Part shown: piece by piece, positions 1 through 64,000 of the stretch
Numbering within the stretch: position 1 is the first letter of the stretch
Layout of the letters: each line of letters opens with the position of its first letter
NCBI RefSeq assembly: GCF_000702425.1
Contig: NZ_JNIE01000002.1
Coordinates: forward strand, 124,001-188,000
DNA: 64,000 nt
Direction: 5' to 3'
Source: Thermocrinis jamiesonii
GTDB taxonomy: Bacteria > Aquificota > Aquificia > Aquificales > Aquificaceae
Translations under genes and position numbers: made by a program
Notes under the pieces: generated by a model
What the model was told of the DNA's origin: nothing
What the model saw: the letters and a program-made list of their open reading frames with translations, nothing else
The model's database searches: none

Positions 1-2205
1 ACCTTTTGTGCTTCTCAAAAAGAGCCTAATACTGACACTTTTCTTGCCTTCCCCAAGCACTTCTTCGTTAGTCCATACGCTAAAAACGCTCAAATCTTCC
101 ACCTCTTCCAGGTCTCTAATATATAAAATTAATTTATCCACCGATTGCCCTTTGTCCATAACCAGAGAAATGTCCCTAACCACAGGAGGATAATTGGAAA
201 TGCTTTTATACTTAACCTTATTAGGTTGAAGCTTTTCAACTTCAAGTTCAGAGATCAGAACGCTACCTTTTATATCCAGCTCTTTCTGTATGAGTGGATG
301 AAGAACCCCTAAAAATCCTACCCTTTGTCCTCCAACGATAAACTCTACCTGAAGGTTAGGATGCAGGAATGGATAGTTGGACCTTTGGGAAAAGTGCTCC
401 ACGCTTATATAAGTTAGAAGGTCTGAAACCAAAGTCCTAAAGTCTTCCAAAGAGTGACTATCGCAGGACAAAAGCCCTAATCTTTTTTCTTCCCCGTTTT
501 CAAAGAAAACTTTGCCTAACTCAAAGATGGCTACCTGTTGAACAAAGTTCTTCTTATTGTAAAGGCAAGATTTAATCAGAGAGGGAATTAAGGATGTGCG
601 CAAAAACCTTTCGTTTTTTAGCAGAGGATTTGTTATTTCAATTTTTGGCGGTTCCAAGCCCAGGATCGTATAAAGCTCTAAGCTTTCGTAAGAAAAGTTA
701 AGCACTTCAAAAAAACCTCTGGAAGACAAAAAGTTTCTTATTGTGCTTTCAAGTCTGTCAATTCTTTTTGCCTTAGAGGGGATAAATAAGGGCTCCTGCC
801 TTAGGCTGTCATAGCCTTTAACCCTTATTAGCTCTTCCACCACATCTGCCTCTCCCTTTACGTCAAAGCTTCTAAAGGCGGGCACAAAAACATTCAAACC
901 GCAGGTAGATTCAGAGCATTCAAAACCGAGCCTTTGTAAAACCCTAAGGGCAAACTCCTTGTCTAAGTCCTCTCCCGTATATCTTTTGTATTTTCCAAAA
1001 GATAGAAAGACCTTTAAAGCTTTGTATGGCTCAGGATATACGTCCCTTACCGCATTCACTTTGCCTCCAGCCAATCTTAGAATTAGTTCTGTAGCAATGT
1101 TTTGATAGCGCTTTAAGGCGTCAATGTCTACGTTCCTTTCAAACCTGTAGGAGCTTTCAGTTTGTATTCCCAAGCTTTTGGCAGATTTTCTGATTCTGTA
1201 TGGGTCAAAGTAAGCAGCTTCCAACAAAACGTTTGTGGTGTTTTTATCCACTGCACTGTCCAAACCACCAACCACACCCGCTATGGCTAAAGGCTTTTTG
1301 CTGTCTGCTATGATCAGGTTTTGTTCGGTTAGTTGTTTGTATGCACCCGTTAGCGTGTTTATACCTTCTCCCACCCTTGCACTTCTTACTACTATGTATC
1401 CTTCTATTTTGTCCCAATCAAAAGCATGAAGAGGTTGTCCCCTTTCCAGCATTATGTAGTTGGTTACATCCACCACGTTGTTTATACTCTTTATTCCACA
1501 CTGCCAGAGCCTTCTTTTTAGCCAAAGGGGCGCATCCTTTACCTTCACTCCCTTTATGAGAACCCCTCTGTATCTTTTACAATGCGGATCCTCTATCCTT
1601 ATGTCTAAGCTTCCAAAGTCCTCCAGCTGATATTCTTTTGTCTGCTTCATAGGGCGGTCAAAGAGTGCGGAAAGCTCTCTGGCAACGCCAATGACACTGA
1701 GAAGGTCACCTCTGTTTGGTGTGATCTCTATCTCCAATATTGGCTCTCCAAATCCAAGAACTTCCTTACCGGAGGTGCCCAAAGGATAGTCCTCATCAAC
1801 CTTTATAACTCCTTCTGAGCGGTCCTCCAAACCAAGCTCGGAAGCAGACAAAAGCATACCCTCTGAAACCACACCAAAAAATTCCTTCTCTTTGATAATT
1901 TTTCCTCCCACCTTTGCCCCCGGAAGGGCAACCAAAACACCCTCACCTTCTCTTAAACTTGTGTCTTTGGTTATTACCTGAAGCGCCCTATCTTCCCCTA
2001 TTTTAACCTTGCAGACCTTTAGACCCTCGCCTTTTGGATGCTCCCAAAGACTAACAACCTTTCCAAAAACCACACCTTCTAATTCTGCATCCCACACACT
2101 TAGGTTAGTCTCTACGCTCCTTAGAGTTAAAGCCCTTGCTATGTCCTCTGGCTCTATTCCTTCCAGATCAACAAATTCATTAAGCCAACTTAGCGGAACT
2201 TTCAT
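1..2205 (-). CDS. pheT: Phenylalanyl-tRNA synthetase beta subunit, 3' end outside window
   Basis: The reverse frame stays open for 735 codons from ATG at 2205 to the window edge. The product is the beta subunit of the alpha2-beta2 enzyme that charges tRNA-Phe. The N-terminus MKVPLSWLNEFVDLEG is typical of PheT. An EMAP/tRNA-binding domain follows at about residues 40-150 (GGKIIKEKEFFGVVSEGMLL), then the B5 and editing regions (GEPILEIEITPNRGDLLSVIG near residue 160). The last visible residues (RLFLRS) belong to the C-terminal FDX-ACB domain, so only a few tens of residues are missing compared with the usual length of about 780-800. It lies 13 bases behind the RAM-domain gene and probably shares its transcript with hemA. 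No clear Shine-Dalgarno precedes the start. Confidence 0.95.
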   Translation of the reverse strand, partial: MKVPLSWLNEFVDLEGIEPEDIARALTLRSVETNLSVWDAELEGVVFGKVVSLWEHPKGEGLKVCKVKIGEDRALQVITKDTSLREGEGVLVALPGAKVGGKIIKEKEFFGVVSEGMLLSASELGLEDRSEGVIKVDEDYPLGTSGKEVLGFGEPILEIEITPNRGDLLSVIGVARELSALFDRPMKQTKEYQLEDFGSLDIRIEDPHCKRYRGVLIKGVKVKDAPLWLKRRLWQCGIKSINNVVDVTNYIMLERGQPLHAFDWDKIEGYIVVRSARVGEGINTLTGAYKQLTEQNLIIADSKKPLAIAGVVGGLDSAVDKNTTNVLLEAAYFDPYRIRKSAKSLGIQTESSYRFERNVDIDALKRYQNIATELILRLAGGKVNAVRDVYPEPYKALKVFLSFGKYKRYTGEDLDKEFALRVLQRLGFECSESTCGLNVFVPAFRSFDVKGEADVVEELIRVKGYDSLRQEPLFIPSKAKRIDRLESTIRNFLSSRGFFEVLNFSYESLELYTILGLEPPKIEITNPLLKNERFLRTSLIPSLIKSCLYNKKNFVQQVAIFELGKVFFENGEEKRLGLLSCDSHSLEDFRTLVSDLLTYISVEHFSQRSNYPFLHPNLQVEFIVGGQRVGFLGVLHPLIQKELDIKGSVLISELEVEKLQPNKVKYKSISNYPPVVRDISLVMDKGQSVDKLILYIRDLEEVEDLSVFSVWTNEEVLGEGKKSVSIRLFLRSTKG

Positions 2206-2218
2206 GGAGTTTAGATCT

Positions 2219-2518
2219 TTATATTCTGACTACCACACAGGTAAGTGCTTCTTTCACCCCCTCTAAGGAGTGGATTTTGTTTATCACAAGTCTTCCCAAT
2301 TCATCCTGATTTTTTACTTCCACAAATACTATAATGTCGTAAGGACCAGTTACCACGTCCGCAGTTTTCACTCCATCAAAGGTGGATAGGGCTAACATAA
2401 TTGAAGGTATTTCCCTTGGATCCGCCTTTATGAGTATGTAGGCTTTGATTGAATACTCAGATTCTAATTCCATCAGCTCGGTTATGGACATCGGATAATT
2501 TTCTGGCCTCGTTTGCAT
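2219..2518 (-). CDS. Stand-alone RAM (Lrp/AsnC ligand-binding) domain protein
   Basis: A 99-residue protein made almost entirely of the C-terminal effector-binding/oligomerisation fold of Lrp/AsnC regulators (IKAYILIKAD at the first strand, then GPYDIIVFVEV, then LEGVKEALT). No helix-turn-helix is present, so it is unlikely to bind DNA on its own. Such short RAM proteins are known as amino-acid sensors or partners of full-length regulators; what it senses here is unknown. Two in-frame ATGs lie close together. The second (2518) is chosen because AGGAGG sits six bases before it, while the first directly abuts AGGAGG. The gene overlaps the hemA 3' end by 62 bases, which suggests translational coupling with haem synthesis. 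Confidence 0.8.
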   Translation of the reverse strand: MQTRPENYPMSITELMELESEYSIKAYILIKADPREIPSIMLALSTFDGVKTADVVTGPYDIIVFVEVKNQDELGRLVINKIHSLEGVKEALTCVVVRI

Positions 2519-3692
2519 TCTCATCCTCCTGAAGAAGTATTTTAACCAACTTTTCCGAACCTATAGGATCTTTTTTTATCTCCCTTAGGGCGTGGTAAAG
2601 AAATTTTCTAAACTTAGGTTCCCTTCTTTCCACATCTGCCCAAAGGCTCTTTATTTTAACTATTCTGTCTTCTATCTTAAGAAACTCAAGCCACCTAAAG
2701 AACTTCTCTACTTCGTCCCACACAATAATCTCACCTTTTTCCTTTTCCCTTAAGCGTCCCCTTAGGTTCTCCTGAGATATGACCTTTAGGTCATCTATGT
2801 TGTAAAGGAAAGCTTGATCCACCTCGTTTATGTCCGGTTCTGCGTTTCTTGGCACAGATATGTCTATGATAAACATAGGCTTGTAGTCCCTTTTCTTCAT
2901 AGCCTTCTCAACCATGTTTTTTGTAAGCACATAATTTTTAGCACCGGTGGACAAAAGAACTATATCAAACTTGTGTAGATGATCCTCCAGCTCGTTATAA
3001 ACTATTACGTTACCCTCCAACTCCTTAGCCAGTTCTAAAGCCTTTTCGTAAGTTCTGTTGGCTATAAAGATGTTAGCCTTTAGTTTTTTGAAATACTTGG
3101 CTGCAAGCTCTGCCATCTCCCCGGCTCCTATCAACAAAACCTGAGCCTTGCTCAGATTGCCAAATATCTGCTTGGCTAACTCCACAGCAACATAGCTTAC
3201 TGAAACCGCACTCTTTCCTATACCTGTCTCTGTTCTCACTCTTTTGGCGGTTCTCAAAGCTTTCTCAAAAACCCTGTTTAAGATCTTCCCAACTGTGCCC
3301 ACATCCCTTGCTATTTGAAAAGCTTCTTTAAACTGAGATACGATTTGGCTTTCGCCCACCACCATAGAATCAAGACTGCTTGATACTCTAAAAATGTGAG
3401 CTATGGCGTCTTTACCTTCCAAAAAGAAAGAGTATTTTCTGTAGTTCTGACTAACTCCCTTTATATCCAAAAAACTTTCTACGATGGCATAAACTTGGCT
3501 ATAGTCTTCGCATACAGTGTAAAACTCCACTCTGTTGCAAGTATTAAGCATTACCAATTCCTTTGCACCAGAGTATGATTTTATCGCAGGCAAGAGGTTT
3601 TTTATCTCCTCTTTACTACAGGCTAAGATCTCCCTAACGCTTATGGGAGCTGTCCTAAAGTTAAAACCCCATACAAATATGTTCTGCATCAC
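2457..3692 (-). CDS. hemA: Glutamyl-tRNA reductase
   Basis: First committed enzyme of the C5 route to haem: NADPH-dependent reduction of Glu-tRNA to glutamate-1-semialdehyde. The catalytic cysteine is C52 in NTCNRVEFY, the GESQIVSQFKEAF signature follows at about residue 116, the Rossmann NADPH-binding motif is GAGEMAELAA, and a C-terminal helical dimerisation domain is present. At 411 residues it has normal length. The start is GTG at 3692 or ATG at 3689 (one codon apart). No Shine-Dalgarno is visible and a -10-like TATTAT lies just upstream, so the mRNA may be near-leaderless. The last 20 codons overlap the RAM-domain gene. It is divergent from hemN, another haem gene, and its substrate tRNA-Glu is encoded at 57553. 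Confidence 0.95.
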   Translation of the reverse strand: MMQNIFVWGFNFRTAPISVREILACSKEEIKNLLPAIKSYSGAKELVMLNTCNRVEFYTVCEDYSQVYAIVESFLDIKGVSQNYRKYSFFLEGKDAIAHIFRVSSSLDSMVVGESQIVSQFKEAFQIARDVGTVGKILNRVFEKALRTAKRVRTETGIGKSAVSVSYVAVELAKQIFGNLSKAQVLLIGAGEMAELAAKYFKKLKANIFIANRTYEKALELAKELEGNVIVYNELEDHLHKFDIVLLSTGAKNYVLTKNMVEKAMKKRDYKPMFIIDISVPRNAEPDINEVDQAFLYNIDDLKVISQENLRGRLREKEKGEIIVWDEVEKFFRWLEFLKIEDRIVKIKSLWADVERREPKFRKFLYHALREIKKDPIGSEKLVKILLQEDENANEARKLSDVHNRADGIRI

Positions 3693-3696
3693 ATCA

Positions 3697-3706
3697 TATA
3701 ATAATA
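3697..3706. promoter_or_regulatory. Overlapping divergent -10 elements between hemA and hemN
   Basis: In the 42-base gap TATAAT (3697-3702) reads rightward toward hemN and TATTAT (3706-3701) reads leftward toward hemA. The leftward element predicts a start within a base or two of the hemA start codon; the rightward one leaves a leader of about 26 bases. No convincing -35 hexamers were identified. This is sequence inference only. Confidence 0.45.
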
Positions 3707-3734
3707 TAGACCTTTGGCATAAATTAATAGACTT

Positions 3735-5105
3735 ATGAAGACATTATTTAACAAAGAGCTGATAGAGAAGTATGACAGACCTGGACCAAGATATACAAGC
3801 TATCCCCCCGCTACTGAATTTCACACTGGAGTTGGAAAGGAGGATTACAAAAGAAAGCTTTTGGAAAGCAACAAAAAGAAAAGACCCCTTTCTATTTACG
3901 TGCATATACCTTTCTGTGAAAGCGCCTGTTGGTTTTGCGGATGCAATGTAATCATATCCCACAGAAAAGACGTGTCAAGAAAATACTTAGATTACTTATA
4001 CAAAGAAATAGATCTTATCAGTCAGTATCTTGACTTATCCAGACCAGTGGTTCAACTTCATTGGGGTGGAGGCACTCCAAACTTTTTAACCAACGAAGAA
4101 ATGAGGGAGCTGTATGGAAAGCTAAGTCAAACTTTCCAGATAGATAAAGAGGGAGAGATAAGCATAGAAATCGACCCGAGGTATCTTTCAGAGGGTCAGT
4201 TGGAAACCATAAGGGACTTAGGTTTTAACAGAATAAGTATGGGACTTCAGGACTTGGACGAAGAGGTGCAAAGGGCAATAAACAGAATACAGCCAGAATC
4301 TTTAATGAAAGAGGTTATGAAAAGGCTAAGAGAACTTAACTTTAAAAGCATAAACATAGACCTTATATACGGGCTTCCCTATCAGACACCAGAGAAGTTC
4401 AAAAGAACCATAGAAAAGACCATAGAGCTTAACCCAGATAGGGTAGCGGTTTATAACTTTGCCTATGTGCCTTGGTTAAAGCCCTTGCAGAGGAAGATAG
4501 ACCCAAACACCTTACCCCCTCCAGAAGACAAATTAAAGATCTTGGAAATGACCATAGAACTTTTCCAAAAGGCAGGCTATCTCTACATTGGTATGGATCA
4601 CTTTGCAAAAGCTGAAGATGAGCTTTCTATAGCCCAGCAAAACGGCACCCTGTGGAGAAACTTTCAAGGATATACCACCAAAAAGGGTGTAGATCTTATA
4701 GGTATAGGTGCGACATCTATAAGTATGCTGGAGGATGCCTACTTTCAAAACTACAAGACCATAAGGGAATACTACCTGGCTTTGGATAATATGGACCTTC
4801 CCACCATGAGAGGGTATATTTTGAACGAAGAGGACTTGATTAGAAGAGAAGTTATCATGGACCTTATGTGCAACTTCCGGTGCGAGTTTGATAAGATAGA
4901 AAATACCTTTGGCATATCCTTTGAAGACCACTTTGAAGCAGAACTATCTAAGCTTAAAGAAATGGAAGAGGACGGACTTTTGGAGATAAAGGACAGGTCC
5001 ATAAGGGTATCGCCAATGGGAAGGCTTTTAATAAGGAACATAGCCATGGTCTTTGACCAATACCTACCACAGAAAAAAGAGCTTCGCTTTTCCAGAACAA
5101 TATGA
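3735..5105 (+). CDS. hemN: Oxygen-independent coproporphyrinogen III oxidase
   Basis: Radical-SAM enzyme that decarboxylates two propionate side chains of coproporphyrinogen III to give protoporphyrinogen IX without oxygen. The cluster motif [10 protein letters not shown] (C61, C65, C68 plus C70) matches the HemN-type CxxxCxxCxC. GGGTPNF near residue 111 is the SAM-binding glycine motif, and the C-terminal HemN domain is present. At 456 residues it has the length of true HemN rather than the shorter HemW; the opening [11 protein letters not shown] is also HemN-like. The stop overlaps the ABC ATPase start by four bases (ATGA). It is divergent from hemA. Confidence 0.94.
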
Positions 5106-6013
5106 ATCTTCTAAGCGTCCAACAAGTAAGCAAGGCATACAAGTTACAGGTAGGCCTGTTTAAAAGTAGGAACTTCTTTGCCCTTAAAAGTGTGAGCTTG
5201 CAAATAAAGGTGGGTGAAATTTTAGCACTGGTTGGAGAGTCTGGTTCTGGCAAAACCACTTTGGGAAAACTCATTCTAAGGTTGGAAAAACCAACTGAGG
5301 GTAAAATCTTCTTTGATGGCAGGGAAATTTCAAACTTTGGTAAAGAATACACCCGCTATGTATCCGCAGTTTTTCAGGACCCAGCTTCTTCTTTAAATCC
5401 ACGTATGAGCGTAAAAGAAATACTGGAAGAACCTTTAATAGTTCACAAATACAGAGACAGGGAGAAAAAGATCCTTTATGCACTACTGGAAGCAGGTTTG
5501 ACTGAAGAGTATCTGCACAGAAAACCCTATCAGCTTTCCGGAGGGCAAAAACAGAGGGTTGCAATAGCAAGAGCTACCGTATTGGAACCAAAGCTTATAG
5601 TTGCTGACGAGCCAACCGCTTCCTTGGATGCGAGCCTCAGAAGAGGCATACTTGAGCTTTTCTTAAAACTAAAACTTAAGGGCATATCTGTTCTTTTGAT
5701 AACGCATGATGTTAGGTCTGTGGAGTATGTTGCAGATAGTGTGGCGGTCCTTTATAGAGGCAGGCTCTTAGAGATGGGGACAAAACAGCATGTTTTAAAG
5801 TCACCTTTACATCCCTATACTAAGTATCTTATACAGAACATGCCTGCAGAACATCCCTCTGAAAGAAAAACTTTAAAGACTGTTGACGTGCAGATGTATT
5901 CAGAGGAAGCTTGTCCTTTTTACCCTCTGTGCGAGTATAGGATGGATGAATGTAAAGCAGAGTTAAGGGAGGCATTCATAGATGGAAGGTTCGTCTGCTG
6001 TAATATATACTGA
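5102..6013 (+). CDS. Oligopeptide/dipeptide-type ABC transporter ATP-binding protein (OppF/DppF family)
   Basis: Cytoplasmic ATPase subunit, 303 residues. Walker A is GESGSGKTT (45-53), the signature is LSGGQKQR, Walker B is [12 protein letters not shown], and the switch histidine is in ITHD. The C-terminal extension after the ATPase core ([10 protein letters not shown], then CPFYPLC and further cysteines) is the oligo_HPY region found in Opp/Dpp/nickel-peptide importers. No permease or binding protein lies nearby, so its partners must be encoded elsewhere. It is coupled to hemN by an ATGA overlap and overlaps the next gene by 32 bases. The substrate cannot be told from the sequence. Confidence 0.88.
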
Positions 6014-7226
6014 ACTGGCGGTATTTGTCTTTCTTCTCTATCTTTCTGGTTTTTTTTCTTCGTCGGAGGTGGTCTTTTTTGGCACAAACCGCTATCTTCT
6101 TAGAAAATACTCCCACAGCAGACTATATAAGTTAGTAATCAAACTCCTTTCAAAGCCCCGTGAAGTTTTACTTTCCATTCTTATAGGAAATGAAGTTGCA
6201 AACGTGCTTCTTTCCGCTTATGGCACCACATTATTCGTATCTCACTTTGGAGAGGGTGGTGCGACCTTTTCCGCTTTGCTAATAAGTTTTCTGATATTTA
6301 TTTTTGGCGAAGTTATACCAAAAAACGTAGCCCTACACTTTGCTACACGCTTGTCCTTATTCTACTCAGTTCCTTTTTACTTAATACACACCCTGCTTTA
6401 CCCTCTAAGGGCTATATTCAGCAGATCAATTGGCAGTCTTTTACCCATGACCGAAGCGGACCAAGATAACGATAAGGAGAAGGTCTTTTGGGAAATATTT
6501 GACATCGGATACGGAAAAGGACTCTTCAGCGAGGAAGAAAAAAAGATGGTAGAGAAAGCTATATCTATAAAAGAAACCACTGTTAAAGAGATAATGACGC
6601 CAAGACCGGACCTTTTTCTTTTGGATGAAGAAAAAACGGTGGGAGAAGTTTATCAGAAGATTTTGGAAAGAAAGCATAGCAAAATTCCGGTATATTCGCA
6701 AAACCCAGATAGTATAACAGGTGTTATTTTTGTAAAAGAGATTGTTCCCTTTGAAGAAAATTTAAACAGAAAGTTAAAGGAGTTTAAAAGGGAAGTACTG
6801 ATAGTTCCCGAAGTAATGGTGTTGAAAGATCTGATATTGGAAATGCGTAAAAACAACTCTCAGATAGCAATCGTAGTTGGCGAACACGGTGAGCTTGTGG
6901 GAATTGTAACCATAGGAGACATACTTGAATTTCTCTTCGAGGAGTTCCCAGAAAGCTGGGAAGAGAATTTTCAGCAAGTGGGTAGGGGGGTATACAGGAT
7001 TTACGGTTGGGTTGATGTGGAAACTGTTTCAAAAAGGCTTGGGATTGAGCTTCCGGAGGATTATGAATACGACACAATCGGAGGCTTTGTCATGAAAAAC
7101 CTTGCCAAGGTTCCGGAAGAGGGGGATGAGTTTGAATATGGTGGATACAAGTTTGTGGTGGATAAAATGGAGGGCAACAGAGTAATAAGTCTTTTGGCAC
7201 TGAGTTTAGAAGAGCAAAAGCTCTAA
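5982..7226 (+). CDS. CNNM/DUF21 membrane protein with CBS pair and CorC_HlyC domain
   Basis: A 414-residue inner-membrane protein of the CNNM/CorB/MpfA class, linked to magnesium or divalent-cation transport. Residues 1-145 form the DUF21 transmembrane domain with about four helices (SGFFSSSEVVFFGTNR is its characteristic start). Two CBS modules follow (MTPRPDLFLLDEEKTV near 205 and LIVPEVMVLKDLI near 275), then a CorC_HlyC domain (YRIYGWVDVETVSKRL). The ATG at 5982 has AGGGAGG about 10 bases upstream inside the ABC gene, which supports this start despite the 32-base overlap. It converges with ftsL, overlapping by 4 bases. Confidence 0.88.
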   Translation: MEGSSAVIYTELAVFVFLLYLSGFFSSSEVVFFGTNRYLLRKYSHSRLYKLVIKLLSKPREVLLSILIGNEVANVLLSAYGTTLFVSHFGEGGATFSALLISFLIFIFGEVIPKNVALHFATRLSLFYSVPFYLIHTLLYPLRAIFSRSIGSLLPMTEADQDNDKEKVFWEIFDIGYGKGLFSEEEKKMVEKAISIKETTVKEIMTPRPDLFLLDEEKTVGEVYQKILERKHSKIPVYSQNPDSITGVIFVKEIVPFEENLNRKLKEFKREVLIVPEVMVLKDLILEMRKNNSQIAIVVGEHGELVGIVTIGDILEFLFEEFPESWEENFQQVGRGVYRIYGWVDVETVSKRLGIELPEDYEYDTIGGFVMKNLAKVPEEGDEFEYGGYKFVVDKMEGNRVISLLALSLEEQKL

Positions 7227-7462
7227 TCTATTAAGCTTACCTTATCCCAGCTTACCGGGATAAAGCCCCTTTCCTTAGTCCATTCTTTGGCTTTTAGATA
7301 ATTTACTGCGTTTGAATAGCTCACTCTTAGGGAAAGGTTTTTTTCTAATTCCTTTCTCAACTCCGTTAATTTGCTGGCGTATTCTTTAGCCACTCTTATA
7401 GAATAAGCGGAGTAGAGAAAATTCAAAGTTATTAGTAAGATTGAAAGCACAATATACCTCAT
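7223..7462 (-). CDS. ftsL: Putative FtsL-like cell division protein
   Basis: A 79-residue bitopic protein. Residues 4-20 are a single hydrophobic segment, followed by a heptad-rich stretch ([17 protein letters not shown]) and a short tail, the layout of FtsL/septum-formation initiators. It directly follows rsmH with an ATGA-type overlap, the position ftsL holds in division/wall clusters of many bacteria. FtsL diverges strongly, so the call rests on size, topology and gene order rather than residues. It would bridge FtsB/FtsQ to FtsWI in the divisome. Confidence 0.6.
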
Positions 7463-8319
7463 ATCTTAACTCCAGCCCTTAGTTTAGCACTCCTGCTTGC
7501 TGGGTTTTGCATCACTTCCTCCTTTTTGGGAGTTATCGGCTTTTTTGTGAGAATCTTAAACTGATAGGAGTGTTCTTTGAAAAACTTTTTTACTATCCTG
7601 TCTTCAAGGGAATGGAAGGATATAACTACTAACCTGCCACCACTTCTTAGGTAGGTTGGCACCTTCTCCAAAGCGATTTTCAGATGCTCCAACTCCCTAT
7701 TTACCTCTATCCTTATAGCCTGAAACACCTTGGTAGCAGGATGGATCTTGCCCCGTCTTTTCAAAACAGAAAGAATTACATCCACAAGCTCCTTTGTGGT
7801 TTCTATGGGTTTTTTACTTCTCTGCAGGACTATAGCTTTGGCAATGGCCCTTGCCTTTTTTTCTTCCCCATACTCTCTTATTATTCTCTCCAACTCTTTT
7901 TCTGAATATCTGTTTACCACATCGTAAGCGGTGATCCTATCCTCAGGATCCATTCTCATGTCCAACGGATCGTCCCTTTGAAAAGAAAATCCCCTCGGAC
8001 TTTTGAGTTGATACATAGACACGCCCAAGTCAAACAAAAAACCATCAACTAAGGCTATGCCTTCTTCTTTTAAAACCAAGTCAAAATCAGAATAATTAGC
8101 TTTGTATAAGCTAAATCTTCCGTCAAACTCCTTCAGGTTTTCCTTTGCAATTTCAAGGGCATAAGGGTCTCTGTCTATGCCTATTAGAAATGCCTCCGGA
8201 TTTTTCTCCAGTATTTTTCTTGCATGACCTCCAAGCCCTACGGTGCAATCTACAAAGATCTTTCCGCCCCCTCCCAAAAGTAGATCTACAGCTTCTTCAA
8301 GTAAAACGGGTTTGTGCAT
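7459..8319 (-). CDS. rsmH: 16S rRNA (cytosine-1402-N4)-methyltransferase
   Basis: RsmH (MraW) methylates N4 of C1402 in the ribosomal P site; RsmI, encoded here at 60810, methylates the 2'-O of the same base. The opening [13 protein letters not shown], the SAM-binding [12 protein letters not shown] (about 22-33), [13 protein letters not shown] and the C-terminal [16 protein letters not shown] are all family signatures. At 286 residues it is slightly short compared with about 300. It overlaps rnhB by 23 bases and ftsL by 4, within a leftward operon starting at rplS. Confidence 0.95.
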
Positions 8320-8908
8320 AAAGCTCCAATTGTCTTACCGGCATAAAGCTTTTCCTGTGTATTATAGTTGGTTTGTTTAACCTTAGGCTTTTGATGTGCT
8401 CCTTTGTAGGATATCCTTTGTTTTTTTGAAAATTAAACTGAGGAAAGATTTGGTGGTAGTGCTCCATGATTCTGTCTCTTAACACCTTTGCCACTATAGA
8501 CGCACACGCACAGCTAAGGCTCTTTTCATCTCCCTTTGTTAAAGCTATGCAGTTGTAGTTTTCCAACTTTACGTGATCTGTGATAACTACGTCAAATTTC
8601 ATCTTAAGATCTTGCAAAGCCCTTTCCATTGCCAACTTCGTAGCCTTCAGAATGTTAAGCCTGTCAATTACCGTGCTATCCACCACTGCTGTGCCTACAG
8701 CCAAAGCTATCTGTTTTATATATTCGTAAGCGTCCTCTCTTTCCTTTGAAGATAGTTTCTTTGAGTCTCCTTTTATGAATGGTTGTGTAAAGGGAGGGAG
8801 AATTACCGCACAGGCTACCACTGGTCCTGCCAAAGGACCCCTTCCTGCCTCATCCACACCTGCTACTGTAAGCCCTTTCTCCCAAAGGGGAATTTCCCAC
8901 TCAAGCAT
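8297..8908 (-). CDS. rnhB: Ribonuclease HII
   Basis: Removes ribonucleotides from DNA and the RNA of RNA-DNA hybrids. The [15 protein letters not shown] motif carries the first acidic pair, and [16 protein letters not shown] the later conserved region. The open frame extends upstream to a TTG at 8929, but the ATG at 8908 is preferred: it forms a TAATG junction with the rplS stop and gives the expected N-terminus [24 protein letters not shown]. The product is 203 residues, normal for the family. rplS-rnhB adjacency is common in bacteria. Confidence 0.94.
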
Positions 8909-9282
8909 TACTTTTTCTTCACTTCCCAAGGCTTTATTTCCTTTACTTTGCTGAGCGCTTCTTTACCCTTGTATTTTCTAAGGTAGTAAAGTTTTGCTCT
9001 ACGCACCTTACCATACTTAACAAGCTCTATTTTCTCAATGTTTGGGCTGTAGTAAGGGAATGTTCTCTCTATACCCACACCGTAAGATTCCTTACGAACC
9101 GTAAAGGTTTTACCCAAACCAGAACCCCTTATCCTTATTACCACACCTTCAAAGGGCTGTATTCTCTCTTTATCGCCCTCCACGATCTTGTAATACACTC
9201 TAACCGTATTTCCCACCTTTAACTCTGGATATTCCTTAGCTGGGATGTATGCTTTTTCTATGTCTTGTAGTAAGCTACTCAT
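8908..9282 (-). CDS. rplS: 50S ribosomal protein L19
   Basis: Ribosomal protein L19 at the 30S-50S interface, 124 residues. [40 protein letters not shown], and [13 protein letters not shown] are diagnostic. The start has a strong Shine-Dalgarno (GGAGG in ATACGGAGGTATAGCC just upstream). It is the first gene of a leftward operon rplS-rnhB-rsmH-ftsL. The promoter region is shared with the divergent rsmA, so two rRNA/ribosome genes start back to back. Confidence 0.96.
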
Positions 9283-9307
9283 GGCTATACCTCCGTATTC
9301 AAAAAAG

Positions 9308-9318
9308 GTTATTATAAC
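9308..9318. promoter_or_regulatory. Symmetric divergent -10 element between rplS and rsmA
   Basis: GTTATTATAAC is palindromic apart from its central base. Leftward it contains a perfect TATAAT (9316-9311) for rplS; rightward it offers TATTAT (9310-9315) for rsmA. The predicted leaders are about 22 and 14 bases, and both downstream genes have Shine-Dalgarno sequences. Confidence 0.5.
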
Positions 9319-9335
9319 ATAAAAGGAGAGTTAAG

Positions 9336-10073
9336 GTGCGCTTAAAAAAGCGATACGGACAGCATTTGTTGGTCTCCCCCGGCGTGGCAAAAAAGATTTT
9401 GGACGTTGCAGAATTAAACGAAGGAGATGTTGTAGTAGAGATAGGTCCCGGCACAGGAAGTTTAACTAAAGAAATCTTAAAGACTTCTGTAAAGGAAATT
9501 CACTGTATAGAGATAGATCCAGATATGATTAAAGAACTGAAAAAGTTGGAAGACAAAAGGTTAAAAATCTATCACGCAGATGCTTCTGAGTTTAATTATT
9601 GCAAAATCGGAAAACAAATAAAGATCTTGGGAAACTTACCATACAATATGGCAACTCTTATAATTGAAAGAACAGTTTTTTGTCACAATTGCATAAATTT
9701 GGCAGTTTTTATGGTCCAAAAGGAGGTAGCAGAAAAGCTCATAGAGGGCACTTCTTGGCTTGGTTGCTTTCTTAAAACCTTCTTCCAAATCACCTATGTT
9801 ATGACGGTGCCACCCAGATTTTTTTTACCACCACCAAAGGTCCAGTCCGCAGTCATAAAGCTCGTCAGAAAGGAAGAAAAATTGAATATAGATTTGAAAA
9901 CATACAAAGCATTTCTGACAAAACTTTTCTCCTTTAAGAGAAAGACCTTAAGGAACAAATTTCCAGAGGATATACTAAAAAAAGCTTTTATAGACCCTTC
10001 AAAAAGGGTTGAAGAACTTTCTTTAGAAGAGATACAAAGACTTTTCTTTGCGTATCAGCTAAAGGAACTCTAA
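9336..10073 (+). CDS. rsmA: 16S rRNA dimethyladenosine transferase (KsgA)
   Basis: Dimethylates two adjacent adenosines in helix 45 of 16S rRNA during small-subunit maturation. The SAM site is VVEIGPGTGSLTKEI, the catalytic NLPYNMATLI is motif IV, and a PPKVQSAVIKL element follows. At 245 residues it is a little shorter than E. coli KsgA (273), as in other thermophiles. The start is GTG at 9336, supported by AAGGAGAG seven to eight bases upstream. Its 3' end overlaps the convergent nuclease gene by 4 bases. Confidence 0.94.
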   Translation: MRLKKRYGQHLLVSPGVAKKILDVAELNEGDVVVEIGPGTGSLTKEILKTSVKEIHCIEIDPDMIKELKKLEDKRLKIYHADASEFNYCKIGKQIKILGNLPYNMATLIIERTVFCHNCINLAVFMVQKEVAEKLIEGTSWLGCFLKTFFQITYVMTVPPRFFLPPPKVQSAVIKLVRKEEKLNIDLKTYKAFLTKLFSFKRKTLRNKFPEDILKKAFIDPSKRVEELSLEEIQRLFFAYQLKEL

Positions 10074-10615
10074 GGTTTATTTACGCTCCAAAATCCTCTC
10101 CCCTCCTCCATGGCTTTCTTTTGGGCTTTGAGAAGTCTCTCTTGATATTTCACGTTTGGTGGGATAGTATAAACTTGTGCCATTCCTTCAAGCAGTAATA
10201 ACTCGTTTAACATTCTGCCGTCCTTAAGCCACACGTAAGCAAGGACTCTACCGTATCTATCTGTAGGCTGGACATCTTGTTCCAAATAGACTACCTCTCC
10301 CTTGGGTAAAAGCTTTTTCGTATATTCAGTAGCCTCTTTTCCCATCCTTAGGATCTCCTTTTTACTCAATCCTGTCCTTTCTGCATCCCTTTCCAACTTG
10401 GGACCTTCCCTACTTTCTGGAGTATCCACCCCTATCAGCCTAACTTTTATCTCCTCCCCATTTTTTAAGGTGCAGGTAAAAGTATCCCCATCTATTACCT
10501 TTACCACCCGACAAGGTATCTTAGCCTCGTTTTCCTCTTTGTTAGCCTTTGTGCTTTCTTTACACGAATAAGAAAACAGAAGAAGCAAAATATAGAATAA
10601 TATAACTGTGCGCAT
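10070..10615 (-). CDS. Exported thermonuclease-like protein (SNase domain)
   Basis: A 181-residue Staphylococcus-nuclease-fold protein. Residues 1-18 are a hydrophobic export signal ending in SYSC; the sequence before C18 is a poor but possible lipobox, so it may be a lipoprotein or simply secreted. The OB-fold carries the catalytic pattern: VIDGDTFTC, then VRLIGVDTPE (Arg and Asp/Glu), then TDRYGRVLAYV (second Arg), ending in GRGFW. The usual role is Ca-dependent cleavage of DNA or RNA outside the cytoplasm. It is monocistronic and converges with rsmA. Confidence 0.85.
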   Translation of the reverse strand: MRTVILFYILLLLFSYSCKESTKANKEENEAKIPCRVVKVIDGDTFTCTLKNGEEIKVRLIGVDTPESREGPKLERDAERTGLSKKEILRMGKEATEYTKKLLPKGEVVYLEQDVQPTDRYGRVLAYVWLKDGRMLNELLLLEGMAQVYTIPPNVKYQERLLKAQKKAMEEGRGFWSVNKP

Positions 10616-10756
10616 TTTCTAGTTATTATACTTGTTGAGTGAGAAAGAGGAAAGGTATAACGCTTTTGGCTTACCTTTATGGCTATAGCGGTTTCAGAAA
10701 AAGCTATGCGCTTAGGTAGTTTCTCATCCGACGTGTTATTTATACTTTATCCTTCT
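10616..10756. other. Intergenic region before the patatin gene
   Basis: A 141-base gap between divergent genes. TATACT at 10741-10746 lies 10 bases before the ATG at 10757 and would give a near-leaderless mRNA; no Shine-Dalgarno is visible. The open frame could be extended upstream to an ATG at 10679, but that adds 26 residues lacking similarity to the family. No RNA structure was recognised. Confidence 0.35.
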
Positions 10757-11509
10757 ATGAAGATAAACTTGGTTCTTTCGGGTGGCGCGGTAAGGGGTAT
10801 AGCCCACATAGGTGTTATAAAAGCTTTGGAAGAGCTTGGTTTTGAAATAGTTGGTGTTAGTGGGGTTAGCGCAGGTGCCTTAGTAGGGGCTTTCTACTGC
10901 GCAGGCTATACACCTGAGGAGATGCTGAAAATAGTAAAGGACAGAGAGTGGATTAGATACATAAAGCCAAGGATTCCCAAACTTGGGTTTTTTTCCCTTT
11001 TAAAAGGAGAAAAGTTTCTCAGAAAATACCTGAAGGTGGATAGGATAGAGGAGCTGAAAAAAGAATTTCATGTGTGCGCCCTTGATATAATTACTGGAAA
11101 GACTATTTACTTTTCGGAAGGTGATCTTTATAGAATCGTTTTAGGAAGTTGTGCTTTGCCCGGCATTTTTGAGCCCGTTAGATACAAACACTTTCTATTG
11201 GTAGATGGAGGAGTTACCAACAACCTGCCTGTGGAACCTTTTTTGAAAAGGGATATACCGGTGGTAGGCGTAGATGTCAATCCCATGGATCCTGCAGACA
11301 GGCCCAAAAATATAGTAAGCATACTGTTGAGGAGCTTTGTCCTTGCGATTAGGTCCAACGTAGAAAAAAGGAAAGAGCTTTGCAACTTTTTAATCGTGCC
11401 GGAGTTGGGAAGATACAGCTTACACAATCTATGGAAGGTAGATGAAATTTATCAACTTGGTTACAGAAAAGGTTTGGAGGTTATGAAAAGATTTATCAAT
11501 GAGCAATAA
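10757..11509 (+). CDS. Patatin-like phospholipase (RssA/NTE family)
   Basis: A 250-residue serine acyl hydrolase. The oxyanion loop is SGGAVRGIAH (residues 8-17), the nucleophile elbow GVSAG has S38, and the catalytic Asp lies in VDGGVTNNLP (D150), so the Ser-Asp dyad is complete. RssA-type members are cytoplasmic or membrane-associated enzymes thought to act on lysophospholipids. The start at 10757 puts the first strand (KINLVLSGG) at the N-terminus as in relatives. It overlaps the MATE gene by 11 bases, so both are probably co-transcribed. Confidence 0.88.
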   Translation: MKINLVLSGGAVRGIAHIGVIKALEELGFEIVGVSGVSAGALVGAFYCAGYTPEEMLKIVKDREWIRYIKPRIPKLGFFSLLKGEKFLRKYLKVDRIEELKKEFHVCALDIITGKTIYFSEGDLYRIVLGSCALPGIFEPVRYKHFLLVDGGVTNNLPVEPFLKRDIPVVGVDVNPMDPADRPKNIVSILLRSFVLAIRSNVEKRKELCNFLIVPELGRYSLHNLWKVDEIYQLGYRKGLEVMKRFINEQ

Positions 11510-12836
11510 ACTTCTCATAGATCCGTCTGAAGGTAGGATTAAAGTTGCCAAAAAGGTTACAAAGCTTGCACTACCTATTATTCTTTCAAACCTTCTTTAT
11601 ACGGTAGAAAGTACGGTTTCTATAGTTTTAGTGTCTGGGCTTTCTTCCACCGCAGTAGCCAGTGTGGGATATTCCGCAAGTATGCTGTGGTTTATCTACT
11701 CCCTCATGGCACTCTCCTATACTGGCACGTCTGTGTTAGTAGCTCAGAGGGCCGGAGCGGGCAAAGACCCTTCTCCTGCCTTTCTATGGGGCTTGATCAT
11801 ATCATTCCTTATAGCCCTACCCCTTACCTTCTTTGGTACAGACCTAACAACCTACTTGATGGTGAAATTTGGCGCTTCTGAGGAAGTAGCCAAACTATCT
11901 TCTAAATACTTAGACCCCATCTTTACGTTCATTACAGTTGGCTTTATCACAGAAACGTTTTATGCCGCCTACAATGGTTACGGAGATACAAAAAGCCCTT
12001 TTAAAGTATCCCTCCTTATGAGCCTTATAAACATTAGCTTTGCCTACCTGCTTATCTATGGCAAATTTGGTTTTCCGAGATTGGAAGTGGAAGGGGCTGG
12101 ATGGGGTGTGGCCCTTTCGGAGATCTTTGGACTTATAGCTTACCTATACCTTTATCTATTCCACAAAAAACCCTTTCCTATTAAGCTTAGCTTTGAAAAA
12201 GATGTGCTTTTTAGAACATTCAGAATAGGCCTTCCCACTGCGCTGGAGAGAGGAATAACCAGTCTGTCCTTTAACGTATTCGTGGGTATGGTAGCAAGTT
12301 TTGGAGACAAGGCTCTTGCAGCGCATCAAGTAGGCCTTAGGGTAGAGAGTGTATCCTTTATGATTGGCTTTGGCTTTATGGTCGCATCCACTGTTGTATC
12401 TGGACAGAACTTTGGAGCTAAAAATTACAGAGGCTTGGAATACGGCATATCCACAATCGCACATCTTACCGCTTCTATAATGGGACTGGTGGGTATATTT
12501 TTGATAGTATTTCCTGCCGAGCTTTCGCAATTGTTTGTGAAAGATAAGGAGGTCATCCACTTGGCAGTTTATTACTTGATAATTGTCGCTCTGTCCCAAC
12601 CTCAGATGGCTTATGCGAGCATATACTCCGGCGCACTAAAAGGCATGGGGAAAACCCAAATTCCCCTTATCATCAACATAACTTCTTTTTGGCTTTTCAG
12701 AATAATTCCATCCTATGTTTTCTTAAAACTCTTTCCTTCCCCTTTGGTCCCTTGGGTTTTTATGAGTATAGAAACTACACTAAGGGCAGCTATATTTTAC
12801 TTTGCTTATAGAAAGACTATTTCTAAGTTAGTTTAA
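11499..12836 (+). CDS. MATE family efflux transporter
   Basis: A 445-residue integral membrane protein with about 12 hydrophobic segments in two related halves, typical of the multidrug and toxin extrusion (NorM/DinF) family, cation-coupled exporters. ALPIILSNLLYTVESTVSIV marks the first helix, and AAHQVGLRVES is the conserved start of the second half's helix 7-8 region. Substrate is unknown. It sits in an operon with the patatin-like lipase and ends 23 bases from the convergent amidase gene. Confidence 0.9.
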   Translation: MSNKLLIDPSEGRIKVAKKVTKLALPIILSNLLYTVESTVSIVLVSGLSSTAVASVGYSASMLWFIYSLMALSYTGTSVLVAQRAGAGKDPSPAFLWGLIISFLIALPLTFFGTDLTTYLMVKFGASEEVAKLSSKYLDPIFTFITVGFITETFYAAYNGYGDTKSPFKVSLLMSLINISFAYLLIYGKFGFPRLEVEGAGWGVALSEIFGLIAYLYLYLFHKKPFPIKLSFEKDVLFRTFRIGLPTALERGITSLSFNVFVGMVASFGDKALAAHQVGLRVESVSFMIGFGFMVASTVVSGQNFGAKNYRGLEYGISTIAHLTASIMGLVGIFLIVFPAELSQLFVKDKEVIHLAVYYLIIVALSQPQMAYASIYSGALKGMGKTQIPLIINITSFWLFRIIPSYVFLKLFPSPLVPWVFMSIETTLRAAIFYFAYRKTISKLV

Positions 12837-12859
12837 TTCTTTTCGTGTGTCTCATTCCC

Positions 12860-13603
12860 TTACCAATCATCAACCGGTATGAGTCTTCTTACCGCCTCCA
12901 CTTTTTTTGTATCTGCCAAGCTTACCAAAATACTTTCCCCTTCTTCGGAAAAGGCCAGCACATTTCCCCATGGGTCGTATATGGCAGAACAGCCTGCGTA
13001 TTCCTCTTCGCCAATTTTCCCCCACGCGTTTGAAAGCAGAAGAAAAGTCTGAAGCTCTATAGCCCTTGCTCTTGAAAGAACCTTTAGATGTTCTTTCCTT
13101 TTTGCACCCCACATAGACGGCACCGCTATGATCTGAGCTCCTTTTTTCCTTAGATCCCACCCCAAACTCGCAAACCTTAACTCAAAGCATACGAGAATAC
13201 CAATCCTTCCGTGCCTTGTTTCAAACACAGGGTTTTCTGCACCAGGAGAAAAATACTTGTTCTCCCTGTAAATAGGAAAGAGTTTTATCTTGTCTCTCCT
13301 TCCCACAAGCTTGCCCTCAGATATTACAAAAGCGGTGTTGTAAAGCTTTCCTTCCCTCTCCTCCGGATACGTGCCCACCAGCGTAAGATTTTTACTCCTG
13401 GACAATTCTTTGAGCTCCTCCACCACCTCTTGGCAGTAAATTACCTGCCTTTTTAGGTTTTCGTAATCAAAACCCAAAAGAAACATCTCCGGGACAACCA
13501 CAAGGGCATCTTCCAAGTGTTTTAAAAAACTCAAAAGTTTATCCTTGTTCTTTTGCACACTGCCAAAGACAACATGCCACTGCAAAACCGCAAGCTTTGT
13601 CAA
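12860..13603 (-). CDS. Nitrilase-superfamily carbon-nitrogen hydrolase
   Basis: Amidase of the omega-amidase/YafV type. The catalytic Glu-Lys-Cys triad is visible as VVVPEMF (E39), GRRDKIKLF (K105) and GILVCFELRF (C138). The open frame runs upstream to 13687 inside moxR, but those residues are low-complexity Gly/Arg and unlike the family. TTG at 13603 gives the natural start (TKLAVLQWHVVFG), overlapping the moxR stop (TTGA), with GGAGGAGG somewhat distant upstream. The product is 247 residues. Substrate is unknown; relatives hydrolyse alpha-ketoglutaramate or deaminated glutathione. Confidence 0.85.
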   Translation of the reverse strand: MTKLAVLQWHVVFGSVQKNKDKLLSFLKHLEDALVVVPEMFLLGFDYENLKRQVIYCQEVVEELKELSRSKNLTLVGTYPEEREGKLYNTAFVISEGKLVGRRDKIKLFPIYRENKYFSPGAENPVFETRHGRIGILVCFELRFASLGWDLRKKGAQIIAVPSMWGAKRKEHLKVLSRARAIELQTFLLLSNAWGKIGEEEYAGCSAIYDPWGNVLAFSEEGESILVSLADTKKVEAVRRLIPVDDW

Positions 13604-14502
13604 GGAGGTGGTACCTCCTCCAGTATAGCCTTTATCAGCTCTTCCCCTTCCACCCCTTCCCTTAAGACCATCCTGTGGGCCAAACAATGAGGAGCTAAGT
13701 CCTTTATATCCTCCGGCACTACATAGTCCCTGCCCCTACAGTAAGCTAAGGCTTTCGCACAGTTTATAAGATGTATGGCACCCCTTGTGGAAACGCCCAA
13801 AATAACCTCAGGATGTTTCCTTGTTCTGGTAACTATTTCAACCACAAACTTTGCTATGTCGGGAGATACGTAAAACTTACTTATTTGATGCATGGTCGCC
13901 AGTATTTCGTGAGGTTTTACCAAAGGAGTTAGCTTTTCCACCTTTTCCAAAGGATTGTCCCCTCTGAGAATGTTAGCTTCTGTTTCCTTGTCTGGGTATC
14001 CGATGGATATTTTCATGCTGAACCTGTCCAACTGAGATTCTGGCAGTGGAAAAGTTCCGTACATCTCTATTGGATTTTGGGTTGCGATCACAAAAAAGGG
14101 TTTTGGCAGTTCGTAGGTAACGCCATCCACGCTAACTTTGGCTTCTGCCATGGCTTCCAAAAGAGCGCTCTGTGTCTTTGGAGTAGCCCTGTTAATTTCG
14201 TCAGCCAAAACTATGTTGTGGAAGATAGGACCATGCTTAAATACAAAGGACTTTTTGGACTGGTCATATACGCTCACACCCAGTATGTCCGAAGGTAAAA
14301 GGTCGCTGGTAAATTGCACACGGGCAAAAGACAGACCTAAAACCTTTGCAAAAGAAAGCGCTAAGGTGGTTTTGCCCACTCCTGGCACATCCTCCAAAAG
14401 CACATGCCCACCCGAAAGAAAGCAAACAAGGACTTTGAGAATCACATCCTCCTTTCCTTTTAATACAGAACTTACCCCTTCAACGATACTTTGAGGATTC
14501 AT
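13600..14502 (-). CDS. MoxR family AAA+ ATPase
   Basis: A 300-residue AAA+ chaperone of the MoxR/RavA class. Walker A is EDVPGVGKTT (37-46), Walker B is VLADEINRATPKTQSALLEAM, sensor 1 is VIATQNP, and the arginine-finger region is ESQLDRFSMKI. The ATG at 14502 is chosen because family members start just before the SIVEGVSSVLKGKED helix. MoxR proteins normally act with a VWA-domain partner, often in the same operon; none is adjacent here, and the only linked gene is the amidase it overlaps by 4 bases. Confidence 0.9.
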   Translation of the reverse strand: MNPQSIVEGVSSVLKGKEDVILKVLVCFLSGGHVLLEDVPGVGKTTLALSFAKVLGLSFARVQFTSDLLPSDILGVSVYDQSKKSFVFKHGPIFHNIVLADEINRATPKTQSALLEAMAEAKVSVDGVTYELPKPFFVIATQNPIEMYGTFPLPESQLDRFSMKISIGYPDKETEANILRGDNPLEKVEKLTPLVKPHEILATMHQISKFYVSPDIAKFVVEIVTRTRKHPEVILGVSTRGAIHLINCAKALAYCRGRDYVVPEDIKDLAPHCLAHRMVLREGVEGEELIKAILEEVPPP

Positions 14503-14510
14503 TAGCTCGG

Positions 14511-14522
14511 TTAATATTTTAA
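14511..14522. promoter_or_regulatory. Overlapping divergent -10 elements between moxR and the wecA-like gene
   Basis: The genes start only 24 bases apart. Rightward TAATAT (14512-14517) predicts a start about three bases before ATG 14527, so that mRNA would be near-leaderless. Leftward TAAAAT (14521-14516) predicts a leader of about 7 bases for moxR. Neither gene has a Shine-Dalgarno. Confidence 0.4.
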
Positions 14523-14526
14523 TGTA

Positions 14527-15582
14527 ATGAAATATCTGATAATAGCTTTCCTTGTAAGCCTTATGCTTAGCTATGCTTTTACTCATTTTAAACATAAACC
14601 TTTGGTAGATACAAGTGAGGGAGTTCAAAAATTTCATCAAAATCCAACTCCAAGGATAGGTGGGTTGGCTGTCTTTTCTGCCTGTGTGGTCTCTGGCTTA
14701 TTTTCAACCATCCTCGGAAAACCTTTTGGAAAAGAATTTTTAACCCTTTTTGCTGTGTCTTTACCTGTCTTTTTAGCGGGTTTTGCGGAAGACATCACTA
14801 AAAAAGTAAGTCCCAAAATTAGATTACTATCCGCCTTTGTTTCTGGGATTTTGGTCGTGGTCTTTCTCTCCGCAGGATTAAAAAGAATAGACGTACCCAT
14901 CCTTGACGAGCTTCTTAAAAACTCTGAGATGTTTTCTCTTTTTTTTACCGCCTTTGCCTTGGCTGGTATGGCTAATGCCATGAACATAATAGACGGCTTT
15001 AACGGCTTGGCTGGTGGTGTATCAATGATTATATTCCTCTCATACGCTTATGTAAGTTTTGTTCTGCAGGATGAGCTTTTGCTTTATCTGAGTTTAATCA
15101 TGGCTTCCGCTATTTTTGGTTTTCTACTTTTGAACTTTCCTTTTGGTAAGATCTTCTTAGGAGATGGTGGAAGTTACTTTATAGGCTTTTTGGCAGGTTT
15201 GGAAGGCGTGCTTTTGGTAAATAAACATCCTGAAGTTTCCCCATGGTTTGTGCTCATGCTTTTGGCTTATCCAGTCTTTGAAACAGTTTTTTCCATTTAC
15301 AGAAGAAAGTTTTTAAGAGGGGGCAGTCCCTTTGAACCTGATGCCATACATCTGCATACGTTAATCTACAAAAGGATCATAAGAAGAAAATACAAAAGAA
15401 CCCATCCGGTAATAAGAAACTCTTTGACCTCTCCCTACCTTTGGAGTTTTCAGATAATGGCGTCTATACCTGCTCTTCTCTTTTGGAGAAACACTATACC
15501 TTTGGTCTTATCCTTCTTAGCCTTTTGTTTTTTCTACCTTTGGTTTTATTGGAGGATAGTTAGATTTAGGCTTAAAATGTAG
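14527..15582 (+). CDS. Undecaprenyl-phosphate sugar-1-phosphate transferase (WecA/TagO family)
   Basis: Polytopic inner-membrane enzyme of the MraY/WecA superfamily, 351 residues with about ten hydrophobic segments. It moves a sugar-1-phosphate, usually GlcNAc-1-P, from UDP-sugar to undecaprenyl phosphate to start surface polysaccharide synthesis. Signatures are FAEDITKKVSPKIRLL, the Mg-binding MNIIDGFNGLAGG, FLGDGGSYFIGF, and the HLHT motif near residue 278. The HLHT pattern favours the WecA/TagO branch over MraY. The next gene kdsB, 12 bases on, supports a role in LPS or O-antigen. Confidence 0.85.
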   Translation: MKYLIIAFLVSLMLSYAFTHFKHKPLVDTSEGVQKFHQNPTPRIGGLAVFSACVVSGLFSTILGKPFGKEFLTLFAVSLPVFLAGFAEDITKKVSPKIRLLSAFVSGILVVVFLSAGLKRIDVPILDELLKNSEMFSLFFTAFALAGMANAMNIIDGFNGLAGGVSMIIFLSYAYVSFVLQDELLLYLSLIMASAIFGFLLLNFPFGKIFLGDGGSYFIGFLAGLEGVLLVNKHPEVSPWFVLMLLAYPVFETVFSIYRRKFLRGGSPFEPDAIHLHTLIYKRIIRRKYKRTHPVIRNSLTSPYLWSFQIMASIPALLFWRNTIPLVLSFLAFCFFYLWFYWRIVRFRLKM

Positions 15583-17506
<1,924 letters not shown>

Positions 17507-17509
17507 TGC

Positions 17510-18535
17510 TTACCTCCTTTCAAGTTCTTCTGCAATAATCTTGGCTATGTTCAAAAACGCTTTAGCAGATTGAGAATCTGGAGAGCTTTCTACTATGGGC
17601 ACTCCACTATCGGAAGTTTCTGAGATTGCAGGCTCTATAGGCACAGAGCCCAATATTTTAAGTCCATAAGCAAGGGCAAAGTTTGAAACCCTTCCTTTAC
17701 CAAATATGTAGTATTTATTGCCAGACTCTGGACAGACAAAGTATGCCATGTTTTCCACCACACCAAGCACCGGAATACCCACCTCTTTGAACATAACCAC
17801 CGCCTTTTTTACATCCGCAAGGGCTACGTCTTGGGGGGTGGTAACCACTATTGCGCCGTCAATTTCCACCGTTTGAGCAAGGGTCAATTGAACATCTCCT
17901 GTGCCCGGTGGTAGGTCCAAAACCAAAAAGTCCAAACTACCCCACTTTACATCAAAAAGAAACTGAGTTAAAGCTTTCATTAGCATAGGACCGCGCCATA
18001 TGAGCGGTGTATCCTCCGATGGGAGCAAAAAGCCTACGGACATTACCTTCATTCCAAAGGCTTCTGCAGGTATAATTCGGTTAAATTTATCCACCTCCAC
18101 CCTTTGATTTTTTAAGCCCAGCATGGTTGGTATGCTTGGACCGTAGATGTCTCCGTCCAAAAGACCAACTCTGTATCCAAGCTTGGACAAGGCAAGGGCA
18201 ATGTTTACCGCTACAGTAGATTTGCCCACCCCACCTTTACCACTGCCGACCACTATTAGGTGTTTGATACCAGAAAGTCTGGTTTTATGAAAACCGGGAC
18301 TTTGGACAGGCTGTCCCATTGGAGCAAATTTTATTTCAAAGTTCTCCACACCCTCCACCTCTTTAAGAACGGTCATAGCTTTGTCCCTTATCTCACTTTC
18401 CAAGCTTTTGTTAGGCAATACAAAAATCAGTTCAAGCTTATCACCCACAAGCCTTATATCCTTTACCAACTCGGAGAGTTTTTTGTTTTCCACCGACTGC
18501 CTTGCCAAGGCTTCCATTATCTCCTTTACTGCCAT
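17510..18535 (-). CDS. apbC: Mrp/ApbC-family Fe-S cluster carrier ATPase
   Basis: A 341-residue protein with an N-terminal MIP18/FeS-assembly domain (1-85) and a SIMIBI P-loop NTPase domain. The deviant Walker A is GSGKGGVGKST (about 97-107), with LDGDIYGPSIPTMLG and LDLPPGTGDVQLT. These proteins carry 4Fe-4S clusters on a dimer-bridging CxxC. Here that site reads YFVCPESGNKYYIFG, so the second cysteine is serine, a variation also seen in some other bacterial Mrp proteins. A Shine-Dalgarno (GGAGGTGTAGT) precedes the start. It leads an operon with the IscS-like gene. Confidence 0.9.
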   Translation of the reverse strand: MAVKEIMEALARQSVENKKLSELVKDIRLVGDKLELIFVLPNKSLESEIRDKAMTVLKEVEGVENFEIKFAPMGQPVQSPGFHKTRLSGIKHLIVVGSGKGGVGKSTVAVNIALALSKLGYRVGLLDGDIYGPSIPTMLGLKNQRVEVDKFNRIIPAEAFGMKVMSVGFLLPSEDTPLIWRGPMLMKALTQFLFDVKWGSLDFLVLDLPPGTGDVQLTLAQTVEIDGAIVVTTPQDVALADVKKAVVMFKEVGIPVLGVVENMAYFVCPESGNKYYIFGKGRVSNFALAYGLKILGSVPIEPAISETSDSGVPIVESSPDSQSAKAFLNIAKIIAEELERR

Positions 18536-18597
18536 ACTACACCTCCGCGTATAAATGAATATAATTTATTTAAAACCACCAACTATGAGCTTTCTCA

Positions 18598-18720
18598 ATG
18601 AATTTGATTAAACTTAAGCGTTGGTTTTATAAGAAGATATACAAGGAAGCTTTTGAGAAGTTCAACTGGGATTTGGATTTAAAAAAAAAAGGTAAAGGAT
18701 CAATGTTTTGTGGTTTTTGA
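18598..18720 (+). other. Probable 5' part of the exonuclease gene in a different frame, ending in an A10 run
   Basis: From ATG at 18598 a frame reads MNLIKLKRWFYKKIYKEAFE and on to FNWDLDLKKK, then meets exactly ten A residues (18681-18690) and stops at 18718-18720. The exonuclease domain starts in the +1 frame directly after the A run (KVKDQCFVVFDTE). In the exonuclease frame a TAA at 18680 blocks any other upstream start. Losing one A or gaining two would fuse the two parts into a protein of about 210 residues. Explanations are transcriptional slippage, a real inactivating frameshift, or a homopolymer sequencing error. Confidence 0.6.
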
Positions 18721-19231
18721 TACAGAAATGTCTCACTCTGATTTCAAAACTGCAAAGATTTTAAGCTTGGGTGCCTTTCGTTTGGAGGGACTAAAGCTAA
18801 AACTTTCTGATCACATAAGCTTTAAAGTTAAAAACTTCATGCAAGACTTAGAAAGCATAAAGGTGCATGGCATATTGCCTGACGAACTAAAAGAAGGCAT
18901 AGAACCGGAAAAAGCCTGTAAAGAGTTTATTAAATTCTCCTGGGACTGCGTGCTCGTGGGCTATTTTACGGAAATAGACGTGTGGGTGATGAGGAGTTTA
19001 ATTAGGGAATCGTGCGGAGGAGTTTTCCGTCCCTACTACATTGATTTGGTAGATCTTTTGGAGATTAGGGATAAAATACCTACCTTAGAGGAGCTTTCCA
19101 AAAGCTTGAACTTGCCCCTTTCAAACTTTCACGATGCTTTGGAAGATGCCTACATAACATCTTTAGCTTTTTTAAAGCTTGTAAAAAAGTATGAGGACCT
19201 TGAGGTAGGAGAGTTGCCCATAAAAGTGTAG
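18710..19231 (+). CDS. DEDDh 3'-5' exonuclease (DnaQ-like)
   Basis: RNase T/DnaQ-fold exonuclease. ExoI is FDTEM (D4, E6 when counted from GTG 18710), ExoII is YFTEIDVWVM, and ExoIII is FHDALEDAYI with the catalytic His and Asp, so all four acidic residues and the His are present. Starting at GTG 18710 would truncate the first beta strand, and there is no Shine-Dalgarno there; the true protein probably begins at 18598 and crosses the A10 run by a frameshift. It may be a polymerase III epsilon-like proofreader or a small repair nuclease. The following gene begins 36 bases later. Confidence 0.8.
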   Translation: MVFDTEMSHSDFKTAKILSLGAFRLEGLKLKLSDHISFKVKNFMQDLESIKVHGILPDELKEGIEPEKACKEFIKFSWDCVLVGYFTEIDVWVMRSLIRESCGGVFRPYYIDLVDLLEIRDKIPTLEELSKSLNLPLSNFHDALEDAYITSLAFLKLVKKYEDLEVGELPIKV

Positions 19232-19267
19232 TGTTATAGATTTTAAATCTTCAGCGATAACTAAGCT

Positions 19268-20185
19268 ATGGAGAAAAAGGTAAAAATAAGTTTGATCTTG
19301 GAAAGTTTTCACAATTTAGAAAAGGCTTATGCGGACTTGAAAAAGCTTGTATCGATGGGCAAAGAAGAATTTGTAAAGAACAAGCTTGTTTGGGATAAGG
19401 CAAGGGTGGATTTTAACTTGGCTTTTGAAAGTTCTATGAGACCTTGCAGACACTTATCTGTGGTTTATGGTCTAAGGACTACGTCAAAAGACTGTTTGGT
19501 AAAGTTGGGCGAGCACATAGGTTTTAAAGATTTAAAAAACCTTCAGGATCTTACCAACTTCTACATTGAATACAGAGACCCAAAAAAAACAGTAGATCCA
19601 GAAGAGCTATATCACTTTTTAGAACAAAATATCCATGTATTTAAGGAATATGCAAAGGCGGTGGTGGAACACATAAAAAAAACTACCGGGAATGTTCTTT
19701 TGATAGACTTTGACCTTCTAAGACAAAAAGCAAAACACGTGAAAGATTCCGTAGACAAAATAAACTTCGTTCTTTCGGTAGATTTAGAAGAGTTCAAAAG
19801 CAAGCCTATGTATTACGATAGAGTAAAGTATTTTTATCAAGTAGCTTACGATTCTTTGTTTGACATATGCAAACATTTAGCACCAAAGTTTGGAATAAAA
19901 AAGTTTGGAGACGATTGCCTCTTAAAAATGGTAGAGCACGGAATAGTCTCGGAGGAGCACAAAGATAGAATTATCAAGATGATAAAGCTTAAAAATAAAC
20001 TAATAAGCACGTGGGATATACCACAAGAGGAGCTTTATGAAAATTTAAGAGAAACAAAGGATTGGTTTGAACCGTTGATGAAAGAGATTGCTGTTTCTCT
20101 CAAAAACCTATTAGAAAAAGTTTCTTCAAGTCAAAAATCACCGCTAAGAAACAACCAAGAGAAAGAAAAGGACAAAAAGGAATAG
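19268..20185 (+). CDS. Tandem HepT-like (DUF86-related) protein, degenerate active-site motifs
   Basis: A 305-residue soluble, all-helical protein that looks like two fused copies of a HepT/DUF86-type domain (about 1-135 and 148-280). The copies align visibly: CRHLSVVYGLRTTSKDCLVK (from C60) against CKHLAPKFGIKKFGDDCLLK (from C201), each followed by EH. HepT toxins carry RX4-6HXY near the end of the domain; here the matching places read LTNFYIEYRD and LKNKLISTWD, so Arg and His are lost in both. No MntA-type nucleotidyltransferase partner is adjacent. The C-terminus is a charged tail ([11 protein letters not shown]). The assignment is by pattern and is moderate. The 3' 86 bases overlap pilD. 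Confidence 0.55.
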   Translation: MEKKVKISLILESFHNLEKAYADLKKLVSMGKEEFVKNKLVWDKARVDFNLAFESSMRPCRHLSVVYGLRTTSKDCLVKLGEHIGFKDLKNLQDLTNFYIEYRDPKKTVDPEELYHFLEQNIHVFKEYAKAVVEHIKKTTGNVLLIDFDLLRQKAKHVKDSVDKINFVLSVDLEEFKSKPMYYDRVKYFYQVAYDSLFDICKHLAPKFGIKKFGDDCLLKMVEHGIVSEEHKDRIIKMIKLKNKLISTWDIPQEELYENLRETKDWFEPLMKEIAVSLKNLLEKVSSSQKSPLRNNQEKEKDKKE

Positions 20186-20849
20186 CAAAGTTTATGTTTT
20201 TGTTTTTTAATATCGTAGGAATGGCATAGGTTAGCCCAATAATACTGCCAAGAAAAACCGCCCCTATCACTCCCCAAATGCCTGCTACAGAACCTATAAA
20301 AGCCATAAGCTCCACATCTCCAAAACCCAAACCTTCCATCTTTCTTATCTTAGTGTAGTATAGGTAAATAAGTAAAAAAGGTAAAGCGCCAGACATTGCT
20401 CCCACAAAACTTTCAAATAGACTAAAGTCCGACCTAAAAACGGAAGTTGTAAAACCAAAGAGAATACCGCCAAGTATGATTGGCTCAGGCAAGCTAAAAG
20501 TATCCCAGTCTATCATGCTAAGGACCAAGAGGGTGGAGAAAAAGATGTAAAAAACCAAGGCAGACAAGCTAAAGCCCCACTTGTAGAAGCATATCACTGC
20601 CAAAAGCCCACTTGCCATCTCAACAAGCGGATATCTCAGAGGTATTTTACTTTTACAGTTTCTACATCTGCCTTTCAGCATAAGGTAGGAAACTATTGGA
20701 ATGTTGTCATACCACTTTATGGGAACTTTGCAGTTTGGACAGTGGGAAGGCGGATAGGCTATGGACATACCCTTTGGGATTCGGTATATCAAAACGTTGT
20801 AAAAACTTCCAAACACCGCACCAAGCACAAAAAGAAGAAGATAAACCAC
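20100..20849 (-). CDS. pilD: Type IV prepilin leader peptidase / N-methyltransferase
   Basis: A 249-residue polytopic inner-membrane aspartyl protease that trims and N-methylates type IV pilins and type II pseudopilins. The N-terminal [18 protein letters not shown], the two CxxC pairs of the cytoplasmic loop (CPNC and CRNC), and the catalytic Asp residues in [13 protein letters not shown] and [12 protein letters not shown] are all present. The start is GTG at 20849. Its last 28 codons overlap the HepT-like gene on the other strand. Its promoter region is shared with gyrA. Confidence 0.93.
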
Positions 20850-20855
20850 AACTTT

Positions 20856-20865
20856 ATTTTAAAAT
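20856..20865. promoter_or_regulatory. Palindromic divergent -10 element between pilD and gyrA
   Basis: ATTTTAAAAT is a perfect palindrome in a 27-base gap. It supplies TAAAAT in both directions (20860-20865 rightward, 20861-20856 leftward). The leftward element would start pilD RNA at its GTG codon (leaderless); the rightward one leaves gyrA about 5 bases of leader. Neither gene has a Shine-Dalgarno. Confidence 0.45.
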
Positions 20866-20876
20866 TATTACAAGAC

Positions 20877-23171
20877 ATGGAGATCGTAGAGGTCCCAATA
20901 GAAGAAGAGGTAAAACAGTCTTACATAGACTACGCAATGTCTGTTATTGTGGGGAGGGCAATACCGGACGTTAGGGATGGGCTAAAGCCCGTTCAAAGGC
21001 GCATACTGTATGCTATGTACGAAATGGGGCTTTTGCCTGATAAAGGCTTTGTAAAAAGTGCAAGAATAGTTGGCACAGTCTTAGGATACTTTCATCCTCA
21101 TGGTGATCAGGCAGTTTACGAAGCTCTTGTGAGAATGGCTCAGGACTTTGTTATGAACTATCCACTTGTAATAGGACAGGGAAACTTTGGTTCCATTGAC
21201 GGTGATCCGCCCGCCGCAATGAGATACACGGAAGCCAAACTATCCAAGTATGCCCTTTTGATGCTTGAGGACATAGACAAGGATACGGTGGATTTTGTGC
21301 CAAACTTTGACGGCTCTACATCAGAACCTCAGGTCTTACCTTCTAAGTTTCCGAACCTTCTTTGCAACGGAACCTCAGGTATAGCAGTAGGTCTTGCAAC
21401 ATCCATACCACCCCATAACCTAAGGGAAGTAGCCAAAGCCCTTATCCTTTTAGCCCAAAATCCAGACGTAGAAACAGAGGAAATAATGAAACATCTCAAA
21501 GGTCCAGATTTTCCTACGGGAGGAGTAATTGAAAACTACAAAGAGCTTGTAGAGTTTTACAAAAAGGGAAGGGGGCAGGTCAGAATAAGGGCAAAGGCGC
21601 ACGTGGAAAAGGTCTCCGGCGGAAGGGAACAGATAGTCATAACAGAAATACCCTATCAGGTAAATAAATCGGAGTTAATAAAGAGAATGGCGGAACTAGT
21701 AAAGGAAGGAAAGCTAAAGGAAATATCGGACATAAGGGACGAGTCGGACAAGGAAGGGTTAAGGATTGTGGTTGAGCTCAAAAGAGAAGCAAAAGGTTCT
21801 GATGTTTTAGAAAAGCTTTACAAATACACCCAGCTTAGAAGAAACTTTCCTATAAACTTTGTGGTGCTGATAGATGGAGAACCAAAGCAGGTAGGTATAA
21901 AGGTCCTACTTCAGGAATTTATACGCCACAGGTTAGAAGTAATATACAGAAGGTCTAAGTACTACCTAAAAAAGGCTGAGGAGAGACTTCACGTAGTTAA
22001 TGGTTTGATAATTGCTCTTTCTAATTTGGACGAAATCATTCAGGATATAAAGACTTCTAAGGACATTGCGGAAGCTAAGGAAAGGCTTATGAGAAAATAT
22101 TCGCTAACTGAGACGCAGGCTAACGCAGTGCTGGACTTGAAGCTTCAAAGGCTCACCTCCTTGGAAAGAAGTAAATTGGAAGAAGAAGAAAAAGAACTCA
22201 AAGAAAAGATAGCCTATTACAGAAGGCTTGTGGAAGACGAAGGGGAACGGTTAAAACTTTTCATTGAAGAAACTTCCAAATTGGCCGAATCTTTTCCATC
22301 GGTCAGAAAGACCTTTGTTGAGGGTTTAGATCAGGACTCTAAGACGGGTAGTATAACGGTAGTAATATTCTCAGATGGAAGGGTTATGCCTTTGGAAAAC
22401 ATAGAGAGTGGGGAAGTGGTAAATGTGTTGGAAGTGCCCTTTGACGATGGACTATTTATGGTGTCTAACCGGGGTAGAGTCTACTGGATAGCAGGGGTTC
22501 AGGCTTTACAGGGCAGCAGGGTATCTTTCAAAGAGCCAGAAGAAAAAATAGTGGGTGCCTTTGTAAGATCCCAGGCTATGGACAGGCTCCTTCTTGCTAC
22601 CAATAAAGGATACATAAAGAAAATACCTTTGGTAGATTTTGAATATAAAGCTCAGGGAATAAGCATCATAAAGCTAACCGAAGATCAAGGGCAAATCATA
22701 AGACTTATCCAATCTCCAGAAGAGGGGCATATTATTCTTTTCACCAAGGAAGGAAGGGTGTTGAGGTTTCCAATCTCGGAAGTATCACCCGCCACTGTGG
22801 GCTCTAAAGGGATGGTTGGCATAAAGCTTGAAAAGGGTGATGAAGTGGTGGGCTTGAGGGTTGCAAAGGACGAGGAGTTTTTGCTTTTAATCACAGACAA
22901 AGGTAAAATAGAAAAGATTGATGCAAACAGTGTGCCCATCAGAAGTAGAGCTGGAAAAGGTGTGGAGGTTTTAGCTTTAAGGAGGGAAAAACTTGTGGAT
23001 GTTATACCCATTAGGAAAGATGAAGAGCTTGAGCTGATGTTGGCTACAGCTGAAGGTTCTGTGTTTTACGACAGGATAAAGGCTGAGGAAATTCCAAAGG
23101 GTGTGGTTAGGGAAAGGTGGAGTATGAAAGGGGACCGCTTAGTTAAAATCGTTATAAAGAAGCGTTTATAA
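20877..23171 (+). CDS. gyrA: Type IIA topoisomerase subunit A (GyrA/ParC)
   Basis: A 764-residue DNA-cleaving subunit. The ATG at 20877 gives the expected start [20 protein letters not shown]; the open frame continues upstream into pilD but that part is unlike the family. The catalytic Tyr is Y117 in [11 protein letters not shown]. The winged-helix, tower and coiled-coil regions follow, then a six-blade-like C-terminal domain from about residue 490. The GyrA box (QRRGGKG) needed for DNA wrapping is not recognisable in that domain. Aquifex aeolicus GyrA is known to support topoisomerase IV-type rather than supercoiling activity, and this protein may behave likewise. gyrB is 34 kb away at 57643. 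Confidence 0.93.
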
Positions 23172-23193
23172 TAAATCTTTTGAGGAGGAAAGG

Positions 23194-27241
<4,048 letters not shown>

Positions 27242-27242
<1 letters not shown>

Positions 27243-27574
27243 TAAGATTTTTCTTCTTCTTTTTCTTTGTGATACCCGCTTATGTATTCTTTCAGAAACG
27301 TAATTCGTGTGTTTGCATCAACCTTTAAAGAAACTGTGTTATCCCCAATTTCCACCACCGTTCCTATTATTCCCGAAGAGGTTACTACCCTATCCCCTTT
27401 CTTTAGCTTAGAGAGAAACTCCTGATGTTTTTTTCTTGCTTTTTGCTGTGGTCTTATCAAAAGAAAGTAAAACAAGGCAAACAGGAAGAGAAAGAAAAAT
27501 AGCTGAAAAAGTAGTGCAGACCAAGGGCTTGAACCATGGGGAGACCCATTCTGAGCAAAGGCAAACTCTATCAT
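27242..27574 (-). CDS. yajC: Preprotein translocase accessory subunit YajC
   Basis: A 110-residue bitopic inner-membrane protein of the SecDF-YajC complex. One hydrophobic helix (about residues 20-42), then the signature LLIRPQQKARKKHQEFLSKL and the beta-rich KKGDRVVTSSGIIGTVVEI. It is slightly acidic and Lys-rich at the end. It lies between a hypothetical gene (1-base gap) and the acyl-activating gene (1-base overlap), with no secD/secF next to it. Confidence 0.92.
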
Positions 27575-27575
27575 A

Positions 27576-27923
27576 CTACTCCTCCTTTATGCTTTCTATT
27601 TTTTCTATAACACTTTTTTTAAAACTGTCGCTTAGGTCTTCTTTTGAGGAGAAAATATAACTTCCTTCCTTTTCCAGAACTATCCCCACAAGCTTTAGAC
27701 CCTTCACTTCAGCCTCAAGGGTTTCCCTTGTGGTGCGGTCTAAGTATTTTTTTATACTTTCTTCGTCTGAAAAATTTACCTGCATATCTACGATGTTTAT
27801 TTCTTCAGGATCTTCACAATCTTTTGGAAGGTAGAGATTATATACAGGATATTTTCCCGACTCCTGCCTTATCTTGCTAAAAAGCTCCTCTATGTAAAGT
27901 CTTGTTTGATGTCTTATGCTCAT
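27576..27923 (-). CDS. Conserved-looking hypothetical protein, 115 residues
   Basis: I do not recognise this family. The ATG at 27923 (MSIRHQTRLYIEELF) is preferred over the longer frame starting at 27965, because TAAAAT (27936-27931) would place the mRNA start at this codon. The product is soluble and acidic, with a helical N-terminus, a strand-rich centre (VDMQVNFSDEESIKKYL, VKGLKLVGIVLEKEG) and a charged helical tail (VIEKIESIKEE). It is the first gene of the operon with yajC and the acyl-activating enzyme, and divergent from the helicase. Confidence 0.6.
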   Translation of the reverse strand: MSIRHQTRLYIEELFSKIRQESGKYPVYNLYLPKDCEDPEEINIVDMQVNFSDEESIKKYLDRTTRETLEAEVKGLKLVGIVLEKEGSYIFSSKEDLSDSFKKSVIEKIESIKEE

Positions 27924-27930
27924 GGTTTTT

Positions 27931-27936
27931 ATTTTA
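27931..27936 (-). promoter_or_regulatory. Leftward -10 element predicting a leaderless mRNA
   Basis: ATTTTA on the plus strand reads TAAAAT leftward and ends seven bases before the A of ATG 27923. In the same 33-base gap the divergent helicase gene has GGAGG (27947-27951), five bases before its ATG, so the two directions use different translation-start styles. Confidence 0.4.
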
Positions 27937-27956
27937 TCATATTGTTGGAGGCTGTT

Positions 27957-30900
27957 ATGGGCCAAAACTTTATTACCAATGCAGAAGAGAAAACCTTAGA
28001 AGACAGGTTAAAAACTCTTATAAAACACAGCAAAGAATTGAAGTTTCTTGTGGGCTTTTTTTACTTTTCGGGTATTAATGTCCTTTACGAAGCACTAAAG
28101 GAAAAAGAGGAAGAAATAAAAGAAGATTTTATTAAGGTCCTTGTAGGTTTGGGCGTGGATAAGACTGTTTATGGACTTTATGAAGTGGAAAAAGAACAAA
28201 GAAACGTGGAAGAGATAAAGGAAAGCTTTTTAAAGTCCATAGAAAGGGCTTTCACTTCGGAGGAATTGGATAAAAAAGAGATCTACGAGCAGGTAAAGTT
28301 TTTCTTGAAGCTTTTAAAGGATAGAAAGTTGGTCATAAGAAAAACCATAAAACCAAATCATGCAAAGTTGTATCTTTTCAAATTGGATCATGAGCTTTTG
28401 CGTAATGCCTTTATCACCGGCAGTTCTAATCTAACCAAAGCTGGACTAAAAAGCCAAGAAGAGTTTAACGTAGAAATAAAGGATTATGGTTTTGAAGATG
28501 CGGAAAAATACTTTGACGAAAGGTGGAATACGGCGGTAGAAATTTCTAAAGACGACATAATAAACATTTTCAGAAATAGGACATTTTTCAAAGAGATCAC
28601 ACCCTTTATAGCCTACGCATATCTTTTGAAGAATTACTTAGAACTGCACCAAGAAAAACTTCCTTTGGTTGAGTTAGAGGAGTTAATGAAAAGAAGGGGA
28701 TATAAACCTTACGATTATCAGCTTTCTGCGGTTGCACAAGCGGTTGCCTGTTGTGAAGATCACGGAGGAGTAATACTGGCGGATGTGGTTGGACTTGGGA
28801 AAACCGTCATTGCATGCCTCACTGCTAAAGCCTTGGGCAAGAGAGGAATTGTTGTGTGTCCTCCCCATTTGGTGGGGGATGATGCAAAAACTTCTGGATG
28901 GAAAAAATATTTGGAGGACTTTGAACTTTACGGTTGGGAAGTTTTTTCTTTGGGAAAGCTTGAAGAGGCTAAAAAGTTTTCTGACACTCACAGAATAGAA
29001 GTGGTAATCGTAGACGAAGCACACCGCTTTAGAAACCAAAAAACAGAGAGCTATTACCATCTTAGCGAAATCTGTAGAGGGAAAACAGTTATACTCCTTA
29101 CCGCTACACCTTTTAACAACAAACCAGCAGACATCTTTGCCCTTTTAAAGCTCTTTACCATTCCCAAAAAATCAACGCTTACCTTAGATGGAGACCTCGT
29201 AAGCAAGTTTAACAAATACGACAACGAATTCAGAAAACTTGCTTACATCAGAAACTACTACAACTCTGCTGACCAAGACAAAAGAGATAGGGCGAAAAGG
29301 TATTACAAAGAGCTTTTTGGGGGAAAAGAAATAGACCTCTCGGAGGTGGAAAGGCGTGCAAAGGAGCTTTCACAAAAAATAAAGGCAGTCATTGAAAAGG
29401 TAACCATCAGAAGAAACCGCTTGGACCTAAAGTATTACAAAGATAAGGTGGAAATACCAGAAGTAAAGAATCCTGAGGAGTGGTTTTTTGAACTAAGCAA
29501 AGAACAGCTTGAATTTTACGATGAAGTAATACAAGCCTTTTATGAACCAGAAGAAGGTGGAAGGTTCCACGGAGCCATATACATTCCCATAAAGTATGAA
29601 AAAGAAAAAGGTTATATACCAGAAGAAGAAGCTTTGGGAAACGAGGAAGAGAACTTCTTATATGTTTATCAAAGGAACCTGTATGACTTTATGAGAAGGC
29701 TTTTGGTAAAGCGTTTTGAGAGCAGTTTCAAAGCCTTTTATCAAAGTTTGGATAACTTTATAGAAATCCATCAAAAAGCCCTGCAGTTTGCCAAAAAAAC
29801 AGGAATGTTTATCTTAGACAGAAAGCTAATGGAAGGATTAGTAGAAGAAGACGATAAGGAGATAGAAAAAAAATTGGAAGAATACAAAAAAAGGCTTGAA
29901 AGCGGTGAAATCAACAAAAAGTATCACAAGATATACAATGTTAACAAATTGAAAAAAGAGTTTTTGGAACACATAGAGGAGGATATAAAGCTTTTTGAAG
30001 ACCTAAAGCAGAAAATGGAAAAACTAAATCTTTTAAAAGAAGACCCGAAGGTAAATAGACTTGTGGTAGGCATAAAAGAACTTTTGAAAGAAAACATGAA
30101 AGTGGTAATCTTTACTGAATACATAGATACTGCCAAATATTTAAAAGAAGTCCTTGAAAGGGAATTTCAAGGCAAGGTCCTTTCTGCAATAGGAAACATA
30201 GGAAAGGAAACTTACGAGAAAATTCTTAAAAATTTTGATGCCCAATACAAAGAGCAGGAAGACCAATACTGTATTCTCGTAACAACTGACAAGCTTTCGG
30301 AAGGTATAAACCTAAACAGGGCAGGTGTAGTAATAAACTACGACATTCCTTGGAACCCTGTTAGAGTAATCCAAAGGGTTGGAAGGATCAACCGCATAGG
30401 CAAAAAGCTCTACGACGAAATAAGAATTATCAACTTCTTTCCTACTGAAAGGGGGGCAGACATAGTCAAATCAAGAGAAATTGCAGAGACTAAGATGTTT
30501 ATGATTCACCATGTTTTGGGGGAAGATGCCAAAATATTTTCTCCTGATGAAGAACCAAAGCCATCCGAACTCTACCGAAGACTGAACACATATCAAGAGG
30601 AAGAGGAAAGCTTTTTCTCAAAGGTAAAAAAGGAATACGAGGATTTACTTGAAAAACATCCTTGGATAAAGAATGAGCTTGAAAATGTGCCAAATAGGGT
30701 AAAGGTTGCAAAAAAGGGAGATAAGAATGAGTTGATGGTTTTCATAAGGAAGGGTAAAAATCTGTTTGTTGGATACAAGGACTATAGTGAAAAGAAACCT
30801 GTAGAAGTTAGCTTTGAAGAGATCTACGAAAAAATAAAAGCAAACCCAAAAGATAAAAGAGAAGAACTATCGGAAGAGTTTTGGGAGCATTACCAACAGA

Positions 30901-31250
30901 TCATTGAAAGCTCAAATTTTGGTCCTGCTAAAAAACCAAAGAACGAAAACAGCTTGGAAGTAAAGGCACAAAACATGATATCCACTCTCTTAAAAAGGGA
31001 AGAGCTAAAAGAGGATGCAAAGTTTTTGAACGCACTTATGGAAGACTTAGTAGAGTATCAGACTCTTTCTGAGTATGTGCTTCAGGAAATAGTTAGTTGG
31101 GAAAGACTTTTAAAAAAGCCAGAGGAACTCAAGAAAAGAATAAAGGAATTAAAAGAAGAGCTTGGAGAAAACTTTTTGGAAAAGGTTAAAGCCCGTCTAA
31201 AGGAAGAAGAAAGGGATGTTATAATAGCTATTGAAAACATAGGTTTATGA
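27957..31250 (+). CDS. PLD-family nuclease fused to SNF2-type helicase (restriction-like)
   Basis: A 1097-residue cytoplasmic protein. Residues 1-170 are a phospholipase-D-type nuclease half with HAK (H135, K137) and GSSN (155-158). Residues 255-560 and 700-830 are the two RecA-like lobes of an SF2/SNF2 ATPase: DVVGLGKT (276-283), DEAH (353-356), TAT (382-384) and QRVGRINRIG (from Q806). A long charged insert and a helical C-terminus surround lobe 2. The start is set by GGAGG five bases before ATG 27957. It overlaps the methylase gene by four bases (ATGA), so the two are likely made together as an ATP-driven, PLD-cleaving modification-restriction system. No third gene of DISARM or BREX is present. 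Confidence 0.88.
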   Translation: MGQNFITNAEEKTLEDRLKTLIKHSKELKFLVGFFYFSGINVLYEALKEKEEEIKEDFIKVLVGLGVDKTVYGLYEVEKEQRNVEEIKESFLKSIERAFTSEELDKKEIYEQVKFFLKLLKDRKLVIRKTIKPNHAKLYLFKLDHELLRNAFITGSSNLTKAGLKSQEEFNVEIKDYGFEDAEKYFDERWNTAVEISKDDIINIFRNRTFFKEITPFIAYAYLLKNYLELHQEKLPLVELEELMKRRGYKPYDYQLSAVAQAVACCEDHGGVILADVVGLGKTVIACLTAKALGKRGIVVCPPHLVGDDAKTSGWKKYLEDFELYGWEVFSLGKLEEAKKFSDTHRIEVVIVDEAHRFRNQKTESYYHLSEICRGKTVILLTATPFNNKPADIFALLKLFTIPKKSTLTLDGDLVSKFNKYDNEFRKLAYIRNYYNSADQDKRDRAKRYYKELFGGKEIDLSEVERRAKELSQKIKAVIEKVTIRRNRLDLKYYKDKVEIPEVKNPEEWFFELSKEQLEFYDEVIQAFYEPEEGGRFHGAIYIPIKYEKEKGYIPEEEALGNEEENFLYVYQRNLYDFMRRLLVKRFESSFKAFYQSLDNFIEIHQKALQFAKKTGMFILDRKLMEGLVEEDDKEIEKKLEEYKKRLESGEINKKYHKIYNVNKLKKEFLEHIEEDIKLFEDLKQKMEKLNLLKEDPKVNRLVVGIKELLKENMKVVIFTEYIDTAKYLKEVLEREFQGKVLSAIGNIGKETYEKILKNFDAQYKEQEDQYCILVTTDKLSEGINLNRAGVVINYDIPWNPVRVIQRVGRINRIGKKLYDEIRIINFFPTERGADIVKSREIAETKMFMIHHVLGEDAKIFSPDEEPKPSELYRRLNTYQEEEESFFSKVKKEYEDLLEKHPWIKNELENVPNRVKVAKKGDKNELMVFIRKGKNLFVGYKDYSEKKPVEVSFEEIYEKIKANPKDKREELSEEFWEHYQQIIESSNFGPAKKPKNENSLEVKAQNMISTLLKREELKEDAKFLNALMEDLVEYQTLSEYVLQEIVSWERLLKKPEELKKRIKELKEELGENFLEKVKARLKEEERDVIIAIENIGL

Positions 31251-34200
31251 GCGGGAAAGAGTTAGCTAAAAATCTTGCCTTTGATTTTTCCCTTGAAAAA
31301 CTTAGAGATTTTTTCTTTCATAAAGGTTTTACTGTAAAAGATAGAGAAACTTTTATTGAGCTAAGCGGTAGTAATGGAGAAATCGTAGAATCTATTAAGC
31401 TTGTTGCTACTAAGGACCTTGAAGATACAAGGAGTTTTAGCATTTATGCCATAAAACTAAATCAAGACATTACAGAACGAAGCAGTAAGAAAAGACAGTT
31501 TCAGATAGCTAAGGACGTGCTTAAAGCAGAGAGCTTGTCCGCAGGGATTTTTGTATTTTATACAGACGAAAAAAAGCCCTTTCGCTTTTCCTTAGTTTTC
31601 AAAGAATCTTACGGCACAAAGGCAGAGTATAGTCCTTACAAAAGATACACTTACTACGTTAGCCCCCATTTAACGAACAAGACCTTTATTGACCAAGTGG
31701 GAAATGCGGACTTTTCGTCCCTTAAAAGTGTAAAATCCGCCTTTTCTGTGTCTCCTGTTACAAAGGAATTCTACAAAGAGATCCAAAACTGGTATTTTTG
31801 GGCTATGGACAAGGTGTGGTTTCCAGAAGATTACAAGCACAGCGAAGACCCACAAAAGGACGAGGAAATAAGGATAGCGACAAACCTAATAAGACTTATA
31901 ACAAGGCTAATGTTCGTGTGGTTTCTCAAAGAGAAAGGACTTGTTCCAGAGGATTTGTTTGATAAAGAAAAATTAAAAAGGATGGTAAAAGACTTTGGCA
32001 AGGGAAACAACTACTACAACGCCATACTTCAAAATCTTTTCTTTGCAGTGCTAAATCAGAAGATAGAAGATCGTAGGTTTGCAAAGGATGACGGATTTTT
32101 TGCAAACAGAAATGAGTATGGAGTAAAAACGCTTTTGAGATACAAGGATAAGTTTTTGATTTCTGAAGAGGAAGTTTTAGAGCTTTTCGGTCAAATACCA
32201 TTTATAAACGGTGGGCTTTTTGACTGTCTTGACAAAGAAGACGAAAATGGAAGGGTAATCTATGTTGATGGCTTTTCAAGAAACCCAGAAAAGCAGGCAA
32301 AGGTGCCAGACTATCTTTTCTTCCAAGAAAAGGAAGAAAGGGTAGATCTTTCTAAATACGGGCTTGGTAAAAGGGAGCCTGTAAGAGGTCTGATTGAAAT
32401 TCTTAAAAGCTATAACTTCACCGTAGATGAAGCAACGCCTATAGACCAAGAAATAGCCCTTGACCCGGAAATGCTCGGTAAGGTTTTTGAAAACTTACTT
32501 GCCGCTTATGTTCCAGAAACTGCAGAAACTGCAAGAAAGGCAACAGGAAGCTATTACACACCAAGGGAAATTGTAGATTATATGGTAGACGAAAGTTTGA
32601 AAGAATACTTCAAAACCCACTCAAAGCTAACGGAAGAACAAATAGAAAAACTCCTTTCTTACACAGAGGATGCGCCAGAGCTAACCGAAGACCAAAGGCA
32701 TGAAATCATAGAGCTAATAGACAGATTGAAGGTATTGGACCCTGCCTGCGGTAGCGGTGCCTTTCCTATGGGAATTCTTCACAAGCTTGTGCATATTCTC
32801 CAAAAGATAGACCCGAACAATGAACTTTGGTATGAAACACAGTATCAAAGGGCAATTAAAGAATCAGAAGAAGCGTTTAAAAAACTGGAACTGGATAAGT
32901 CAGAAAGAGAAGAGATATTGAAAGAGATAAACGAGTCTTTTGATGAAAGCTTAAATTATCCAGATTATGCAAGAAAGCTTTATTTGATAGAAAACTGCAT
33001 TTATGGTGTGGATATTCAACCTATTGCGGTGCAAATAAGCAAGCTAAGGTTTTTTATATCTCTTTTGATTGACCAAAAGGTGGATAAGTCTAAGGAAAAC
33101 TTTGGCATAAGACCACTTCCAAATCTTGAGACAAACTTTGTGGCTGCGAATACGCTTATAGGGCTGGAAAGGAACAATCATATTTGGCGCACTCAAGAAA
33201 TTAAAGATCTTGAAGAACAGATAAAAAGAGTGCGCCACAGGTATTTTAATGCAAAGACAAGAAAGCAAAAGCTTGAGCTTCAAAAAAAGGATAAGGAGCT
33301 AAGGGAAAAACTAAAGGAAAAATTAGAAAAGGCTAAGCTTCCGGCTGAAACCGCTGAGAAGATAGCAAAGTTTGATCCATACGACCAAAATGCATCTTCT
33401 GATTGGTTTGACCCTGAGTGGATGTTTGGGGTAACGGATGGGTTTGATATTGTGATAGGGAATCCGCCTCACGGTGCAAGAATTGAAGATTACAAAATGA
33501 GAATTTTAGGCAAATTTAAATTTTATGAAACGAGAAAAAACTCAGCGTCATTATTTATAGAACAAGGTTTTCATCTATTAAAAGAACTTGGAGTTTTATC
33601 CTTTATAATTCCTAAGTCATTTACTTATGTAAAAAGCTGGGAAAAACCAAGAGTTTTTTCTGTCTTTCACAATAGATTACTTTCAGTAATTGATGTAAGT
33701 AAGGCTTTTGAAAATGTTAAACTCGAACAAGTTATCGTGATATGTAAAAAAGAAAAAATCAATGAAGATTACTTTTTCAAAACTGGAGATTATTGGGGAG
33801 ATAGTGTTAATTACATAACATTATCAAATACGAATTTGATAAAAAAGTTGGGGATAATACCTGTCTATATAGACGAATTAAAATTTGCGATTTACAATAA
33901 AATTATTAAAGATACTGTTTTACTAAACCAAATTTCTTACACGTGTAGAGGTTTACCATTTCAAAAATACATTACGCCTGATGGTGATATAGAAGTTATA
34001 AGAGGTGACAATATTGGAAAATTCACCATATACGGAGATATAAAAAAGATTTCCATACCTAAAATGGACGAACAGAATAAGAAGAAATTAAATCTTCTCA
34101 GAAAGCAAAAGATAATTTCGCAAAATATAGTTGCTCATGCTATGAAACCTTTTGATAGGATAATAATAATAGCTACCTTTGACAATATAGGTTATTTAAC

Positions 34201-34558
34201 CCTAGATACTGTTATGAATACGTTTATATACGATATTTCAACTTACAGCTACAATTATATTTTGGGGATTTTGAACTCAAGATTAGCAGAGTGGTTTTAT
34301 TACTGGTTTGTATACAACCGTGCCATAAGAACAATGCATTTTGATGAGTATTACATAGGGAAATTACCCGTAAAGAAAGTGAACTTTAAAAATTTTGAAA
34401 TAATTAAGACCTTGGAAAGCTTGGTTGATCAAATCCTCTCCATCAAAAAACAAAACCCAGACGAAGACACAAGCCATTTAGAAAAGCAAATAGACCAGCT
34501 TGTTTATAAGCTTTACGATTTAACAGAGGAAGAGATAAAAATAATAGAAAGCTCTTAG
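31247..34558 (+). CDS. Large Eco57I-like N6-adenine DNA methyltransferase
   Basis: A 1103-residue protein of the Eco57I/type IIG-like methylase class. The N-terminal 200 residues form a separate domain of unknown function; a nuclease there cannot be excluded, but no PD-ExK was clear. Residues 420-760 are the methylase: GSYYTPREIVDYMVDESL, motif I DPACGSGAF (498-506), GVDIQPIAVQISKLRFF, and motif IV NPPH (739-742). The last 350 residues, with LGILNSRLAEWFYYW, are probably the target-recognition region. This 3' part is strikingly AT-rich compared with the window (15-18 G+C per 60 bases in lines 33541, 33601, 34141 and 34201 counted by hand). The gene is translationally coupled to the helicase. 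Confidence 0.88.
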   Translation: MSGKELAKNLAFDFSLEKLRDFFFHKGFTVKDRETFIELSGSNGEIVESIKLVATKDLEDTRSFSIYAIKLNQDITERSSKKRQFQIAKDVLKAESLSAGIFVFYTDEKKPFRFSLVFKESYGTKAEYSPYKRYTYYVSPHLTNKTFIDQVGNADFSSLKSVKSAFSVSPVTKEFYKEIQNWYFWAMDKVWFPEDYKHSEDPQKDEEIRIATNLIRLITRLMFVWFLKEKGLVPEDLFDKEKLKRMVKDFGKGNNYYNAILQNLFFAVLNQKIEDRRFAKDDGFFANRNEYGVKTLLRYKDKFLISEEEVLELFGQIPFINGGLFDCLDKEDENGRVIYVDGFSRNPEKQAKVPDYLFFQEKEERVDLSKYGLGKREPVRGLIEILKSYNFTVDEATPIDQEIALDPEMLGKVFENLLAAYVPETAETARKATGSYYTPREIVDYMVDESLKEYFKTHSKLTEEQIEKLLSYTEDAPELTEDQRHEIIELIDRLKVLDPACGSGAFPMGILHKLVHILQKIDPNNELWYETQYQRAIKESEEAFKKLELDKSEREEILKEINESFDESLNYPDYARKLYLIENCIYGVDIQPIAVQISKLRFFISLLIDQKVDKSKENFGIRPLPNLETNFVAANTLIGLERNNHIWRTQEIKDLEEQIKRVRHRYFNAKTRKQKLELQKKDKELREKLKEKLEKAKLPAETAEKIAKFDPYDQNASSDWFDPEWMFGVTDGFDIVIGNPPHGARIEDYKMRILGKFKFYETRKNSASLFIEQGFHLLKELGVLSFIIPKSFTYVKSWEKPRVFSVFHNRLLSVIDVSKAFENVKLEQVIVICKKEKINEDYFFKTGDYWGDSVNYITLSNTNLIKKLGIIPVYIDELKFAIYNKIIKDTVLLNQISYTCRGLPFQKYITPDGDIEVIRGDNIGKFTIYGDIKKISIPKMDEQNKKKLNLLRKQKIISQNIVAHAMKPFDRIIIIATFDNIGYLTLDTVMNTFIYDISTYSYNYILGILNSRLAEWFYYWFVYNRAIRTMHFDEYYIGKLPVKKVNFKNFEIIKTLESLVDQILSIKKQNPDEDTSHLEKQIDQLVYKLYDLTEEEIKIIESS

Positions 34559-34580
34559 CTGAAGAATTAAAATACAGTCT

Positions 34581-34709
34581 ATGAAAAGGAAGTATGCCCA
34601 ACCCCCATTTGAAGAAGCCTTAGTTGAGAATTTTACAAAAGAATGGAGCAAGCATGTTCATTTCCAAATGAGTTTATCATCCAAAACACTTCAAAAACAC
34701 CGCACCTAA
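34581..34709 (+). pseudogene. 42-codon remnant ORF after the methylase
   Basis: ATG 34581 opens a 42-residue frame (MKRKYAQPPFEEALVENFTK and on) that ends inside the convergent glgB gene. The start resembles the N-terminus of the sporadically distributed TIGR04255 family (YxNPPxxEALxEF). After that match the frame decays quickly. It may be the stump of a third accessory gene cut off at the boundary with glgB. Similarity is short and the call is weak. Confidence 0.3.
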
Positions 34710-36557
34710 AGGTGGTAAGGTTAAGCTTAAAGAGTATGGTCTTCCGTGAAAAGGCACAGCTTCAGCTTTTGCCCTTCCCATGTTTCCTATGTTTGCACCA
34801 CCGTAAAGCTCAGAATCTGAGTTGAAGATCTCTATCCATGCTCCTTTCTTTGGCACTCCAACCCGATAGTTATACCTTGGCACTGGGGTAAAGTTGCAAA
34901 CTACCAAAATAGTCTCGCCATCCTTTGATTTTCTCAAAAAGCTTATTATACTTTGCTCGTAGTCTGAAAAATCTACCCATTCAAAGCCTTGAGGGTCGCA
35001 GTCCAGCTCATGCAAAGCCTTTTCTCTGCGGTATATGTGATTTAGATCCTTTACAAGCCTTTGGATTCCTTGATGGGGTGCATACTCCAAAAGATGCCAG
35101 TCCAAGCTGTTGTTGTGGTCCCACTCCTTCCACTGTCCAAACTCTCCGCCCATAAACAGAAGCTTCTTCCCAGGGAAAGCATACATATAAGAGAGCAAAA
35201 GTCTTAAGTTGGCAAACTTTTGCCAATCGTCTTTTGGCATTTTGTTAAGCAAAGAGCCTTTGCCATGCACCACTTCGTCATGAGAAAGTGGAAGGATAAA
35301 GTTTTCGTAAAAGGCATACCATACGCTAAAGGTTAGCTTATCATGATGGTATTTTCTATAGATCGGATCCTTTGAAAAGTAAAAGAGAATATCGTTCATC
35401 CATCCCATGTTCCACTTGTAGCCAAAGCCAAGTCCCCCTACGTAAGTGGGTCTGCTTACCATAGGCCAGGCAGTAGATTCCTCCGCTATGGTGTGAATGT
35501 CTGGAAAGTCCCCGTAAAGGGTTTCGTTGAGTTTTCTCAAAAACTCTATGGCTTCCAAGTTTTCTTTACCGCCGTAGATGTTTGGGACCCACTCAGATCG
35601 GGAATAGTCCAAGTAAAGCATAGACGCAACCGCATCTACTCTTAGCCCATCTGCATGATAAACATCTATCCAAAAGTGAGCAGAGCTCAAAAGGAAAGAC
35701 CTGACTTCTGGCTTGCCATAATCAAAGACAAAGCTGTTCCAGTCTGGGTGCCACCTTTTTCTCCAGTCTTCGTATTCATAAAGATGGGTGCCGTCAAAGT
35801 ATGCAAGTCCGTGTTCGTCTGTGGGAAAGTGGGAAGGGACCCAATCTAAGATCACCCCTATGCCCCTTTGGTGCAGGCTATCTATAAGATACATAAAGTC
35901 CTGGGGTGTGCCATACCTTGAGGTGGGAGCAAAGTAGTTGGTAATCTGATATCCCCAAGAACCATAAAAGGGATGTTCCATCACAGGCAAAAACTCCACA
36001 TGAGTAAATCCCATTTCTTCCACATACTTTCCAAGCCAATCGGCCATTTCTCGGTATTGAAGGAACCTGTTTTGATCCTCTGGCACCCTCCTCCAAGAGC
36101 CTAAATGCACCTCGTAGATGCTCACAGGAGCATGATAATCAATGCGTTTTCCCCTTTCCCTCATCCAAGCTTCATCTTGCCAATGATAGCTCAGGTCCCA
36201 AACTATGGACGCATTACCCGGTGGCTGTTCGCAAAAGAAGGCAAAAGGGTCTGACTTTTCTCTTCCCACACCATCTGCACCAACCACAAAGTATTTATAC
36301 TTGCAACCCTTCCAAACACCGGGAACAAAGGTTTCCCATATGCCAGAAGGGTCCTTTCTTTTTGTCAACGGATGGGAAAACTTGTTCCAGTCGTTAAAGT
36401 CTCCGAAAACAAATACTTCCTTAGCGTTTGGAGCCCAAACAGCAAAATGGCATCCCCCTTCCACAAGGTGGGCGCCAAGCTTTCTGTAAAGCCTCGTGTG
36501 CGTGCCTTCTTTAAACAGATAAACATCATAATCCGTTATAGGTGAGTAAAACTCCAT
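34677..36557 (-). CDS. glgB: 1,4-alpha-glucan branching enzyme
   Basis: GH13 glycogen-branching enzyme, 626 residues: an N-terminal CBM48 domain ([19 protein letters not shown]), the central barrel and a C-terminal beta domain. The catalytic nucleophile is in [12 protein letters not shown], the acid/base in IAEESTAWP, the third acidic residue in [11 protein letters not shown]. It makes alpha-1,6 branches in glycogen. The start overlaps the ilvD stop by one base (TAATG). A GH57 enzyme at 61459 may act in the same storage pathway. Confidence 0.96.
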
Positions 36558-38224
36558 TAAGCCAAAAGGACTGCTCCCTTAGAAGCGCTTTGGACAAACT
36601 TTACGTATCTTCTTAACCACCTACTTTTTATTTCTTTCTCCTTTGGTTTGAAGCTTTCCATCCTTCTTTTAAACTCTTCCTCCGATATCAAAAGCTCAAT
36701 CCTTCTGTTTGGTATGTCTATAAGTATCTCGTCTCCGTCTTGGACTATGCCTATGGGACCTCCTGCGGCAGCCTCTGGTGAGATATGTCCCACACATGCT
36801 CCCCTCGTTCCACCGGAAAACCTTCCGTCTGTGATCAAAGCGACTTTGTCTCCCAAGCCCATACCCATGATGGCGGATGTGGGAGAGAGCATCTCCCTCA
36901 TACCCGGACCACCCTTCGGACCTTCATACCTTATAACTACCACATGTCCCGGTTGAACTTTACCAGACATAATACCTTCTACCGCTTCCTCTTCTGAGTC
37001 AAAGCATATGGCTTTACCCTTAAAAACGAGCATCTTTTCATCTACGCCCGCAGTTTTCACCACGCTACCCTCTGGAGCAAGGTTGCCAAACAAAACCGCC
37101 AAGCCTCCATCCTTTGAGTAGGGATTCTCTATCCTTCTTACCACTTCGCCATCCGCATCTGGAGCAGAATCTGCTATTTCCCTTAAGGTCTTTCCGCTAA
37201 CTGTAAGCTTGTCCGGATAGGGCAGGTATCCACCCCTTATCATCTCTTTAAGGATCGTCGGTATGCCTCCCACACTGTCCAAGTCCTGAATGTGATAATG
37301 AGATGAGGGTGAGATCTTACAAAGGGTTGGCGTTCTCTTTGAGATCTCGTTTATCCTGTTTAGGTCGTAATCTATCCCTGCTTCGTTGGCTATTGCCAAA
37401 AGGTGCAAAACTGTGTTGGTAGAACCACCCATGGCAATATCTACCGCAAAGGCATTGTCAAAGGCTTCTATGGTAAGAATGTCTCTGGGCCTTATGTCTT
37501 CTTTCAAAAGCTCCATTATCCTTCTTGCTGCTTTTCTTGCCAAAAGCTCCCTTCTTGGATCCACCGCCGGTATGGTGCCGTTTCCCGGAAGAGCAAGACC
37601 TAAAACTTCTGTAATACAGTTCATAGAGTTGGCAGTGAACATCCCAGAACAACTGCCACAGGTGGGACAGGCAGACTGCTCTATGAGTTTTAGTTGTCCC
37701 TCGTTTATTTTTCCAGCCTTGAGCTGTCCTATACCTTCAAAAACACTTATCAGATCCACCTTTTTTCCGTTTAGCTCTCCCGCCAGCATGGGACCACCGC
37801 TTATGAAGATGGTAGGAATGTTTAACCTGACCGCAGCCATGAGCATACCAGGCACTATCTTATCGCAGTTTGGTATGCAAATTAGTGCATCAAGCTGGTG
37901 GGCTTCTACTACAGTCTCTATACAGTCCGCTATGAGTTCCCTTGAGGGCAAAGAGTAGTGCATACCGTAATGCCCCATTGCAATACCATCATCCACTCCT
38001 ATGACGTTAAACTCTATTGGCACACCACCCGCTTTGCGTACCTCCTCTTTTATAGGTTCCACAAACTCCCTAAGATGCACATGTCCTGGGATTATGTCTA
38101 TGTAGGAGTTGGCTATGCCTATAAGTGGTTTATCAAAGTCTTCATCTGTTAGCCCACAGGCCCTCAAAAGTGCCCTATGCGGTGCCCTTTCTACCCCTTT
38201 CTTTATAGCATCGCTTCTTAGCAT
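36557..38224 (-). CDS. ilvD: Dihydroxy-acid dehydratase
   Basis: Fe-S dehydratase of the isoleucine/valine pathway, 555 residues, normal length. Cluster ligands lie in [10 protein letters not shown] and [17 protein letters not shown]; the C-terminal [20 protein letters not shown] is also diagnostic. The ATG at 38224 is chosen because [20 protein letters not shown] is the usual N-terminus; the frame continues upstream into the decayed transposon, but those residues are not IlvD-like. It is the first gene of a two-gene unit with glgB. Confidence 0.95.
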
Positions 38225-38267
38225 AAAGGATAGTATAAACAAAGCAACAATTGTGTCAAGAAGTTGG

Positions 38268-38287
38268 GAGGTTGTTCGAAAATCCCT
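38268..38287 (-). repeat. Inverted repeat arm (left)
   Basis: Read on the minus strand this is AGGGATTTTCGAACAACCTC. It matches the right arm at 38683-38702 at 17 of 20 positions without gaps, in opposite orientation, enclosing the TnpB remnant. Confidence 0.55.
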
Positions 38288-38439
38288 TATCGGGACGTCC
38301 CCCCAATCTCTAAGGGAACTAACCTTCTCCTCATCCTGTCCCACAGGGCTTCCACAAGCACAAGCGGAAGAGGAGAAAGGTCCCTTGGTAGAACCTTTCT
38401 AAGAACAGGGAAGAGGAGGGCGGACTTCAGAACTTGCCA
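38287..38439 (-). pseudogene. Possible C-terminal TnpB fragment
   Basis: An open 50-codon frame reading WQVLKSALLF onward to [13 protein letters not shown] and a TAA. It begins where the N-terminal TnpB frame ends, in a different frame, and ends at the left inverted repeat. Position and orientation suggest it is the 3' end of the same transposase gene after an internal deletion. No zinc-finger or RuvC residues remain, so the assignment is weak. Confidence 0.3.
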
Positions 38440-38648
38440 AGCATTTTGTAGATAGCAGAGTCTATGTATCTGGTAGGTAGGTCAGGAAAAAGTTGTCTTA
38501 GCTTTTGGTATATTTGGTTATGGGAGTTTTTGGTTTTTAGCAGTTTATAAGCTGATCTTATGACAGATGATTGCTTACGCATTAATTCCAAAAGCTTTTT
38601 TCTGTCGGAACTATCCAATTGAATTTTGAACTGCACGCTTACATACAT
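38427..38648 (-). pseudogene. tnpB: N-terminal fragment of a TnpB/OrfB (IS605-family) protein
   Basis: About 73 residues from ATG 38648 (the frame is open back to 38675): MYVSVQFKIQLDSSDRKKLL, then the LMRKQSSVIRSAYKLL helix and LPTRYIDSAIYKM, the typical opening of TnpB proteins. A full TnpB is about 350-420 residues, so more than 80 percent, including the RuvC nuclease core, is gone. Translation stops at 38427. Confidence 0.6.
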
Positions 38649-38682
38649 CAGGTTCTTATTATAACTACTCAGCACTGCCTGA

Positions 38683-38702
38683 AGGATTTTTCGAACAGCC
38701 TC
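38683..38702 (+). repeat. Inverted repeat arm (right)
   Basis: AGGATTTTTCGAACAGCCTC on the plus strand, 17/20 identical to the reverse complement of 38268-38287. It lies about 35 bases upstream of the TnpB start, where a left end of such an element would be expected. Confidence 0.55.
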
Positions 38703-38789
38703 GCAGTTTGAGGACTTATAACATTGCCTTATAAGGATATAATCAAAAACTTATACTCCTTTGTCATATAAGCTTTAAACTCATTTTAA

Positions 38790-41600
38790 ATGGAGATACT
38801 TAAGAGGCTTTTAGGTAGTAAAGAGAAACAGAGGAGAGAAACTTACGAAATACAGTCTTCAAAGGGTGTGCTAAGGCTTTGGTTGGAGGAGGACCTTCAG
38901 CGAGATCCCGATACAAAAGTAGAGGAATTTTGGATAGAAACCATAGGTGTTTCCGAAGATGCCCTATGGCTTTTAGTAGGAAGGAGGTATGGTATCCTCC
39001 AGTTTTACGATTGGAAAGGTAGATTTCATAGACTACCAGCACGCCCACCTGCACAGGTTGTTTCGGAAATACTGTTCAAAGAAGGCTTTTTAGCTTTGCT
39101 TACACCACCTTACTTGGTGGTATATCGCATGGAAGACCCGAATAATCCCGGTATGTGGAAAAGTTTTAAACTTTCACAGGAGGGGATAAGGCCCTCCGCA
39201 GGATTGGACCTAAAAAGGGGTATCTTAGCCTTTGGTGTGGTGGGTAATAAGGTTTATACCATAGACATCGCAAATGACCTATCTCTTAAAACGGTGGAAT
39301 TTAAGAGTGTATTTTCTTGCTCGGAGGTTGGGGAGATCAAGGGTATAAAGATCTTACCTTCTTTAAAGGTCTTTGTTTCTGGAACAGAAGGATGTGCTAT
39401 ATACAGTATGGGTGGAAGCCTTGTAAAAAAGTTGCCTTATAAGCCCGGAAGGGCCATCTCCCTGCTTGGTTCTAAGCTGGTTTTGGGTGAAGATAACAAG
39501 GTAATTGTGTTGGATGTTAATAAAGAGGAGGAGCTTTTTAAATTGGACGTTCCCATACGGGTTTCGGGCTTAGACGGTGACGAAGAGGGTATGTTTGTCT
39601 TCCTTGCGGATGCCGAGGAAAACAGCTTAGGCATAGTGGATCTTAGCTCCGGACAATACCTACAAACTTTGAAAGGCTTTGGCTATTCAGTGGTGAAGGT
39701 GTCTAAGGACGGCTCTATATACACAAGCAGGGTCTTGGACACAAAGGAAGGCAAACTTTACCAATTGATAAAACTTGGTTCTAACCTTTTGGACTTTATC
39801 TACCCAAAGGAAAGACAAGAAAAGCTCATAAAACAGGCAGAAAAACTCTACAAGGATTTTGTCTCCAGTGTGGAAAAAGCTAAAAGCCTTTCTCAGTTAG
39901 ATGGTTTAAAAGGTCTAAAGGAGCTTTATTCTTTAGATATTCCACTCAGACGGATAAGGGAGCTTGTGCTTCAGGGAGAGGAGCTTTTGAAAAAGCGTAG
40001 GTTAGAGCTTTTTCTGGATGATATACAGCAAAAGCTAAAAAGAGGTGAGGTTTCAAAGAAAGAGCTAAAAGAGGTGGAGGACTGGTTAAACAACGCAGAG
40101 GAAAAAGAAGAGATAGAGATCCTAACAAAGCTGAAAGATCAAATAAATACCAGTTTAAAGAGGATGTTGGCAGATGGTTTGGAAAGATTGAGGCAGTCTT
40201 TTCTGGAGCGAGAGGGTTCAAGCGTTGAAGAGCTGGAAAGCTATCAGGAGGTGAAGGATTTTAGAGACCTTCTGAGCAAGCTACCAAAAGAGCTTCAATT
40301 AGAAGGGGAAAGACTTTTAGAGAAAGCAATTCAGGAACGGATAATATCTTACAGACTAAAAAGGTTCAGGATAGAAAACCTAAGGGACAAGGTACTTTTT
40401 GGTAATGAAGAGTTTCCAAAGTTTGACGGACAAAAGAGAAAGCTGTTGTGGAGACTAAAAACAGAGGATAAGCTCTTTATCAATGGAAAGGTCTTTACAA
40501 AGGTAGTTTTTGAGAGAGAGGATGGTGTGGTGCTTGAACCCAAGCGCTACTCAAACCTTGTCCCCATAGAAGACCTAAGGTCCATGCCAAAGTGGATAAA
40601 AAGCTATCTAAGACACTTAAACGGTTTGTTTTCCTACGAGCCTTATAGGGTTCCCCTCTTTGTGTCTTTTGAAGAAACCCCTTGGTTTGTGCAAAACTTA
40701 GAAAGGTTTGTATCTTTGATAAAAGACCAACTCAGCTTTGGAGAAGGCATTCTCATTTTGGAAGGGGATGCGGGAGTGGGTAAAAACTTTTTGGTGGAGG
40801 TCTTTTCCGCACTTACCAACAGACCCCTTTACATCATCCCGTGCCACTCAAAGATGGAAAAGGAGGACCTAACCTACACCTACGAGTTTGATCCAAAGAG
40901 GGGCACAAAGAGGGTCTTTTCTGAGCTTGTAAAAGCCCTGCAAACGCCAGGAGCGGTCATATACATAGACGAAATAAACACCTTGCCCCCTTCTCTGGTA
41001 AAGCTATTTAATCCACTGTTTGACTACAGGAGGTATCTTACACTGCCCACAGGTGAGGTTATAAAAGCCCGTAGTGACGTGATCCTTGTTGGTGGGATGA
41101 ATCCACAGCACTATCTTGGTGTTTCTGAACTTCCGCAGGACATAAAGTCCCGTGCAGATGTTATGTTTGTGGATTATCCTCCCTTTGAAGATCAAAGGGG
41201 CTTTTTCTATCCAGACGAAGCGATCATACTAAAAGATTATCTTTCATCCCTTTCTGACATAAACAGTGAAGACTTTACTTACCTTTGGTATGCGGTAGTA
41301 AATGGCGTAGAAACAGAAAAAGGAATGGAACTTAAAACTCCAAAAAGAGAACAACAGATATGGCTAATTTTTGAACTTCTAAAGATTGCCAATGCCATAA
41401 GGAAAGCCTACAGAGATTACCAAAGCCAAAAGTCTGAAGAACCTGTGGAGTTCGTGTTCTCCATAAGAGATACGATAAGGTGTGCAAGAAGGTTGGAAAG
41501 GTATGGATCTGCAAAGGCTGTTGTAATAGACACTATACTACCCAAAGTAAGCTCTCCATTGGAAAGGGAAATAATCAGAAACATAGTAGAGAGCGTTTAA
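38790..41600 (+). CDS. Large protein with propeller-like domain, coiled coil and dynein/MoxR-type AAA ATPase
   Basis: A 936-residue soluble protein. Residues 1-330 are beta-rich with repeated hydrophobic strand pairs (WLLVGRRYGILQFYDWKG, KLVLGEDNKVIVLDVNKEEE) and look like a beta-propeller. Residues 335-545 are Glu/Lys/Leu-rich helices, probably coiled coil. Residues 600-936 are an AAA_5-type ATPase: GDAGVGKN (659-666), Walker B VIYIDEINTLPP (D727, E728), sensor 1 GGMNPQ, then the RAD stretch. The Walker A ends in Asn, not Thr/Ser, as in some MoxR-like relatives. I do not recognise the complete architecture. It may remodel a partner protein through the propeller, but no partner is adjacent. 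TATAAT at 38738-38743 is a possible promoter. Confidence 0.7.
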   Translation: MEILKRLLGSKEKQRRETYEIQSSKGVLRLWLEEDLQRDPDTKVEEFWIETIGVSEDALWLLVGRRYGILQFYDWKGRFHRLPARPPAQVVSEILFKEGFLALLTPPYLVVYRMEDPNNPGMWKSFKLSQEGIRPSAGLDLKRGILAFGVVGNKVYTIDIANDLSLKTVEFKSVFSCSEVGEIKGIKILPSLKVFVSGTEGCAIYSMGGSLVKKLPYKPGRAISLLGSKLVLGEDNKVIVLDVNKEEELFKLDVPIRVSGLDGDEEGMFVFLADAEENSLGIVDLSSGQYLQTLKGFGYSVVKVSKDGSIYTSRVLDTKEGKLYQLIKLGSNLLDFIYPKERQEKLIKQAEKLYKDFVSSVEKAKSLSQLDGLKGLKELYSLDIPLRRIRELVLQGEELLKKRRLELFLDDIQQKLKRGEVSKKELKEVEDWLNNAEEKEEIEILTKLKDQINTSLKRMLADGLERLRQSFLEREGSSVEELESYQEVKDFRDLLSKLPKELQLEGERLLEKAIQERIISYRLKRFRIENLRDKVLFGNEEFPKFDGQKRKLLWRLKTEDKLFINGKVFTKVVFEREDGVVLEPKRYSNLVPIEDLRSMPKWIKSYLRHLNGLFSYEPYRVPLFVSFEETPWFVQNLERFVSLIKDQLSFGEGILILEGDAGVGKNFLVEVFSALTNRPLYIIPCHSKMEKEDLTYTYEFDPKRGTKRVFSELVKALQTPGAVIYIDEINTLPPSLVKLFNPLFDYRRYLTLPTGEVIKARSDVILVGGMNPQHYLGVSELPQDIKSRADVMFVDYPPFEDQRGFFYPDEAIILKDYLSSLSDINSEDFTYLWYAVVNGVETEKGMELKTPKREQQIWLIFELLKIANAIRKAYRDYQSQKSEEPVEFVFSIRDTIRCARRLERYGSAKAVVIDTILPKVSSPLEREIIRNIVESV

Positions 41601-42271
41601 TCTCCACATCTAAGGACTACCGCTTCCACCTCAACCACTCCGTCCTTTATCATATCTAATTTTCTTGCTGCACCTTCGGAAAGGTCCAAAACTCTATCTC
41701 CTTTAAAAGGACCTCTGTCTATAATCTTTACTACCACCTCTTTACCGTTCCTGAGATTCTTTACCTTCAGCAGAGTTCCAAGGGGCAGTTCCCTATGGGC
41801 TGCATACATACCCTCTTTGTCAAAGATTATTCCATAAGAGCTTTCTCTTCCATGGTAAGGATGCCCATACCAACTGGCAAGACCTCTTATAACAGGTGGG
41901 CACTCAGTTATACCATCAATCCCACACCTTTCAACCTCCATCCTTGCTCTAAAGGGGCTTTTGCCAAGAAGAGGTTCAAACCTTTCTGGCACACAAACAC
42001 CATCTATATCTTCTTTTCTAAAGACTGCTATGGTTATGCTTTTCCCAGTTTGGTAGCTGTAAATTCTAACCTTACTACCAGCCTGAACTAAGTTACTGTA
42101 AGCTCTTGAGCCAGAACAGTAAAATCCCAAGGTCTCTAACTTTGTAGGACAATATACGCGAAGAGTGTGGTATTTTCCCTGATCATGTTCTCCAATCTTG
42201 CTTTGCTCGGACTTATCCCTTATAACAATAGTGCATCCAGATAGGAAGAAAATTAGCAAGAAAAACAACAC
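41597..42271 (-). CDS. rlpA: RlpA-like septal lytic transglycosylase lipoprotein
   Basis: A 224-residue outer-membrane lipoprotein. The signal peptide ends in a perfect lipobox LSGC (C13). The C-terminal double-psi beta-barrel reads GLASWYGHPYHGRESSYG, then MYAAHRELPLGTLLKVKNL and IIDRGPFKGDRVLDLSEGAA; the Asp in the last motif is the catalytic type for cleaving naked glycan strands at the septum. No SPOR domain follows. The start is GTG at 42271, exactly where TAAAAT upstream would begin transcription, so the mRNA appears leaderless. It converges with the AAA gene (4-base overlap). Confidence 0.88.
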   Translation of the reverse strand: MLFFLLIFFLSGCTIVIRDKSEQSKIGEHDQGKYHTLRVYCPTKLETLGFYCSGSRAYSNLVQAGSKVRIYSYQTGKSITIAVFRKEDIDGVCVPERFEPLLGKSPFRARMEVERCGIDGITECPPVIRGLASWYGHPYHGRESSYGIIFDKEGMYAAHRELPLGTLLKVKNLRNGKEVVVKIIDRGPFKGDRVLDLSEGAARKLDMIKDGVVEVEAVVLRCGD

Positions 42272-42273
42272 AT

Positions 42274-42283
42274 TATAATTTTA
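42274..42283. promoter_or_regulatory. Interlocked divergent -10 elements in the 18-base rlpA/rhomboid gap
   Basis: Rightward TATAAT (42274-42279) predicts a start near 42286, four bases before the rhomboid ATG. Leftward TAAAAT (42283-42278) predicts a start at 42271, the G of the rlpA GTG. Both mRNAs would carry no Shine-Dalgarno. The gap is the smallest divergent one in the window. Confidence 0.5.
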
Positions 42284-42289
42284 TGTTGG

Positions 42290-42946
42290 ATGATTCCTAT
42301 AAAGGACATAAACCCAAGCAGAAGTTTTCCCGTGGTTAATCTGTCAATAATAATAGCTTGCTCAATTTTGTGGCTTTATCAGGTAAGCTTAGACGAAACG
42401 GATTTTAATGTTTTTATCTACAGCTTTGGCTTGGTGCCATCGGAATTGTTCTTCAACCCTCACCAATTGCTTACTCACATGTTTTTACACGGTAGTTGGC
42501 CTCACATAATAGGCAACATGTGGTTTCTTTGGGTCTTTGGCGACAACGTGGAAGACAAATTGGGAAAGCTTAGGTATCTTTTATTTTACATACTTTCCGG
42601 AGTTGGGGCAGGTTTGATACAGACTTTTGTTAGCTTTTTAACCGGTAGCTATGACATACCTATGGTAGGGGCAAGTGGAGCCATAAGCGGAGTGCTTGGA
42701 GCTTACTTGTATCTTTTCCCTCATGCAAGGATATTAGCCCTCGTGCCTATCTTTTTCTTTCTTACCTTTGTGGAAGTGCCAGCTATATTCTTTATTGGCC
42801 TTTGGGTTTTTATTCAGATAATAAACGGTATTCTTACGCTTCCCTTTGCCAGCATGGGTGGTGTGGCCTGGTTTGCCCACATAGGAGGGTTCTTAGTGGG
42901 CTATAAATTGGTTAGAACCTTCAGAAGACAGATTCCCAGATGGTAG
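42290..42946 (+). CDS. Rhomboid family intramembrane serine protease
   Basis: A 218-residue polytopic inner-membrane protease with six hydrophobic segments. The catalytic dyad is S129 in GASGAISG and H197 in WFAHIGG; the oxyanion residues lie in HGSWPHIIGNMWFLW. It cleaves transmembrane segments of unknown substrates. The first residues (MIPIKDINPSRSFP) are typical for bacterial rhomboids of this size. It overlaps mscS by 7 bases. Confidence 0.93.
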   Translation: MIPIKDINPSRSFPVVNLSIIIACSILWLYQVSLDETDFNVFIYSFGLVPSELFFNPHQLLTHMFLHGSWPHIIGNMWFLWVFGDNVEDKLGKLRYLLFYILSGVGAGLIQTFVSFLTGSYDIPMVGASGAISGVLGAYLYLFPHARILALVPIFFFLTFVEVPAIFFIGLWVFIQIINGILTLPFASMGGVAWFAHIGGFLVGYKLVRTFRRQIPRW

Positions 42947-43956
42947 GTAGGGAACTCCTTATTAGTTTTGCTGCCTTTATTGTTTTCTTGACTTTGCTCT
43001 TTATTCTAAGGAAACTTCTTTTTGGATGGCTTAGAAAACTAACGCAGGACTATTTTGGAATAGTGCTTAAGATAATTCGCTTTCCTTCTTTGCTTTGGGT
43101 AGTTTTAATAAGCCTTTACTTGACCTTAAGACTTTATCCTCCTTTTGCAATAGGTCATGGAGCTTTTTTGGAAAAGGTGTTTATGTCCCTTCTCATTCTG
43201 TCCCTTACTTTGTTTTTTGCCAATCTTACCTCAGAGCTTTTGAGGTTTTACCTTTCAAAGACCAGTATGAGATTTCCTCAGACGGGCATAATCTTTGCAA
43301 TAATAAAGTTTTTAGTCATTGTTTTGGGCATAATAACTTTGCTTTCTTTTTGGAGAGTTCCCGTAGTTCATTTTGTAACCACCCTTGGTATAGGTGGTCT
43401 TGCCATCTCTCTTGCGCTACAGGGAACTCTGTCTAACTTTTTTTCCGGTTTGAACATAATAGCCAGCAGACAGATTGAGGTGGGAGATTTTGTAAGGTTG
43501 GAAAGCGGTGAAGAGGGCTACGTTCAAGACATTACTTGGATGAATACCGTCATAAGAAGAAGAGATAACAACCTGGTGATTATTCCAAACTCAAAGTTAG
43601 TCAATTCTATTGTTATAAACTATCATAAGCCAAGTTTGGAAAGCGCTTTGGTCATCCCGCTTTCTGTATCATACTTTGATGATCTTGAAAAGGTGGAAGA
43701 GGTAACTGTAAGAATAGCAAGGGAAATTCAAAAGGAGATTGAGGGAGCAGACCCAAACTTTGAACCTTTTATAAGATACACCTCTTTTGGAGATTCAGGT
43801 ATAAACTTCAACGTGGTGCTTAGGGTATTGGATCCAGACGCCCAGTTTATCGTAAGACACCAATTTATAAAAAGAATAAAGAAGGCTTACGAAGAGGAAG
43901 GCATAGAAATACCCTTCCCCATCAGAAGAATCTACATAAGCGATGAAAGAAGCTAA
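42940..43956 (+). CDS. Small-conductance mechanosensitive ion channel (MscS family)
   Basis: A 338-residue inner-membrane channel that opens under membrane tension. Four or five hydrophobic helices precede the pore-lining TM3 (TLGIGGLAISLALQGTLSNF), with its Gly/Ala packing face, followed by the beta domain (FVRLESGEEGYVQDITWMNTVIRR and VIIPNSKLVNSIVINY) and the C-terminal alpha/beta vestibule. It lies in an operon between the rhomboid and the AcuC-like gene, overlapping both. Confidence 0.92.
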   Translation: MVGRELLISFAAFIVFLTLLFILRKLLFGWLRKLTQDYFGIVLKIIRFPSLLWVVLISLYLTLRLYPPFAIGHGAFLEKVFMSLLILSLTLFFANLTSELLRFYLSKTSMRFPQTGIIFAIIKFLVIVLGIITLLSFWRVPVVHFVTTLGIGGLAISLALQGTLSNFFSGLNIIASRQIEVGDFVRLESGEEGYVQDITWMNTVIRRRDNNLVIIPNSKLVNSIVINYHKPSLESALVIPLSVSYFDDLEKVEEVTVRIAREIQKEIEGADPNFEPFIRYTSFGDSGINFNVVLRVLDPDAQFIVRHQFIKRIKKAYEEEGIEIPFPIRRIYISDERS

Positions 43957-45067
43957 GCTTGTTGCCAGCTATGCCTACAGGTCCCTTAGATATACTTCAA
44001 ACCATCCGCTCAGAATACCAAGGGTTAGTCTTCTGCTGGAGTTTTTAAAATCTATGGACCTTTTAGAAAACTACGTAGAGAGTAGAGAAGCGTCTTTGGA
44101 AGAGCTAAGACTTTTTCACACAGAAGATTACCTTAACGCCCTACGTTGGGTGGATGAAAACGGGAAGGTCAGTAAGGAGATAAGAGAAAGATACAACATA
44201 GGAACTTTGGAAAATCCTATTTCACCTGCTATGTGGAAGGGCTCTGTGCTTGCTACAGGTTCTACTGTGCAGGCGGTTCAGCTCTATTTGGAGGGTTACA
44301 GAGCCTTTAATCCGGCAGGTGGTATGCATCACGCCTATCCAAACAAGGCGCACGGCTTTTGCTTTATCAACGATCCAGCCATAGCCATAAACTACCTAAA
44401 ACAAAAAGGTTTCAAAGCTATACTTTACATAGACTTAGATGCTCATCACTGCGATGGTGTGCAGGATGGGTTTTATGAAGATAACCAGGTGTTTGTCTTT
44501 TCTATACACCAATCTCCCGAATATGCTTTTCCCTTTAATAGGGGCTTTTTGGAAGAAATAGGCAAAGGTAAAGGAAAGGGCTACAACCTAAACCTTCCTA
44601 TGCCTAAGGGGTTAAACGACAGCGAATTTTTGTATGCCTTAGAGAAGGGTTTGGAAATAGCTTTGGAAGTGTTCAAACCAGAAGTCTATGTGCTTCAGCT
44701 GGGGACCGATAGTTTGAAAGAAGATTATCTTTCCAAGTTTGAGCTTTCCAACTGGGGACTTTTGAGTGCTTTTAGACTAATTAGAGAAGCTTTGGGAGAT
44801 GGAATTTACCTTGGTGGTGGTGGCTATCATCCCATTGCTTTGGCAAGGGCTTGGGCATTAATTTGGTGCGAGCTGGCGGGTAAAGATATTCCCAAACTCA
44901 TAAACTCAAAAGCAAAACAAGTGCTTTTAAGTGTAGATTTTGAAGAGTTTGAAGAAACGGACAGAAGTTATATGTTTGACCGGCTTTTGGACAGACCAAA
45001 CGAGGGAGACATAAGAAAAGAAGTAAAAGAAATTTGCCAAAAAGCTAAAACACTACTCTATTCTTAA
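43943..45067 (+). CDS. Histone-deacetylase-family (AcuC-like) protein
   Basis: A 374-residue zinc-dependent amidohydrolase of the class I HDAC fold. The active site is complete: the His pair in GGMHHAYPNKAHGFC, zinc ligands in YIDLDAHHCDG with a further Asp in LQLGTDSL, and the Tyr in LGGGGYHP. Bacterial members include AcuC, which deacetylates acetyl-CoA synthetase; the substrate here is not known. The ATG overlaps the mscS end by 14 bases. Its 3' end overlaps the convergent tyrA by 15 bases. Confidence 0.9.
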   Translation: MKEAKLVASYAYRSLRYTSNHPLRIPRVSLLLEFLKSMDLLENYVESREASLEELRLFHTEDYLNALRWVDENGKVSKEIRERYNIGTLENPISPAMWKGSVLATGSTVQAVQLYLEGYRAFNPAGGMHHAYPNKAHGFCFINDPAIAINYLKQKGFKAILYIDLDAHHCDGVQDGFYEDNQVFVFSIHQSPEYAFPFNRGFLEEIGKGKGKGYNLNLPMPKGLNDSEFLYALEKGLEIALEVFKPEVYVLQLGTDSLKEDYLSKFELSNWGLLSAFRLIREALGDGIYLGGGGYHPIALARAWALIWCELAGKDIPKLINSKAKQVLLSVDFEEFEETDRSYMFDRLLDRPNEGDIRKEVKEICQKAKTLLYS

Positions 45068-45904
45068 CCTGTTTTCCCTGGCTTCCTTCAAATACTGGGT
45101 CAATTCCTCCACCCTTTTTTCTGAAATCAATTCCCTAAGTCTTCTTAAGGAAGAACTGTAGCAGTCAATAGCCTCAAGAATGTTCTCTCTGTTTTCCAAA
45201 AAGATGTCCCTCCACATTATGGGATCCGAGGCGGCGATGCGGGTAAAGTCCTTAAAGCCTGCGCCCGGATACTGGAATAGGTCTATACCAGTTCTTTTTG
45301 TAAGCAGGAGCAAAGCGTCTATTAGTGCAAAGGCTACCGCATGGGGAAGATGGGAAACCGCTCCAAAGACCACATCATGCAAAAAGGGGTCCATAAACTC
45401 AACTTTTGATCCTATCAGTTCCCAAAGCTTTTTTACCTTTTCCAAAGCGTCCCTTTCTGTCCTTTGGGTTGGTGTAAGTATGGTTCTCTTGCCCTTAAAA
45501 AGACCCTCTACGCTGTTTTCCACTCCAGACTTTTCGGTTCCCGCTATAGGGTGTCCTCCTACAAACTTGCTTCCCAAAATCTTTTCTACTGTATAAACCA
45601 AGTGCCCTTTAACACTTCCCAAATCTGTTACTACAGTTTCCGAAGAAAGGCATTCTTTTAAGTCCTTTGCTATACTTTCAAAAGTCCTAACAGGTGTAGC
45701 CAACACAACCAAGTCAGGTCTGAAAGAGCTAAGCTCTTTTATGTTTGTAGAGCCTTCGTGGATCACCTTCAGATCTTTTGCCCTTTCCAAAGCTTGCGGA
45801 TTTATATCCACTCCAAAGATCTGGCAAGAAAGAACGGATTTTACGCTGAGCGCAAAGCTTCCCCCCATAAAACCAACACCTACTATAGCTATCCTTTCAA
45901 ACAT
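45053..45904 (-). CDS. tyrA: Prephenate dehydrogenase
   Basis: NAD-dependent oxidative decarboxylation of prephenate to 4-hydroxyphenylpyruvate in tyrosine synthesis. A Rossmann motif opens the protein (IVGVGFMGGSFALSV), followed by TDLGSVKG, VGGHPIAGTEKSGV (with the catalytic His) and FGAVSHLPHAVAFAL. At 283 residues it is monofunctional, without chorismate mutase or ACT domain. It overlaps tatC by 8 bases and is probably co-transcribed with it. Confidence 0.94.
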   Translation of the reverse strand: MFERIAIVGVGFMGGSFALSVKSVLSCQIFGVDINPQALERAKDLKVIHEGSTNIKELSSFRPDLVVLATPVRTFESIAKDLKECLSSETVVTDLGSVKGHLVYTVEKILGSKFVGGHPIAGTEKSGVENSVEGLFKGKRTILTPTQRTERDALEKVKKLWELIGSKVEFMDPFLHDVVFGAVSHLPHAVAFALIDALLLLTKRTGIDLFQYPGAGFKDFTRIAASDPIMWRDIFLENRENILEAIDCYSSSLRRLRELISEKRVEELTQYLKEARENRLRIE

Positions 45905-46658
45905 CTTCTTTTGCTACCTCTATTGCGGTTTCTGTCTTTCTTTTCTTACCCAATTTGCCAATTAAGAGGGAAACTTCGTAAAGCAGTATAAGGGGTATGG
46001 CCATGAGCACTTGAGTTGTAGCGTCGGGGGCAATAAAGGCACCAACCACAAAGGACAAAACTATAAAGTATTTTCTGAAACTCTTTAACTGCGCATCTGT
46101 AACCAAGCCCACTCTTTGCAGTAAGAAAAGCACTATGGGAAGCTGAAAGGCAATACCAAAACCGATTATCATCTTAAGCAGGAAGGATATGTAGAGATTG
46201 ACGGACAAAAAAGGTGTAGCCTGAAGTTGGGAAAAGCCTATACCAATTAAAAACTTGAGAGCTATGGGCATCACCAAAAAGTAAGCAAAGCTTGCACCTA
46301 AGATGAAAAGAATCAGAGAAAACAAAGTTATGGGTATAACCATCCTCTTCTCATTGGGATAGAGGGCTGGCTCTACAAACTTCCAAAGCTGGTAAAAGAT
46401 CAAAGGTGAAGAAAGTATAAAACCAAAGACCACAGAGATCTTAATAAGTATAAAAAGCGGTTCAGTGGGGGACAGAGTTATAAGCTCCACCTGGGGATAA
46501 GCTTTTTTGACAGGCTGTTTTAAGATTTCAAAAATATACTGGGCTATGTAAAAGGAAACACCAGAAGCAACCAAGAAGGCAACCACAGACTTAATCAGTC
46601 TTTGCCTGAGTTCCCTCAGATGTTCCGTCAGAGGCATTTTGGGTAGTTCCTGACTCAT
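45897..46658 (-). CDS. tatC: Twin-arginine translocase subunit TatC
   Basis: A 253-residue polytopic core receptor for twin-arginine signal peptides, six hydrophobic helices. PLTEHLRELRQRLIKSV at the N-terminus contains the conserved Glu of the signal-recognition site, and FVEPALYPNEKR and the RKYFIVLSFVVGAFIAPD region are family signatures. Two starts are possible: 46658 is preferred over 46637 because GGAGG lies just before it. It overlaps tatB by 68 bases, implying tight translational coupling. Confidence 0.94.
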   Translation of the reverse strand: MSQELPKMPLTEHLRELRQRLIKSVVAFLVASGVSFYIAQYIFEILKQPVKKAYPQVELITLSPTEPLFILIKISVVFGFILSSPLIFYQLWKFVEPALYPNEKRMVIPITLFSLILFILGASFAYFLVMPIALKFLIGIGFSQLQATPFLSVNLYISFLLKMIIGFGIAFQLPIVLFLLQRVGLVTDAQLKSFRKYFIVLSFVVGAFIAPDATTQVLMAIPLILLYEVSLLIGKLGKKRKTETAIEVAKEDV

Positions 46659-46923
46659 TTTCCTCCACCTCTTTAGCCTTAACTTCCTCTATGTATTCTA
46701 AAACTCCTTCCTCTTGTGATTCCTCTAAGGATTGGGTTTGTTCTGACTCTTCCATAATCTTCTTGTTTAAGCTCTCCATATACATCTGGTATCTGAGCTC
46801 ATCCCAGGTTTCCCTTACCTTTCTTAGAAACTCTCCCAACTTTGTAGCTAACTCTATGGTTTTTTCAGGACCAAGCACTACCATAGCAACGAGCAGTATG
46901 ATGAGAATTTCAGGAAAATCCAT
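46591..46923 (-). CDS. tatB: Twin-arginine translocase subunit TatA/TatB
   Basis: A 110-residue protein with one N-terminal membrane helix (FPEILIILLVAMVVLGPEK), a hinge at Gly-Pro, then an amphipathic helix (TIELATKLGEFLRKVRETWDE) and a long acidic tail. Glu in the membrane start (PEIL) and the LGP hinge favour TatB, but single TatA/B proteins exist. The tail continues 68 bases into tatC. The Tat system here could export folded redox proteins. Confidence 0.85.
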   Translation of the reverse strand: MDFPEILIILLVAMVVLGPEKTIELATKLGEFLRKVRETWDELRYQMYMESLNKKIMEESEQTQSLEESQEEGVLEYIEEVKAKEVEENESGTTQNASDGTSEGTQAKTD

Positions 46924-46933
46924 TTGAAAAGTA

Positions 46934-48136
46934 TTATAAACCTAAGCTTTTCCTTAAGCTTTTTTCAAGGAAGGAGATCATATACTGAAACTTCCTATCC
47001 TCCGTGCGCTTTTGTTCTACCTTTTTTATAGCATACAGCGCAGACGTGTGGTCTTTTTTCCCAAAGAGATTGCTTATTTCAGCATAAGAAAGGTTCAGGA
47101 TCGTTTTGCAAAAATACATCGCAATATGCTTAGCGTTTATGACCTTCCTTTCTTTTGTCTCCTTTTTCAAAAGTTCTGGGTTTAGCTTAAAGCTTTTTGC
47201 AACAAGATTTATTACCGTCTCTACCTTCTTTTCTACGTTTTCTTTGTTAGGTTTGGGCTTAAATCCTGTAACTTTAAAAGTTTGTATAAAACCTTCTATC
47301 TCTCTTACGTTGTATCCTGTATTTTCCAATACATAATTTACTGTAGGCTCGTCCAAAGGCAAACCATATAGGATCAGCTTTTGCTTTATTATTCTCCTTT
47401 TGGTTTCTTCATCCAAGCCTATCTCTATGATAAGCCCGCTTTCAAATCTGCTGATAAGCCTCTCGGATACATCCTTTAGATCTTTTGGATGTCTGTCGCT
47501 AACCAGAACTATTTGCTTTTCTTCTGCCTGTAGCTTTTCGTAAATTCTAAAGAGCTCTATTTGAGTCCTTTCCTTTCCTACCAAAAACTGAACGTCGTCC
47601 AAAAGAAGCACATCCAAATTCAAAAAGGATTCTCTGAATTCTTCTATTCTGTTTTCTTTTAAAGCCTTAACCATAGCGTCGGAAAAGTCCATCAAGGATA
47701 TGTAAAGAACATTGTGGGTTTGTTTCAATCTGTTGCCTATGGAGTGCAAAAGGTGCGTCTTTCCTAAGCCAGACTTCCCATACAGAAATACCGGGTTGAA
47801 TAGTTTTCCAGGATTTTTTGACACCTCAAGGCATACCTTGTAGGCAAGCTCGTTGGAAGGTCCTACCACAAAGTTATCAAAGGTGTATTTGTCCAGTAGG
47901 TTGTTTTTCCTTACAGTAGGGGAGGTTTTTACTTCTTTTTCACATTCAACGACTATACTTTTCCCAAATCCCTTTAACTTCGTGGCAAGATACGCCATGG
48001 CCCATTTTTTGTATTCCTCATTGGGCGTGATTATTAAAACTCTGTTATCCTCTTCCTTTATTAAAAACTGACGGAATATACCCACTGCAAACCTGTCTAT
48101 GCTTTCTATGAGGCTTAGAAAGCTCCCTCTTTCCAT
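46934..48136 (-). CDS. dnaA: Chromosomal replication initiator protein DnaA
   Basis: Initiator ATPase of chromosome replication, 400 residues, shorter than the E. coli protein (467) because domain II is nearly absent. Domain III has Walker A YGKSGLGKTH (119-128), Walker B VLLLDDVQFL, and SRFESGLI. Domain IV ends with the DNA-binding helix-turn-helix KKDHTSALYAIKKVE. The ATG at 48136 is not preceded by a clear Shine-Dalgarno. It precedes tatB on the same strand and follows the aldo/keto reductase after a 105-base gap. dnaN is not adjacent. Confidence 0.96.
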   Translation of the reverse strand: MERGSFLSLIESIDRFAVGIFRQFLIKEEDNRVLIITPNEEYKKWAMAYLATKLKGFGKSIVVECEKEVKTSPTVRKNNLLDKYTFDNFVVGPSNELAYKVCLEVSKNPGKLFNPVFLYGKSGLGKTHLLHSIGNRLKQTHNVLYISLMDFSDAMVKALKENRIEEFRESFLNLDVLLLDDVQFLVGKERTQIELFRIYEKLQAEEKQIVLVSDRHPKDLKDVSERLISRFESGLIIEIGLDEETKRRIIKQKLILYGLPLDEPTVNYVLENTGYNVREIEGFIQTFKVTGFKPKPNKENVEKKVETVINLVAKSFKLNPELLKKETKERKVINAKHIAMYFCKTILNLSYAEISNLFGKKDHTSALYAIKKVEQKRTEDRKFQYMISFLEKSLRKSLGL

Positions 48137-48170
48137 GATTTGCTATAGCATAAGGTAAAGACGAAAAGCT

Positions 48171-48191
48171 TTGTTAAGAAATTGTTAAGAA
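48171..48191. repeat. Two tandem 10-base repeats upstream of dnaA
   Basis: TTGTTAAGAA occurs at 48171-48180 and again at 48182-48191, an 11-base period, close to one helical turn. They lie 35-55 bases upstream of the dnaA start. Spacing on one face of the helix suggests a protein-binding site, perhaps for dnaA control. They do not match the DnaA box consensus TTATCCACA. Confidence 0.45.
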
Positions 48192-48241
48192 TTTCTGAGG
48201 TTTTGGAAGGGTTTTTATAAGTTACGGTATAACCATCAGAT

Positions 48242-49252
48242 TTATTGGAAAAGTTTTAGGAACGTGCTTTGGTCTGCTTTTGGTCTTTCAAACAGCTCAA
48301 GGTTTTCATTTAGGTGGTATAGCTTGCTCATTCCTACCAGTGCGGTGCCTACTCCCGGAGTGCTCCTTACGAACTGAAGGGCAACATGAACGTCTTTCTC
48401 AAGATTGAAAAACTCCTTCAGTTTTTGATGGACACGGCCGATCACCCTACCCTGATAGATGGATGCGCTTGTGTAGGTGTAGATGCCCAACCTTTCGCAA
48501 GCTTCAAGGGTGGAAAGCTTTTCTCCGTCTATTTCCTGATTTTTCAGAGTGTATGCTTCTGTCATTCCTAAGTTGTATGGAAGTTGGATAAACCTCATGT
48601 GATGATCCTTACCACCAACCTTTTCTGCTACTTTGACGATCTGTGCCAAGGATAAATACTGCCTTGAGGAAGGGGATACTCTAAAACCACTCCAGGTGGC
48701 AAGCCCATAAAATTTAAGCTTTCCAGCTTTTACCATTTCTTCCAAGAAATAAAAGCACTCTTCCAACTTTTTTAAGAACTGTTCCCTTGAGAAAAAGCTC
48801 AGTTGTTCTTCAGGATTGTGAAGAAAGTAAATATCTATGTAATCTGTTTGCAAGTTTTCCAAACTTTTGTTAAAACACCACTCTATAAACTTAGCTCCTA
48901 AGTAGTGTCCTTGTGGTGTCATCTCCTGAATGTTTATAACGCCTGTATTGATGAAGTTTTCGTAAAAATAATCCTTCGGATCTGCTCCAAGTTCTACTTC
49001 ATAGGGAACATATCCCCCTTTTGTGGATATAATAAAGTTTTCCCTTCCCAACTCATTCACTACCACGCCTACATCCCGCTCGCTTTTCATATACCTATAC
49101 ACTATGGCAGTATCTACTACATTAACACCCCTTTTGAAAGCTTCACGTATAACTTCCCTGTAGCCTTGTGAAGTTTTTTCGTCCAAATCTCCCAAATAGG
49201 TTCCCACACCAAGTTCAGAGAGGGATAAATCTAAAAAAGTCTTTTTTCTCAT
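48242..49252 (-). CDS. Aldo/keto reductase
   Basis: A 336-residue NAD(P)H-dependent (alpha/beta)8 oxidoreductase. The catalytic tetrad is visible as VVDTAIVYRYMKSE (Asp and Tyr), IISTKGG (Lys) and IYFLHNPEEQ (His). The C-terminal TSASIYQGRV and FVRSTPGVGTALVGM line the cofactor site. It is directly linked (start codon touching the stop) to dsrE- and tusA-like genes, so it may serve sulfur metabolism, although the substrate cannot be deduced. Confidence 0.88.
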   Translation of the reverse strand: MRKKTFLDLSLSELGVGTYLGDLDEKTSQGYREVIREAFKRGVNVVDTAIVYRYMKSERDVGVVVNELGRENFIISTKGGYVPYEVELGADPKDYFYENFINTGVINIQEMTPQGHYLGAKFIEWCFNKSLENLQTDYIDIYFLHNPEEQLSFFSREQFLKKLEECFYFLEEMVKAGKLKFYGLATWSGFRVSPSSRQYLSLAQIVKVAEKVGGKDHHMRFIQLPYNLGMTEAYTLKNQEIDGEKLSTLEACERLGIYTYTSASIYQGRVIGRVHQKLKEFFNLEKDVHVALQFVRSTPGVGTALVGMSKLYHLNENLELFERPKADQSTFLKLFQ

Positions 49253-49554
49253 TAGTTAAAAGATAGGACTTTGTCGCATTCAAGCATTATTTTTGATAGG
49301 TTGTAGGTGGAACTGCTTTCAAAGAAAGGAAGGGGGTCCTTTATGCCCCTTTGGTGGGCAGAATGGGAACAAAACAGAAGCCTTGCTCCAAGCTTTTTAA
49401 ACTCTTCCGTTTCCGGTTTTATGGTGTAATAAGCACCGTTGCCCGTAAAGAAGATAATAACCTCTCCCCTTTTCACCAACTCTTTTGTGAGCTTTAAAAT
49501 AGTTGCGTAGTCTTTTGAAAAAGGATCACTGCTTACTATAAAAAGAAACCTCAT
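49252..49554 (-). CDS. DsrE-family sulfur relay protein
   Basis: A 100-residue DsrE/DsrF-fold protein: MRFLFIVSSDPFSKDYATIL start, VIIFFTGNGAYYTIK, and a C-terminal KLGARLLFCSHSAHQRGI whose cysteine is near the position of the reactive DsrE cysteine. It probably passes persulfide sulfur to or from TusA. It overlaps tusA by 4 bases (ATGA) and touches the aldo/keto reductase. Confidence 0.75.
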   Translation of the reverse strand: MRFLFIVSSDPFSKDYATILKLTKELVKRGEVIIFFTGNGAYYTIKPETEEFKKLGARLLFCSHSAHQRGIKDPLPFFESSSTYNLSKIMLECDKVLSFN

Positions 49555-49781
49555 TTAACCTTCCTTATGAGTATTTCCCAACTGCCGTTGTCTAACTTAT
49601 TAACTGCCAGCACTTCTTGTCCTTCTTCCCTCATGCTTTTTGGCACGTTTTCCACAGAAGGTGGATAGTCTAAAATAACTCTGAGAACCTGACCCACCTC
49701 CATCTGCTCCAAAACCAGCTTACTTTTGACGAAGGTAAAGGGACACACCTCACCTTTTATGTCAAGCTCTCTGTCCGCCAT
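49551..49781 (-). CDS. tusA: TusA/SirA-like sulfur carrier
   Basis: A 76-residue two-layer alpha/beta protein. ELDIKGEVCPFTFVKSKLVL contains the CPxP-like motif with the persulfide-carrying C13 (CPF here). VILDYPPSVENVPKSMREEG and SWEILIRKV complete the fold. In sulfur-oxidising bacteria TusA moves sulfane sulfur between rhodanese, DsrE and thiosulfate/Hdr systems; in others it serves tRNA thiolation. The ATG at 49781 is three bases from the predicted RNA start. Confidence 0.88.
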   Translation of the reverse strand: MADRELDIKGEVCPFTFVKSKLVLEQMEVGQVLRVILDYPPSVENVPKSMREEGQEVLAVNKLDNGSWEILIRKVK

Positions 49782-49785
49782 AGCT

Positions 49786-49797
49786 TTATAATTATAA
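49786..49797. promoter_or_regulatory. Perfectly palindromic bidirectional -10 promoter between tusA and nth
   Basis: TTATAATTATAA is its own reverse complement and holds a perfect TATAAT in both directions (49787-49792 rightward, 49796-49791 leftward). In the 22-base gap it predicts RNA starts about 3-5 bases before both start codons, so both messages would be nearly leaderless. No Shine-Dalgarno precedes either gene. Confidence 0.55.
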
Positions 49798-49803
49798 ACC
49801 TCG

Positions 49804-50457
49804 GTGGAGCTTCAGGAGTTGAAAAAAGTCATACAAATTCTTCGCAGAGAATATGACCGCCTTAATGCGCCTATAGAAAAGCTGAAGGCTCAAAAGAAAG
49901 GAGACCCTTTGAGAGCGCTCATATGCACCCTTCTTTCTACTCGCACAAAGGACGAAACAACTGCCGAAGTTTGCAAAAGGCTTTTTGAGAGAGTAAAGAG
50001 TTTGGATGATCTTTTGGAAATAGACCAAAAGGAGCTTGAGGGTTTGCTGTATCCTGTGGGCTTTTACAAAAACAAGGCAAAATACCTTAAGCAGATGGCT
50101 TTACAAATTAAAGAAGAGTTTAACGGTGAGGTGCCAAACACCCTTGAGGGACTTCTGAAGCTGAAGGGGGTGGGAAGGAAGGTAGCAAACATAGTCCTTG
50201 TGGAAGCTTTTGGAAAACCTGCTATAGGAGTGGATACACACGTGCATCGCATCTGCAACCGGTGGAAGCTTGTAAGCACAAAAACTCCAGAGCAAACAGA
50301 GAAGGTTCTAACCCAGATCTTACCAAAGGAATATTGGATGGACTTTAACAGACTTTTGGTCGCCTTTGGGCAAACAATCTGCAAACCGGTAAAACCAAAG
50401 TGTGATGTGTGCCCAATTAGGGAGTTTTGTGAGTTTGTTAAAATAAAAGTTTCATGA
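49804..50457 (+). CDS. nth: Endonuclease III
   Basis: Base-excision repair glycosylase/AP lyase for oxidised pyrimidines, 217 residues. The helix-hairpin-helix [14 protein letters not shown] carries catalytic K121, [12 protein letters not shown] carries D144, and the 4Fe-4S loop has C193, C200, C203 and C209 (CxxxxxxCxxCxxxxxC). The start is GTG at 49804. It overlaps lysC by four bases (ATGA). Confidence 0.95.
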
Positions 50458-51692
50458 GCAAAATCCTTGTTATGAAGTTTGGTGGCACCTCCGTAGGGGA
50501 CTTAGAAAGAATACAGAACGCAGCAAAAAGGGTTTTAAAAAAGATAGAGGAAGGCTATAAGGTAGTGGTTGTATCCTCTGCTATGGCGGGAGAGACAGAC
50601 AGGCTTATAAATTTAGCAAAACAGATAGATAAGTTTCCTTCGGAGCGGGAGGTAGATATGCTCATAAGCACGGGGGAACAGCAGGCAATAGCCCTCTTTG
50701 CACTAACCCTTAACAAGCTTGGTGTTCCTGCGGTAAGTCTATGCGGATGGCAAGTGCCCATAATAACGGATAAGGTCCATACAAAGGCAAAGATAAAGAA
50801 AATAGGGGTTCAGAGGATAAAAAACCTTTTGGAAGAGGGATACACAGTAGTGGTTGCAGGCTTTCAAGGTGTGACGGAAGATTGGGAGATAACCACCTTA
50901 GGAAGGGGTGGTTCGGACCTTTCGGCGGTAGCCTTAGCTCACGCCTTAAACTCAGACTGTGAAATATACACGGATGTGCCCGGAGTCTTTACCGCAGACC
51001 CAAGAATAGTTCCCAAACCAAGGAAAATACCTTACATCTCCTACGAAGAGATGCTTGAGATGGCTTCCCTTGGCGCTAAGGTTATGCAGGCAAGAAGCAT
51101 TGAGTTTGCCATGAAGTATGGTGTTAGAATACATGTAAGGAGTTCCTTTTCCGAAGAGGAGGGCACATGGATAGTGCCGGAGGAGGAAGTCATGGAAAAG
51201 GTGGAAGTAAGAGCTATAACCTTAGACACAAAAGAGTCCCGCATAACTGTAGTAAGGGTGCCAGACAGGCCAGGTATAGCTTACAGCATATTCAAAGCCT
51301 TAGGGGATGCTCACATAGTGGTGGATATGATAGTGCAGAATGTGTCCCATCAGGGATATACGGACATGTCCTTTACGGTGAATAAGTCAGATGCGGACAA
51401 AGCGGAAGAAATAGTTAAGAAAGTTGCCAAAGAGATAGGAGCTCAGGGGGTGGAGAGGGACGACAATGTAGCCAAGGTATCCATTGTTGGCATAGGTATG
51501 AAAAGCTCCTACGGAACTGCTGCAAAGATGTTTGAAGTGCTTTACAAAAACAACATAAACATAATGGCAATATCCACCTCTGAAATAAAAATATCCTGTC
51601 TAATTGAAGCCAAATACGGAGAATTAGCGGTTAGAGAACTTCATTCTGCATTTATAGAAGAAGGGGATAAGGTGCAGGTTATAAACAGTTGA
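50454..51692 (+). CDS. lysC: Aspartate kinase
   Basis: First step from aspartate to lysine, threonine and methionine. A 412-residue protein: amino-acid-kinase domain ([10 protein letters not shown] start, [31 protein letters not shown]) followed by two ACT domains (about 265-410; [15 protein letters not shown] and [16 protein letters not shown]) for feedback inhibition. Monofunctional, without homoserine dehydrogenase. It overlaps nth and the next gene by 4 bases each, forming a coupled unit. Confidence 0.96.
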
Positions 51693-52450
51693 GCCTGATA
51701 GTTCTGCTTACGGATTTTGGAACAAAGGATGGCTTTGTGGGAGCGGTAAAGGGGGTTTTGCTTTCCATAAACCCTTACTGTCAGATAGTTGATCTGACCC
51801 ACGAAGTAGAACCCTTTAACGTAATGGAAGGTGCGCTCATTCTAAAGGCTCACTACAGATACTTTCCCAAAGGGAGTATATTCCTTGGAGTGGTGGATCC
51901 GGGAGTAGGTTCAGAAAGAAAGGCAATAGCTGTCAGGTGCGGTGCCTATACCTTTGTCGGACCAATGAACGGACTGTTTGATTTGGCGCTAAGGGACATA
52001 GCTATGCCCCCCGAATGCTATCTTATTGAAAACTTTACACTTCCAAGGATAAATCAAACCTTTCACGGCAGGGATGTTTTTGCTCCAGTGTGCGGTTATC
52101 TGTCAAAGGGTGTGCCTTTGCAAATGGTAGGAAGAAGGATAGAGTATGAGTTTTTGCTTGAGTGGGAGAAGGCAAAAGAGTTCAAAGACAAAATAGAAGG
52201 TAAGGTCATACACTTTGACAGATACGGCAACGCCATTACCAACGTACCCTGCGGTAAATACTCTCATGCTATATTTAGAGGGCAAAAACTAAAGGTAGTT
52301 AGATACTTTTTGGAAGGGGAAAGGGAGCAGATAAACGCAGTGTGCGGAAGCTTTGGATACATGGAGCTCTTTGTTCCTATGGGAAATGCAAAGGAAAGAT
52401 TTGGGATAAGTTTGGGGGAAAAGGTATGCTTTTTTACTTCTGAGGTCTAA
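51689..52450 (+). CDS. SAM hydrolase / hydroxide adenosyltransferase (DUF62, chlorinase/fluorinase-like)
   Basis: A 253-residue protein of the SAM-cleaving chlorinase/fluorinase superfamily. [53 protein letters not shown] and [13 protein letters not shown] match the DUF62 clade, whose archaeal members hydrolyse S-adenosylmethionine to adenosine and methionine using water rather than halide. The start is TTG at 51689, overlapping the lysC stop. It converges with mogA (17-base overlap). The physiological role is unclear. Confidence 0.88.
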
Positions 52451-52964
52451 AGGCCTTTAATCTTTCTTCCTTGGTTTCTATGTATGGACCACCTATTAGG
52501 TCTATGCAATAAGGCACTGCGGGAAACACCGCATCCAAGCACAGCTTTATAGATTGAGGTTTTCCGGGAAGGTTAATGATCAGAGTTGAATTCCTTATAC
52601 CCGCTGTCTGTCTTGAGAGGATAGCTGTGGGCACTTGCTTTAAAGATACTGCCCTCATCAGCTCTCCAAAGCCCGGAAGCATCTTTTGACACACCGCTTC
52701 GGTAGCCTCGGGTGTTACATCCCTTGGTGCGGGACCTGTTCCTCCAGTGGTAAGAATAAGGCAACATTTCTCCACATCCGCCATATGAATGAGAGCCCCT
52801 TCTATAATCTCCCTTTCGTCCGGCACCACCCTATAAACGATCTCAAAGGGGGTTGCCACAACTTCGTGAAGATACTCTATAATATACTTTCCGCTTATGT
52901 CCTCGTATTCTCCCCTGCTTGCTCTATCCGATACGGTTAGCACACCGAACTTTACTTTTTCCAT
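52434..52964 (-). CDS. mogA: Molybdopterin adenylyltransferase
   Basis: Activates molybdopterin by adenylylation before molybdate or tungstate insertion. A 176-residue MoaB/Mog fold: VLTVSDRASRGEYEDISG at the start and TTGGTGPAPRDVTPEAT for the MPT/Mg site. MogA and MoaB are hard to separate by sequence alone. It is monocistronic and divergent from gltB across a 50-base gap. Confidence 0.88.
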   Translation of the reverse strand: MEKVKFGVLTVSDRASRGEYEDISGKYIIEYLHEVVATPFEIVYRVVPDEREIIEGALIHMADVEKCCLILTTGGTGPAPRDVTPEATEAVCQKMLPGFGELMRAVSLKQVPTAILSRQTAGIRNSTLIINLPGKPQSIKLCLDAVFPAVPYCIDLIGGPYIETKEERLKAFRPQK

Positions 52965-53014
52965 CGCAAATTAACTTTAAAAAACATTATACTATTTTTT
53001 TTGAGGAGTGAAAG

Positions 53015-56000
53015 ATGGCGATTATAGAACACGATTCTTGTGGAGTGGGTTTTGTGTGTCATGTAAAGGGAGAGCGTAGCCATCAGATAGTTAGGTGGGG
53101 CGTGCAAGCGGTAAAGAATCTTACCCACCGAGGTGCCATAGGTGGAGACGGCAAAACAGGGGACGGCGCAGGTGTTATGATAGAGGTTCCAAGGGAGTTC
53201 TTCAAAGATTACATAGAGGAGAAAAAACTTTCCATTAGCTCCATAGAGAACTTAGCAGTTGGAGTGGTTTTTTTATACCAAGACATAAGGGACAAAGTGG
53301 AAGAGCACATAAGAAAAAGTCCGTTTAAGCTGGTGGGATGGCGAGAGGTGCCCATAGATAGCTCTGCGGTGGGAGAGTCTGCCCTAAGGGTTATGCCCAA
53401 AATCTTTCATCTTCTTTTGGACTGCGAAGGGGTAGATCCAGCTTTAAGAGAGCTTGAGCTTTACCTTTTAAGGAGGACCATAGAAACGGACAACAAGCTA
53501 AAAGACAAGCTATACTTTGCCTCTTTGTCCTCAAAAACGCTGGTGTATAAGGGAATGCTCGTCGCTCCTCAGTTGGATGTATTCTATCCGGACCTTTTGG
53601 ACGAAAGGATTGAGTCTTGGTTTTGCCTTTTCCACCAAAGATACTCTACAAACACCTTTCCCAACTGGAACTTAGCCCAACCTTTTAGGTATTTAGCTCA
53701 CAACGGGGAGATAAACACACTTTTGGGTAACAGAAACTGGATGATAGCCTTACAGCACGAGTTAGAACATGAATTATTTGGTGAAAGGATAAAGCTCGTA
53801 AGACCTTTGGTATCTTATCAAGAAAGTGATTCAGCTTCTTTGGACAGGGTTTTTGAGCTTTTGGTGTTGGCCGGATATTCTCCAGAGCATGCCATAAACA
53901 TGCTCATACCTCCCGCTTGGGAGTCCGTGCCTTGGCTTTCGGAGGAGGTTATAAGGTTCTTTGAGTATCAGTCCCTTTTGATGAAGCCCTGGGATGGACC
54001 TGCAGCCATAGTCTTTACGGACGGGAAGGTGATAGGAGCGCACTTAGACAGAAATGGCCTTAGACCATCAAGGTATATTCTTACCGAGGACAACATCCTG
54101 GTGTTAGGTTCTGAGGTAGGTATGGTAGATTTGGAGGGGAAGAAGATAAAAGAAAAGGGAAGGCTTGGACCAGGGGATACCCTTTTGGTAAATCCAAGGG
54201 AAGGCAAGCTTGAAAAGACGGAAGAGATACTTCAAAGATTGGCAAAGCAAAAACCCTATGGAGAATGGATAGAAAGATATCTTGTAAGACTAAAGGATAT
54301 AGTAAAAGAAGAGTCCTTTAAGATAAATAAGGACAACGATCTGCTCAGAAAACAGATAGCCTTTGGATATACCCAAGAGGAGATAAAAAACGTTTTAGCT
54401 TACATGGCCAAGGAGGGTAAAGAGCTAACCTTTTCAATGGGAGATGACACACCAATACCACCCCTTTCGGAAAAGCCAGTGCTGCTTTTCAGATACTTCA
54501 AGCAAAGGTTTGCCCAAGTTACCAACCCACCTATAGATCCCATAAGGGAAAGAGCGGTTATGTCCCTGCGGATGAACTTGGGATATAAGAGAAATTTCCT
54601 GAAGGAAACACCTGAACACGCAAAAAGGCTTCAGATAGATAGTCCTATACTTCTTCCTAACCAGTTTAAAGCCATTATGGAGCAGAAAAACTTTAAGGTC
54701 GCTTGGGTTCCCATGACCTATCCCAAGGAAAGAAGTTACTGCATAGTTGAGCTTCAGGATTTGGCAGGTGAAAGGCGTATAACGGACCTCATATACGACG
54801 CTATGTATGAAGGTATTGCCATATGCGACCTTAGGCTGGGAGTGGAGATCGTTTGCAGGAGGGTGGAAGAAGCGGTAAGGGAAGGTGCAGAAATTATAGT
54901 ATTATCAGACGCAAACATAAACAAATACAGGCTTGCGGTGCCAAGCCTTCTGGCAGTTTCCGCAGTGTTTAAGTGGCTCTCAGAAAGAAATCTTTCCAAC
55001 AAGGTTTCCATAGTGGTAGAAACAGGAGAAGCACGAGACACCCACCATATGGCTTGTCTGATAGGTTACGGCGCCTCTGCTATCTATCCCTACTTAGCCT
55101 ATCAAACCATAAAAGAACTTTGCGAATCTGGACAGATAGACCTGCCCTACGAAAAGGCTATCCTAAACTACAAAAAAGCGCTTGAGGACGGAATACTCAA
55201 GATAATGTCCAAGATGGGCATATCTACCCTTAACTCTTACCAAGGGGCAAAGATATTTGACACCGTATGCTTAAACAGGGACTTTGTGGAAGAATACTTT
55301 CCGGGCACACCTGTAACCTTAGAGGCAGACGGAATTTTTGAGATCCAAGAAAGCCTACTCAAAAGACACGACATGGCTTACGAGGTGGAGAATCCCCAGT
55401 TGGATTATGGTGGGGAGATGAAATTTAGAAAAGGTGGAGAATGGCACGCTTGGTCTCCTTTCGTAGTGAGGGCTCTTCACAAGTTCTTAGAAACTAAGGA
55501 CTACAGCGACTACAAAGAGTTTTCAAAAATTGCAAATCAAGAAAGGCCTGCTTTTATAAGACATCTTTTGACTTACAAAAAGGCTGAAAAGCCAATACCC
55601 ATAGAGGAGGTGGAACCAGAAGAAAGCATACTAAAAAGATTCGTCACAGGGGGAATGTCCTTAGGTGCTCTATCTCCAGAAGCTCACGAAGTTTTAGCGG
55701 AAGCTTGCAATCGCCTTGGAATGAAGAGTAACTCTGGAGAGGGTGGAGAGGATCCACAAAGGTATTGGACTATTAAAAACTCAGCCATAAAGCAGGTTGC
55801 ATCCGGAAGGTTTGGTGTAACCCCCACCTACTTGGCTTCTGCCAAAGACATTGAGATAAAGATAGCCCAGGGTGCCAAGCCCGGAGAGGGAGGACAACTG
55901 CCGGGACACAAAGTAACCGAATACATAGCCAAGCTAAGACACGCCCAACCCGGCATTACCCTAATATCTCCACCACCCCATCACGACATCTATTCCATAG

Positions 56001-57514
56001 AAGACTTAGCCCAGCTTATAAACGACCTAAAGGAAGCTAACCCAAAGGCAAAGGTGTGCGTCAAGCTTGTGGCTGAAACGGGAGTGGGAACGGTTGCCGC
56101 AGGAGTGGCAAAGGCTTATGCAGACATCGTGCAAATTAGTGGAGCGGAAGGAGGAACGGGTGCAAGTCCCTACAGTTCAATAAAGAATGCGGGCAACTAT
56201 TGGGAAATAGGTTTGGCTGAAACCCAAAGGGTTTTGATGGAGAACAACCTAAGAGACAAGGTGCGTCTTAGGGTAGACGGTGGGCTGAGAACGGGTAAAG
56301 ATGTGATAATTGCAGCCCTTCTTGGTGCCGAGGAATTTGGATTTGGAACTGCTGCAATGATAGCGGAAGGTTGCGTGATGGCAAGGCTCTGTCATACAAA
56401 CCAGTGTCCTACCGGAGTAGCAACGCAAGACCCAAAGTATAGGGAAAAGTTTAAAGGAAAAGTAGAAAATGTTATGGCATATTTTAGAGCGGTAGCAAGG
56501 GAAGTAAGAGAAATACTGGCGCAGATGGGTTTTAGAAGCATGGATGAGATAATAGGAAGGAGAGATCTGCTGGAAGTTATAACCTACGATCACCTTCCTG
56601 GCTCAATGAGGATTAAACTTGAAGAGTTTTTGAAGGAGGACTATCCAAAGGACAAGCCTTTAAGGTGTCTTGTGGACAGAAACGATAACCCAAGAAGGAG
56701 TCCGCTAGCACAGCAAATAGAGGAAGAAATACTGCCATACATAGAAAAGGGGGAAAGAGTGCAAAAAGAATACAAAATAAGAAACATAGACAGGTCTATA
56801 CCTACTCGCCTTGCATACTACATAGCGGTTAAATACAGAGATGAGGGATTGCCGGAAGATACTATAAACCTTACCTTCTTTGGCACCGCAGGGCAGAGTT
56901 TTGGTGCATTCAACCACAGGGGAATGTCTTTGACCCTTATAGGAGATGCCAACGATTATGTAGGTAAGGGTATGTATGGGGGTAGGATAGTAATTAGACC
57001 TTCTGATGTGGAGGATACTCAAAACCACGTGATCATGGGGAATACTTGTCTTTATGGTGCTACGGGTGGAGAGCTTTTTGCTGCAGGAAAAGCTGGGGAG
57101 CGCTTTGGAGTTAGAAACAGCGGGGCTGTTGCGGTAGTAGAAGGTGCAGGTATGCACTGCTGTGAATACATGACAGGTGGTATAGTGGTAGTCCTTGGTC
57201 CGGTAGGATACAACCTCGGTGCCGGTATGACAGGAGGATACGCCTACATTCTTGATCCAGAGCTTCCAAAGAAGATAAACCGCTCTTACGTTATGGCAAG
57301 AAAGCTTATAACCGATGTGGAAAAGGAGGAACTAAGAAATCTGATAAGCAAACACTACAATTATACGTCAAGCCTTTGGGCAAAGCATATACTGGATAAT
57401 TTTGCAGAATACTTGGAAAGCTTTTACAAAGTTATTCCTTTAGAAGCGTGCAAGAGGGACATCTTTGGTGCTACGGATGTTTGCGAAATTGAACAAACTT
57501 CCAGCCAAGCTTGA
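53015..57514 (+). CDS. gltB: Glutamate synthase large subunit
   Basis: Ammonia-assimilating GOGAT large chain, 1499 residues, full length. An 8-residue propeptide (MAIIEHDS) precedes the N-terminal nucleophile Cys9 (CGVGFVCH) of the class II glutaminase domain (to about 420). The central domain and FMN-binding synthase domain follow (QISGAEGGTGASP, GGLRTGKDVIIAALLGA), with 3Fe-4S cysteines in MARLCHTNQCPTGVATQ, and a C-terminal beta-helix (GVRNSGAVAVVEG). A Shine-Dalgarno (GAGGAG) precedes ATG 53015, and TATACT at 52988-52993 is a possible -10. No gltD is adjacent. The tRNA-Glu promoter begins inside its stop codon. Confidence 0.97.
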   Translation: MAIIEHDSCGVGFVCHVKGERSHQIVRWGVQAVKNLTHRGAIGGDGKTGDGAGVMIEVPREFFKDYIEEKKLSISSIENLAVGVVFLYQDIRDKVEEHIRKSPFKLVGWREVPIDSSAVGESALRVMPKIFHLLLDCEGVDPALRELELYLLRRTIETDNKLKDKLYFASLSSKTLVYKGMLVAPQLDVFYPDLLDERIESWFCLFHQRYSTNTFPNWNLAQPFRYLAHNGEINTLLGNRNWMIALQHELEHELFGERIKLVRPLVSYQESDSASLDRVFELLVLAGYSPEHAINMLIPPAWESVPWLSEEVIRFFEYQSLLMKPWDGPAAIVFTDGKVIGAHLDRNGLRPSRYILTEDNILVLGSEVGMVDLEGKKIKEKGRLGPGDTLLVNPREGKLEKTEEILQRLAKQKPYGEWIERYLVRLKDIVKEESFKINKDNDLLRKQIAFGYTQEEIKNVLAYMAKEGKELTFSMGDDTPIPPLSEKPVLLFRYFKQRFAQVTNPPIDPIRERAVMSLRMNLGYKRNFLKETPEHAKRLQIDSPILLPNQFKAIMEQKNFKVAWVPMTYPKERSYCIVELQDLAGERRITDLIYDAMYEGIAICDLRLGVEIVCRRVEEAVREGAEIIVLSDANINKYRLAVPSLLAVSAVFKWLSERNLSNKVSIVVETGEARDTHHMACLIGYGASAIYPYLAYQTIKELCESGQIDLPYEKAILNYKKALEDGILKIMSKMGISTLNSYQGAKIFDTVCLNRDFVEEYFPGTPVTLEADGIFEIQESLLKRHDMAYEVENPQLDYGGEMKFRKGGEWHAWSPFVVRALHKFLETKDYSDYKEFSKIANQERPAFIRHLLTYKKAEKPIPIEEVEPEESILKRFVTGGMSLGALSPEAHEVLAEACNRLGMKSNSGEGGEDPQRYWTIKNSAIKQVASGRFGVTPTYLASAKDIEIKIAQGAKPGEGGQLPGHKVTEYIAKLRHAQPGITLISPPPHHDIYSIEDLAQLINDLKEANPKAKVCVKLVAETGVGTVAAGVAKAYADIVQISGAEGGTGASPYSSIKNAGNYWEIGLAETQRVLMENNLRDKVRLRVDGGLRTGKDVIIAALLGAEEFGFGTAAMIAEGCVMARLCHTNQCPTGVATQDPKYREKFKGKVENVMAYFRAVAREVREILAQMGFRSMDEIIGRRDLLEVITYDHLPGSMRIKLEEFLKEDYPKDKPLRCLVDRNDNPRRSPLAQQIEEEILPYIEKGERVQKEYKIRNIDRSIPTRLAYYIAVKYRDEGLPEDTINLTFFGTAGQSFGAFNHRGMSLTLIGDANDYVGKGMYGGRIVIRPSDVEDTQNHVIMGNTCLYGATGGELFAAGKAGERFGVRNSGAVAVVEGAGMHCCEYMTGGIVVVLGPVGYNLGAGMTGGYAYILDPELPKKINRSYVMARKLITDVEKEELRNLISKHYNYTSSLWAKHILDNFAEYLESFYKVIPLEACKRDIFGATDVCEIEQTSSQA

Positions 57515-57539
57515 CTGACGTTGAAATGTATGCTAAAAT
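57511..57539 (+). promoter_or_regulatory. Strong sigma70-type promoter for tRNA-Glu
   Basis: TTGACT (57511-57516), exactly 17 bases, then TAAAAT (57534-57539) with an extended TGC before it. The -35 overlaps the gltB stop codon. A 7-base inverted repeat, GTATGCT (57528-57534) and AGCATAC (57544-57550), brackets the -10 and the predicted start, and could be an operator or a leader hairpin. Confidence 0.7.
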
Positions 57540-57552
57540 AATAAGCATACTA

Positions 57553-60808
<3,256 letters not shown>

Positions 60809-60809
60809 A

Positions 60810-61487
60810 ATGGGGAAACTTTACGTCGTTAGCACACCTATTGGAAACCTAAAGGACATAACGCTGAGGGCTTTGGAAGTTCTCCAGTCTGTAAATTTCA
60901 TAGCATGCGAAGATACACGCAGAACCTTAATACTGCTCAATCACTACAAGATAGAGGGAAAAAAGTTGCTTTCTTATTACGAGCCAAAGGAAAGCGTTCA
61001 GGTGCCTAAGATACTCAAGCTTTTGGAGAAGGAAGACGTAGCTTTGGTTACTGACGCAGGCACACCCTCTATCTCCGACCCAGGATACAAGCTCATAAGG
61101 GCGTGCATTGAAAAAGGCATACCAGTAGAGGTAATCCCAGGTCCCAGTGCGGTAATCTGTGCGTTGGTAGGCTCTGGCATGCCTACCGATCGTTTTACCT
61201 TCGTAGGGTTCTTACCCAAGAAAGGGTTGAACAACTTTCTGGAAGAACTAAGACGCTACAAAGATAGCACCATAATTGCCTTTGAATCTCCCAACAGGCT
61301 AATAAAGAGCTTGGAAGCCATAAAGGAGGTCTATGGAGATAACACAACCGTATGCGTAGCCAGAGAGCTTACCAAAGTTCATGAAGAATACATAAGAGGA
61401 AGGGTGGTGGAGGTGCTGGATGAACTAAACAAAAGGGGAGAGGTAAAGGGCGAAATAGTCATTCTGTGGCATCTGGTTGAAGATTAA
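60810..61487 (+). CDS. rsmI: 16S rRNA (cytidine-1402-2'-O)-methyltransferase
   Basis: Tetrapyrrole-methylase-fold enzyme acting on the same P-site cytidine as RsmH. 225 residues: LYVVSTPIGNLKDITLRAL, ACEDTRRTLILLNHY, VTDAGTPSISDPGY, IPGPSAVICALVGSGMP and FVGFLPKKG are diagnostic. It lacks the C-terminal extension of the 286-residue E. coli protein. Its 3' end overlaps the convergent GH57 gene by 29 bases. Confidence 0.95.
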   Translation: MGKLYVVSTPIGNLKDITLRALEVLQSVNFIACEDTRRTLILLNHYKIEGKKLLSYYEPKESVQVPKILKLLEKEDVALVTDAGTPSISDPGYKLIRACIEKGIPVEVIPGPSAVICALVGSGMPTDRFTFVGFLPKKGLNNFLEELRRYKDSTIIAFESPNRLIKSLEAIKEVYGDNTTVCVARELTKVHEEYIRGRVVEVLDELNKRGEVKGEIVILWHLVED

Positions 61488-63495
61488 GAGCGTCAAAAAT
61501 TCTCCTGTCCTTTATGTTCTTTCTCCTTTCCCAAACCTTATTTTGAACCTCCCAAAGGTCTATCATAAGCTCAAACTTTCCCACCTTTCTGTTGTATTCC
61601 TTTATTAGCTTTACTGTTTCCAAAAACTCTTCCTCTTTGTCCAGCTTTTTAAGACAGAATCTTACAAAGGCGTCTTTTAACTCGTGTATGTCCAATTCTA
61701 AACCGAGCTCTTCTGCCCTTTGTAGTATTGATTTTACGCTTTCTACGCCTGCGTTTTCGTTCAGCAGTTTTTTCAACTTAAGCTTAAAAAGCAGTCCTAA
61801 GTGAGTTCTTACGTCTTTCAGCAGTTTAATTGACTTAGCATAAAAATTTATCTCTTCCAAAATGTAGATGTGATCCGAGACAAAGTTTAAATAGCTGTCT
61901 TCAAATGTTTCTATCCAACGATCCAACACCCTTTCCAAATACTTTGGGGGGACTTTTTCTAAGCGCAACTCTTCCCAGCCAAATTCAAAAGAAAATTCCT
62001 GTTCCGTAATTTTATCCTTCAAGACTACCAAAAACTTTTCTTTTTTGTCTTTTACGGTAAAGTCCCAAAAGCCTATTCTGTCCTTTGTCTTTTTCACATC
62101 GGACAGGGACAAAAACAGAGCGGTATGTGCTATATCACAGGGTATATAAACCTGAGCTTTTACTAAGCTATTCCAAACGCCCAAACCATTTCCGTATTCT
62201 ATAAGATTGCTTGGTGCTTCCGCCAGATGCTGCTTAAGAACATCCTCTGCTTGCCTCAGTTCCATAAGGTCTATTGCCCTTTTGGCATACAAAAGATTTT
62301 TTACAGTTTCTATGCCAGAAATGTCTGCAAAGAACCAACCGTCTGAAGAAAAGGCAAATTGCATAAGAGCAAGCGAATGCAGTGCTTTAAATACCTGTGT
62401 TCTTTCTTCCTTTGACAAGCTTCTCCTTGCGTGATTTCTTAAATAGTTATCTTTTGACTTTTTAGAGTAATCTTCTAATATGACTTCCACGTAGTGCAAG
62501 AAGGCTACTTTTGGGTCAGTAAGGTATTTTTCCAAGAGGTTGTAAGCCTTTTCTTTGACCGCAGACCTTATGGCCTCTAAACCCTCCCTTAAGGGCTTTC
62601 TCCACTTTTGATGCCAACCTGGTAGTCCTCCCGTGCTACATCCACAGTCCGATCGCCACCTTTCTACTCCATGAGCACAGCTCCAAGAGGTATAAGGAAT
62701 GAGTTTTCCTTCCTCTACGGGCTTGTGGGACCTATAGTATTCCTCTGCGGTAGTAAAGCTTTTGGAGTACTTTTTAAACAAATATGCAAGGGCAAGCTCT
62801 GCGAACTTTTTGTGGTGACCAAAGGTTTCGCCGTCTGTCGCTATAACTGTAAGTTCTCCTTTGTGTGTCATTAATGCGAAAAGCTTTTCCGCGTCCCAAA
62901 GCAAATCTCCAAAGGATACTCCGTGGGAAAGCTCTCCGTTGTAAACAAAAACCGCCAACCCATTGATCCTCAAATAGTTTCCCTTGGCGGAAACCTGATG
63001 GGGTGCAAGCACTATGAACTCTATGTGGTATTTTTTTAGGATCTCAAGGGTTAGATCATCCACCGCCAATTCGGGAAGCCAAAAACCTTTTGGCTTTCTA
63101 CCAAAAAACTTTTCGTAAGCTCTTATGCCCCAAAATATTTGCACCTCCCTGTCTTCCGGCGGATCTAAAGGAAGGATGGTATGATTGAAAGAGGTAGCCA
63201 GGGCATGGGAACTTCCCTCTCTTATTTTTTCTACAAGCTCTGGATGGAACTTCTCTATCCAGTTTAAGAGCGTCCATCCAATGTTGAAACTGAGATGACT
63301 ATAGCAGTTTATTATGTCCTTTGTAATGGTTCCTTCTCTGTAGTGGGCATAGGCTACAGGTAAATAGCACTCCCTGTATATTCTCTCGTTCCAATTTTCA
63401 AAAGGAAAGGCAGATTCTTCCAATGGTATTTCACCAAGGTATGGATTTTCCCTAAGGGGCTGGTAAAAGTGAGCGTGAATTATGAGATTTTTCAT
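61459..63495 (-). CDS. Glycoside hydrolase family 57 protein with DUF3536-type C-terminus
   Basis: A 678-residue intracellular enzyme. The N-terminal GH57 (beta/alpha)7 domain starts IIHAHFYQPLRENPYLG (His of region 1), with GFWLPELAVDD (candidate nucleophile Glu, region 3) and ATDGETFGHHKK (candidate acid Asp, region 4). The rest (from about 310) is helical and matches the DUF3536 type. GH57 members include alpha-amylases, 4-alpha-glucanotransferases and branching enzymes; the exact activity here is not clear. It may act with GlgB on glycogen. It overlaps accA by 4 bases. Confidence 0.85.
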   Translation of the reverse strand: MKNLIIHAHFYQPLRENPYLGEIPLEESAFPFENWNERIYRECYLPVAYAHYREGTITKDIINCYSHLSFNIGWTLLNWIEKFHPELVEKIREGSSHALATSFNHTILPLDPPEDREVQIFWGIRAYEKFFGRKPKGFWLPELAVDDLTLEILKKYHIEFIVLAPHQVSAKGNYLRINGLAVFVYNGELSHGVSFGDLLWDAEKLFALMTHKGELTVIATDGETFGHHKKFAELALAYLFKKYSKSFTTAEEYYRSHKPVEEGKLIPYTSWSCAHGVERWRSDCGCSTGGLPGWHQKWRKPLREGLEAIRSAVKEKAYNLLEKYLTDPKVAFLHYVEVILEDYSKKSKDNYLRNHARRSLSKEERTQVFKALHSLALMQFAFSSDGWFFADISGIETVKNLLYAKRAIDLMELRQAEDVLKQHLAEAPSNLIEYGNGLGVWNSLVKAQVYIPCDIAHTALFLSLSDVKKTKDRIGFWDFTVKDKKEKFLVVLKDKITEQEFSFEFGWEELRLEKVPPKYLERVLDRWIETFEDSYLNFVSDHIYILEEINFYAKSIKLLKDVRTHLGLLFKLKLKKLLNENAGVESVKSILQRAEELGLELDIHELKDAFVRFCLKKLDKEEEFLETVKLIKEYNRKVGKFELMIDLWEVQNKVWERRKNIKDRRIFDALNLQPDATE

Positions 63496-64000
63496 GATTC
63501 CAAGAAGAAGCCTATACGCTCAAATTTTTCAATTCTTCTTTTTACAAGATCTTCAGGGCTTAGCTTTATAAGTTCCCTTAAGTGCTTCCTTATGCAGTAT
63601 TTGAGAACCCTTGCAGTCCTTGCGTAGTCCCAATGGGCTGCACCCAATGGCTCCCGAATAATTCCGTCTATAACTCCAAGCTCAAGAAGATCCTTTGCGG
63701 TTAGCCTTAGGGCTTTGGATGCTTCCTTTACTTTGGACTGATCCTTCCAAAGAATGGCTGCACAACCTTCAGGGGATATGACAGAGTATATGGAATTTTC
63801 CAGCATTAAAACTACATTTGCGACACCCAAAGCCAATGCCCCTCCCGAACCTCCTTCACCAATAACCACCGCCAGCACCGGAACCTTTAAGTATCCAAAG
63901 GTGTAAAGGCTTTCTGCAATGGCTTCCGACTGACCCCTCTCCTCCGCACCTATGCCCGGGTAAGCACCAGGCGTATCTATGAAGGTAATAACGGGCAAGC
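63492..64000 (-). CDS. accA: Acetyl-CoA carboxylase carboxyltransferase alpha subunit, 5' end outside window
   Basis: The C-terminal 168 or so residues of AccA, which with AccD transfers CO2 from carboxybiotin to acetyl-CoA to form malonyl-CoA. TFIDTPGAYPGIGAEERGQSEAIA, VIGEGGSGGALALGVAN, MLENSIYSVISPEGCAAILWKD and LRLTAKDLLELGVIDGII are diagnostic. The full protein is about 320 residues, so roughly 150 N-terminal residues are beyond the right edge. Its stop overlaps the GH57 start (ATGA). Confidence 0.96.
   Translation of the reverse strand, partial: LPVITFIDTPGAYPGIGAEERGQSEAIAESLYTFGYLKVPVLAVVIGEGGSGGALALGVANVVLMLENSIYSVISPEGCAAILWKDQSKVKEASKALRLTAKDLLELGVIDGIIREPLGAAHWDYARTARVLKYCIRKHLRELIKLSPEDLVKRRIEKFERIGFFLES

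What the first reader, a model, noticed from the sequence alone, without database searches (positions are those of the whole stretch)
19268..20185. Tandem, catalytically degenerate HepT-like protein
Two halves align by eye (C60RHL...DCLVK...EH and C201KHL...DCLLK...EH, period 141). Both lost the Arg and His of the RX4-6HXY RNase motif, and no MntA antitoxin partner is adjacent. A fused pseudo-dimer without RNase residues suggests a new role, such as nucleic-acid binding or a dead-toxin immunity factor, possibly with the neighbouring exonuclease.
Basis: partly seen in the sequence, partly recalled or inferred. Interest (0 to 1): 0.55.

Follow-up and report, generated by a model that had tools for sequence, protein, structure and literature searches.

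The report
Dead double toxin kept by Aquificales
Two families of heat-loving Aquificales bacteria nearly always carry a gene that fuses two copies of a toxin-type protein; both copies have lost the cutting residues but keep cysteines and histidines that hardly ever vary, which suggests a former toxin reused for a new, still unknown job.

Summary
In detail: ORF 19268-20185 (305 aa) is two HepT-like (PF01934) domains in tandem, period 141, and the predicted structure matches solved HEPN/DUF86 chains over each half (Z 17.8 and 16.2). The RX4HXY His and Tyr are lost in both halves, here and in all 74 half-domains of 37 tandem proteins, but R, H and Y are intact in 44 of 44 single-domain HepTs compared. 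No MntA gene is adjacent (0 of 43 loci), and the two halves are the genome's only PF01934 matches. It behaves as a core gene: found in 43 of 43 genomes at least 90% complete of its own family (Aquificaceae) and 24 of 26 of a sister family, but in 0 of 7 of a third; no full-length tandem was seen in 255 sampled genomes outside the phylum. The neighbouring exonuclease is irrelevant: 0 of 37 relatives holding it have it adjacent. New clue: a Cys/His set, C60-x-H62...C76 and C201-x-H203...C217; four Cys in 58 of 58 family sequences. Best reading: a domesticated HepT pair acting as a non-catalytic binding protein, ligand unknown, Cys as disulfides or a metal site.

The parts
19268..20185 (+). tandem HepT-like gene, 305 aa, single copy in the genome
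19268..19690 (+). N-terminal HepT-like half (residues 1-141), the more diverged one
   Evidence: 18.3 bits alone, below cut-off; Z 16.2 to 1ylm, residues 2-146
19691..20131 (+). C-terminal HepT-like half (residues 142-288)
   Evidence: 53.2 bits; Z 17.8 to 7ae8_D
19445..19495 (+). N-half Cys/His set: C60 and H62 near the end of helix 39-67; C76 at the start of helix 76-84
19868..19918 (+). C-half Cys/His set: C201 and H203 near the end of helix 180-208; C217 at the start of helix 217-223
19817..19822 (+). D184-R185, an acidic-basic pair typical of the tandem family (D43-K44 in the N half); D with R not seen in 23 single-domain HepTs
19562..19585 (+). N-half region where RX4HXY should be (about residues 99-106); Arg, His and Tyr all absent at the aligned columns
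19991..20011 (+). C-half region where RX4HXY should be (residues 242-248); K in place of R, S in place of H, no Tyr
20135..20182 (+). charged low-confidence tail (residues 290-305); a tail this long was seen only in sequences of the own genus
18710..19231 (+). DEDD 3'-5' exonuclease gene upstream (36 bp gap); neighbour only, not part of a conserved unit

Best explanation
A HepT-type RNase toxin domain was duplicated and fused, lost its catalytic motif and its MntA partner, and was domesticated as an inherited core gene of two families of Aquificales. One polypeptide probably forms by itself the two-domain arrangement that HepT toxins make as homodimers, and binds a ligand (most likely an RNA or nucleotide in the former active-site cleft, otherwise a protein) without cutting it. 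The Cys in helix 2 and the Cys at the start of helix 3 of each half probably brace the fold, most simply as two disulfides. Shown: two HepT-like halves, predicted fold of each half, motif loss, absence of an adjacent MntA, core-gene distribution, near-invariance of the Cys/His set. Inferred: pseudo-dimer geometry, ligand binding, disulfides, the direction of change (from toxin to tandem). Not known: the ligand and the cellular role.
For: Two HepT-like halves. Catalytic His in 0 of 74 half-domains vs 23 of 23 single-domain relatives; R, H, Y in 44 of 44 single-domain HepTs. Present in 43 of 43 family-f1 and 24 of 26 family-f2 genomes at least 90% complete; no full-length tandem match in 255 sampled genomes outside the phylum; no match in the plasmid or phage collections. 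In a tree of 73 rows all tandem halves lie on one side of a branch against the single-domain HepTs, support 100/97. The former Arg column stays basic in 37 of 37 C halves (K/R), and the helix-2 acidic residue stays D/E in 71 of 74 halves, so part of the old site is kept while the His never is. Four Cys in 58 of 58 distinct sequences; 32 of 58 have no other Cys. Inactive HEPN domains have been proposed to act as RNA-binding proteins, e.g. MtlR (PMC3710099, passages). Aquifex aeolicus stands out among five thermophilic bacteria in predicted cytosolic disulfides (PMC3177088, passages).
Against: No binding data of any kind; the net charge of the C half is 0 and of the N half +4, not strongly basic. 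The gene neighbourhood gives no hint in Aquificaceae. The gene is absent from all 7 genomes of family f3 in the same order, so the function is dispensable or replaced there. Whether there was one duplication or two is unresolved.
Confidence: 0.45

Rival explanations
1. It is a protein-protein adaptor or scaffold, not a nucleic-acid binder. The helical pair docks onto partner proteins, for example a protein with a membrane hairpin encoded just upstream in part of family f2.
For: A ~410-aa protein with hydrophobic stretches around residues 273-335 in the five sequences checked (one of the five shows a single stretch) and otherwise coiled-coil-like sequence (my reading, no predictor run) is found in 20 of 136 Aquificota genomes, 3 genera. 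In 18 of those 20 it lies directly upstream of the tandem gene (places), with gaps of -11 to 0 nt in the 8 loci read. In the other two (G066, G069) no tandem match was found in that assembly.
Against: No match in the other genera of f2 or in any f1 genome, so it cannot explain the core role. Helical bundles match many scaffolds by fold alone.
Confidence: 0.25
2. The conserved Cys/His set binds a metal or cluster (Zn, Fe-S or haem), making the protein a metal or redox sensor or carrier built on a dead toxin.
For: H62, C76, C201, H203 and C217 are five of only nine invariant columns in 38 sequences of two families. The first Cys and the His lie two residues apart near the end of one helix, and the second Cys at the start of the next.
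Against: The His is also present in 20 of 23 canonical long-type HepTs, and 7 of 44 canonical HepTs have both Cys with an intact RNase motif, so the set is not tied to loss of catalysis. The first Cys is shifted by one residue in the N half of f2 (20 of 20). Jointly occurring Cys fit a disulfide equally well.
Confidence: 0.15
3. It is a decoy or immunity factor that neutralises HepT/MntA or other HEPN systems by pairing with, or imitating, the toxin.
For: It is related to HepT; in one same-genus genome (G052) two canonical HepT domains lie about 1.8 and 3.1 kb downstream, each near an MNT-motif ORF.
Against: Near-universal in the family while canonical HepTs are patchy (15 of 64 genomes with a hit under 1e-20). 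The own genome has no other PF01934 match. No Tyr to accept AMP from MntA (0 of 74). A fused pair leaves no free dimer surface if it packs as a HepT dimer (inference).
Confidence: 0.07
4. It is still a ribonuclease that uses other residues (for example the helix-2 acidic residue, K242 and H62/H203).
For: The acidic residue and a basic residue at the old Arg column are kept in the C half; R-x4-6-H strings occur at other places in 5 of 74 half-domains. The 2013 HEPN survey notes proteins with a conserved H elsewhere that could contribute to activity (PMC3710099, passage).
Against: The RX4-6H His is lost in 74 of 74; H62/H203 is also present in 20 of 23 canonical relatives alongside the normal motif, so it is not a replacement.
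Confidence: 0.08

Closest known systems
HepT toxin of the HepT/MntA toxin-antitoxin system (PF01934; NF047751; PDB 5yep, 6m6u, 7ae8)
   Same: fold of each half, domain length, the His near the end of helix 2, detectable sequence homology
   Different: two domains fused; RX4HXY lost in both; no adjacent MntA; near-universal in its families rather than patchy
YutE of Bacillus subtilis (DUF86, PDB 1ylm)
   Same: best structural match of the N half, Z 16.2
   Different: single domain; whether it keeps RX4H was not tested here
HEPN dyads (Csx1, Swt1) and inactive HEPN proteins such as MtlR (PMC3710099, passages seen)
   Same: two HEPN domains in one chain (dyads); proposed non-catalytic binding role (MtlR, Swt1)
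   Different: other HEPN families; the dyads named are fused to Rossmann-fold or PIN domains, whereas this is a bare DUF86-DUF86 pair
NTase_sub_bind proteins (PF08780)
   Same: related HEPN-type domain (PF01934 also hits them)
   Different: single domain; the four examples met here (L074, L075, L078, L063) each have an MNT-motif ORF alongside; the tandem has none

Membership tests
HepT-like domain family (PF01934) | score over Pfam's gathering cut-off | tested here: met
   whole protein 66.8 bits vs 23.5; C half alone 53.2; N half alone 18.3, below cut-off
HepT-like domain family (PF01934) | HepT/HEPN helical fold in both halves | tested here: met
   predicted model: Z 17.8 (145-289 vs 7ae8_D), Z 16.2 (2-146 vs 1ylm)
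HepT RNase toxin (NF047751 equivalog) | score over NCBI's cut-off of 60 bits | tested here: not met
   54.2 bits
HepT RNase toxin | RX4-6H RNase motif | tested here: not met
   His absent in both halves; 0 of 74 half-domains of 37 tandem proteins
HepT RNase toxin | Tyr of RX4HXY that MntA adenylylates | tested here: not met
   0 of 74 at that column
HepT/MntA toxin-antitoxin system | adjacent MNT (MntA) gene | tested here: not met
   no MNT-motif ORF within 300 nt in 43 loci, the window included; all 26 single-domain relatives read have one alongside
HepT/MntA toxin-antitoxin system | toxicity neutralised by adenylylation | not testable with these tools
   needs an expression experiment
HEPN dyad proteins | two HEPN domains in one polypeptide | tested here: met
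HEPN dyad proteins | halves packed as a HepT-type dimer | not testable with these tools

The most novel reading that the evidence does not exclude
A toxin-derived pseudo-dimer became a core metal- or redox-responsive protein of a deep-branching bacterial lineage: the former RNase cleft binds RNA or a nucleotide, and the four Cys and two His form redox or metal switches that control it, in some lineages tethered to the membrane by the protein encoded just upstream.
Probability: 0.12. Interest if true: 0.7.

Novelty: new variant of a known kind. Interest (0 to 1): 0.42.

Why it matters
HepT/MntA genes are patchy in the genomes compared here. One HepT lineage appears to have been fused, disarmed and fixed as a core gene of two families, a clear test case for how toxins are domesticated. 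The Cys/His set and the few other invariant residues give direct mutational targets. It also warns annotators: an automatic 'HepT RNase toxin' label on this family would be wrong.

Tried and rejected
Exonuclease linkage: rejected. MntA elsewhere in the genome as partner: the only MNT over the cut-off sits with a PF05168 HEPN gene. Mobile-element origin: tblastn of plasmids and phages gave no match at E 1e-3. A conserved neighbour in Aquificaceae: none across genera.

Swap of the two halves between families: the best tree groups f1C with f2N (96/87) and f1N with f2C (81/75), but AU tests do not reject the four alternative pairings tried (p 0.48-0.59), and profile scores conflict (f1C-f2C 174 highest, f1N-f2N 46 lowest). 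Left open; one duplication or two cannot be decided. Two short single-domain rows (L099, L100) and 11 of 37 tandem proteins were left out of that tree to save time.

A metal site as the main reading: downgraded after finding the same Cys pair in 7 of 44 canonical HepTs, always jointly (7 of 7 with the second Cys have the first; Fisher p 2e-5, rows related, so not a true probability). In that call many short-type HepTs have no residue at the second Cys column, one of 30 fetched loci gave no hit, and MNT adjacency was tested by a strict motif only (21 of 29; the 8 misses were not examined). A malic enzyme (L060) was wrongly included in alignment A3 and removed in A4. Family f2 copies were not folded, because the structure tool states that it takes only window proteins and those of loci from named tools. 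Folds missing from the structure list are not claimed absent.

Limits of the census: outside the phylum only 255 genomes were sampled, and the match list is cut (strongest first). A scan of genome contigs by short peptide patterns, which finds close relatives only, gave 8 loci, all Aquificota.

Literature: 'HEPN domain'+Aquificales and DUF86+Aquifex gave no paper; HepT/MntA/HEPN gave 3; HEPN/MNT/inactive/RX4-6H, at least 3 of 4, gave 23, 20 listed; HepT/tandem/Aquificota, at least 2 of 3, gave 420, the 10 listed unrelated. Absence from this open-access library is not absence from print.

Full report
What is there. ORF 19268-20185 (+) encodes 305 aa. Pfam finds HepT-like PF01934 twice (whole-protein E 1.9e-18; C half alone 3e-14; N half alone 0.0019, below the curated cut-off). 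NCBIfam's HepT toxin equivalog is hit below its cut-off, 54.2 vs 60 bits. The halves match each other at E 2e-10 (17/57 identical), with the conserved Cys and His exactly 141 residues apart (and the sequence). An AF2 model from nine sequences has mean pLDDT 88.7 and pTM 0.71, with the last 16 residues under pLDDT 50. Both halves match solved HEPN/DUF86 chains: Z 17.8 for residues 145-289 against 7ae8_D, Z 16.2 for residues 2-146 against 1ylm; the first row that is not HEPN or DUF86 by its title, apart from AbiA at 9.6, is at Z 9.3. Foldseek itself gave E no better than 0.014. A profile of the family also finds HepT chains by sequence (E 4e-8).

Loss of catalysis. I aligned 74 half-domains (37 tandem proteins: 17 from the own family f1, 20 from family f2) with 23 single-domain relatives and counted columns. 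The His of RX4-6H is present in 0 of 74 and 23 of 23; the Tyr of HXY in 0 of 74 and 23 of 23. The Arg column is R in 23 of 23 single-domain proteins; in the tandem it is K or R in 37 of 37 C halves, Tyr in 17 of 17 f1 N halves, and K, R or I in f2 N halves. Adding further HepTs (29 found in 30 fetched loci, 44 distinct in all) kept R, H, Y at 44 of 44. All 26 single-domain relatives printed carry the motif and have an MNT-like ORF alongside, as I read the printed sequences. Around the tandem, no MNT-motif ORF lies within 300 nt in any of 43 loci; within 7 kb four small ones occur, in 3 loci.

Distribution. The profile was searched in 391 genomes, 136 of them Aquificota. Clear members, partial ones included, occur in 62 of 64 f1 genomes and 35 of 41 f2 genomes; among genomes at least 90% complete, 43 of 43 and 24 of 26 (counted by me from the table). 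The two f2 misses are assemblies of about 300 and 320 contigs. Family f3 of the same order has none in 7 genomes; f4, f5 and the 255 genomes outside the phylum gave only single-domain or partial matches, or none, among the matches listed. No match in plasmid or phage collections. The own genome holds one copy, and its two halves are the only PF01934 matches.

Context. Gene order around the tandem is not conserved between genera of f1. The upstream exonuclease has homologues in 37 other f1 genomes, none adjacent to the tandem (different contig, or at least 17.5 kb away). In f2, 20 genomes of three genera encode a ~410-aa protein with hydrophobic stretches near residues 273-335 and otherwise coiled-coil-like sequence (by eye); Pfam has no family for it over a cut-off in the three tested. 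In 18 of 20 it is immediately upstream of the tandem gene; in the other two the tandem was not found in that assembly.

The Cys/His set. In 38 aligned sequences of both families only nine columns are invariant: H62, C76, F176, R185, Y188, D195, C201, H203, C217. All 58 distinct family sequences have four Cys at these sites (the first shifted by one residue in f2), and 32 have no other Cys. The set is not tied to the loss of catalysis: 7 of 44 canonical HepTs have both Cys (five of them one clade in the tree), and none has the second without the first. Joint occurrence argues for a functional pair, a disulfide or a shared ligand site. Aquifex aeolicus is reported as standing out among the thermophilic bacteria examined in predicted disulfides (PMC3177088, passages), which makes the disulfide the simpler reading.

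Evolution. In a tree of 73 rows all tandem halves lie on one side against the single-domain HepTs (100/97), and each of the four half-groups is one group. Which half of f1 corresponds to which of f2 is not resolved.

Mechanism. The 2013 HEPN survey (PMC3710099; [quoted passage not shown] Aquifex is not mentioned in its main text. The 2020 HepT/MntA study (PMC7641770; passages seen) reports a dimeric HepT, AMP groups placed along the cleft to the RX4H site, and Tyr104 as the modified residue. A fused, disarmed HepT pair keeping a basic and an acidic residue of the old site fits a binding protein. This step is inference; so is the pseudo-dimer geometry.

Verdict. Real and lineage-restricted as far as sampled, a new variant of a known kind; function unresolved.

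Noticed in passing
window 20100-20185: The tandem gene's 3' end overlaps by 86 bp the convergent prepilin peptidase ORF 20100-20849 (-) (PF06750 and PF01478); the overlap includes the charged tail seen only in the own genus.
   Followed up: partly
L063 7892-8577 (-): In one f2 genome a 95-aa MNT-motif ORF and a 135-aa NTase_sub_bind (PF08780) gene run into the tandem gene with a 4-nt overlap, so a complete MNT pair sits just upstream of it.
   Followed up: partly
L039 / G052 C1 693291-694874: A same-genus genome has two canonical HepT domains about 1.8 and 3.1 kb downstream of the tandem gene, each with an MNT-motif ORF nearby; the own genome has none.
   Followed up: partly
L109 1038-1779: The own genome carries one overlapping HEPN (PF05168) + MNT (PF01909) gene pair.
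   Followed up: no
L055 5586-6818, L056 5755-7008 and six more loci: Protein of unknown family with hydrophobic stretches, in 20 of 136 Aquificota genomes, directly upstream of the tandem gene in 18 of them.
   Followed up: partly
L073, L076, L095, L103, L104: A clade of canonical MNT-linked HepTs (four from family f5, one from outside the phylum) has the same CxH...C set with an intact RNase motif.
   Followed up: partly
families f1 vs f2: The best tree pairs the N half of one family with the C half of the other, as if the order were swapped; the tests do not settle it.
   Followed up: partly
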